A DNA stretch of 36,519 bases from a virus, in IMG/VR virus record IMGVR_UViG_3300036781_000839, positions 1-36,519 of that record, one strand, 5' to 3'. Below the pieces are notes generated by a model. That model was not told where the DNA came from. It ran no database searches and saw only the letters and a list, made by a program, of their open reading frames with translations. Numbering within the stretch: the stretch's first letter is position 1; each line of letters begins with the position of its first letter. Below are positions 1 through 36,519 of the stretch, piece after piece. A program made the position numbers and the translations under genes.

Positions 1-9
1 GTTTCCGCA

Positions 10-216
10 ATGCGTTTCGGTACGGTCAAGTGGTTCAACGACGCCAAGGGTTTCGGTTTCATCGCGCCCGAGGACGGTGGGGAGGACGTGTTCGTCCACT
101 TTTCTGCGATCAATTCCAAGGGGTTCCGTAGTCTCCAGGAAGGCCAGCGTGTGAAGTTCGAAGTGACCACGGGCCCGAAGGGTGCCCAGGCGTCGGGCGT
201 CGAAATCGCCGCCTGA
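10..216 (+). CDS. CspA-family cold-shock protein (host)
   Basis: A 68-residue single cold-shock domain, the usual length for the family. Both RNA-binding signatures are visible: RNP1 as KGFGFI (residues 13-18) and RNP2 as VFVHF (about 27-31), after the typical GTVKWFN opening. Members bind single-stranded RNA and DNA in the cytoplasm and act as RNA chaperones, either on cold shock or constitutively. The ATG lies only 9 bases from the window edge, so the ribosome-binding site and the long 5' leader typical of csp genes cannot be judged. It is on the opposite strand to all phage genes and is followed by its own terminator, which marks it as host chromosome. Confidence 0.96.
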
Positions 217-243
217 CCGCTTCCGCTTCGTTGGTTCGAAAGG

Positions 244-274
244 AAACCCCGCGCACCCGCGCGGGGTTTTTTTT
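244..274 (+). terminator. Rho-independent terminator of the cold-shock gene
   Basis: A GC-rich hairpin, with arms at about 244-254 and 259-269 around the 4-nt loop ACCC, runs straight into a run of T. It starts 28 bases after the cold-shock stop codon, the right place and orientation to end that transcript. Confidence 0.93.
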
Positions 275-598
275 GTTCTTCGAGCATTCCTAGGGCTCCA
301 GGCTCGGCTTCGCCATCGTGTTGCGCGTTTGGCGGTGAGGCAGGGGGAGCCGTCGCGCGTCACCGGACGTGGCTGTAGCGCGGCGATTGGTCTGAGCGGG
401 CGCGCCACATGGTTTGAGAACTCCCAAATCCGCCTGAAAAGGGTCTTAAAAGGGCCCTAACTCCTGGCCCGCCGCCGCAGCGTTCAGGCCACGGCTATGG
501 GTACTCCGCCCTAAAGTGGTCCCGGCCGCCGCGAGCCCGCCCAGGGTGGGGAAGAAGGCCCTGGAACCTTCCACCGCCCGCCGCGTCACTCCCCCCCG
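275..598. other. Host-prophage junction region, no gene
   Basis: About 320 bases without a convincing gene between the host terminator and the methyltransferase stop. The open frame at 182-460 on the plus strand overlaps the cold-shock gene and terminator and looks like chance. The right end of the prophage must lie here because phage genes begin at 599. Mu-type ends carry a terminal TG/CA. Candidate TG dinucleotides that would leave the A-rich repeats near the end occur at 374 (TGTAGCG), 410 (TGGTTTG) and 415 (TGAGAAC). The exact junction cannot be set without the other prophage end, which would show the 5-bp target duplication. Confidence 0.6.
427..522. repeat. Candidate transposase-binding repeats at the prophage right end
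   Basis: Three related short motifs occur just outside the last phage gene: CCTGAAAAGGGTCT (433-446), TCTTAAAAGGGCCC (444-457) and CCCTAAAGTGGTCC (509-522). The longer stretches starting TCCGCC at 429 and at 505 match at 13 of 18 positions. The first two A-runs are 11 bp apart, one helical turn, and the third is 65 bp further in. Mu's right end likewise has two neighbouring and one more distant MuA site. That these bind the transposase is an inference from position and repetition. Confidence 0.4.
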
Positions 599-1387
599 TC
601 AGAAAAGGCCTGCAGGCTCCACTGCAAGGTCCCAACTGAATATCAGCACCTCCCCGACCTCCTTGCCCTTGCCACCACCGACGGTATAGCGGTGATCGGC
701 TCGCTCCATGTGGAAGCGACTGAAGAGCTGCCGAATGGCCGGGTGGTCGTTGAGGGTCATGATAGCCTTCCCCTGGATACTCCCCAGGCACCGCTCCAAC
801 GCCTCGTACTGCTCCCATCCGAACTCGACACCATAGCCCTCGGTCTCCCAATAAGGCGGGTCGATGAAGAACAGCGTGTGCGGTCGGTCGTACTTGGATA
901 CCACGGCCTGCCACGGCAAGTGTTCGACGTAGGCGCTGGCCAGCCGCAGGTGGGCGGCAGATAGGGTCTCTTCCAGCCTCAGCAGGTTCAGGCCGGGCGG
1001 GACGGTGGTGGCAGTGCCATAGGTCTGGCCCTGCACCTTTCCTCCGAATGCCGATTGCTGGAGGTAATAGAACCGTGCCGCTCGCTGGATATCTGTCAGG
1101 GTTTCCGGCCGCGTGACCTTGAGCCATTCGAAGACGCGTCGGCTGGAAAGCGCCCACTTGAACTGGCGGACAAACTCTTCGAGGTGGTGCTGCACGACGC
1201 GGTACAGGTTGACCAGGTCGCCGTTGATGTCGTTCAGTACTTCGACCTCAGCTGGTGGCTTGAGGAAAAATAGCGCAGCACCGCCAGCAAACGGCTCCAC
1301 ATAGCATGTGTGATTGGGAAAGAACGCAAAAATCCTATCGGCTAACCGGCGTTTTCCGCCGAGCCAAGGAATGATGGGGAGGGACAT
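599..1387 (-). CDS. D12-class (Dam-like) DNA N6-adenine methyltransferase
   Basis: A 262-residue protein of the D12 family, which transfers a methyl group from S-adenosylmethionine to N6 of adenine. The N-terminal WLGGKRRL (8-15) is motif X, EPFAGG (31-36) is the AdoMet-binding FxGG motif, NDING follows at about 52-56, and the catalytic motif is DPPY (176-179). Length matches complete Dam-type enzymes. The ATG has a GGAG sequence 7-10 nt upstream. It is the last gene of the late region, where Mu carries mom, so the likely job is to modify phage DNA against host restriction. The target sequence cannot be read from the protein. A 190-base, strongly folded leader precedes it. Confidence 0.92.
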   Translation of the reverse strand: MSLPIIPWLGGKRRLADRIFAFFPNHTCYVEPFAGGAALFFLKPPAEVEVLNDINGDLVNLYRVVQHHLEEFVRQFKWALSSRRVFEWLKVTRPETLTDIQRAARFYYLQQSAFGGKVQGQTYGTATTVPPGLNLLRLEETLSAAHLRLASAYVEHLPWQAVVSKYDRPHTLFFIDPPYWETEGYGVEFGWEQYEALERCLGSIQGKAIMTLNDHPAIRQLFSRFHMERADHRYTVGGGKGKEVGEVLIFSWDLAVEPAGLF

Positions 1388-1577
1388 CGAGTCTCCGGTT
1401 GTGAGATCAGGAGGGGTTACCTTCCCCTTGCCGCACGTGCGGAAGGGGGCTCATCTGATCCACGCCTCATCGTGGTGAGGGTCAGGCTGTTGACGCAGCC
1501 TGGCCCCCGACTATCGGTGTCTTTGTTGAAGGCTTTCCCAATGTAAGCCCTGGTAATTCCCTGTGTAATTGGGTGGC
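1388..1577 (-). promoter_or_regulatory. Folded leader upstream of the methyltransferase
   Basis: 190 bases between the last fibre-region gene and the methyltransferase, rich in inverted repeats. In order along the transcript: a 7-bp stem CAGGCTG/CAGCCTG (1496-1502 with 1483-1489); two mutually exclusive 5-bp stems interleaved at 1462-1482 (CCTCA/TGAGG versus CCACG/CGTGG); and an outer stem GATCAG/CTGATC (1455-1460 with 1405-1410) that encloses a 10-bp hairpin with tetraloop ACGT (1424-1448, one bulged base). The outer stem ends 17 nt before the ATG, close to the ribosome-binding site. No T-run follows any stem, so a simple terminator is less likely than a regulatory leader. The role is inferred. 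Confidence 0.5.
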
Positions 1578-2219
1578 TTAGTTGCCGTTGACGTTGCACC
1601 AGTAACTGATGGTGGTCGTGCTGCGCAGGACACCCGCGCGGTACAGGTAGAGACGGAGGTAGCCGTGCGAATCCGCCCGCGTGCCGGTGAGGCTCGCGGA
1701 GCAGTACCCCGAGCAATACGGGTTGCCGCCCAGGCCGGTCTGCCCGGGCGCCTGGTTCTCGACACCACTGCTGGCCGACCCGACGTAGCTATGGCCTTGC
1801 TCGACGGCTTCGAACACGACGGCGTAGTTTCCTGCGGCGTCGCCGGCGGGAAGCCACGTGCCGGAGGCGGCCACCGACCAGCTCGTCGGCGCGTTCTGCA
1901 TCCGCAGGACCTGGTACGTGCCGTTGGCGAACATCTGCAGGCGAATGTAGGCGCCGCCGCGCTGCTGGTTGTTGGCGGAATACGAGCCGCCGTCAATCGG
2001 TAGCGAGTAGGAGGCGGAGCCGTTGGATGCCCAGTAGTTGGTGACGTCCAGGCCACCGTTCTGGAAGTTGATGTCCGCGCGCTTGCTGCCGTACTTGATG
2101 TTGGCGAAGCGAATGGGCACGCCGCCCTGGAGGAGGCCCCCGGGCGCCGGGCCGTCGCCCACGGTGTCCGGGGCGAACAGGGACTCGAAGCGCACGCCGG
2201 CGTAGTAGTAATCCGTCAC
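1578..2219 (-). CDS. Fibre-region protein of unknown function
   Basis: 213 residues, not recognised as a named family. It opens MTDYYYAGVRFESLF and is rich in Gly, Ser, Tyr and Asn, with alternating hydrophobic patterns suggesting an all-beta, lectin-like or fibre-tip fold. The last 50 residues hold three Cys (NPYCSGYC and SYWCN), unusual for a cytoplasmic phage protein. The GTG start is chosen because it follows the preceding stop by three bases with GAGG just upstream. The place downstream of the tail fibre suggests an accessory receptor-binding or fibre-assembly protein, but nothing in the sequence proves this. Confidence 0.7.
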   Translation of the reverse strand: MTDYYYAGVRFESLFAPDTVGDGPAPGGLLQGGVPIRFANIKYGSKRADINFQNGGLDVTNYWASNGSASYSLPIDGGSYSANNQQRGGAYIRLQMFANGTYQVLRMQNAPTSWSVAASGTWLPAGDAAGNYAVVFEAVEQGHSYVGSASSGVENQAPGQTGLGGNPYCSGYCSASLTGTRADSHGYLRLYLYRAGVLRSTTTISYWCNVNGN

Positions 2220-2222
2220 GGA

Positions 2223-2573
2223 CTACGCCTCGGGCGGCATCGGCGGCGGCAGGGACTGTTCCGCGTCGTACAGCTTCGCGAACGCCGCCTTGATGATCGC
2301 CACCGCGCCGGCGCACGAGATGGTCGAGAGGTCCGCGCCGGTCACCGGGTCCGTGCCTTCGCCAAAGCACTGCGAGGCAATGCCCGAGAGCGTCACGCTC
2401 AGCGGATACGCGTCACCGCCCGGGCCGAGGTACTCGTCGCCGCTGTACAGGCACGGGGTGCCGGCGAATACGATGCGAGCATCGCCCGCCTTCGGGTCGT
2501 AGAGCATGGTGGTATGCAAGGCGATCACCTCGCAGGTAATGCCCGAGGCGATGTCTTCGATGCGAGGCTTCAT
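2223..2573 (-). CDS. Small tail-fibre-associated protein, unknown function
   Basis: 116 residues with no recognised domain. The ATG overlaps the stop of the tail-fibre gene (ATGA), so the two are translationally coupled. Four Cys are spread along the chain (ITCEV, TPCLY, SQCFG, ISCAG), and the tail ends in a Pro-rich LPPPMPPEA. In Mu-like phages this slot often holds a fibre-assembly chaperone or a second fibre component, but no such similarity is visible. Longer N-terminal versions would run into the fibre gene and are rejected because the coupled ATG fits better. Confidence 0.7.
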   Translation of the reverse strand: MKPRIEDIASGITCEVIALHTTMLYDPKAGDARIVFAGTPCLYSGDEYLGPGGDAYPLSVTLSGIASQCFGEGTDPVTGADLSTISCAGAVAIIKAAFAKLYDAEQSLPPPMPPEA

Positions 2574-4204
2574 GTGCGCTTGCGCTCCAGTTTCTCGATG
2601 CGGCGCAACAGGGCCGCGTTCTGCTTGACCACTTCGTCCACGCGTCGATCGGCGTCGAGCGCGCATTCGAGGGCGAGGCCCGGCTTATCGACGGAGAGAC
2701 GCGTCACCTGCTTGCCCATCAGCCGCTTGTGCGGGCGTGAGAATTCGCGGATGTGCTGCGGCGCGAACCTCAGGAGCAGCTGGGCGATCACGCCGGTGTC
2801 GGCCTGGCCGTCGTGCTTCCAGTTCCACGAGGAATAGACCTTGCGCACGCGAGCGGCGATGCCGGCGGATACCGCACGGCGCTTGATGTTCGTCTTTTCG
2901 CGGCGGTCGGAGACGTTGAAGCCGCCAATGGCCGTAATCCGCCCGCTGGCGGTCATGTTGCCGGCCTGGTCGAACGTGTGCGTGTTGGCGGTGCCGCAAT
3001 GGAAAACCAGCTGCGCATTGCCGCCGGCGGCGTAGGCGTCGATGCCGGCGATGTGTTTGCTGCCCCAGTGCGTAACGCGTGCGATCATGTACGCGGAACC
3101 GTCGTTGCCCGCGTCGATCTGGAGGGCCGGCATGCGGCTCGCGTTCCAATTGGCGAACGAGCCGCCGATGCCGTTCGCATTCTGGCCGTTCAAGCCAACG
3201 CGCACCGGTGCGTTAGGCGGGGAGGCGTTATCGACTTGAACGAGCGAAAGCGAGCCACCTTGCGAGAGTTCGAGGTTGCCGTTGCTGCCACGCACAACCA
3301 CCTGACCGGAGGTGCTGTTGGTGCCGGCAGGCCGCAGGTAAATGAGACTGCCTGACGGGTTGGCACCGCTCGTGCCCAGCACGATCGCGTCACCCTGAGA
3401 GTAGATGGTGCGATCTACGCTGACGTCGCCATAAGCATAGAAAGTCCCGGTGGATCGACTAATTGCGACACAGTCGCGAAGGTACGTTCCGACGTCATTG
3501 AACGCCTGAATCACGAAATCACTTCCGGCGTTGCCGGCGCCTGTTTCAGTGTTGACCGAACCAGTGAACGACCAGCGGTTTTGTCCGCCCTTTTGATAAA
3601 TGAGGGCGTTGTTGCTAGATGGTGCGGCGTTGAGCCGAATGGTTGCCGACGTGCCTTCCGGTGGGGCGACGTCGAGCCATCCCGTCATCGTGTCGCCGGC
3701 CTTCGAAACCTTTCCATCCAGCGATGACTGTAGGCCCGCCACGTCCGCGATGGCATGCCCATGCCCGACGTTTGACTTTCCGTCCAACGCGGTCTGAAGG
3801 GTTTTGACTACAGCGGAAACGAAGGCTGTGCTCGCGATCTGCCCATTGTTTGTTCCGGCCGCAGCTGTCGGGGCCGTCGGTATGCCCGTAAGAGCTGGCG
3901 AAGCCTTGGGAGCAAGCAGGCCAAGGGCATCCGATAGCCCGGCAACCAAGAGGATGGTTGAAGGAAAGGTTGCCGGCTTGTTCTTGATCGCGCCCCACTC
4001 GACACCGGCGCCCGTGATGGCTGCAATCGCATCGCGCAACTGGGTGTTCGACGACGCGTCCAGCTCCATGCCGGCATCTGTGATGACGGCAATGATTTCC
4101 TCCTGGATCGCGTTAAGAGCATCGGCGTCAACCACGGTGCCCTGGACGCCGGCCAGGACGTCGGCATTATGGTAAAGCCCGTCAGATGTATTGATGCGGC
4201 GCAT
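2570..4204 (-). CDS. Tail fibre with C-terminal S74 intramolecular chaperone domain
   Basis: 544 residues. The N-terminus (MRRINTSDGLYHNADVLAG and on to about 65) is of the type found in baseplate-attached fibres of Mu-like phages. The middle is a long Gly/Ser/Thr/Asn-rich beta-structured shaft. From about Ser432 the sequence SDRREKTNIK matches the start of the peptidase S74/endosialidase-type chaperone, where a Ser-Asp pair directs self-cleavage after trimer folding. GVIAQ at about 472-476 is also typical of that family, and a coiled-coil-like helix (KQNAALLRRIEKLERKR) closes it. It should form the trimeric host-binding fibre. No invertible segment or invertase gene is seen nearby. Confidence 0.88.
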   Translation of the reverse strand: MRRINTSDGLYHNADVLAGVQGTVVDADALNAIQEEIIAVITDAGMELDASSNTQLRDAIAAITGAGVEWGAIKNKPATFPSTILLVAGLSDALGLLAPKASPALTGIPTAPTAAAGTNNGQIASTAFVSAVVKTLQTALDGKSNVGHGHAIADVAGLQSSLDGKVSKAGDTMTGWLDVAPPEGTSATIRLNAAPSSNNALIYQKGGQNRWSFTGSVNTETGAGNAGSDFVIQAFNDVGTYLRDCVAISRSTGTFYAYGDVSVDRTIYSQGDAIVLGTSGANPSGSLIYLRPAGTNSTSGQVVVRGSNGNLELSQGGSLSLVQVDNASPPNAPVRVGLNGQNANGIGGSFANWNASRMPALQIDAGNDGSAYMIARVTHWGSKHIAGIDAYAAGGNAQLVFHCGTANTHTFDQAGNMTASGRITAIGGFNVSDRREKTNIKRRAVSAGIAARVRKVYSSWNWKHDGQADTGVIAQLLLRFAPQHIREFSRPHKRLMGKQVTRLSVDKPGLALECALDADRRVDEVVKQNAALLRRIEKLERKRT

Positions 4205-4207
4205 GCG

Positions 4208-4720
4208 TTACTCCACGAAATCGCACTGCGTGTGCGCGGGCTTGAGGTCGTTAAAAAGCGCCTTTAAGGCGGCGTCGTCGCCGCCTATCGGCCGTGTGTT
4301 GATGGTGACGTCCCAGACGAACACCACGTCTTCGCCGTAGAGCCGTTCCCCACAACGGCTGATGCCGCACCGGAAGGCCCGCGGCTCACTGATCGTGATG
4401 CCGTAGCCTTGGCTTGCCGCCAGGCGCACAAAGTAGGCGCGGGATATGCCGCCAAGCTCGCCCATCTTGGCCAGCACCACCTGGATGCGCTTAGCCAGGC
4501 TTTCGCTAGGCGCAGGCGTGAGGGCATACAGACGTTCCCAGCTGACGACGTCGGAATCCGCCGAGGCGGGATGCATGCGGGCCAGTAGCGTGTCGCCGCC
4601 GTCGCGCGCCGCCTGAAGCGCGGCCGCCTCGGCATCAATCCAGGCGGACAGTCGTTGTCCGTTGGGATCGTAGGCGACAGGCGGTAGCAGCGAACGCAGC
4701 AGTTCGGCAAAGACGCTCAC
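4208..4720 (-). CDS. Mu gp48-like baseplate/tail protein (YmfQ/DUF2313 family)
   Basis: 170 residues beginning MSVFAELLRSLLPPVAYD, which is characteristic of the Mu gp48/YmfQ family, followed by the conserved stretch around SWERLYAL and a C-terminal half rich in short strands. The family lies between gp47 and the fibre gene and helps join baseplate and fibres. The GTG start at 4720 overlaps the gp47 stop by four bases (GTGA), which explains the start better than a further upstream codon that would add residues overlapping gp47. Confidence 0.88.
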   Translation of the reverse strand: MSVFAELLRSLLPPVAYDPNGQRLSAWIDAEAAALQAARDGGDTLLARMHPASADSDVVSWERLYALTPAPSESLAKRIQVVLAKMGELGGISRAYFVRLAASQGYGITISEPRAFRCGISRCGERLYGEDVVFVWDVTINTRPIGGDDAALKALFNDLKPAHTQCDFVE

Positions 4721-5784
4721 ATTAGCTCCAGCGTGACGGCGCCCAGGCGCAGCCATTGGACTTGGCTGGCGTCGACCGTCGCCTCCACATTGGCGGCCGG
4801 GCTGATCAGCTGACGATCGATCACCCCGGAGATACCTGACAACGCCGCCTCACCGCGCGAGCGGTAGTACGTGTCGCCGGGAGCCAGGTTGGCAAACAGT
4901 GCCGCGAGCTGGGTCTTCGCGTCAGTGAGCGCATCCGCGAGCTGGTAGCCCGCCGTGAGTTCCACCTTGGCATCGTGGTCCACGTTGATGATGGTCGGCG
5001 CGAACACCAGGCAGTTCCAAGCCGTGACCGGCCGCTGGTCATCAATGTAGGTCTGAACCTGGGCGATCAGCTCATCACTGGGCAGGCCATCGGGCCCCAC
5101 GATGACGATGTCGACCGTCCCCAGTCCTCGGCGCAGCGGATACACGTATGCCGACGCGACGCCCGGTATGGATTCCGCCCAGCGCTTGTAATCGTAGTGG
5201 TTGCCGCCCGCAGGGGGGCGCCTGAGGAGAGTCAGGTAGCGATCAAGCAGGCTGGCTTGCGATTCGATGTCCGAGCCGCTGGCCAGCGCTGTGCTTACCA
5301 CCGCTGCTGCGTCGATGCCCAGGGGCGGGCTCGTGATCGTGGCGTTGCCAATGATCCCATTGGCTGCTGCTCCGGCCACGGCCGCCGCAATGGGCACGAT
5401 GGCCGTGCCATCGGCACCCACCGGCGTGTCCAAGACGGTTACAAGCATGGTGCCGTTGACATGACGGACGCTGCTACCCGCTGGCAGCGTCGTTCCGTAG
5501 ATGCCGGTGACGCTCAACTCGCCTGTCGCCGCGCGGGCTGGCTTCCGGCTCAGACCACGCTCAGCGGCATACTTGATCAGCTCGGCGAGATCGGCGGTAT
5601 CAGGGAAAATCTGCCTGTATAGCCATGCCTGGTACTGATAGAGCCCCTCGATGGCGGCTGCGTCGGCCGCCGCGCGCACGTAGTTGTCGCTATCGGTGCT
5701 GACGTCGGCTTCGTCATCCTGGCTACTGATGTCACGCAGGATTCGGTCGCGAATGGTCTCAAGGCTTTGCGTGGGAAAGGTCAT
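4717..5784 (-). CDS. Baseplate J-like protein (Mu gp47)
   Basis: 355 residues, the length of Mu gp47/P2 gpJ-type baseplate wedge proteins. Recognisable features are the N-terminal TFPTQSLETIRDRILRDI, the long central region with GTTLPAGSSVRHVNG (a beta domain typical of baseplate J), and the YDYKRWAESIPGVASAYVYP segment found in nearly all members. It assembles with gp46 and gp48 into the wedges around the central spike. The ATG directly follows the gp46 stop (TAAATG). Confidence 0.95.
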   Translation of the reverse strand: MTFPTQSLETIRDRILRDISSQDDEADVSTDSDNYVRAAADAAAIEGLYQYQAWLYRQIFPDTADLAELIKYAAERGLSRKPARAATGELSVTGIYGTTLPAGSSVRHVNGTMLVTVLDTPVGADGTAIVPIAAAVAGAAANGIIGNATITSPPLGIDAAAVVSTALASGSDIESQASLLDRYLTLLRRPPAGGNHYDYKRWAESIPGVASAYVYPLRRGLGTVDIVIVGPDGLPSDELIAQVQTYIDDQRPVTAWNCLVFAPTIINVDHDAKVELTAGYQLADALTDAKTQLAALFANLAPGDTYYRSRGEAALSGISGVIDRQLISPAANVEATVDASQVQWLRLGAVTLELM

Positions 5785-6135
5785 TTAGATCACGCGTACC
5801 CAGTGATTGAAGGTCTGTTGCTCGCCGCCCGCTTCGGTCACGTCGACATCGAGCTGCAACCATCCGGTGGACGGCGAAGACACCGAGACGTCGATCGCGC
5901 TGGCTCGTCCATCCGACAGAAGGCCCTGTAGAGCGTCCAACGCGTATTCCCGCGCCAGGATGCGGACGCGCGGGACATCCTTCTCACGCTGCAGCTCGTG
6001 CAGGCGGCTGCCAATGGTGGGGACTGCCCACCAGCTCCCGAGGGGGATAACGAGACGCAGATACACGGCGTTGGCCAGCGTCGTGATGCGCTGTCCGCTT
6101 AGGTCGCCTGTTCTGGGATCAATGCCCGTATCCAT
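5785..6135 (-). CDS. Mu gp46-like baseplate wedge protein
   Basis: 116 residues of the gp46 family, related in role to the P2 gpW/T4 gp25 lysozyme-like wedge fold. It starts MDTGIDPRTGDLSG, and GSWWAVPTIGSRLHEL (about 36-51) is the family hallmark. The ATG at 6135 is taken because residues before it on the alternative GTG start (6168) do not look conserved. There is no Shine-Dalgarno sequence before this ATG, unlike most neighbours. The start lies exactly 34 nt downstream of a 17-bp dyad also found before gpI, so this gene may head its own late transcript. Confidence 0.88.
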   Translation of the reverse strand: MDTGIDPRTGDLSGQRITTLANAVYLRLVIPLGSWWAVPTIGSRLHELQREKDVPRVRILAREYALDALQGLLSDGRASAIDVSVSSPSTGWLQLDVDVTEAGGEQQTFNHWVRVI

Positions 6136-6169
6136 GGCGGCATGTTGCGTCGCGCACGCGCGGGGCACA

Positions 6170-6186
6170 TATTCAAGCGCTTGTTA
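6170..6186 (-). promoter_or_regulatory. Putative late operator/promoter, copy A (before gp46)
   Basis: On the minus strand it reads TAACAAGCGCTTGAATA, with the perfect core palindrome CAAGCGCTTG. It matches two other intergenic copies (17794-17810 and 26490-26506) at 15 of 17 positions, the differences being in the two central S positions. It occupies the 60-base gap between gp45 and gp46, in a block where genes otherwise touch or overlap. Mu has its PP late promoter in this part of the genome, though a little further upstream. Binding by the Mor/C-family protein is an inference. Confidence 0.6.
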
Positions 6187-6195
6187 GTAACGCCA

Positions 6196-6771
6196 TCACT
6201 CTTTCTGATTCGGTGGCGCAGTCGAACTGCCGCTGACCGGGTGAGTGTGACCATCGTAGATCTGGCGATCATCGGCCATGGCACGGATGCCATCACTGAC
6301 GTCGCCATCGGCGTGCGCGTCATTCTCGACGTTCAGATCCTGGCTCATCTCCACGAGCGGCGTCTCGAACCGGACCTTGGTGCCGGCTTTCACAAGCAGG
6401 GTTTCTGTAACGACTTCGATGATCCGACCGCGCTGCATGTGCACGTGGTCTCCCTCGTCGGTGTAGATCGCGACTTCGCCTGGCTGCAGCTGGATGCGGT
6501 AACGGCCGTCGATGCTGGCGATGATCACGCTATGCCCACTGTCGCCGCCAACGGGAAGCAGGATCACCTCGGAGCCGGCGAGGGGCGCGCTAGACAGTCC
6601 GTAGTGCTGCATGAGTTCAGCCGCGACGGCTTCACCAGCCAAGCCTTCGACCTGGGCAGTCGGTAACACGGCGGTGGCGTCCAGGCGACTGAGCTTGCCC
6701 CGAAACGCCATGCGCACACGTTGACCGGCTCGCTCCGCGGTTTGCCGCATGACTTGGGTTAGGCGCTTCAC
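6196..6771 (-). CDS. Mu gp45-like baseplate spike
   Basis: 191 residues, matching Mu gp45, the trimeric membrane-piercing spike at the tail tip. The N-terminal part is an OB-fold-like domain. From about residue 100 come repeated short hydrophobic strands expected for an intertwined beta-helix (VKAGTKVRFETPLVEMSQDL). The C-terminus carries HTHPV (175-179), the HxH motif that binds a metal ion at the apex in gp45/P2 gpV-type spikes. The GTG start overlaps the gpP stop by four bases (GTGA). A regulatory dyad follows its stop codon. Confidence 0.93.
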   Translation of the reverse strand: MKRLTQVMRQTAERAGQRVRMAFRGKLSRLDATAVLPTAQVEGLAGEAVAAELMQHYGLSSAPLAGSEVILLPVGGDSGHSVIIASIDGRYRIQLQPGEVAIYTDEGDHVHMQRGRIIEVVTETLLVKAGTKVRFETPLVEMSQDLNVENDAHADGDVSDGIRAMADDRQIYDGHTHPVSGSSTAPPNQKE

Positions 6772-7868
6772 AGGCCGAAGTACTCCGTGGGTTTCTTCTG
6801 CTTCTTTTGCTTGTTCTGGTGGGCGTTAACTATCCACGTTTTATCTTCGCGAAAGCGCAGTTCGGTGGTCGCTCCCTCTCTACGCGTCAAGCGTAGCGTG
6901 CGTGCCATGAGGAAATAGGTGCCGTTGATACCGTGCGGTTCGCTGATCAGGTTGACGCGCTGGCCAGGCGTCCAGACCGCCCCACCACTGGCGCGCCAAC
7001 CCTTAACCTTTACTCGTGCCTCAAATGCATCGAGCTTGCTATCCGAGAGCAGCTTGTCGACCCGGTCCCTGGCGAGGTCGCTGGTATCACAGCCGCTGTC
7101 GATGACCACGCGGGGCCGGAAGATGCCGCGAGCGGTCAGTGCGCTGTCGCTGACCTTAGCCGCGAGCGTGGTGCGATCCTCGCCCCAACCGCTGCCCTGA
7201 TACGCGCCATGCTGGCCCAACACCGTGATCTGACTGTAACGGTCAGCGATTGATCGCCGCACGCTCATATCCTCAATGTTGTTGTCGTCACTGTCGCCCT
7301 GGCGCATGACCAGGTCGCCCACTGTGGCTGCGGCGTAATCAGGACCGCCGACGACCAGCGTGCCATCGGGATCGACCCACGGCCAGAGGCCGTTGGCCTC
7401 GGCTGTAAGCAGGAGCGCTTCCCATGCTGTCTGCCCTGGGCTGACCTGCACCTGTTTGCGTAGCTTGGCGATGTCGCTGTCCAGCCGGACCTTGCTGATG
7501 CCCATGGGCTTCACGACCTGGTCGATGATCTGCTGCAAGGTGGCTTCGCGCATCGCGACAAACGGGCTTGAGCAATCCACCAAGGTTCCGGCTTTGTCGC
7601 GGCCGGTGATGCGCACGGCGTGGCCACGCCGGCCTACCTGGTGTTCAACCTCATCCAGCGTGCCGGTCAATACGGCATCGCCGTCCAGATCCAGGGTGCA
7701 CGGCGCCCCCTCGACGACTGTCGCCGGCAAAGTTATGCCGCTACGCGTGAAAAGCTCGAGCTCGAACGCATCGGCGGGCGTCAGCAGGTCGCTATCGACC
7801 GACCAGCCCGTCCAGGTGTCGTTGACGACGCCGCCCACCGACAACCGAATGTTCGGACTAGTTGGCAT
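6768..7868 (-). CDS. P: Baseplate hub protein gpP (Mu gp44)
   Basis: 366 residues, as expected for Mu gpP, the hub that joins tail tube and spike and belongs to the T4 gp27-like fold. Seen: the beta-rich N-terminus around LSVGGVVNDTWTGW, the conserved WEALLLTAEANGLWPWVDPDG region, and a basic, Lys-rich C-terminus (NKQKKQKKP). The ATG lies inside the end of the gpN gene (11-base overlap), as usual in this block. Confidence 0.93.
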   Translation of the reverse strand: MPTSPNIRLSVGGVVNDTWTGWSVDSDLLTPADAFELELFTRSGITLPATVVEGAPCTLDLDGDAVLTGTLDEVEHQVGRRGHAVRITGRDKAGTLVDCSSPFVAMREATLQQIIDQVVKPMGISKVRLDSDIAKLRKQVQVSPGQTAWEALLLTAEANGLWPWVDPDGTLVVGGPDYAAATVGDLVMRQGDSDDNNIEDMSVRRSIADRYSQITVLGQHGAYQGSGWGEDRTTLAAKVSDSALTARGIFRPRVVIDSGCDTSDLARDRVDKLLSDSKLDAFEARVKVKGWRASGGAVWTPGQRVNLISEPHGINGTYFLMARTLRLTRREGATTELRFREDKTWIVNAHQNKQKKQKKPTEYFGL

Positions 7869-9300
7869 ATGCGTTCAGTACCTGACCTGCGGCGACGCTG
7901 TAGGGCGTCACGAGCTGCGGGTTAAGTCGAAGCAGCTCGTTCGCTCGTGTGTTGTCGCCGTACCAAAGGAAAGCCAGACGGCGTAGGCACTGCGTCGAGG
8001 GCGCTACACGCTGCACCATCGGAGGCTTGATATTGATTACCGCATTGGCCGACACCTGGACAACCTGGGCAAGTTGGCGGAGCGGCTCGATGACCGCCAG
8101 CGCTGCCTCCACGCCGAACAACTCACGGTGCATGATGATCGCCGATTGCAGAAGCGAGCGCGCCTGGGCGGTCAAGGCATCGACGTCACTGGGCGTCAGG
8201 CTGGGACTATCAAGCTCTTCGTCAAACACGCTGCAGACCGCGTCAGCGAGAACCATGGCTTGCTCTGTAATCAGGTAGGCGACCAAGGTGAGGCCCACGG
8301 CGTTGACGGCGTCCACAGGGAGACCATCTGGCAACTCGATGGCAGTGCCACCGGCCGCGCCGCCGTTCGCGCCGGCATTGGTATCCGAGGTGCCGGCGTA
8401 CAGCGTTGGCATAACGCCCTGGCGGGAGCACACGAGGGCGACCTGCCACGCGCGGACCGCCATGGCTGGAAGGTTGTCCTGCCCGGGCACGGTCTGCGGC
8501 AGCGCATTGCCCGCCAGCAAGGATGTTGCATCGGTGGGCATAGCAAATTCAATGTCATCACGGGCCTCGGGGAGCACGCGATTCGATCCTTCGCCCACGA
8601 CGGGGTCGAACGTCGGTGCGACACCGTCGGCTAACACGGCAAGGCCACTGAGCGTGCCGAGGATCTGACTGCGCAGCTGCGCGTACTGCAGGGTGATTCC
8701 TGGCTGGCCGATCACGTTCTCCATCAGCCCGGTCCATCCGCCATCCGTCGCGTTACGGACGTTCGACACGATTCCGACCACCTGCGCGAGTACACCGCGC
8801 ACCGCCGAGGCATACGAACGAACCTGACCCAGGACCGCCTTGCCGGAGGCAATCGCAGCGGCAAGGCCGCTGAGCTGCTGCGTACTCGCCACGGCATCGG
8901 CAGTGGTCACGAACGTCCGCTGGAAGAACTGCGGGTCATCGCCCGACTCGATCAGCGTGAGCGCTACCTCAGCCCAGTCCGGCGTCTCCGCGCCGTCCCG
9001 AATCCGGTAACGCTCTACATGCACAGTGACGCTGCCGTACACCGGGTGCACAAAGGCGGCATCATCTGCCGAATCCAGCGCAACGATCAGTTGCTGCAGC
9101 GTCGTCTCGTAGTTATCGCCCCAACACACCACCTGGACCTCAAAGCGGCGCGCATCGCGGCCGAGATCCTCGATGGATTCGCCGTCACGATAAGGCACGC
9201 CATGCTGGGCAAGGGAGCGACTGACGTCCAGCTCCGTAGCGATCACGTCGATAGCGACCGAGCGGAAGCTTGCCGGCAGGAGGTTGTCTTTCCAGCTCAT
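7858..9300 (-). CDS. N: gpN, DNA circularisation N-terminal domain protein (Mu gp43)
   Basis: 480 residues. The N-terminal 130 residues, from SWKDNLLPASFR through FVHPVYGSVTVHVERYRI to TLIESGDDPQFF, match the domain called DNA circularisation N-terminus that defines Mu gpN homologues. The rest is mostly helical. It is a baseplate or tail-tip component between the tape measure and gpP. The ATG overlaps the tape-measure stop (ATGA). Confidence 0.92.
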   Translation of the reverse strand: MSWKDNLLPASFRSVAIDVIATELDVSRSLAQHGVPYRDGESIEDLGRDARRFEVQVVCWGDNYETTLQQLIVALDSADDAAFVHPVYGSVTVHVERYRIRDGAETPDWAEVALTLIESGDDPQFFQRTFVTTADAVASTQQLSGLAAAIASGKAVLGQVRSYASAVRGVLAQVVGIVSNVRNATDGGWTGLMENVIGQPGITLQYAQLRSQILGTLSGLAVLADGVAPTFDPVVGEGSNRVLPEARDDIEFAMPTDATSLLAGNALPQTVPGQDNLPAMAVRAWQVALVCSRQGVMPTLYAGTSDTNAGANGGAAGGTAIELPDGLPVDAVNAVGLTLVAYLITEQAMVLADAVCSVFDEELDSPSLTPSDVDALTAQARSLLQSAIIMHRELFGVEAALAVIEPLRQLAQVVQVSANAVINIKPPMVQRVAPSTQCLRRLAFLWYGDNTRANELLRLNPQLVTPYSVAAGQVLNAYAN

Positions 9301-11687
9301 CCGCGCCTCGCGTCACGCACCTGTCGATCAACGACTTTGGCGTGTAGTTCGTCTGTGTCCGATGTGACTTGGATCTGGAGTGGCTTGCCCAAGAGTGGTT
9401 CGAGCAGGCGCGCCGCGTCGTTGAATAGACGAGCAGCCTCCTGCATCTGGCCCCCGGTCGACGCGTTGGCATCGCCAGTAGCGGCCGGGTCCAGCCGTGA
9501 GGCGGTCGCTTCTGCCCAGGTGCCGACGGAATCAGACAGGCGCGGCGAGAGCCAGCGCGCGGCCGGCGAACGCGCCACATCGCCGATCAACCCTGCCGCT
9601 TGTGCGGTCTGGGCGGCGTCCGCCTGCTCCGCAGGGATCTGGCGCGACACCCAGGCCTCATAGTCTTCCACGCTCGTTTTGCCAGGAGCGGCGTTGGCAC
9701 TGTCGACCCAGCGCCCATAGGGCATCTCGCTCGTTTCGATCTGATTGCGCCGGTCGAGCTGGGCATCGTTGATGCCCAGGCGCTTCTTATCACGCTCCCG
9801 CTGGTCGGCCACCAAGGCCGCGTCCTGGGCGTCGGCGATAGGCTTCAGGGCATCGTTCACGGCCGCGACACCGCTGCCCAGGGCGAAGGCCGGCAGCAGG
9901 TCCATCATAGCGAAGCCCCGAGCGCCGGCAGCAACCCGTGCGACGCCCGTGGCGGCGCCTGCGGCACGACCACCGGTCGCCGCCTCAGCCGCGATTTCTG
10001 CGGCGCTGGATGCCGCACTACCCATACCCGAAGGCGCGCCGCTCCAGTTGGTGACAAACACCGGTGTCACGCCAGCACTTTCCTGCAGCGCGCGACCAAC
10101 AACGATGTTTTTCACCGTGTCGGCACTGCCACCTAGTAGGCCGGTCAATTTGCCCAAGGCTTTGTTGCCGCCCCACTTGGCCAGGCGACTGCCGTAGAAG
10201 CCGCCCACACCCAGGGCCGCTGCGCCGCCCAGGAGTTGGCCACCGCTTAGACCTTTGTCATCGAGCAGGTACTGCGCGGCGCTGGCCAGCGCCTGGTTCA
10301 CGGGTATGGCGGCCTTGTCCAGGGCCTCTCCTACCGTGGCTTTCACGCGCCCGGCAGTAGCCGTGGCGCTCTTACGGTTCTCATCGAGCTGGGCCGGGTC
10401 GAAGTCCGTCACGGTGCTAATCTGTTTACCGTAGTCGCGCGCCTGCTCGATGCGCCCTGGCTGCAGGAAGGCGCGGAAGTTGCGCTGCGTATCGAGGTCG
10501 GCCTCACCGATCACAGCCTGCAAGAAGTCGGAACGTCGACTATCCGTCGTAAGTTTCTGATACCGCTTGCGCAGATCTTCCATGACGGTGAAGGGATCGC
10601 GCGTAGCGCCCTTCTTATCGAAGAAGTTCACCCCCGTCGTCTTGGTGACCTGCGCCCGGTACTTGCCATTGGTGAACATGCGCAGCCCCGACTCAGCCAA
10701 CGTCGCCAGACGCTCGGGTTGCGATTCGATGTTCGATAGCGCTTCGATGTAGCCGATCGTCTGCGGGTAGTTCAAGCCCGCCTGCTGGGCGGCGCCGCCG
10801 ACACGGGGAAAGATATTCGGCAGATCTGGCAGCTCGGCGCGACCAAGGCGACCGCCGACCAAGCCCTGGGCGAGCAAGCGATTACTTACGCCGCTCTTCG
10901 CCAGGTCCTCATTGAAGATGGCGGCAGCCGTGACCTGATAGTCCGCCAACTGCCCTTGATCGGCGCCACTAATCGTAGACGCAATATCAGCGGCGTTGGA
11001 CGCAGGCTTGGCCTGCTTATAGTTCAGACCCGCCGCCACCAGCTGACCCATGCCACGATCAATGGCATCCGGATCGTTACCGTTGGCGCGAGCCATCGCC
11101 CAGCGCGTGCGCCGCCAATCATCTACATCCGCAGCGCTCATGTCGGCGGTCTGACGCAGCTGGATGTTGGTGCGGTCCAGCCGCGCGCTCGAGCGCAGCG
11201 TCTGCACCGCGCCTGCCCCGATACCCAGTGTGGCCAGTCGACCACCGACGCCACCTAACACCTTATGCAAGGCATCGAACTCGCGGCGTGCCGCGCTGGC
11301 CATGGTGCGCAGTGCGCTGGTTGACCGCAGCGCAAGCATGCGCAGTCGGTCCATGCCACGGCCCGCACGCTCCGCCTCGGACGTGGACCGGCGTAACTCG
11401 CGCGCGTCGTCCTGCAAACCGCGCTTGATGGCTTCGGTGGCCCGCTGCCCCTGCGTGCCCACGCGGTCCATCGTGCCACCGAATTTCTTGACCTCGGCGC
11501 CCGCTTCGGAGGTGGACTGCTTGACCTCCTGCCACTGACCGTTTTGCCAGCGCAGAGCCTGCTTGGCCTTGTTGCCCGTGGCGGTGGAAGTCTTGCCCAG
11601 CTTGTCGACGGCGGCCGTTTGAGCATCGACCGGACCGCTTCCCTCGCTGCGCGCCCGTACGGTGAGATTGACGCGCATGTCGCTCAT
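9297..11687 (-). CDS. Tail tape measure protein
   Basis: 796 residues, the longest gene here and in the tape-measure position after the gp41 chaperones. It is highly helical, with an N-terminal coiled-coil part rich in Ala, Arg and Glu (about 10-150). A central phage-type tail region follows with NDPDAIDRGMGQLVAAGL and LPNIFPRVGGAAQQAGLNYPQ, and then Gly/Ala-rich hydrophobic stretches (about 470-600) that could insert into a membrane during ejection. Length sets tail length. The ATG overlaps the stop of the gp41 frameshift product (ATGA). Confidence 0.93.
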   Translation of the reverse strand: MSDMRVNLTVRARSEGSGPVDAQTAAVDKLGKTSTATGNKAKQALRWQNGQWQEVKQSTSEAGAEVKKFGGTMDRVGTQGQRATEAIKRGLQDDARELRRSTSEAERAGRGMDRLRMLALRSTSALRTMASAARREFDALHKVLGGVGGRLATLGIGAGAVQTLRSSARLDRTNIQLRQTADMSAADVDDWRRTRWAMARANGNDPDAIDRGMGQLVAAGLNYKQAKPASNAADIASTISGADQGQLADYQVTAAAIFNEDLAKSGVSNRLLAQGLVGGRLGRAELPDLPNIFPRVGGAAQQAGLNYPQTIGYIEALSNIESQPERLATLAESGLRMFTNGKYRAQVTKTTGVNFFDKKGATRDPFTVMEDLRKRYQKLTTDSRRSDFLQAVIGEADLDTQRNFRAFLQPGRIEQARDYGKQISTVTDFDPAQLDENRKSATATAGRVKATVGEALDKAAIPVNQALASAAQYLLDDKGLSGGQLLGGAAALGVGGFYGSRLAKWGGNKALGKLTGLLGGSADTVKNIVVGRALQESAGVTPVFVTNWSGAPSGMGSAASSAAEIAAEAATGGRAAGAATGVARVAAGARGFAMMDLLPAFALGSGVAAVNDALKPIADAQDAALVADQRERDKKRLGINDAQLDRRNQIETSEMPYGRWVDSANAAPGKTSVEDYEAWVSRQIPAEQADAAQTAQAAGLIGDVARSPAARWLSPRLSDSVGTWAEATASRLDPAATGDANASTGGQMQEAARLFNDAARLLEPLLGKPLQIQVTSDTDELHAKVVDRQVRDARRG

Positions 11688-12192
11688 CGGGCTTCTTTGT
11701 TCCTCAGACTCTTGTAGGTCTTGGTGGCGGGCTTGCCGCGACGGCTGATGAAGTCCAGGCGGACCTCTATCTCGGGCTTGGTCATCTGTCGTACTTCGTC
11801 AATGCGATAGCCCTGCTTAACCAAAACGTGTTCGATCAGCCACCAGTTTCGGAGTTCGCTTCTTCGGGCGGCTCGCTCAGCGCTTTTCCCAACGCTTCAT
11901 CGGCCACCTCCAACAGGCCCAGGTCGATCTCGCTCAGCTCATTACTCAGCAGCTCGATGGTCAGGTTTTCAGCAGGGATATCCCCGAGTTGGAGAAGCTG
12001 CTGGCGATAGCATTCCAACGCCTGGAGACGGATCGGGCCACTGGGGTATGCCTTCTGGGCGTTGATCAGATCGCCCGCCATCGGTACGCGCAGCGTGAAC
12101 TTCTTGTGCCTGGTGCCGGCGAACAGCACGCCGATCTTCAGCTCGCGCGAAATGGTCAGGCCTTCCCAACTCTTGGTGTTTGACGTGGACAT
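11684..12192 (-). CDS. gp41-gp41' tail assembly chaperone fusion made by -1 frameshift
   Basis: Read together, gp41 and a second open frame downstream give one longer product. After a -1 slip at the G GGA AAA heptamer (11884-11890) translation stays open without a stop. It passes the gp41 stop and continues WWLIEHVLVKQGYRIDEV through EIEVRLDFISRRGKP to a stop at 11684-11686, which overlaps the tape-measure ATG. This is the lambda G/GT arrangement, known in many tailed phages including Mu: both products chaperone the tape measure. The extension has no good start of its own, which supports frameshifting. Efficiency is unknown. Confidence 0.82.
11836..12192 (-). CDS. Mu gp41-like tail assembly chaperone, unshifted product
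   Basis: 118 residues from the ATG at 12192 (MSTSNTKSWEGLTISREL), matching phage tail assembly proteins of the gpE/gp41 class. A mixed beta/alpha N-terminal part contains FTLRVPMAGDLINAQ, and an acidic helical C-terminus ends in SEPPEEANSETGG. It works before or with the tape measure during tail polymerisation and is not expected in virions. The upstream possibility at 12225 adds 11 residues but lacks family resemblance. The slippery site falls 18 codons before its stop. Confidence 0.88.
   Translation of the reverse strand: MSTSNTKSWEGLTISRELKIGVLFAGTRHKKFTLRVPMAGDLINAQKAYPSGPIRLQALECYRQQLLQLGDIPAENLTIELLSNELSEIDLGLLEVADEALGKALSEPPEEANSETGG
11884..11890 (-). other. Programmed -1 frameshift slippery site
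   Basis: The minus strand reads GGGAAAA, and the gp41 frame divides it as G GGA AAA (codons TTG GGA AAA GCG). This is the canonical X XXY YYZ pattern, one base different from lambda's GGGAAAG. The -1 frame entered here is open to 11684. Confidence 0.83.
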
Positions 12193-12358
12193 AAACGGAC
12201 CTTCAATGATTGTTTGGGATGGCAATAGCCAGCTCGTCTGGCCGGGTCCCTGAGTTGCTTTTTGTCTTGGCCGTCACGCTCATACCGGCTCAGTGAGATA
12301 CAGGGTCTGATTACCTACGGACTTTGTGTCGTGCGCGGCACGCCGTATCGCCGAAAAG
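12193..12358 (-). other. 166-base intergenic stretch before gp41
   Basis: No gene fits between the lipoprotein stop and the gp41 start. It contains short GC-rich inverted repeats (GGCGTGCC and CGTGCCGCGCACG around 12329-12346) but no T-run and no copy of the late dyad. It may have come in with the lipoprotein gene, since gpM and gp41 are usually close together in Mu-like genomes. Confidence 0.4.
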
Positions 12359-12601
12359 TTAGTGCACGTCCACGATGTAACAGGTGCTATTGCGCTCGGG
12401 CGTATAGATCGTGTTTTCGATCTGCCAGCTGGCAGTGCCGTCGCGAGGGGCGATGAAGGTGGATAGCGGGCTCTGGTAAAGCATCGTGCCACCACGGGTG
12501 CAAACCAGTTGCTGCTGCGCTTCCGGGAGATCGCAGCTGGCCAGCAGAACGCTGGCCAGCACGATCGCGAGTACCGGGAGGCGGACCAGGGGCGGCCGCA
12601 T
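12359..12601 (-). CDS. Small phage lipoprotein inserted between tail tube and gp41
   Basis: 80 residues. A short basic N-terminus and a hydrophobic core (LPVLAIVLASVLL) lead to the lipobox LASC, giving lipidation at Cys23 and a mature part of 58 residues with two more Cys (LVCTR, STCYI) that could form a disulfide. The residue after the lipidated Cys is Asp, the inner-membrane retention signal in E. coli. It starts at an ATG overlapping the gpM stop (TGATG). It is not a usual member of this block; small phage lipoproteins of this kind often act in superinfection exclusion, but function here is unproven. Confidence 0.75.
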   Translation of the reverse strand: MRPPLVRLPVLAIVLASVLLASCDLPEAQQQLVCTRGGTMLYQSPLSTFIAPRDGTASWQIENTIYTPERNSTCYIVDVH

Positions 12602-12972
12602 CACTCGGTGTAGTAGTTGAGGGCGGCCAGCTGCAGCTCGCGGGTGGCTTCGTTGTCCAGGTTGTACGTGCTGCCCTTCGTGACCAGGTGCACACCCGTC
12701 CAGGTCTCGCGAACGCCGCCGCCGTCCTGGGGATACGCGGTGACCTTGCCGTCGATCAGCGTGCTCCAGTTCGGCTCGCCGGTCTTCGGGATAGCCACGT
12801 TCACGGTGAGCGCATAATCCGCGACACCCTTGGACGTGCCCAGCGGACGACCGCTGGAGTTCATCGTCTTCACGACCTTACGGTTCGTGTTCTCGGTCGT
12901 GCTGAGGCTGACCACTTCGTACTCGGTGCCGTCGATCTCAAGCACGATCAGCCCAACATAGGTATCTGCCAT
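12601..12972 (-). CDS. M: Tail tube protein gpM
   Basis: 123 residues with the simple beta-barrel profile of Mu gpM/phage tail tube proteins. It opens ADTYVGLIVLEIDGTEY, and the centre has ADYALTVNVAIPKTGEPNW, typical of the family. It polymerises into the inner tube through which DNA passes. The ATG has GGAGAA 6-11 nt upstream and follows the sheath stop by 12 bases, so sheath and tube are co-transcribed. Confidence 0.92.
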   Translation of the reverse strand: MADTYVGLIVLEIDGTEYEVVSLSTTENTNRKVVKTMNSSGRPLGTSKGVADYALTVNVAIPKTGEPNWSTLIDGKVTAYPQDGGGVRETWTGVHLVTKGSTYNLDNEATRELQLAALNYYTE

Positions 12973-12984
12973 GAATTTCTCCGT

Positions 12985-14085
12985 TTAGAGGATGAGGTTG
13001 ATCACGCCTGCGAAGACATGCAGGCCATTGACCACGTCGGCAGGGATCGACGCGACGAGCCAGCTGGCATCGGTCGCGCTCTTTTCGACGATAAGCCCGT
13101 CGGCGTTGGCGTCGACGTTCTCCACGATTTCGAGCGTCTCGCACTTTTTCAGTACGTCGAGCAGTTCGCCACGGACGGATGCAGCAATCCGGGCCGTGTT
13201 CTTTGCGCGCGGAAAGCGCAGGGCGACGCGATCGCGGCAGGCCTGGCGCACGTAGTACAGGGTCCGCATGGTGGTGATATCCAGCAGCGACACATCAGCC
13301 GTGCCGGTAGCGGACTTGGTATAGGTGCTGATGGCACGGACGATCTGCACGACTTCACCCGGACCGACCTCAAGCGGCGTTACCCCGTTGAGCAGGGCCG
13401 TTTCCTGTTCGTTCCGTGACAATCGATCGGCAATGGCCGGCACCGGGACGCCGCTCAGCGCAAGGGTGTTCAGCGGACGTGCCGGGTCACTCTCACTGGC
13501 GATCACGGCGGCGTACGCGGCAGCCAGCTCGGCTGGCGTGTAGGTGGTCCCGGGCAGCAGCGCAAGCGTGACCGGTCCACTGTTGAGAGCGGTGGCTAGC
13601 GTGGTAGCCGAGGTCAACGTGCCCACCACGGCGGCGACGCCCAGAAGAGGCTTCTGGTTGATCGAGTTGGTCACCTCTTCGATATGTGTGCGCATCGCCG
13701 TAAGGGCGGCGCTGCTCTGCCATGCGGATACCACCTGGGTGTAATCACCTGTCGCCGTGGCATCGAGTGCCGCCGTGATATCGGGTTCGGCGTCGTCGTC
13801 AACCGAGATCCCTACGAGGGACAGCTGCAGGTAACGGTTGGCCTTGATGGCGGCGGCCACCATCGCCTGGGCAACGGTGCTTCCCGTCAGTGCCAGCGCG
13901 CTCTGTGCGTCGTACACCACGGTGGCCACCAAGGGAGCCATCGTGCCGGCGGCGAGCAGGGGCACGACCAGGAGAAGCGACTGTGCGTTGGCCGGCAGCG
14001 TGTTGACCGCCAACGATGTGTTGAACTCGATGTACGTACCCGGTTTACGGGTGCTTGCGGGAATGGTGTTCAGGGTGATGGTCAT
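12985..14085 (-). CDS. L: Contractile tail sheath protein gpL
   Basis: 366 residues, of the Mu gpL type, which is shorter than T4 sheath. The N-terminus STRKPGTYIEFNTSLAV is the conserved strand that swaps between subunits. DISVDD-like and PLNTLALSGVPVPA regions are typical, and the C-terminus NGLHVFAGVINLIL is the usual beta ending. It contracts to drive the tube through the host envelope. The ATG overlaps the preceding DUF2635 stop (ATGA). Confidence 0.95.
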   Translation of the reverse strand: MTITLNTIPASTRKPGTYIEFNTSLAVNTLPANAQSLLLVVPLLAAGTMAPLVATVVYDAQSALALTGSTVAQAMVAAAIKANRYLQLSLVGISVDDDAEPDITAALDATATGDYTQVVSAWQSSAALTAMRTHIEEVTNSINQKPLLGVAAVVGTLTSATTLATALNSGPVTLALLPGTTYTPAELAAAYAAVIASESDPARPLNTLALSGVPVPAIADRLSRNEQETALLNGVTPLEVGPGEVVQIVRAISTYTKSATGTADVSLLDITTMRTLYYVRQACRDRVALRFPRAKNTARIAASVRGELLDVLKKCETLEIVENVDANADGLIVEKSATDASWLVASIPADVVNGLHVFAGVINLIL

Positions 14086-14312
14086 TTGGCGGCGCTCCCA
14101 GACTTCGAGTTGGCGGTGGTATCAGGCTCACTGGCAGGCGTGAGAGCAACGGGCTTGCTGGTCGCCTTACCCGGGGCGAGCACTAGCTCTCGTGTCTCAA
14201 GCCGTCGGCGGTAGTAAATGGAATCAGGCACGTCGACCGGCTCGCTGCCGATAAACGCGCGCTGCTTTTCGAGGGGCACCTTCAGGCCCTCATTAGCGAT
14301 GACTCGCGGCAT
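14082..14312 (-). CDS. DUF2635 protein (Mu gp38-like)
   Basis: 76 residues. The opening (MPRVIANEGLKVPLE) and the central PVDVPDSIYYRRRL stretch match the DUF2635/gp38 family, which always lies just before the sheath gene in Mu-like phages. The last 30 residues are a low-complexity Ala/Ser/Thr/Pro tail. The role is not known; the conserved place suggests tail assembly. Its ATG overlaps the gp37 stop (TAATG). Confidence 0.87.
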   Translation of the reverse strand: MPRVIANEGLKVPLEKQRAFIGSEPVDVPDSIYYRRRLETRELVLAPGKATSKPVALTPASEPDTTANSKSGSAAK

Positions 14313-14890
14313 TACGTGTTCTCCAGGGGGACGTGATCCGAGGCGTCGATGAAGTCGTCGCCGGGCTTGAGGTAGTAGTTGAGGTCGATGCCCAGGAGGG
14401 GCTCGGCGGCATCCTCGGGCACGGTCCAGTCCGCCTTGATGGCGAAGCTCTGGCCCAGCACGCTCAGGTAATCGCGCTCGGTCTTGCCGTTGACCAGGTT
14501 GTTGTATGTCGTGGGTACGAGGCCATCGGCGGACAGGCCCGCCGCCTCGTTGCTCGGGTGAAAGTCGGTGAGCAGGCGCATGCAGCTATCCCAGAGCGCG
14601 TAGCTACCCATCTGGCCTGCAGTGCCCATGCGGGTTTCTGCCTGGCCCCGCGCCTGTCGCACAAAGATGACCAGGCGGACCACGCCATCGAAGTTGAAGC
14701 GGCGGTTGCTTCGCCTGGTGAACTTGCCGCTTGGGACCAGCACAAGCACCGCCATCCCGGCAGCGGCGACCTTGGCCAGCAAGTCGCCGTCGGAAAGCTC
14801 GCCGGCATAGCCCGCCAACTCGATGCGCGACGACGTTTCTTTCAATGTCTGGAGCCGACCCAGTACGGCGGCTTCGATAAGGTCAAGCAT
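14312..14890 (-). CDS. Mu gp37-like protein (DUF1834 family)
   Basis: 192 residues matching the gp37/DUF1834 family found between gp36 and the sheath, probably a head-tail completion or tail-terminator type protein. Visible: an N-terminal helix with MLDLIEAAVLGRLQTL, a beta stretch RRFNFDGVVRLVIFVRQARG, and the C-terminal LGIDLNYYLKPGDD. The ATG at 14890 overlaps the gp36 stop (TGATG) and has GGAGG 6 nt upstream, so it is preferred over the TTG one codon earlier. Confidence 0.88.
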   Translation of the reverse strand: MLDLIEAAVLGRLQTLKETSSRIELAGYAGELSDGDLLAKVAAAGMAVLVLVPSGKFTRRSNRRFNFDGVVRLVIFVRQARGQAETRMGTAGQMGSYALWDSCMRLLTDFHPSNEAAGLSADGLVPTTYNNLVNGKTERDYLSVLGQSFAIKADWTVPEDAAEPLLGIDLNYYLKPGDDFIDASDHVPLENT

Positions 14891-15375
14891 CAAAACCTCC
14901 GCAGGGTGTGGCGGGAGAAAACGCGGGGGTTGCTGATCACGGTGGGCGCGCCGCCCGTGTCACCCTCGGATACGTCATTGGCGGCGTCTTCGTCCATCAG
15001 CGCCTTGAGTCGCTTGATCACGTCCTGATAGCGCAGCCGCACGGTGCTGTCGGCATTGCCAGCAGCGTCGTACAGGTGATAGCGCGCCAGTTCCAGCGCG
15101 TCGTCCTGCAGCCAGATCGGCGCGTCGGCCGTCGGCGCACGGAAGCGCAGGTAATAGGCAAGCTCGGTGGTGGCGCGGCCGCTGACGGTGTCGATACGGC
15201 TCAGCGCGCTCTGGGCCGATAGCTTCGCGGCATCGTCCCACTGGGAGAGGTCATCGCCATTCGCAGCCATCGACATCTGGTCGGGGGTCAGCGGGTCCAG
15301 CCATTTGGGCACGGCGATGGCGGCGATCTCTTCGGCGCCAAAACGTGTCACAAGCTGAGCGGCGGTGATGTTCAT
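14890..15375 (-). CDS. DUF1320 protein (Mu gp36-like head-completion protein)
   Basis: 161 residues of the gp36/DUF1320 family, which resembles helical head-tail connector adaptors. It starts MNITAAQLVTRFGAEEIAAI and has DDALELARYHLYD and VRLRYQDVIKRLKALMD, both typical. AAGGAA stands 4-9 nt before the ATG. The gene follows the major capsid gene after a 78-base gap holding a perfect hairpin. Confidence 0.9.
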   Translation of the reverse strand: MNITAAQLVTRFGAEEIAAIAVPKWLDPLTPDQMSMAANGDDLSQWDDAAKLSAQSALSRIDTVSGRATTELAYYLRFRAPTADAPIWLQDDALELARYHLYDAAGNADSTVRLRYQDVIKRLKALMDEDAANDVSEGDTGGAPTVISNPRVFSRHTLRRF

Positions 15376-15389
15376 GGGTTCCTTCAATG

Positions 15390-15415
15390 CACCGCCCAGG
15401 CTCTCCTGGGCGGTG
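15390..15415 (-). terminator. Strong hairpin after the major capsid gene
   Basis: A perfect 11-bp inverted repeat with a 4-base loop lies between gpT and gp36: arms CACCGCCCAGG (15390-15400) and CCTGGGCGGTG (15405-15415). No T-run follows on either strand, so it is not a textbook terminator. It may be a leaky or Rho-assisted stop, or a stem that protects the abundant capsid mRNA. A second small stem with 5-bp arms lies at 15424-15437. Confidence 0.55.
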
Positions 15416-15453
15416 TGGCTACGCGTGCTTACGCAAGCAAGCGTCGGGGGGCG

Positions 15454-16350
15454 TTACAGCCAGGGACTGACGAGGATCGTCAGGCGGCCCGCAAGGGGGT
15501 TGGACTCGCCGCCGTTGACCAGCAGGCTCTTCAGGAGGGCGGCGGCCGCAAACTCCATGGTGGACGGCACGACCAGGACGCTGGGATTGATGCCCAGCTT
15601 GCGGTCGTTGTCGCCGACACGACCGGTCATCGCCGTAATGGCCGCTTCGAGGTTCGCTGCATTCAACGGCTTGTTGGACGAGTAGGCCTGCTGCCAGAAG
15701 CCGTAACCGGCATTGCCGCGTGCGTCGACGCCATAGACGTATTCAGCGCGGCTGAAGACGTTTTCATCCGTCTCCGCCACCTGGGCGACGAAATTGGGCT
15801 TCTTGCGGTCCTGGAAGATCAGCGGCTTCAGTGCGCGGCGCGTATCCAGCACGTACCAGGCGGGACCGCCGTCGGCGACGTCATCGACGTTGCTCTGGTT
15901 GACCGGCTTGCCTGCCGCATTGAGCACCGGATGGTTGGTGGCAAAGAACGGCTTGCCGTCGTAGCACTTATCGGTGCGGCCAGCTGCCAGCAAGCTGAAC
16001 ACCAGCTCGTCGGGGAACTCGCCCGCGCTCTGGCCCATCTCGGTCATCATCGGGCTGTAGACGCCGTACTGGTCATCTTCGATGGAAGCGCGGGGAACGC
16101 CCACGGTGAGTTCGAACGGCTTGTTCTTGACTGTGTATCCATGGCTCTGGATGCCGTTGACCACGCGATCACCGATCCACTCGCGCATCTTGGGGAACTT
16201 ACCCAGCCAGCCGTATTCCTCGGCGCCGGTCGTGCTGGGCACGACGGTGGCGATCTGGGTGTACTGACTCGGTGCCGTGCCCAGGCCGCCTGCAAAGGCG
16301 GCTTTAAAGGCGATAAACAGGGTCTTGAGGTTGCCTGCGTTAACGATCAT
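15454..16350 (-). CDS. T: Major capsid protein gpT
   Basis: 298 residues, matching Mu gpT, which has an HK97-type fold. It begins MIVNAGNLKTLFIAFKAAF. Family hallmarks are EYGWLGKFPKMREWIGDR, FELTVGVPRASIEDDQYGVY, and FFATNHPVLN in the centre. The ATG at 16350 starts the conserved part; upstream codons in frame overlap the preceding gene and are not family-like. It forms the icosahedral shell around the gpI-processed scaffold. Confidence 0.96.
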   Translation of the reverse strand: MIVNAGNLKTLFIAFKAAFAGGLGTAPSQYTQIATVVPSTTGAEEYGWLGKFPKMREWIGDRVVNGIQSHGYTVKNKPFELTVGVPRASIEDDQYGVYSPMMTEMGQSAGEFPDELVFSLLAAGRTDKCYDGKPFFATNHPVLNAAGKPVNQSNVDDVADGGPAWYVLDTRRALKPLIFQDRKKPNFVAQVAETDENVFSRAEYVYGVDARGNAGYGFWQQAYSSNKPLNAANLEAAITAMTGRVGDNDRKLGINPSVLVVPSTMEFAAAALLKSLLVNGGESNPLAGRLTILVSPWL

Positions 16351-16364
16351 GGGTGCGAGGCTCC

Positions 16365-16784
16365 TTAAGCCGCTTCGACGGTGATGGGATAGCGGCCGAC
16401 ATCGACCCACACGCCTTCGTCAGTGATATCGACGACGACGCCGGCGATGGCAGTGCCCGTACGAGCCACGGTGCTGTCGTCTTCGACATAGGCGACGGCG
16501 CCGATATCCAGACGTGTGCACGCACTGGTGGCCGAGTTGTCGAACGCAAAGCAGTCGCGGCGAAGGCTGGCCTGCAAATCGCCGTCGGCGCCTTTGGAGT
16601 TGTCGACGTCACATTCGTTGACACCGACGACGTTCCGGCCGGCCTTGGTCGCGGGCACGGCGAAGCCCGTGGCATTGAGTGCCACCAGGCCACCGGTGAA
16701 AAGGAGCGTGGCGGCGGCGACAACGTGTCCGACCTGGTCGCCGTTGCGACGCGGCGTCAGGCGGCCCTGGGTGAGCTGGGTCAT
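16365..16784 (-). CDS. Capsid decoration/head protein between gpI and gpT
   Basis: 139 residues, beta-rich with alternating Val/Ala/Gly strands and several Asp. Position between protease/scaffold and major capsid protein, size and composition fit a decoration or head-stabilising protein of Mu-like phages. AAGGAC precedes the ATG by 8-13 nt. Three Cys (NECDV, RRDCF, SACTR) are seen. The exact family cannot be named with certainty from the sequence alone. Confidence 0.78.
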   Translation of the reverse strand: MTQLTQGRLTPRRNGDQVGHVVAAATLLFTGGLVALNATGFAVPATKAGRNVVGVNECDVDNSKGADGDLQASLRRDCFAFDNSATSACTRLDIGAVAYVEDDSTVARTGTAIAGVVVDITDEGVWVDVGRYPITVEAA

Positions 16785-16796
16785 GGGTATCTGTCC

Positions 16797-17759
16797 TTAC
16801 TTGGTGGCTTTGGTAGCCAGGAAGGCGGCGGGATCAAGGCCGGTGGCCTGGCACACGGCCAGCTCTTCGGCGTTGAGGGCGGTTTCGGTGGCGCCGCCGG
16901 GCTTGTCCAGATCCTTCTGGTCGGGCGCAATGACCGCCGCAACGTTGACGTAATCCTTGAAGCGAGCCAGGCCGGCCGAGTCCGAACAGCTGGCACGGTG
17001 GTAGGCCTCGGTGGCGGGCGTGATCTTGCCGGCCGCCAGGGCACCGCTGATCGCGGTATCCACGGCGGCGGTGTGTTCGGCGGCATCCCGGGTAGCCAGC
17101 GCCTGTTCGGCGTTGACAGCACGGGCCTGCAACGTGTCGTAGTCCGACCGAGGCACGAAGCGTTCCAGGCTGGGGTTCTCGCTGTTGGCCGCTTGCGCGG
17201 TCTTCAGCTGGGTGATGGCGGCAATAGCCGCCTCATCGGTTGCGTCGGCGGTGAGGCCGAGCGCACCCGCAATCGCTGCGGATAGGGCCACAGGTGTTTC
17301 CTCGCTGTTGAGCGCCGTCAGGCGCAGGTTGGGAGTGTTGAGAATTGCCGCACTGACCAGCCGCGCGATGCGCTTGGTGGTCGGGTCGTAGTCGAAGACG
17401 GGGCTGAGGTACTTGTACTCGCGGTTGAGGACCTGCTGACCACCGCGCGGGGTCCAATCCACCTGACCCCAGAGCGCTCCGTCGCGGGACTCCAACTGTT
17501 TGATCCATGCGGCGGCCGGCGCGTCGCCGCCCGTGGGTGCCTGGAGCTGGGTCGCATGGTTCCAGTCGATGACGACGTCGAGGCCACGCTCGCCAAAGGT
17601 GGCAAGCACCTGGTCGGCAGCGAGCTGGTCGAAGACCCAGCTGCGGCCGTCAAGGCCGGTGACGTTGGGTCCGGCCGGAATCAGCTCCACCCACTCGGGA
17701 GCGGCGCCATCGACGGCGGCGAGTTCGACATTAAGAGCGAGGTGAGTTTTGCGTGGCAT
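16797..17759 (-). CDS. I: gpI-like prohead protease/scaffold
   Basis: 320 residues. The first 190 match Mu gpI: WVELIPAGPNVTGLDGR, VVIDWNHAT with a likely catalytic His68, and YKYLSPVF with a likely catalytic Ser119. The last 130 are helical, Ala-rich and acidic, as expected for the scaffold part. In Mu the scaffold is also made from an internal in-frame start (gene Z); no Met occurs in the C-terminal half here, so a separate scaffold would need GTG or TTG. There is no Shine-Dalgarno before the ATG, and a regulatory dyad ends 34 nt upstream. Confidence 0.92.
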   Translation of the reverse strand: MPRKTHLALNVELAAVDGAAPEWVELIPAGPNVTGLDGRSWVFDQLAADQVLATFGERGLDVVIDWNHATQLQAPTGGDAPAAAWIKQLESRDGALWGQVDWTPRGGQQVLNREYKYLSPVFDYDPTTKRIARLVSAAILNTPNLRLTALNSEETPVALSAAIAGALGLTADATDEAAIAAITQLKTAQAANSENPSLERFVPRSDYDTLQARAVNAEQALATRDAAEHTAAVDTAISGALAAGKITPATEAYHRASCSDSAGLARFKDYVNVAAVIAPDQKDLDKPGGATETALNAEELAVCQATGLDPAAFLATKATK

Positions 17760-17993
17760 GGGGCCATGTTCAGCCCCGCGCGCGCAGCCCCGTTATTCAA
17801 GGGCTTGTTATAAAACCGGCATGCCCCTCGGAAGGGCTTTTTGCCAGAAAACGACCTGGCAGCCGGCAGGTGGGATGCCGAGACCGGGCAGGCATCCCCT
17901 CCATGGCATTTAAAACGCATTTTAGAGCCCGGCGCCACCCCCTTCCGGTATCTCTGCCGTCACCCACCCCCTCGCAGGGCGACCACGGGCGTT
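17760..17993. other. G-I spacer at the prophage centre; possible strong gyrase site
   Basis: This 234-base gap between gpG and gpI is the largest spacer inside the structural genes and lies near the middle of the prophage. In Mu the strong gyrase site needed for replicative transposition is in the same G-I interval. The spacer also holds an 8-bp inverted repeat (GGGATGCC/GGCATCCC, 17872-17898), an A/T-rich patch at 17909-17923 and the late dyad. No open frame here looks coding. Gyrase binding is inferred from place only. Confidence 0.45.
17794..17810 (-). promoter_or_regulatory. Putative late operator/promoter, copy B (before gpI)
   Basis: The minus strand reads TAACAAGCCCTTGAATA. It ends exactly 34 nt before the gpI ATG, the same distance as copy A from the gp46 ATG. 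The two 34-base spacers also match at 21 positions, including AACATG at the same place. Mu has its PI promoter upstream of gene I. Activator binding is inferred. Confidence 0.62.
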
Positions 17994-18587
17994 TTAGGCG
18001 ATGGCTCCTCCGCCCGAATCGCTGGCACCGAAATCCTCCAGGATGTAATCCCACAGCACATCGAGGATGTCCTGCTCATCCTTGGCGCTCAGCCCGAGGT
18101 ACGGGCGTGCCGGAATCTCGGTTTCATGCGCACCTATCGTGACGTCCTGGACGAAGTTGGCGTGCTTGGCCTTGACGAAGCGATGGCCCACCTCGCCGCT
18201 CTGCTTGTCCTGGCGGAAGTTCACCGTGCCCTTGCGGGCGGCGTGGTGCACCTTGCCACCGAGCTGCTGGATCGCACCGTAGACAAGATCAGTACCGACG
18301 TGCAGCTCGTCACCCTCCACCTGGTAGTGAATGGAGCTTTGCAGAGCAAGGCTCTCACGCAGGATGCCGGGTCCCTTCTTGTGGGCCAGCGTGCGCGGCG
18401 ACAACGGGGCCCACGGTGCACCCGTAGGCGAAATGGCCTGGCCGAACCGCTGCTGGGTACTCGGTACGAGTACTTCGCCGATCTCGGCCAAGGCATCCTG
18501 CACGTGGTCCAGGCGCTTGGCGAGATGCGCCAGGCGCGCAGCAACCTCCTTGACGTTGACCTCGATGCTGTAGCTGACGCCGCTCAT
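17994..18587 (-). CDS. G: Virion morphogenesis protein gpG
   Basis: 197 residues of the Mu gpG family, a tail-completion type protein. It opens SGVSYSIEVNVKEVAARLAHLAKRL; QQRFGQAISPTGAPWAPLSPRTLAHKK is the recognisable core, and RPYLGLSAKDEQDILDVLWDYI is the C-terminal signature. The ATG overlaps the gpF stop (TAATG). It is followed by the G-I spacer, where a transcription unit probably ends. Confidence 0.93.
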   Translation of the reverse strand: MSGVSYSIEVNVKEVAARLAHLAKRLDHVQDALAEIGEVLVPSTQQRFGQAISPTGAPWAPLSPRTLAHKKGPGILRESLALQSSIHYQVEGDELHVGTDLVYGAIQQLGGKVHHAARKGTVNFRQDKQSGEVGHRFVKAKHANFVQDVTIGAHETEIPARPYLGLSAKDEQDILDVLWDYILEDFGASDSGGGAIA

Positions 18588-19882
18588 TACAGGGCGCCGT
18601 CCAGGAGCTGGTACCGCTCGGTCGCCAGATGAGCGGCATCGAGCAATGCCAGAGTCTGCAGGCGCCCGGATACAGCGCCGCCCTGTCCACGGCCGCGCGG
18701 CCCCGTGGCGTCCAGGGCAAACGATGCGACTGCAAAGCGTCCGTCAGCGATGGCATGGGCGTACAGGAGCTGCTGCGCGTGCGCGTCCCACAACACGGGC
18801 ACCGTTCCATCAGCCAACACCTGCGGAAGATCCTGGGCAAGCCGCTGCAGCGCAGACAGGGCATTGCCCTCGGTGCTGGCCAGCGCGGTGGCCAACGCGT
18901 CGTCATCCGCCGTCAGCAAGGCGCTGGTTAACGGCTTGTCCGCCCGTCCGGGCAAGGTGCCCTGGTCGAGCCGTTGGGCCACACGCGGTCGAACGAAACC
19001 CACCGGCTGCTGGACGGATGGCATGTCGGCATCTGCGCTTTGCGCACGGCGAACGGCCGCTGGCCAGTCCGCGAACATGTCGGCCTGGCGACGTTGCGCA
19101 TCGCTCAGGGCGGCATCGCGAAACGGCTTAGGCATGGTCATGATCTTTTGCCCCATGCGATCAGCCGCTGGCATCGATGCAGCCGCCTGGCCCACGTTGT
19201 AGTCAAACCCGGGATCGATGCCCGTCGTGTCGTCCACGCTCGTCGGTGCCTCGTCGGGACCCGTCTTGCCCAGGGCATCCATATCGCGCTGAGCGAGCGT
19301 CCGGGTGGTGCACTGACAGCCGTAGCCGTTCGGGCAGTAGTGCGTGTTCCACCAAGGATCATCGACAAGCAGGATGGTGCCGTTCCACGCCAGGTGTTGA
19401 GGGCGCGGGTGGCGCACCGAATCGTTGTGCACATATTCCATATACGGCCGGCGATGCTTGATCGCCTGGATCTGCTGCCAGCGCCCGGCCATATAGCTGC
19501 TGCGCACGTTGGTCGTGTAGATGATCCGGGTACGCCAGTTGCGACCTCCGTTGTACTCCCAGCCGGTGCGCGCAACGACAGCGTCGAAGTCCTTACGGAA
19601 GCTTTCGATGGAGCCGCCGCCCAGCACGGCCTTATCCACCGCCTTGCGCAGGTCATCGAGCAGATCCACGCGTGCCGCACCAGCGACCATGAAAGCCTGT
19701 GCATGGTCCTCCCGCTGAACATCGCGCCAGGTATCGGTGGGTACGTTGACCTTGCGCCGCCAGAAAGCAGCCTGCTCTTTGAAAGGCAGGCTGGTGGCCG
19801 TGGGAGCGCTGACGCTGGCAGGCGAGCCAATCTCCTGCCAGCGTCCATCGACCAGGCGAAGCCGCGGCTTGGTATCAGCCAC
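18587..19882 (-). CDS. F: Minor head protein gpF (Mu F-like, SPP1 gp7-type domain)
   Basis: 431 residues. The N-terminal two thirds carry the Mu F/SPP1 gp7 domain: KEQAAFWRRKVNVPTDTW at the start of the helical part, TNVRSSYMAGRWQQI, then PRPQHLAWNGTIL and WWNTHYCPNGYGCQC, a Cys/His-containing ending typical of the family. It attaches near the portal and enters or guides DNA packaging and ejection. The GTG start overlaps the portal stop and has GGAGG 6-10 nt upstream. The C-terminal 150 residues are less conserved. Confidence 0.93.
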   Translation of the reverse strand: MADTKPRLRLVDGRWQEIGSPASVSAPTATSLPFKEQAAFWRRKVNVPTDTWRDVQREDHAQAFMVAGAARVDLLDDLRKAVDKAVLGGGSIESFRKDFDAVVARTGWEYNGGRNWRTRIIYTTNVRSSYMAGRWQQIQAIKHRRPYMEYVHNDSVRHPRPQHLAWNGTILLVDDPWWNTHYCPNGYGCQCTTRTLAQRDMDALGKTGPDEAPTSVDDTTGIDPGFDYNVGQAAASMPAADRMGQKIMTMPKPFRDAALSDAQRRQADMFADWPAAVRRAQSADADMPSVQQPVGFVRPRVAQRLDQGTLPGRADKPLTSALLTADDDALATALASTEGNALSALQRLAQDLPQVLADGTVPVLWDAHAQQLLYAHAIADGRFAVASFALDATGPRGRGQGGAVSGRLQTLALLDAAHLATERYQLLDGAL

Positions 19883-21440
19883 TGGCCGCCTCCTGCATCA
19901 GGTCGTAGCGGCCCGATGCCTGTGCAGCATCCAGCGCGTCCTGCATGCCTTGAGCGAACCCATCCAGACTCAGCTCAGCGAACTGAGCGAACAAACCATC
20001 GCGGACGTCGTCCAAGGTCGCGGCCTGGTCAACAACGGCGCGGATCTGGTCCAGCCACTGATCTGTGATCGCACCTTGCTGCGTATCGAGCTGAAGCGCG
20101 ATCGCATCGACGCGGTCGACGGACACGGCGGCATCTGCTGGCGTCGGCTGCACCTCAGCGTTGAGTGCGCGATTGGCGGCGACGGACTTTGGCGTTGCCG
20201 ATTGCAACAAGACGGCACCGGGTGCTGGATCGGCAAGCCCCAACTTGTCTCGTACCACGCTCTGCTCGACCTGAAGTCCCAGCGGCACAAGGATGCCCAG
20301 CGCCTTGACCAGTGCGGCGACATCCTCGGGCTTGGGGACGTTAACGGTCAGACGCGGATAGCGACCGGGCCCGAAGTTCAGGTCGATGAAGCCGCGCACC
20401 AGTTGGCGTTGAAGCGTGTTCTGCAGCGCCTTGGCATCAGCCGTGAGCAGATCCTCGCGTACGAGCTGGTGCACCTGCGCCTGCGCCATGCTCGCCCCGT
20501 CATCGGCGGTCATGGTCTGACCGATGACGCCCTTGCTCACCTGCTTGTCCCACCATTCCGCCAAACCACGGAAGAAGTCGCCGGCACCCGCCGTCTGCGC
20601 TGCCGTCTGGAAGTCGATGGACATGCCGGAGGGCATCACTGCCGCCGCGTCACTGCCGAGGTTGGCTACGGCCGACATCAGCTTGGCGATATCGTCCGCG
20701 CTCGCTCCGGGACCGTACTTGCCGACGCGCATGGGAAGGCCATAGATGTCCGCGAACGACATCCAATCCTTCCACGCCCAGGACTTGCACATGTAAGCCA
20801 CGGCAGCGAGTCGCGCGAGGCCGCCACGAATGGGAAGGCCCGGCCGGATGCGCGGGTAGTGCACCACGAACTTGTAGGGCGCTAGGGCGATGCCATTGAC
20901 CATGTCCTGCGGGTCGATCAGCCGAAGCTCACGGCCCGTGTCACGGTCGAAACGGAAATGACGGGGATCGCGCTCCTTGTAGTCGCACGGCATCCACGTC
21001 TTGCCACTCTTGTCCCACATGATCTCGCTGACCGCGTAGCCGGCGCCCAGGGCGTTGACGAGGTCCGCCCGCAGCTCGTCGAACTCCGGAGCCGCGACCA
21101 GTTCGCGAAGCGCGTCAGCCATGCGCACGTCGGCGGCATCATCGGTGAGCGATTCGACCGTCACATCGAGGCCCGACGCAGCGAGCTTTCGCGTACCCAG
21201 CACGCTAGCGTAATGCAGGTCACGCTCTTCCATCTCCAGGGCAAGCGTGAGGTACTCATCGGCGTCGCCCTGGTTGGCGGCTTCCAACATCGCGGCGAGG
21301 CGTCCCGGCGAAAGGCTGCCGGCCGTTGACGGGTACCACGTCGAACGGATGCCCGTGAGCGAGGGCGCGGACAGTTCTTCCGTGAGCTGGTCGTATTCGA
21401 TGGGTCGACCGTACTGGTCGAGGATGGTGGACTGCGCCAT
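19875..21440 (-). CDS. Portal protein (Mu gp29, DUF935)
   Basis: 521 residues, the length of the Mu gp29 portal. Signatures are ILDQYGRPI at the start, LEMEERDLHYASVLGTRKLA, GYAVSEIMWDKSGKTW and WAWKDWMSFADIYGLPMRVGKY. It forms the dodecameric ring at the head vertex through which DNA enters. The gene follows the terminase gene by 3 bases and starts with ATG. Confidence 0.96.
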   Translation of the reverse strand: MAQSTILDQYGRPIEYDQLTEELSAPSLTGIRSTWYPSTAGSLSPGRLAAMLEAANQGDADEYLTLALEMEERDLHYASVLGTRKLAASGLDVTVESLTDDAADVRMADALRELVAAPEFDELRADLVNALGAGYAVSEIMWDKSGKTWMPCDYKERDPRHFRFDRDTGRELRLIDPQDMVNGIALAPYKFVVHYPRIRPGLPIRGGLARLAAVAYMCKSWAWKDWMSFADIYGLPMRVGKYGPGASADDIAKLMSAVANLGSDAAAVMPSGMSIDFQTAAQTAGAGDFFRGLAEWWDKQVSKGVIGQTMTADDGASMAQAQVHQLVREDLLTADAKALQNTLQRQLVRGFIDLNFGPGRYPRLTVNVPKPEDVAALVKALGILVPLGLQVEQSVVRDKLGLADPAPGAVLLQSATPKSVAANRALNAEVQPTPADAAVSVDRVDAIALQLDTQQGAITDQWLDQIRAVVDQAATLDDVRDGLFAQFAELSLDGFAQGMQDALDAAQASGRYDLMQEAASG

Positions 21441-21443
21441 GGT

Positions 21444-22967
21444 TTAAAGACCTTTCTCGGTGCGCCATCCACCGCTGCGCTTGATAGCGCGCGGCAGATC
21501 GGCAGTGGGTTTGACGCGGTGGATCGCATAGACCACAACATCCTGGCGACTGGCGTAGTGCGCGATCGCAAGAGCAATGGCGGCATCGGCGTGTCGCGGC
21601 TGGTTGTCCTGGCCTTTGCCCTTGTAGCCGTCGGGAAGACGGCCGACGCCCTTAATAAGCTTCAGCGCTCGCAGGTCGTTGCGGATGTCGATGTCCTTGG
21701 GAATATCGAACGCACCGTCTTCGAAGGCAGTCTTGAAGGCGGGCATCTGCTCGCGGTACCAGCTCTCACTCAGCATCAGCCGCTCGATGTGTTCCTCGCC
21801 ATACTTCTGCCACGCGAACTCGGCCAGCGACTGCCCGTTGCCGCGCGCATCGAGCACGCCCTTGGTGAATCGCGGCAAGCGATCGATGACAAAGAACAGG
21901 ATCTGCTCCTGCTGGCGGAACGGGATGCCGCGCAGCTCCAGCATGAAGGGCACCCTTCGGCGGAGTCGCTGCAGGGTCTGAATGGGGGCGATGACGGTCA
22001 AGTCATGGTCACGACCAAAGTCCTGGCCGAAGGCGTGTTCGAGCGTCGGATCGAGGGCTTCCAGGAGCGGCAGCACCTCGCCCTCCAGCCACGCTTGGCA
22101 CGCATTCCACCGGGTGTGATCGTCCAGGGCGGCAAACGCGACCGGCTGCGACCACCGCAGTACGGGGACATCGATTGACCTTGCCTCGATCAGTGCGCCA
22201 GACAGGTAAGCGTCGGTGCCGTTGGACGGAACGCAGTCCAGTTCCTCGGCAGCGCCGTCGCCATAGAACTTGTAGACGCCCGCGACCCATTCGTCCTGGC
22301 CAGCCTGCGTCCACTCGACGCCCATCCGGGAGCAGACCCTGCGGTAAAGTCCGTTGGCGATGGCCGTGGCGAAGTCGATGCGGTGAATCGAGCCGGAGCG
22401 CTTGCCAGCATGGATATCCGTGATCAGCTCGTTGAAGGCGTTCGTCTGACCGTTATGTGTGCTGATCACGCGGACCTTTCCGCCCCAGATCAGCAGCGCC
22501 ATGGCAGCCTTGAGCAGCTCATCGAGCTGGTCATGGAACGCGGCCTCATCGATCACCACCACGCCCTGACGTCCGCGAAGATTCGACGGACGGGAAGTCA
22601 GTGCAACGATGCGGTGGCCGCTGTCGGGAAACCGAATCGTGAAGGTCTTGATGCTCTTGTCTTCCTCGCTCTCGCCCTCCCAGATGCCTTCCTCCATCTC
22701 GCCCGCCGCGTAGTTGAACGCGCGTGCGAACATGGCACATGCCTCGATGTACTCGATGGTCATGTCCTGGTTGTAGGCGATGTAGTAGACGTTCTGGCCG
22801 CCCGCTGCCTTGGCGGATGCGGCGATCAACACGTCGTCAGCTGCCTCCGCCCAGGTGAGGCCGGTACGGCGAGACTTCTCAGCAACCTTGAACGGCGAGT
22901 CGTCGGCGATCCACTGCTGCTGGTACGGCATCAGCACGGCGCTGCTGACGCTGGCTAGGTTACTCAT
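21444..22967 (-). CDS. Terminase large subunit (Mu gp28)
   Basis: 507 residues. The ATPase part has a Walker A-like KSRRTGLT (31-38, the form usual in this family) and Walker B VVIDEA (137-142). The C-terminal nuclease begins with GQDFGRDHDLTVI and has further acidic residues downstream (ARGNGQSLAEF, HADAAIALAIAHYA). It drives headful packaging of integrated Mu-type DNA with flanking host sequence. The ATG is within the end of the gp27 gene (ATGA). Confidence 0.96.
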   Translation of the reverse strand: MSNLASVSSAVLMPYQQQWIADDSPFKVAEKSRRTGLTWAEAADDVLIAASAKAAGGQNVYYIAYNQDMTIEYIEACAMFARAFNYAAGEMEEGIWEGESEEDKSIKTFTIRFPDSGHRIVALTSRPSNLRGRQGVVVIDEAAFHDQLDELLKAAMALLIWGGKVRVISTHNGQTNAFNELITDIHAGKRSGSIHRIDFATAIANGLYRRVCSRMGVEWTQAGQDEWVAGVYKFYGDGAAEELDCVPSNGTDAYLSGALIEARSIDVPVLRWSQPVAFAALDDHTRWNACQAWLEGEVLPLLEALDPTLEHAFGQDFGRDHDLTVIAPIQTLQRLRRRVPFMLELRGIPFRQQEQILFFVIDRLPRFTKGVLDARGNGQSLAEFAWQKYGEEHIERLMLSESWYREQMPAFKTAFEDGAFDIPKDIDIRNDLRALKLIKGVGRLPDGYKGKGQDNQPRHADAAIALAIAHYASRQDVVVYAIHRVKPTADLPRAIKRSGGWRTEKGL

Positions 22968-23479
22968 TGGCCGATACCGAGGATCTTGTGGCGGATCTCG
23001 TCGGCAGTTTCAGCCGTGAGCCCACCTTTGCGGGCGATCTTGTCAACTTCGGCGGCCGCGCTTTCACGCTGGACGCGAACTTCGGCGGCGTACTTCTTCT
23101 GGCTGATCGTGGTCCGGCCAAGGTCGGCGATCGCTCGGGCAAACTTGGGCAGATCCAACTTGTCGCTGTTGGCCGAGACCAGCATCGTGAACAGGCGATC
23201 CTGCACTAGGCGCATCAACGCATCGTTGACGGCGCCGTCGTCGTCCGGCGAACTGGCTACCACCGCGCGCGCCTGCTCAGTGCTCATCTTGACCGCTGCC
23301 AGGCGGTCTTCGAATTCCTGGCCATAGCTGTGCAGCGCGCTCTTGCCGATGGTATAGCCACGCTTGGCCAGCTCGGTCGAAAGGGATTCGTAACCGCTGA
23401 AATTTCCCTCGACCAGGCGATCGTCCAGCCACTGCTTCACAGCGGCCGGCAGCTGGGTGACCTTGCTACGCGGTGCCAT
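22964..23479 (-). CDS. Mu gp27-like small terminase protein (DUF3486)
   Basis: 171 residues of the DUF3486 family. An N-terminal helix-turn-helix (GYESLSTELAKRGYTIGKSALHSYG, roughly 29-53) suggests recognition of the packaging site, and long helices follow, ending RHKILGIGQ. It lies just before gp28, as in Mu, and is taken as the small terminase subunit. Start ATG overlaps the previous stop. Confidence 0.9.
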   Translation of the reverse strand: MAPRSKVTQLPAAVKQWLDDRLVEGNFSGYESLSTELAKRGYTIGKSALHSYGQEFEDRLAAVKMSTEQARAVVASSPDDDGAVNDALMRLVQDRLFTMLVSANSDKLDLPKFARAIADLGRTTISQKKYAAEVRVQRESAAAEVDKIARKGGLTAETADEIRHKILGIGQ

Positions 23480-23787
23480 CAGAATTTCGACGGGCGGGCG
23501 ATGCCCGGCAGGCAGTCCACGGTGTACTCGACCAGGTCAACGCCGTAATGCGTCAGCTCGGCGGACCAGTGCGAGGTATGGACGTCGAGGATCCGCAGCA
23601 GCTTGCGGTCGTCCAGGTAGTCAAGCTCCCGACGCAACTCCTGCATCGTCAGCGACAGTTTCGCGTCGTTGAGCGCAAGCAGCACCGTATGCTCGCTCAC
23701 CGGCAACGGACGGCCAGCATCGAGGATGCGCAGGATGCGCCAACGGGCGGACTCCCGCTGAATCTTGCCCAGGTCGATTTCACTCAC
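23479..23787 (-). CDS. Winged-helix phage protein (gp26/gp25 position)
   Basis: 102 residues forming a compact winged helix: helix ARWRILRILDAG, then SEHTVLLALNDAKLSLTMQELRRELDYLDDRKLLRI. It resembles the small VpaChn25_0724-type proteins present upstream of gp27 in many Mu-like phages. The job is not known; a packaging-site or regulatory DNA-binding role is possible. The GTG start overlaps the previous stop and follows a GGGGGG tract. Confidence 0.78.
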   Translation of the reverse strand: MSEIDLGKIQRESARWRILRILDAGRPLPVSEHTVLLALNDAKLSLTMQELRRELDYLDDRKLLRILDVHTSHWSAELTHYGVDLVEYTVDCLPGIARPSKF

Positions 23788-24167
23788 GATTTATTCCCCC
23801 CGTTGATTTTCATGCTGTAGACCAGCTCCATCAGTCGATCGAGCTTGGAATCCTGCGTGGTCGCAAACCGAATCCAGTCCTCGCGTGTTACGTACTGCCG
23901 AGGAAGCTCATCGCGCAGCTGCTCAACTCGCTGCGCGATGTTGGTTACCCGGCCGGTCGTCTCTTCCAGATTGCTTTCGAGCGTCTCGAACTGATCGCGC
24001 TGGGCTTTCTTCTCAGCCTCGCGCAGCTTTTCCATGGCGTCAAAGCGTTCCTGCATACGCCGTTCGAACTGACCCAGCAGCAACTTGCCGAATGTAAAGA
24101 CGACGCCGGCAAAGGCACTGATGAGGATCAGCACTTCGCGCGTATTGAGCTGGATCACACTGCCCAC
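23784..24167 (-). CDS. DUF2730-like membrane-anchored coiled-coil protein
   Basis: 127 residues. One N-terminal hydrophobic segment (VLILISAFAGVVFTFGKLLL, about 11-30) is followed by a long charged helix with coiled-coil character (RFDAMEKLREAEKKAQRDQF on to RVEQLRDEL). This matches the DUF2730 proteins found at the gp25-gp26 position in Mu-like phages. The GTG at 24167 is selected because GAGGAG stands about 8 nt before it; the longer frame has a basic, non-family N-terminus. It could be a lysis or morphogenesis accessory. Confidence 0.8.
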   Translation of the reverse strand: MGSVIQLNTREVLILISAFAGVVFTFGKLLLGQFERRMQERFDAMEKLREAEKKAQRDQFETLESNLEETTGRVTNIAQRVEQLRDELPRQYVTREDWIRFATTQDSKLDRLMELVYSMKINGGNKS

Positions 24168-24415
24168 GCATTTCTCCTCACGTAATGGGCGGCATGCTGC
24201 TCGGCCACGGTTTCGCACTCTCGACATGCCGTTGCATGCGGTACGGCAGCGAGGCGCTTCTCAGCAATCGGCTCATCGCAATGGACGCATACACGACGCC
24301 CGTCTGCTGCATGCCTGGCAGCGGCACGCGCCAGTCGGCCGCGTTGCAACTGAATGGTGATCAGGGCGTTGCGGTCCGCATCCTCCTGCGCTGAGGCAAT
24401 TTCGAACTCATCCAT
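24155..24415 (-). CDS. TraR/DksA-family C4 zinc-finger protein
   Basis: 86 residues. A helical N-terminus with the pattern EIASAQEDADRNALI is followed by CVHC at 43-46 and CREC at 64-67, the four-Cys zinc finger with 17 residues between pairs typical of TraR/DksA. TraR binds the RNA polymerase secondary channel; phage copies could tune host transcription. Here it sits at the head of the packaging genes, a common place in Mu-like phages. ATG 24415 is preferred to ATG 24424 because GAAGG lies at a workable distance. Confidence 0.88.
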   Translation of the reverse strand: MDEFEIASAQEDADRNALITIQLQRGRLARAAARHAADGRRVCVHCDEPIAEKRLAAVPHATACRECETVAEQHAAHYVRRNAWAV

Positions 24416-24647
24416 GTGCGCCATCCTTCGTGACTCTGTTACGCGTCGCAACGACGTTCCCCGTTTTCATCCAGCGACGAATACCCAGCTCGCAAGCCTT
24501 GGTCAAAGCGACGCCGTTGGCCATGCCAACGTGGGTTGCCCGCTGATCACAGCCGCAATAGCAACGTCTGCGCGAAGCTGGTCGCACTTTCACCATGTAT
24601 CTCTGGTGATCCTGGGCCGAGCCCCATTGCCCCCATGAGCTTTTCAT
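24408..24647 (-). CDS. Small basic Cys-containing protein, unknown
   Basis: 79 residues, strongly basic, with RRRCYCGCDQRATHV in the middle and KACELG later, which may bind a metal. No family is recognised. The ATG at 24647 has GGAAAGGAAG 3-12 nt upstream, and the end overlaps the zinc-finger gene. It lies between the spanin pair and the head genes, so it could be a lysis-late transition gene, but no function is claimed. Confidence 0.65.
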   Translation of the reverse strand: MKSSWGQWGSAQDHQRYMVKVRPASRRRCYCGCDQRATHVGMANGVALTKACELGIRRWMKTGNVVATRNRVTKDGAHG

Positions 24648-24675
24648 CGTCTTCCTTTCCATCCTTTCTCTGATC

Positions 24676-25017
24676 TCACGGCGAGACTGCCTTCTGCACG
24701 GCGGCGCCAATCCGGGCGGTCGTAGCTCGATCCGCGTTGCACCGGTTGAGGGTTCCGCGCCAGTCTTCGCTCCAGCTGACGGCATCGAGAAGACACCAGC
24801 CGGGAGCGCCATCCGCAGCGCGGCACCGTTGTGGCGGCGGTGCGGGAGCTTCAATCGCATCCGTCAGCTCGGCCGGCATCGGTGCATACGTCACTGCGGC
24901 GACCGACAGGACCGTTGTCTTGGTCGGTACGGGGCGGGGTTTCCGGCTCCCCGAACAGCCGACGAGCGACAGCAGGGCAAAGCACACCAGCCAGCGCAGC
25001 ACAGTCGGGGTTTTCAT
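24676..25017 (-). CDS. Rz1-like outer-membrane spanin lipoprotein
   Basis: 113 residues in a different frame from Rz, which it overlaps by 167 bases. The signal peptide MKTPTVLRWLVCFALL leads to the lipobox LVGC, with lipidation at Cys21 and Ser at +2, as expected for an outer-membrane lipoprotein. A Pro-rich patch (APAPPPQ) is typical of Rz1. It pairs with Rz to fuse the two membranes in the last step of lysis. Its ATG within the Rz frame is what makes the pair nested. Confidence 0.85.
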   Translation of the reverse strand: MKTPTVLRWLVCFALLSLVGCSGSRKPRPVPTKTTVLSVAAVTYAPMPAELTDAIEAPAPPPQRCRAADGAPGWCLLDAVSWSEDWRGTLNRCNADRATTARIGAAVQKAVSP

Positions 25018-25384
25018 TCGCGGCTTTCTCCAGGGCTTGCTTGCGCGTATCGCGCTCGATGTCGAGTTGTTTTTGAACAGCGGCACGCTGGGCTACGGCG
25101 TCCGAGGCGGTCTTCTTCGCCGTCGCAAGGTCCGCCTGCTGCTTGTCCAGGCGTTGCTTCACATCGGCCAGGGCGGCTTCATCCATCTGTGCCTGGCTCT
25201 GCCACAACGCGCTGTCGATGGCGGAATCGATGTACTTCGACTGGGCCGCCTCGTTGGTCGACCTGCCACCACCGAACCAACCGCTGACAAATACGAGTGC
25301 CAGAATCAGCGAGTAACCGAGCACGCGCTTGGTGGCGGCCGTCAGAGAGATTCCGCTCAGTTGGGCAGCGATCGTCACGGGCAC
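24851..25384 (-). CDS. Rz-like inner-membrane spanin
   Basis: 177 residues. One transmembrane segment near the N-terminus (YSLILALVFVSGWF, about 24-37) is followed by a long coiled coil (DEAALADVKQRLDKQQADLA onwards) in the periplasm, the classic Rz layout. The GTG start overlaps the lysozyme stop and AGGCGG lies just before it. The last 40 residues lie over the Rz1 reading frame and are Pro/Arg/Asp-rich. Confidence 0.87.
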   Translation of the reverse strand: MPVTIAAQLSGISLTAATKRVLGYSLILALVFVSGWFGGGRSTNEAAQSKYIDSAIDSALWQSQAQMDEAALADVKQRLDKQQADLATAKKTASDAVAQRAAVQKQLDIERDTRKQALEKAANENPDCAALAGVLCPAVARRLFGEPETPPRTDQDNGPVGRRSDVCTDAGRADGCD

Positions 25385-26079
25385 ACCGCCTGTCCGGCCC
25401 AGCCAGCAGCGGCATAAGGGGACTGCAGGGTGAGCAGGATGCGCGATGGATAGGCGCGGTTCTCGGCCCGCGCCCAGGAAGCGCGCTGGGTTTGTCGATC
25501 AACGTGACCCCACCAGCGCGAGGGGTCACACCCAGACACATGCGAGCAGAGGGCGCGGTCGCGATTCAGCCAACCGGCTCCGCCGTTGTACGCCGAGAGA
25601 GTCATCGCCCAGTGGTCACAGTCGCCGCGCGCACCCGTGATGCCTGAGTACAAACGGTAGTCGTATCGCACCAGTGCGCGAATGGCCCAGCGCGGGTCGT
25701 ACGGATCGGACGGCCCCAATTCCGGATACCACCGCGCCATGTCTGTTGCGGTGTCCGTTGTGAACTGGGCAAGGCCAGCTGCATAGGGGCTTCGAGCATT
25801 CGAGCGCCAGGCGCTCTCCTGCTCGATCTGGGCGCCGAAGGCGGATACGGGCGCATTGATGCCCCATACGGCATGGGCCTCCCGCTGCACTGTGCGCTGC
25901 CACGCTTCGGCGGCTGGTGACGGGATGCTTGTGGCGTGGGCTGCATTCAATGCCCCCAAGCCAATGGCGATGGCAACAAGCCAAACCAGAAATGCGCGGA
26001 TAAGGCTGCCCTGGGCAACGAGGCGCCCCTGCCAGCGAGCGAGCAGCAGGGCTATCGCCAGGAGGCTATAGGCCCACAT
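25375..26079 (-). CDS. SLT-type phage lysozyme (lytic transglycosylase)
   Basis: 234 residues. Two hydrophobic stretches (about 3-14 and 28-46) end in AAHA, so it may be a signal-arrest-release or secreted enzyme. The catalytic domain has QIEQESAWR with likely catalytic Glu88, YAAGLAQFT, and SAYNGGAGWLN, all lytic transglycosylase marks. It cuts peptidoglycan between MurNAc and GlcNAc. The ATG overlaps the holin stop (TGATG), consistent with coordinated lysis expression. Confidence 0.9.
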   Translation of the reverse strand: MWAYSLLAIALLLARWQGRLVAQGSLIRAFLVWLVAIAIGLGALNAAHATSIPSPAAEAWQRTVQREAHAVWGINAPVSAFGAQIEQESAWRSNARSPYAAGLAQFTTDTATDMARWYPELGPSDPYDPRWAIRALVRYDYRLYSGITGARGDCDHWAMTLSAYNGGAGWLNRDRALCSHVSGCDPSRWWGHVDRQTQRASWARAENRAYPSRILLTLQSPYAAAGWAGQAVCP

Positions 26080-26423
26080 CACAGGCCCAGCCCTACGGCG
26101 AGCATTGCACCCGCCATGATCAGCGCCCGACCGATGGTCAGGGCGGCGGAGATGACCGGCACTTCGCGCAGCCGCTCGGGTACTGCATGAATCAGGGTGA
26201 TCTTTGCCAAGTGGTAGCCGACGATGGCGGCGAGCATCTGCTGCCCGAATTTCAGCGTCAGCACTCCCGCCGCCTGGGGCGAGATAAAGGTGACGATGGC
26301 CAGCAGCACCAGGGCTGCGACCCACCAACGCCAGACGCGAGTGATCCCGGTCAGGCCAAACGATCTAAGGCGAGCTGCTACCCATGCGGTAACGGCATCG
26401 CGGATGTGCGACGTAAACGACAT
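26079..26423 (-). CDS. Holin-like membrane protein
   Basis: 114 residues with three hydrophobic segments: about 31-48 (RWWVAALVLLAIVTFI), 60-75 (QQMLAAIVGYHLAKI) and 93-112 (AALTIGRALIMAGAMLAVGL). Position directly before the lysozyme and three membrane spans fit a class I holin or the putative-holin family of Mu-like phages. GGGGAG lies 7-12 nt before the ATG. It is the first gene after the late dyad copy C. Confidence 0.8.
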   Translation of the reverse strand: MSFTSHIRDAVTAWVAARLRSFGLTGITRVWRWWVAALVLLAIVTFISPQAAGVLTLKFGQQMLAAIVGYHLAKITLIHAVPERLREVPVISAALTIGRALIMAGAMLAVGLGL

Positions 26424-26489
26424 AGCGGCTCCCCGTAGGTCACATGACCCCGTGTGCCGTCAGATTCGTCTATCGCGCGTGTGAGCTGA

Positions 26490-26506
26490 TATTCAAGCCC
26501 TTGTTA
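26490..26506 (-). promoter_or_regulatory. Putative late operator/promoter, copy C (before lysis genes)
   Basis: The minus strand reads TAACAAGGGCTTGAATA, sharing 15 of 17 bases with copies A and B. It lies immediately downstream of the terminator that ends the early/middle block and 66 nt before the holin ATG. Mu's Plys late promoter is in the same place. Activation by the Mor/C-family protein encoded 500 bases upstream is an inference. Confidence 0.65.
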
Positions 26507-26536
26507 GCAAAAGCCCCGCACATGGCGGGGCTTTGC
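26507..26536 (-). terminator. Terminator ending the early/middle transcript
   Basis: A hairpin with a 7-bp GC stem (GCCCCGC/GCGGGGC) extended by A/T pairs, with TTTT on the minus strand. It begins 25 bases after the lipoprotein stop. It looks usable in both directions, and it separates the Mor operon from the lysis operon. Confidence 0.8.
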
Positions 26537-26561
26537 AGGTACCGTCTAAGGTCCTAAGCGA

Positions 26562-27017
26562 TTAAAAGCGCTTTACACCGGTCGACCCGTTAGGCTCGAT
26601 ATCACAGATTCGCATACATGCGCTTTTGGCCACGGCGACTCCATCAGCGCCTACTTCGAAATAACAATGCTGGCCAGCTGCGTGCCAGTCTGCCGGAACG
26701 CTGTTCAAGGCACGGTTCTGGAGGACGACGGTGACCGTGGTTGCGGTCTTCCAGCCGACGGTTCGCTGGGTATCCATGTTCGGCTCGCCGACTTGATGGG
26801 AGACGCTGTTGATTTCCCCGGCGCCTGCTAGTTTCCCGAGTGAAGGGCACGAAGCTTGCAGCGCATCCTCTGCCTCTTTTGCCGCCTGATCGGCATCCAG
26901 CGACGCGATAGAGGCGATTACGCCGGCCCTTGCCAGCGGCGCGTCGTCGGCGGATGTGTCACAACCACCAGCCACCACAGCCACCATCAATACGCCCATC
27001 AAAGTAACGATCTTCAT
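26562..27017 (-). CDS. Lipoprotein encoded directly after the Mor/C activator
   Basis: 151 residues. The signal peptide MKIVTLMGVLMVAVV is followed by the lipobox AGGC, giving lipidation at Cys19. Asp at +2 predicts inner-membrane retention by the E. coli rule. The mature part begins Asp/Ala-rich, then has a beta-like section (TTVTVVLQNRALNSV) and three more Cys (QHCYF, SACMRICD). GAGGGG precedes the ATG. It starts 3 bases after the activator stop, so it belongs to that operon and is expressed before lysis. A superinfection-exclusion role is possible but not shown. Confidence 0.8.
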   Translation of the reverse strand: MKIVTLMGVLMVAVVAGGCDTSADDAPLARAGVIASIASLDADQAAKEAEDALQASCPSLGKLAGAGEINSVSHQVGEPNMDTQRTVGWKTATTVTVVLQNRALNSVPADWHAAGQHCYFEVGADGVAVAKSACMRICDIEPNGSTGVKRF

Positions 27018-27020
27018 CCG

Positions 27021-27467
27021 TTAACCCCTCTCTCCGAAGCCAAAGAGATCCGGGCCACTACGGCGGCGGATCTCCCTCTGTGCGGCAAGGATCGTATAAA
27101 TCCGCTGCGGTGTCAGCTTGTACTTGTTGACCAGCTGCTCAATCGGGCACCCCTGGTCGAAGTGCTCCGTGGCGATCTCGATATCGCGCAGTGCGCGTTT
27201 GAGCACCTCGCCCTTGGGCCAGTAAACGATGTGACCACCCAGCTCATCGATTGCGCTCATGACGACCTCGGGAGACAGGTCAGCAGCGCGCTCCGGTCCC
27301 AAATGCTTATTGAGGACCCATTTCACCGCCTTTAAAAGCTTCCCCACATTGCCCTCCCAGTGGTGGGCTTTGAGCTGCTTGAGGCTGTCGATGACCTTGT
27401 CGGCATCGAGCTGGCCGTCGTCACCGAACATGTCGGCGGTATCAATGCTGGTCTTTTCGTCCTTCAT
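27021..27467 (-). CDS. mor: Mor/C-family transcription activator
   Basis: 148 residues. The Mor family core is clear: GGHIVYWPKG (77-86) is the conserved loop and beta strand of the dimer, and the C-terminal helix-turn-helix is CPIEQLVNKYKLTPQRIYTI (107-126). In Mu, Mor activates the middle promoter and its relative C the late promoters; only one family member is visible here. It lies last but one in the early block, directly before the terminator and the first late dyad, so it is the best candidate regulator of those sites. Start ATG 27467 overlaps the previous stop. Confidence 0.92.
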   Translation of the reverse strand: MKDEKTSIDTADMFGDDGQLDADKVIDSLKQLKAHHWEGNVGKLLKAVKWVLNKHLGPERAADLSPEVVMSAIDELGGHIVYWPKGEVLKRALRDIEIATEHFDQGCPIEQLVNKYKLTPQRIYTILAAQREIRRRSGPDLFGFGERG

Positions 27468-28069
27468 GGGGTCCTCGCGTATTTGGCCCGTGCAGCGGAC
27501 TGGCGCTCGTCTCGTTCTTCCTTGCTGATGGCACCGTATTCGTACTGCTTCTCCAGCCACGCCAGATCCCGCTTGAGCGGATCTTCGGGTGGCTGCGGCG
27601 GGCTGATGCCCGTGCCGGTGCCCACGCGGTGATGGCCGGCACGACGTTCCACCTCGCCCTTGCGTTCAGCGTGGGCGGCTGGCTGATCGGCCAGCGCGTA
27701 GACGACCTTCCGCAGGTAGTTGTGGTTGCCCAAGGGCAGATTGAGGTCGGCGCGATTGTTGAGCATCTGTTCCATGCCTGCGGCCCACATCGCCGGAGTG
27801 GCAGCGCGTCGCATGCCGCTGCGTTCATCGGCGCACACCTGGGCAGCATTCACCAGTTCCTCCAGCTCGGCCAGGACCGCAGCGGCCTTTGTCAGGCGCA
27901 GCGTGGTCTTGGCCGGCTTGAACAGCCGCAGGTAGGCAAGCGCCGCTCGGGCCACAATCGGCTCCATCTCAGCGACCACGAGTGCCAGGCGCTTTGCGTC
28001 CCCCTCAACCAGCCCTGCCTCGATGGGAAAGGCCGTACTGCAGGCGGGACATGTCACGTTGATGCCCAT
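27464..28069 (-). CDS. Conserved phage protein with N-terminal CPAC motif
   Basis: 201 residues. It starts MGINVTCPACSTAFPIEAGL, a half zinc-ribbon, then a helical part with RAALAYLRLFKPAKTTLRL and later NLPLGNHNYLRKVVYALAD, which resembles conserved hypothetical proteins in Mu-like phages of Burkholderia and Pseudomonas. A charged C-terminus (DLAWLEKQYEYGAISKEER) ends it. The family function is not known to me. It lies between GemA-region genes and Mor and overlaps both neighbours. Confidence 0.8.
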   Translation of the reverse strand: MGINVTCPACSTAFPIEAGLVEGDAKRLALVVAEMEPIVARAALAYLRLFKPAKTTLRLTKAAAVLAELEELVNAAQVCADERSGMRRAATPAMWAAGMEQMLNNRADLNLPLGNHNYLRKVVYALADQPAAHAERKGEVERRAGHHRVGTGTGISPPQPPEDPLKRDLAWLEKQYEYGAISKEERDERQSAARAKYARTP

Positions 28070-28070
28070 A

Positions 28071-28313
28071 TCAGTGCCGCACACCCTGCTCGTTGGCCTC
28101 GATCTGTGCGTGGCTGATATCAATCACGCCCCGCATGTCTTCCCAAAGCTTGTTGGCGGCGTCCTTGCCGAGCCTGGCTGTCACGACGCCCAAGGCGCCA
28201 CTGATGACCAAGGCACTGAGCAGCAGCATCTCCTGTTCCGAATGAGCGATATCGCGGATCTCGCGGTTCACGGCGCTCGATAGGCGCCTTCCCTGTAGCG
28301 TGGCCTTGTCCAT
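28071..28313 (-). CDS. Small helical protein, unknown
   Basis: 80 residues: a charged N-terminus (MDKATLQGRRLSSAVNREIR), then one hydrophobic helix (EMLLLSALVISGALGVVTA, about 30-48) that could lie in the membrane, then an amphipathic C-terminus. The ATG at 28313 gives a plausible protein; longer forms run into GemA. No family recognised. Confidence 0.6.
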   Translation of the reverse strand: MDKATLQGRRLSSAVNREIRDIAHSEQEMLLLSALVISGALGVVTARLGKDAANKLWEDMRGVIDISHAQIEANEQGVRH

Positions 28314-28323
28314 CCCATCCCGG

Positions 28324-28938
28324 TCAACCACGGGCCACCGCCTGCTGCGCCAAGTAGTCAAGCACCAGACGTAGCGACTCGCGGTGCCGCCGCCAGTGCG
28401 GGCGCAACGGGCGCAACATTTCCACCACACGTTCTGGCGCCCAGCCCAGCCGCTTCAGCTCCTGGTCGACGGCCCCACTTAGGACCCGCTTTTCCTGTTC
28501 CACAGAAAGGGCAGCAATGATTGCGCGCAGCTGCGCGTCCTGGCGTACCCACGTAATTTTGGCTATGCCCGTCTGCTGTTTCGCAATGGCATCGGCATAC
28601 GACCACGGCAACGCCATGTCCGCCAGCAAAGCCTCAATCTTGGTGATCATCTCGGGCATGCCACTAAAATTATTCGGCTTGCCGGGATATTTGCCGGGCT
28701 TACCCTTGCTCATGGGTTTGGTGGCGCCCAGGCGGCGCATTTCCTCGATCAGGGCAGTTCGCTGCCTGCCATTGAGATCGGCTGCGCTTCGGACGGCATG
28801 GCCGTGTGCAGATGAGACGCGGGCTACCAGGTCACGGTAGGTATCCTCATCCATCTGGAGTTGCTGACGGGCGACGTGGATCGTGGCCAGCTGACCGCGG
28901 CGCATCGCGCTTCCTTTATCGATAGACATGGTTGTCAC
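28324..28938 (-). CDS. gemA: GemA-like regulatory protein (Mu gp16, DUF1018)
   Basis: 204 residues. RRGQLATIHVARQQLQMDED with YRDLVARVSS is the GemA signature, followed by LNGRQRTALIEEMRRLG. Mu GemA changes host gyrase/ligase expression and DNA supercoiling. A GTG at 28938 overlaps the previous stop and has GGAGGG 7-12 nt upstream, so it is preferred to the ATG at 28929, which has no such site. The C-terminus is basic and helical. Confidence 0.9.
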   Translation of the reverse strand: MTTMSIDKGSAMRRGQLATIHVARQQLQMDEDTYRDLVARVSSAHGHAVRSAADLNGRQRTALIEEMRRLGATKPMSKGKPGKYPGKPNNFSGMPEMITKIEALLADMALPWSYADAIAKQQTGIAKITWVRQDAQLRAIIAALSVEQEKRVLSGAVDQELKRLGWAPERVVEMLRPLRPHWRRHRESLRLVLDYLAQQAVARG

Positions 28939-29198
28939 TGCGGACCCTCCAGTCGCAGCACCTTTCGCTGCTTGGGCTCGGGGTCGGGAAGGCGAACCTG
29001 GTCATCACGCACTGTCGCCAGATGCACGTCGACCTGCTTCCCGGCCGTGTAACGGCGCTCGTAGGTCCCTGCGTAAAATTCCTCGCATTCGATAGCCTGG
29101 CCCAAAAGCTGCACCAGCTTCATCCCAGCAGTAACGGGCATGAGGAAGGTCTGAAAGCCGATGGTGATTACGCAGAGGGGGCCTTTCTTCGGCTTCAT
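28935..29198 (-). CDS. Small early protein, unknown
   Basis: 87 residues, with a hydrophobic middle (MPVTAGMKLVQLLGQAIEC), then EEFYAGTYERRYTAGKQVDV and a basic end. No family recognised. It overlaps both DUF2786 (ATGA) and GemA (GTGA), so translation is coupled and it is surely a real gene, although the function is open. Confidence 0.72.
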   Translation of the reverse strand: MKPKKGPLCVITIGFQTFLMPVTAGMKLVQLLGQAIECEEFYAGTYERRYTAGKQVDVHLATVRDDQVRLPDPEPKQRKVLRLEGPQ

Positions 29199-29878
29199 GC
29201 GTGATGCTCCAGCCCAGCTGGCTGTGCCCCGCGAATACCCGACCGAAGCTCTGCATTCTCTCCGGCGAGAAACCCAGCCTGACGATCGCTTACTGTGCTA
29301 ACACCTTTCCGGCTCAAGTCACGGCCTGCGCTCAACTCGGTTTCTGGATGGTTCAAGGCGATCGCTTGCTTCAGAAGCGACTTCTTGTCCTCGGTAATCT
29401 CTGCTGCAGGGAATAGACGACGTACGGATTGCACCCAGCCCAACGCAAATTCTTCGCCCCGCGCGACCTTGTTAACGCGCTTGCGAATGCGTGCTGTGTG
29501 CTTCATCCGGTCGGCATCCATCTGGCGACGCAGCACGGTGAAGGCGTAGGCCGATATCTCACCGGCGGTACCGGCACCATAGAAACGGATCGACGTCTTC
29601 CGCGTGAACTGCGAAACCATCACGACCACATCGCAGCCAAACCCGTCCGCGACGACCGATGCCAGCCACATCACTGACCTCGGCACCATGGCGCCTCGCG
29701 CCATGGTCGGGGACTCAGCGTGCTTAATGTCTGCTGCCAGAGCATCCGTTTCGGAGAGGCCGTGTTCCGCCATCAAGGCCCTCGCTTGGCGCAAGGCTGC
29801 TGCCGATTCGTGCGGGTTAGATGACCCGGCAAGCCGCAGGCACGCCAGCACCTTGCGTAGTGCGCGGTCGCGGTTCAT
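29195..29878 (-). CDS. DUF2786 protein
   Basis: 227 residues. The N-terminal part MNRDRALRKVLACLRLAGSS with HESAAALRQARALMAEHGL is the DUF2786 signature, a short helical domain in many phages and plasmids. The C-terminal part has FYGAGTAGEISAYAFTVLRRQ and a basic RIRKRVNKVARGEEFALGW stretch. Function is unknown; a nucleic-acid role is likely from the charge. It begins at the ATG overlapping the previous stop. Confidence 0.85.
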   Translation of the reverse strand: MNRDRALRKVLACLRLAGSSNPHESAAALRQARALMAEHGLSETDALAADIKHAESPTMARGAMVPRSVMWLASVVADGFGCDVVVMVSQFTRKTSIRFYGAGTAGEISAYAFTVLRRQMDADRMKHTARIRKRVNKVARGEEFALGWVQSVRRLFPAAEITEDKKSLLKQAIALNHPETELSAGRDLSRKGVSTVSDRQAGFLAGENAELRSGIRGAQPAGLEHHA

Positions 29879-30309
29879 GCGGCCACCGTCGACATAGCGG
29901 TAGGCTCTGGCGCGTTCTCGACAACCGACGTCCACGCGTAGACCCGCCCGGGTACGCGGACGTCGTCGGTCCCGGAGAGTGTCCATGTCGGCGGCTGGCC
30001 CGGGCTGTTGCGCCGGTAGGCCATGAACACCTGGCGATCGCCGTCGCCGTCGATGCAGCACACCATGACGTCGGTAATCGGTCGCGGGGACATGACGCCA
30101 ATCGGCTTCCACGGACCCATCAGATCCGGCAGCCACTCGCGCTTTCCATCGGCGTGCAGAATGCTCCACTTAGCGCCTTTGCCCAGGACGCCCGCGAAGA
30201 TATGCGTGGCCCGCAGCACCTCGTCGCGGCGGTCTACCTCGAACTGGACCATATTCCTCCAGGCGCCGCTGGTGTTGAGCTGCAGCATCAGCTTTGTCTC
30301 TTTGTTCAT
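29875..30309 (-). CDS. Early-region protein, unknown
   Basis: 144 residues, beta-rich with GAKWSILHADGKREWLPDL and VFMAYRRNSPGQPPTWTL. No family recognised. ATG 30309 is chosen because GAGAGGTG stands 6-13 nt before it; an extension up to 30360 is possible but lacks such a site. It overlaps DUF2786 by four bases. Confidence 0.68.
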   Translation of the reverse strand: MNKETKLMLQLNTSGAWRNMVQFEVDRRDEVLRATHIFAGVLGKGAKWSILHADGKREWLPDLMGPWKPIGVMSPRPITDVMVCCIDGDGDRQVFMAYRRNSPGQPPTWTLSGTDDVRVPGRVYAWTSVVENAPEPTAMSTVAA

Positions 30310-30362
30310 CGCTTCACCTCTCGGGTTGACGTTGAAATTCATATGCGCAGGCCTGCCCACGA

Positions 30363-30983
30363 TCAGATCCCCGCGAGATCGAGGCTGATGGGCTGGTACT
30401 TGCCATTGCTGTCGCGTTCGTAGACGCGGATATAGCTCTTCGACCCGACAACCTGTACGGCATCGCTAATGGCGTCCATGGCCTGCAGCCAGCGCACATC
30501 CTTGATGTCGTAACGACGCAGCGCCAGGATGCTGCCGGTTCGGATCTTGCCGGCCGCATCGACGCGGAAGGCGTCTTGCACGATGACCACGATTTCCGCG
30601 CGGGCGCCGTTCGTCCAGTCGGCCACGCAGATATCGATCAGTTCCTTCGCCGCCTGCAGGCGCTCATCGAAAGCGATGGTTTCCTGCATCGCCCGGATGA
30701 CCTTATAGCGGCCATCGAAGCTGAGCAGCTGGACGTTACCTTTCTCGCCGCCCAGGGAGACGTTGTACTGCTCAGCACTCAGCGATACGAACGCCGCGAT
30801 GTCGGCATAGGCCTGGGACTTGAATGCCCGGAGGCGCTCTTGTTCTTCCAACGCCTTGGCAACGATCTCGCCCACGAGCGCGTCGCGGGCCTGGTCGATG
30901 GGCTTGATCTTGCTCTCAGGGATCAGATGGCCCTGGGCATTTGTGCGGTAGCCCGTCGGGGCATTAGCCGAGGTCGATGACAT
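30363..30983 (-). CDS. DUF3164 protein
   Basis: 206 residues of the DUF3164 family, conserved in the early region of Mu-like phages. Seen: GYRTNAQGHLIPESKIKPID near the start, LGGEKGNVQLLSFDGRYKV in the middle, and the C-terminal IRTGSILALRRYDIKD. Function is not established; some Mu early proteins of this set affect host growth. Start is ATG 30983, with the end of the previous gene overlapping it. Confidence 0.87.
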   Translation of the reverse strand: MSSTSANAPTGYRTNAQGHLIPESKIKPIDQARDALVGEIVAKALEEQERLRAFKSQAYADIAAFVSLSAEQYNVSLGGEKGNVQLLSFDGRYKVIRAMQETIAFDERLQAAKELIDICVADWTNGARAEIVVIVQDAFRVDAAGKIRTGSILALRRYDIKDVRWLQAMDAISDAVQVVGSKSYIRVYERDSNGKYQPISLDLAGI

Positions 30984-31152
30984 GGTCTTGGACTTCCTTC
31001 AGTTCTCTATGGATGGTGAGGATGGCGAGCGCTGCCAGGGTTTGTGCCTTGATTGCCGGTCTATCAGGCGACATAGGCGGGGAGTAGTCGCACACAAACT
31101 TCACAGCGTCCCCGTCACTGGTGATGGTGATGACGGCTTGTCCTTTGCTCAT
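30964..31152 (-). CDS. Small early protein, unknown
   Basis: 62 residues, beta strand then helices (VITITSDGDAVKFVCDYSPP then AQTLAALAILTIHRELKEV). No family recognised. The start ATG overlaps the previous stop, and the end overlaps DUF3164, so it is coupled on both sides. Confidence 0.65.
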   Translation of the reverse strand: MSKGQAVITITSDGDAVKFVCDYSPPMSPDRPAIKAQTLAALAILTIHRELKEVQDHVIDLG

Positions 31153-31799
31153 TCCGGGGCGCCGAGCAACATGAGCACACCGCTGTGCATGGCCTTACTT
31201 GCACGCGCGAAATGAGCCACCACAGCGGGATTAAGGGCCATACCGATGGCCCTTTCGAGGGTTTCATCGAGCAGCGCTGAAGTGCCACGAATGAAACCCA
31301 AGAGCTGCATTTCAGGCGAAGGCTGCGGGTCAGGCGTAGGTGCCCCGTTTGCCGCAGCGGTGGCGGCCTTCCCCGCCACAGCATTCGGACGCACCGGCTT
31401 AACGGAGGCAGCGACATCGGCGACGGGTTCGGCGGTTTCGAGCGTAGCGGTGGCATCGGCAACCACCTGTTCGAGCTTCGGTGGTGGCGGTGCCAAGCGA
31501 TACGCCAGTTTGCCTTCGACCGTCTCGGCAAGGAATTCACCCGCGCGCTTTCGTTCGCCGCACAGCGTGTGGACGACATCAACGTTGGTGCCCGATGGGA
31601 GATAGCCCTGGATCTGGTCGACAGTCATGGGCGCCTCAGCGTCGCGAAGCACAACGCGGATTCGATCAATGAGAGGTATGGTCACGTTTGATCCTTGTGG
31701 GTAAGCCGGACCGAAAGCGGTGCGGAGAATGTGATGGGTGGTGTTCCGGTGGCGCTCGATGAGCCACGGCGGCAGGTCGTTGTCGTCAACTTCCGGCAT
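31149..31799 (-). CDS. Two-domain early protein with winged-helix-like N-terminus
   Basis: 216 residues. The N-terminal part has a region that looks like a winged helix (IPLIDRIRVVLRDAEAPM through DQIQGYLPSGTNVDVVHTLC and FLAETVEGKLAYRLA). A low-complexity linker rich in Ala and Pro (KPVRPNAVAGKAAT and following) leads to a C-terminal helical domain (LLDETLERAIGMALNPAVVA). The ATG at 31799 is inside the end of the upstream gene; a TTG at 31832 is a weaker choice. A DNA-binding regulator is likely but unproven. Confidence 0.7.
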   Translation of the reverse strand: MPEVDDNDLPPWLIERHRNTTHHILRTAFGPAYPQGSNVTIPLIDRIRVVLRDAEAPMTVDQIQGYLPSGTNVDVVHTLCGERKRAGEFLAETVEGKLAYRLAPPPPKLEQVVADATATLETAEPVADVAASVKPVRPNAVAGKAATAAANGAPTPDPQPSPEMQLLGFIRGTSALLDETLERAIGMALNPAVVAHFARASKAMHSGVLMLLGAPE

Positions 31800-32016
31800 A
31801 GCTGGCGTGGTCGGCTTGCGTGACCCATGCAACGACCGCTGCCGTGGCGCGGGCGGGCTCTATGCCCTGGAAGATGCGGCGACGCAGGCGTGCTTCCGCC
31901 TGTGCCAACACCGTGCTATCGCACTTGCCGCGCAGCTGGCGGCGCAGGTTCTCGACGGCGGATTCGGCGACGGGCGGCGTGGCCCGCAGGGAACGAAACA
32001 GTTCGATGACTTTCAT
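31786..32016 (-). CDS. Small basic early protein, unknown
   Basis: 76 residues, Arg/Ala-rich and helical (MKVIELFRSLRATPPVAESA, AEARLRRRIFQG). No recognised family. ATG 32016 has CGAGGAG 6-12 nt upstream. The last residues overlap the start of the next gene. Confidence 0.65.
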   Translation of the reverse strand: MKVIELFRSLRATPPVAESAVENLRRQLRGKCDSTVLAQAEARLRRRIFQGIEPARATAAVVAWVTQADHASYAGS

Positions 32017-32039
32017 GGAAACTCCTCGGTGAAGGCGGC

Positions 32040-32351
32040 TCAGCCGCCACGGCGGTGGGAACAATCAGGGCACGCGTTGGCGAGCTGCACGCGCATAGGG
32101 TTGGTGGCGGCGAAACCACGGCGCTGATACTCCAGGCAACGATTGCGCGGCAGCTCACCGATGACTGGACACTCGACCATGAGGCCCATGAGCGCGCCTT
32201 CGACAGCCTTCTGCACGGCACTCAGGTCCCCGCCGTAGTTCCCCTTTAGCACCTGGTTAACGACGGTGGGCGAGTAACTTATCTGGCGCGCGACGGCGGC
32301 TTGGGTGCTGGCCTTGCAGGCCTCGCGGAGTACGGTGATCCAGTCGCTCAT
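32040..32351 (-). CDS. HTH regulator with C-terminal Cys cluster
   Basis: 103 residues. An N-terminal helix-turn-helix of Cro/XRE type (ASTQAAVARQISYSPTVVNQ, about 14-33) is followed by VECPVIGELPRNRCLEY and ANACPDCSH, a set of four Cys that may form a zinc ribbon. Proteins of this layout occur in Mu-like early regions. Target unknown. The start overlaps the end of the next gene upstream (ATGA). Confidence 0.78.
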   Translation of the reverse strand: MSDWITVLREACKASTQAAVARQISYSPTVVNQVLKGNYGGDLSAVQKAVEGALMGLMVECPVIGELPRNRCLEYQRRGFAATNPMRVQLANACPDCSHRRGG

Positions 32352-32704
32352 GGCTTGGTCTTCCTGTTCTCTCGAACTACGTATTCGATGTCGGTGTTTG
32401 GGTCCCACACGACGGTGTTGTATTTGACGATGGCTGGTGGCCGGTGCCCTGTGTCCCGCACCAAGGTGTGCCTCGCGGGCTTATTCCCCCCTTTACTGCG
32501 GTACGTCGTCTTCACGTACCCGGCGTGTCGCAGAAAATGGAGGTAGCTCAGGGCGACCGATGTGCTCTTTAGCTCGCAGACAGCAACTAGCTCGTGGGTG
32601 TCGAATTGGCGCAAGATCCGCATCGCCGACCACATACGTACGCGCGAGCCGCCCTTGGCGGATTTCTGCTTGCGTAACGTCCAATTGCGTTGCTTCGGCG
32701 TCAT
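32348..32704 (-). CDS. Winged-helix-like early protein
   Basis: 118 residues. After a basic N-terminus (MTPKQRNWTLRKQKSAKGG) there is a winged-helix pattern (MWSAMRILRQFDTHELVAVC, ALSYLHFLRHAGYVKTTY). The ATG overlaps the stop of the B gene (ATGA), so it is translated together with it. Probably DNA-binding; no specific function can be given. Confidence 0.72.
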   Translation of the reverse strand: MTPKQRNWTLRKQKSAKGGSRVRMWSAMRILRQFDTHELVAVCELKSTSVALSYLHFLRHAGYVKTTYRSKGGNKPARHTLVRDTGHRPPAIVKYNTVVWDPNTDIEYVVRENRKTKP

Positions 32705-33414
32705 GCCGCCGCCGAGTCGCTGAAACTGAAGTTGCGGCCTCGCGGCCAGTCAGAGAGTGTCATGGTCTTGAGGCCCTTGGCCTTGCCGACCTGCTCAATG
32801 TGCGACATGCCCACCACTGCGAGGCGCATGCTGCCTTGCGTCGCGTCGTAGAGCCGCTGTAACAGCTCCACGTCAATCTCGATGTCGCACAGCTGAGCTG
32901 CCATCAGCGTAATGTCCTCGCGCGTGGCCGGCTTGAACTGCACCCACTGGGATACGCGGCCCGCAAGCTGCGGACGGCTGCGCAGCTTGCGCTCGATGCC
33001 CGACATACCGATCAGCACAACTGGCACGGTCGCGAGGTCGTGGATATCGCGGAGCGTCTCCACCAGTCGCTGCTGCGTGACCAGGTAATCCGCCTCATCG
33101 ACAAACACCGGTCGGCCGGTTTCCGCCAGGCGCTGAACGATCAGCTCAACGGTTTCCACGTTGCTGGGGCGCGGGTCGAGGTCCAGTTCGCGGGCAATGG
33201 TGCGGAGCAAGCTGCTCGGCGTTGTGGTGGACAACGCACGGACGTAAACGCCGTTGTTGCGCGTGATCAGCCACGTGGTGGCGGTGGTCTTGCCCGCCCC
33301 GGTATCGCCGTAGATGAGGCCCATGCCGGGCATGCCAGGCTGGCGGTTGAGTAGCGCATCGGCGGCTGCGCTGAGGCGGGTCACGTTGCTAACAGGTACG
33401 ATTTTGCTTCGCAT
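32701..33414 (-). CDS. B: MuB-like transposition target ATPase
   Basis: 237 residues, an AAA+ ATPase. Walker A is GDTGAGKTT (36-44) and Walker B is VFVDEA (103-108). MuB binds target DNA, recruits the transposase and gives target immunity. This protein lacks the N-terminal helix-turn-helix of Mu's 312-residue B, so it is of the shorter type. ATG 33414 overlaps the transposase stop (TAATG) and has GGGAGAA upstream, so it is preferred over a codon 15 bases earlier. Confidence 0.95.
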   Translation of the reverse strand: MRSKIVPVSNVTRLSAAADALLNRQPGMPGMGLIYGDTGAGKTTATTWLITRNNGVYVRALSTTTPSSLLRTIARELDLDPRPSNVETVELIVQRLAETGRPVFVDEADYLVTQQRLVETLRDIHDLATVPVVLIGMSGIERKLRSRPQLAGRVSQWVQFKPATREDITLMAAQLCDIEIDVELLQRLYDATQGSMRLAVVGMSHIEQVGKAKGLKTMTLSDWPRGRNFSFSDSAAA

Positions 33415-35666
33415 TACAGTTTCTCCCATTGGTTACTGAGCATTGGGCTCAAATAGTCGAACTCGGTGCCGAGGCCAAAGGGCGTTCCGCCCCATTCCTC
33501 AAACACCATCCAGCGCCCGGTGAATTCCGGGGTTTTGCGATAGGTGGCGAGCCACTTGCTGCTCAACTCATCCAGTGACGGAGCTGCCAGCAAGCGGATG
33601 CCGCGCGCGAATCGGCTTTCTTCCGTTTCGTTTTGCGACTGGTCATCGCGTAGCAGGTCCCGGACCGTTTCAAAATTGGCCTTGGTCAGCGGGCGCAGGT
33701 CGGCTGGCATGTCGGCAGCGTCGAGCGCGGCGGCCGCGTGCGTGGCAGCGTCCAGCGCGGGCGTGATGTGAGTCACGCCGTGTTGCGGCAGCATGGTCAA
33801 CATCGATGCATGTGCGGCCTTGGCGTCCAGGATCTCCATGGCTATTTCGCGGGTTTTCGCCTTGCGGCCAATTGCGCGCAACTCGTTGCGCTTTTCGCTG
33901 ATCAGCTTGGCCTGGCGTGCCTTGGCCTCGATGGCCACTTCGCGGCGCGAGATACCCAGCAGCTCCGGGCACTCGGCGATGCAGACAAAGGCTTCGTCGT
34001 GATAGACCACAACCCGGCCCTGGTCGGCTTCGTCGTAGAGCACCTGTACCTTTTCGCCCACCAATGCACCCAGCTCGGGCGCGCCGTAATACATGCCCTC
34101 AATACGGAGGCCCTTCTTGGCGACCGTGCGTGCGCCCGTACCGCCCGGTGCCTCGGCCATCAGCACATCGAGGGCGCGTACGTCGCGGATGCGGCGGACC
34201 TCGGTCGTCGAGCTAGCTACGCGCTCGAAGACGCTCATCCCCGCCAGTCCGCCCCTTGCTTCCTGCGTATAGACGTCGGCCAACCATTTGTCACAAAAGG
34301 CCTGTAACTCGGCCGACGTCATGCGCAATTGCACGGTGCTGTTCTTCTTGAACAGGCGTTCCGCGAAGCTCTTGCCAGCGCGCAGCGCCTGCGCTTCGGC
34401 CACGTTGTGCCCACTGAAGCCCGGAAGCATTTCCAGCAGATCGTGCGAGAAGGTGTGAAAAAACCGCTCGATGTGGGGCTTTTCCCAAGGCGAGAACGGT
34501 GCGCTGAGCTTTACGTCGACGCCGAGACTGGCAAACACACGCTGCATGCGGTTGCTGACATAGTCCTGGCCGTTGTCCAGCTTCGCCCGCTCAGGCACGC
34601 CCCACTGCATAAGGGCGCCGCGTAGCGTCTGGCAGACCGCGTCCGCGCTACTGGTCTTGGTGACACGCAAGGTTGCGCGACGTGACCACACGTCGATGAT
34701 GCCGACCAGGTTGTGGCGACCGTCAATCAGTTCGATATCGCCAGGGGTGCTATCGAACTCCCAACGCTCATTAAGGCGGGACACGTCCTCGCTGGCGTTG
34801 CCCATGGCGAGCATGTACTTGTTCTTCCACTCATCCGGGTTGGAGAGCGCGGTAAATACCTGGTGGTTTTCCGCCTTCCAGTGGGTGAGCCAGCGCTGCA
34901 CGCTGCGAAGCGTCGGGAGCGAGTCGCCCAGGTGCGCAAAGCGGGCCTCGATGGCGCGATGCAGATGCTTGCCGCCCAGGTGGGGCGTGGTCGAAATCAT
35001 GCCCACCGCGAACTCGTAGAGCTGCGAATTTCCATCGATCAGGCCCGAGCCTTCGCGATTGCCGTATGCGCCCGCCAGCGCTGCAGCACCTTTTGTCTGC
35101 AGGGTCTTTCTCCAGCGCCGCAATGAGGCGCCCGAAACCTCGGGCCCAATGACGCGGCGGGCCATATCGGAGCCAACTTCGCCGGACGCGTATGCCCCGC
35201 AGAAGGTTTCGATGGCGGCGGTGATACCCATGCCGTGGTTGGCGGCAAAGCTATCCAACTGCACCAGTAGGTCCAGCCTTGCGTTCATGCGGTCGGCGCC
35301 ATTGCCGGTCTTGCCAGCGGCGGCGGCAAGACCTGCTTCCATGGCGCGATGACGGGATGCCTGGTCGACGGCGGTCGCCAGGGTGTGACGGCGCCCCAGA
35401 CTTTCGCCCGCACGGAAGTGAGCACTTGTTGACGCCGCCTGCGCGGCGGTGATTGCATTGGCATGGCGGACGGCGCGCTGAACGTCGTCGGGAAGCACAT
35501 CGAGCTGGTATAAGCGGCGGCGACCGCCACGGACGGTTTGTTCGGAAAACGGCCAGCATTCGCTCAAAGCACGGCGTTCTGCAGACCGCTTAGTGACACG
35601 CAGTGCGAACGCGATACGCTGAAGGTCGATGCCATCCCCTGTGGACGCGCGGGCACCGTCGGCCAT
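33414..35666 (-). CDS. A: MuA-like DDE transposase
   Basis: 750 residues. The N-terminal part (about 12-65) has a winged-helix binding domain (IAFALRVTKRSAERRALSECW). The catalytic RNase H-like core has Asp305 (WEFDSTPGD), Asp364 (KLDNGQDYVS) and Glu400 (KPHIERFF), giving 35 residues between the last two. Mu's own spacing there is 55, so this is a more compact core. Downstream come a beta barrel (YYGAPELGALVGEKVQVLYD) and a C-terminal tail for B and ClpX contacts. It catalyses strand transfer of phage ends for integration and replication. ATG follows the preceding stop directly. Confidence 0.97.
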   Translation of the reverse strand: MADGARASTGDGIDLQRIAFALRVTKRSAERRALSECWPFSEQTVRGGRRRLYQLDVLPDDVQRAVRHANAITAAQAASTSAHFRAGESLGRRHTLATAVDQASRHRAMEAGLAAAAGKTGNGADRMNARLDLLVQLDSFAANHGMGITAAIETFCGAYASGEVGSDMARRVIGPEVSGASLRRWRKTLQTKGAAALAGAYGNREGSGLIDGNSQLYEFAVGMISTTPHLGGKHLHRAIEARFAHLGDSLPTLRSVQRWLTHWKAENHQVFTALSNPDEWKNKYMLAMGNASEDVSRLNERWEFDSTPGDIELIDGRHNLVGIIDVWSRRATLRVTKTSSADAVCQTLRGALMQWGVPERAKLDNGQDYVSNRMQRVFASLGVDVKLSAPFSPWEKPHIERFFHTFSHDLLEMLPGFSGHNVAEAQALRAGKSFAERLFKKNSTVQLRMTSAELQAFCDKWLADVYTQEARGGLAGMSVFERVASSTTEVRRIRDVRALDVLMAEAPGGTGARTVAKKGLRIEGMYYGAPELGALVGEKVQVLYDEADQGRVVVYHDEAFVCIAECPELLGISRREVAIEAKARQAKLISEKRNELRAIGRKAKTREIAMEILDAKAAHASMLTMLPQHGVTHITPALDAATHAAAALDAADMPADLRPLTKANFETVRDLLRDDQSQNETEESRFARGIRLLAAPSLDELSSKWLATYRKTPEFTGRWMVFEEWGGTPFGLGTEFDYLSPMLSNQWEKL

Positions 35667-36095
35667 TTACACGCCCCTCCTGAGCTGGTTATGGAGGAGC
35701 TTTTCGATCTGGCGCAGCTTGTCCTGCTCGCCCTTGACCCGGCCAAGCTCGGCCGCGAGTGCCTCGCGCCCAATGAAGAATCGGCCGCCCCGAACGGCGG
35801 CAAGCCAGTTGCTATACACGTAGCTCTCGGTGGCCACCTCCAGCGCGGGCATGAGATAAGCCGGCGCATTGAAATCGGCCTTCGAGGGCGCCGTATAGCT
35901 GTCGAGCATGTACTTCGATACGTCCTTGCCCGTCAGCTCCGAACAGCGGCACGCGACGGCCGTACGGTCATGACCGTCGAGCATCGTTTTGACCAGGTCA
36001 GAGATGGCGGGGCGAAAATCCATGCTGCCCGGTGCACTGGTCGCAGGCACGGGCATGGCGAACATGTCGTGGGTGAGAGCGTCGCGGCGGGCCAT
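35667..36095 (-). CDS. Conserved protein between ner and transposase
   Basis: 142 residues. The segment DFRPAISDLVKTMLDGHDRT with LTGKDVSKYMLDSYTAPSKA, then PALEVATESYVYSNWLAAVRGG resembles proteins found just before the transposase gene in several Mu-like phages. A C-terminal helix (AAELGRVKGEQDKLRQIEKL) may be a coiled coil. A regulatory role is suspected from place, not shown. It ends immediately before the transposase ATG. Confidence 0.78.
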   Translation of the reverse strand: MARRDALTHDMFAMPVPATSAPGSMDFRPAISDLVKTMLDGHDRTAVACRCSELTGKDVSKYMLDSYTAPSKADFNAPAYLMPALEVATESYVYSNWLAAVRGGRFFIGREALAAELGRVKGEQDKLRQIEKLLHNQLRRGV

Positions 36096-36097
36096 GA

Positions 36098-36154
36098 TCA
36101 GCCCCCGACCAGAGCGTGGCGGGGGGCCGGGACGATCGGATAGATCGGACTCAT
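36098..36154 (-). CDS. Possible 18-residue peptide between ner and next gene
   Basis: A small frame MSPIYPIVPAPRHALVGG ends 3 bases before the next gene's ATG at 36095. It fills the 64-base gap almost fully. Only a weak GGA lies upstream. It could be a translational coupler or chance. Confidence 0.25.
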   Translation of the reverse strand: MSPIYPIVPAPRHALVGG

Positions 36155-36159
36155 GTCAG

Positions 36160-36519
36160 TTATCCATTCCTGGATTGCGAGTGACCGGCCTGCGGCCCGG
36201 TGGTAGCCTTCTCCTGCAGCGACTGATTACCCGGGCGACGAGGTGCGGCGCCGGCTTGGCTATTGGGAGTGACCTGATCGGCGCGATAGCGGCTGGGCCA
36301 GATCTCACCAGGCTTCTTGCCGAGAACGTCAGCGATGATTCTTTCGGCGCGGGGGTAACGGCGGCGGAGCGCGCCGGTCAGGGCAGTACGCGCCTGATAG
36401 CCGTTTTCGAAGGCAAGTTGTTGCAATGACCAGCCGGTCTTATGGACGGCAGCGATGATGTCTGCGGTGTGCCAGTCCTCTTTCGGGACTGGTTTTTTTA
36501 GGGCCGCGTTTGTAGTCAT
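36160..36519 (-). CDS. ner: Ner-like DNA-binding regulator (start at window edge)
   Basis: 119 residues. The Ner/Nlp-type helix-turn-helix spans about 28-52 (TGWSLQQLAFENGYQART), followed by IWPSRY (73-78), the characteristic ending of the fold. Mu Ner represses the early and c promoters. The last 40 residues are a disordered Gln/Pro/Gly-rich tail, longer than in Mu Ner (75 residues). The window stops at this start codon, so its ribosome-binding site, promoter and the repressor gene are not visible. Confidence 0.9.
   Translation of the reverse strand: MTTNAALKKPVPKEDWHTADIIAAVHKTGWSLQQLAFENGYQARTALTGALRRRYPRAERIIADVLGKKPGEIWPSRYRADQVTPNSQAGAAPRRPGNQSLQEKATTGPQAGHSQSRNG

Follow-up and report, generated by a model that had tools for sequence, protein, structure and literature searches.

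The leaderless mRNAs of proteobacteria are usually regarded as rare, weak and regulatory. Leaderless genes are rare in the hosts of the Mu-like phages considered here, and translation of leaderless messages is considered inefficient in E. coli, so that it would be surprising for structural genes. The cI mRNA of phage lambda is a leaderless mRNA of a proteobacterial phage, and to our knowledge the known leaderless mRNAs of such phages encode regulators made at low level. Messages of the cI type begin with a 5'-terminal AUG and lack a Shine-Dalgarno sequence. In Deinococcus-Thermus, the -10-adjacent ORFs carry a -10 motif a few bases before the reading frame and give a leaderless transcript (PMC12340547).

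The middle and late promoters of phage Mu (Pm, Plys, PI, PP and Pmom) have a dyad centred at about -43 to -43.5 that replaces the -35 element, a weak -10 element and an activator of the Mor family; at Pm, the centre of the Mor-bound dyad is at -43.5 (PMC4390567). Published oligonucleotides (PMC4461284) contain the S1-mapped start sites of Plys, PI and PP, and we placed them on the Mu genome to measure the spacing between dyad, -10 element and start site. At these late promoters the end of the dyad is followed by 23 nt, the -10 hexamer (TAGACT, TATCCT or CAAACT), about 6 nt and then +1. The same mapping gives the Mu I mRNA a leader of about 24 nt with an AGGA, and the lys mRNA one of 21-24 nt that likewise contains a Shine-Dalgarno sequence.

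Here we analysed a 36,519-nt stretch of DNA (the window) from a Mu-like phage whose late genes are read on the minus strand. From the sequence, we consider it likely, with a probability of roughly 0.85, that gp46 and gpI are served by Mor/C-type activated sigma-70 late promoters that start at the AUG and give leaderless messages. The phage resembles Mu in its promoters and in that the late operons lys and I begin at equivalent genes. It differs in that the I and lys leaders of Mu are about 21-25 nt long and contain a Shine-Dalgarno sequence, whereas the predicted start site in the window is the ATG itself, and in that PP of Mu lies within gene N, not in front of gp46. The leaderless arrangement is not universal, since Mu I is leadered. 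The predicted gp46 and gpI messages share the 5'-terminal AUG and the missing Shine-Dalgarno sequence with those of the cI type, but they come from late virion genes with an activator-dependent promoter, conserved over the whole phage group. They share with Deinococcus-Thermus a -10 element that closely precedes the ORF; there this is a genome-wide habit of the host (PMC12340547), whereas here it is phage-specific and an activator dyad takes the -35 role. A literature search turned up no transcript data on this phage or on any relative, and no earlier report of leaderless Mu-like late mRNAs, although most subscription papers lay outside its coverage.

Three probable activator dyads on the late strand

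A scan of the window for the perfect dyad TAACAAGNNCTTGAATA gave three matches without mismatch, on the late strand, compared with a mean of 0.08 matches in shuffled windows even with three mismatches allowed. A fourth, weak match at 15660 sits within coding sequence and was rejected. One dyad (TAACAAGCGCTTGAATA, 6170..6186, minus strand) lies upstream of gp46 (5785..6135, minus strand), which was assigned by family search to the baseplate wedge proteins of phrog_180 and has a start conserved from residue 1. Another (TAACAAGCCCTTGAATA, 17794..17810, minus strand) lies upstream of gpI (16797..17759, minus strand), assigned by family search to the head maturation proteases of phrog_328 and predicted to be leaderless. 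Both are centred at -43.5 from the A of the ATG, and in both cases a -10-like hexamer occupies -12 to -7: CAACAT at gp46 (6142..6147, minus strand; the same register is found in relatives) and GAACAT at gpI (17766..17771, minus strand). At gp46 the predicted initiator is a pyrimidine-purine CA step (6135..6136, minus strand), with C at -1 and the A of the ATG at +1.

The distance from dyad to -10 at gp46 and gpI matches that of the Mu late promoters. The original prediction had inferred leaderless messages on the proviso that the activator centre sat near -43; counted from the A of the ATG, the dyad centre falls between positions -44 and -43, and with the Mu geometry this places +1 on that A. 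The underlying observation on the two starts is real. The dyad ends 34 nt from the ATG at both gp46 (6135) and gpI (17759), exactly as had been claimed, and the two spacers do share 21 of their 34 bases and have AACATG at equal offset, 21 or more matches being reached by only 0.015% of shuffled spacer pairs. The absence of a Shine-Dalgarno sequence was also borne out at gp46 (dG 0.0); gpI has just a GGGG about 14 nt before its ATG, which does not count as one because it is too distant and belongs to an inverted repeat. Neighbouring late genes had been said to carry Shine-Dalgarno sequences in most cases, which is true of most, not all.

The third dyad (TAACAAGGGCTTGAATA, 26490..26506, minus strand) was not part of the earlier finding. 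It is a perfect match and marks a lys-type late promoter, with a -10-like hexamer, GAATCT (26462..26467, minus strand), inferred from the equal offset, and a lysis-operon start site predicted from the same geometry at 26455. The first gene downstream encodes a holin (PF13272; 26079..26423, minus strand). Its ATG lies 66 nt after the dyad, compared with 34 nt at gp46 and gpI, and is preceded by the Shine-Dalgarno sequence GGGGAG (26429..26434, minus strand), inside the predicted 32-nt leader. The spacer of this promoter matches those of gp46 and gpI at only 11 of 34 positions each. One type of activator site would, on this geometry, serve leaderless and leadered genes within one genome.

The dyad-binding activator is likely to be the Mor/C-family product of 27021..27560 (minus strand; PF08765, E 7e-14 in a family search), an identity that is inferred without binding data. 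The searched ORFs of the window yielded no second Mor/C-family gene, while Mu has both Mor and C, and a single activator may be enough for the middle and the late promoters. The features of a Mor/C-activated, Mu-type late promoter, namely a dyad centred at about -43.5, a -10 that is not accompanied by a -35 element, and a Mor/C-family gene encoded by the phage, are present. In the proposed mechanism, a Mor-family dimer, by inference required for transcription, would bind the dyad centred at -43.5, which would take over the role of a -35 element. The weak -10 hexamer at -12 to -7 would be used by sigma-70 polymerase. RNA synthesis would begin on the A of the gp46 or gpI ATG, the exact nucleotide being inferred to within a leader of 0-2 nt, and the 5'-terminal AUG would presumably be translated without a Shine-Dalgarno sequence by 70S ribosomes. 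The same activator would drive the lysis operon from an identical promoter, with the start codon 32 nt further on and provided with a Shine-Dalgarno sequence.

gp46 and gpI starts in related phages

Using a gp46 alignment as the query, we collected 73 prokaryotic and 80 viral loci, the hosts including Pseudomonas, Pasteurellaceae, Neisseriaceae, Enterobacterales, Burkholderiales and Desulfovibrio. Removal of near-duplicates left 81 gp46 starts, 74 of them promoter-type and seven promoterless with gp45 abutting gp46. An exact-dyad scan across viral contigs gave at least 118 stretches, many of which are expected by chance at such a pattern length, and was left out. The gp47 starts were the control for the -1 base and Shine-Dalgarno energy only; they are unfit as a register control because A....T is partly raised there by conserved coding sequence, and shuffled sequences were used for the register instead. 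As the representatives have common ancestry, p-values overstate their independence.

The gp46 ATG is a real start: the protein alignment begins at residue 1, and the second codon is usually GAC or GAT, varying in its third position, so the ATG is translated and has not been replaced by a later start. It is ATG in 97% of cases, with two GTG. An A....T pattern stood in the -10 register (-13, -12 or -11) at 72 of the 74 promoter-type starts, compared with 14% in shuffles. The base at -1 was a pyrimidine in 74/74, compared with 22/70 gp47 starts (Fisher 2e-21), and in two of the seven promoterless gp46 starts. The first pyrimidine-purine step 6-10 nt past the -10 coincided with the A of the ATG in 68/72, versus 47% with shuffled spacers. 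Where the -10 was shifted 2 nt upstream, -2 was also a pyrimidine (15/15, versus 11/39 otherwise; Fisher 9e-7), so that the first such step is kept at the ATG. This pattern at -1 and -2 is the trace to be expected if the A of the ATG had been under selection as the start site. Median Shine-Dalgarno energies were -0.6 for promoter-type gp46, equal to shuffled sequence, -6.6 for promoterless gp46 and -5.0 for gp47, and most of the seven promoterless relatives had a Shine-Dalgarno sequence.

Dyad sequences vary widely among phage groups, and the geometry is constant. In phages of the CTTAAACC type (CTTAA-type), the distance from motif to ATG is 52-54 nt at gp46 and 51-52 nt at gpI; many of their genomes have exactly three sites, and at the lysis site the leader is about 30 nt long. 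A leader of 1-2 nt is not excluded in many Pseudomonas phages, whose -10 is located 8 nt from the ATG. Upstream of gp46 in Pasteurellaceae prophages (loci L187, L175, L189 and L164), the dyad resembles an intrinsic terminator, with a GC hairpin and a T-run, and may close the preceding operon as well as open the following one. A Mizugakiibacter prophage has a gp46 without a promoter but with an AGGAG Shine-Dalgarno sequence (L133), together with a leaderless-type gpI promoter (L317).

No match was found in either collection when a single gpI sequence was used to search for relatives, and gpI starts were taken from the genomes of the gp46 relatives, giving 48 that were non-redundant. Thirty of the 48 were leaderless-type, with a -10 in the -12 or -11 register, no adequate Shine-Dalgarno sequence and a pyrimidine at -1 in every case; all 30 start with ATG. 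The others, chiefly from Pasteurellaceae and Neisseria, mostly have a Shine-Dalgarno sequence, and several have a -10-like hexamer further upstream. In one Neisseriaceae genome a near-identical block, CCATGCCCCGCACACTGCGGGGC-ATG, is common to the gp46 (L142) and gpI (L329) starts, which suggests, from sequence likeness, exchange between the two promoters.

The sequence properties expected of a leaderless mRNA are present, with a -10 that places +1 at the start codon, no Shine-Dalgarno sequence and an AUG start. The -10 hexamers are weak, CAACAT for example, so register and conservation are the grounds for calling promoters. Several independent signs in the sequence point strongly to a transcript that begins at the ATG, although no 5' end has been mapped. 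The leaderless reading of the original prediction is thereby supported by the comparison of relatives that it had called for: about 150 relatives keep the gp46 distance constant and lack a Shine-Dalgarno sequence there. The outcome that would have refuted it, variable distance with normal ribosome-binding sites, is absent for gp46 and occurs only in promoterless cases or at gpI of other host groups.

An inverted repeat around the -10 hexamer

At gpI of the window a GC-rich inverted repeat, GGGGC-N8-GCCCC (17760..17777, minus strand), surrounds the -10, its 3' arm ending at -1. Arms of at least 5 flank the -10 in 70% of leaderless-type gpI starts, versus 5.7% of shuffles; in these relatives the 3' arm stops no more than a few bases short of the ATG, in many cases at -1, and the -10 hexamer lies in the loop. 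The arms differ among phages yet stay complementary (GCCGCC/GGCGGC, GCCCCG/CGGGGC, GCTGCC/GGCAGC and CGAGGCA/TGCCTCG). A subset of gp46 starts has this layout too. At gp46, arms of at least 6 occur in 18%, versus 0.7% of shuffled sequences, an enrichment that is only partly specific because gp47 starts are also enriched (7% versus 1.1%).

Both arms lie outside the predicted leaderless RNA, and the hairpin is predicted only in read-through RNA, directly before the AUG. For gpI of the window, the predicted folding energy is -16.3 kcal/mol in the read-through context versus -1.4 at the leaderless 5' end. This suggests, by inference, that the hairpin silences read-through RNA. Since read-through RNA lacks a Shine-Dalgarno sequence and folds a hairpin missing from the leaderless RNA, translation of gp46 and gpI might be confined to RNA that originates at the activator-dependent promoter of each gene, a translation lock that we put forward tentatively. 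Alternatively, the repeat may act at the DNA level in the opening of the -10, a role considered because Mu C acts on isomerisation at lys, I and P (PMC4461284).

Competing explanations and biological meaning

Transcription might instead begin well upstream, for example at a TATAAC-like sequence that precedes the gpI dyad, and produce a leader without a Shine-Dalgarno sequence on which ribosomes rely on S1-dependent binding, scanning or coupling. The sequence TTTTATAAC does stand in front of the gpI dyad, TAAC flanks all three dyads, and some coupled neighbour genes likewise lack a Shine-Dalgarno sequence. However, the corresponding sequences at the other two sites are TACTAA and TGCTAA, neither of them a -10, and Mu start sites fall downstream of the dyad. 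An upstream start would also not explain why -1 is strictly a pyrimidine, why the -10 keeps its register and why a Shine-Dalgarno sequence appears when the promoter is missing, and we consider it improbable. It is very improbable that the promoter is merely a recently duplicated cassette whose distance to the ATG was inherited and has no function. The 21/34 spacer matches would fit such a duplication, as would the near-identical 23-nt block of -10 and hairpin at L142 and L329, but the third spacer shares only 11/34 positions with each of the others and most relatives keep the distance despite unlike sequences at gp46 and gpI. The duplicated promoter-leader cassette that the original prediction held in reserve is thus not needed.

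That the main role of the dyads is to terminate or attenuate transcription between late operons seems least likely of all. The Pasteurellaceae dyads, in which a GC hairpin is followed by T-runs (L187, L175 and L189, for example), speak for it. The dyads of the window and of the Pseudomonas type have no strong hairpin or T-run, yet their spacing to the -10 is equal, and termination looks like a double use of the dyad in one host group.

Under the preferred reading, that of activated late promoters starting at the AUG, a virion assembly gene is apparently leaderless across a broad group of Mu-like phages with gamma- and beta-proteobacterial and Desulfovibrio hosts, which is unusual in proteobacteria for heavily used structural genes of viruses. 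With a sister gene under the same activator that has a normal leader, these phages would offer a natural paired system. Such a system could be used to ask when leaderless translation is efficient, whether it is favoured in phage-infected cells and whether it ties translation to promoter use.
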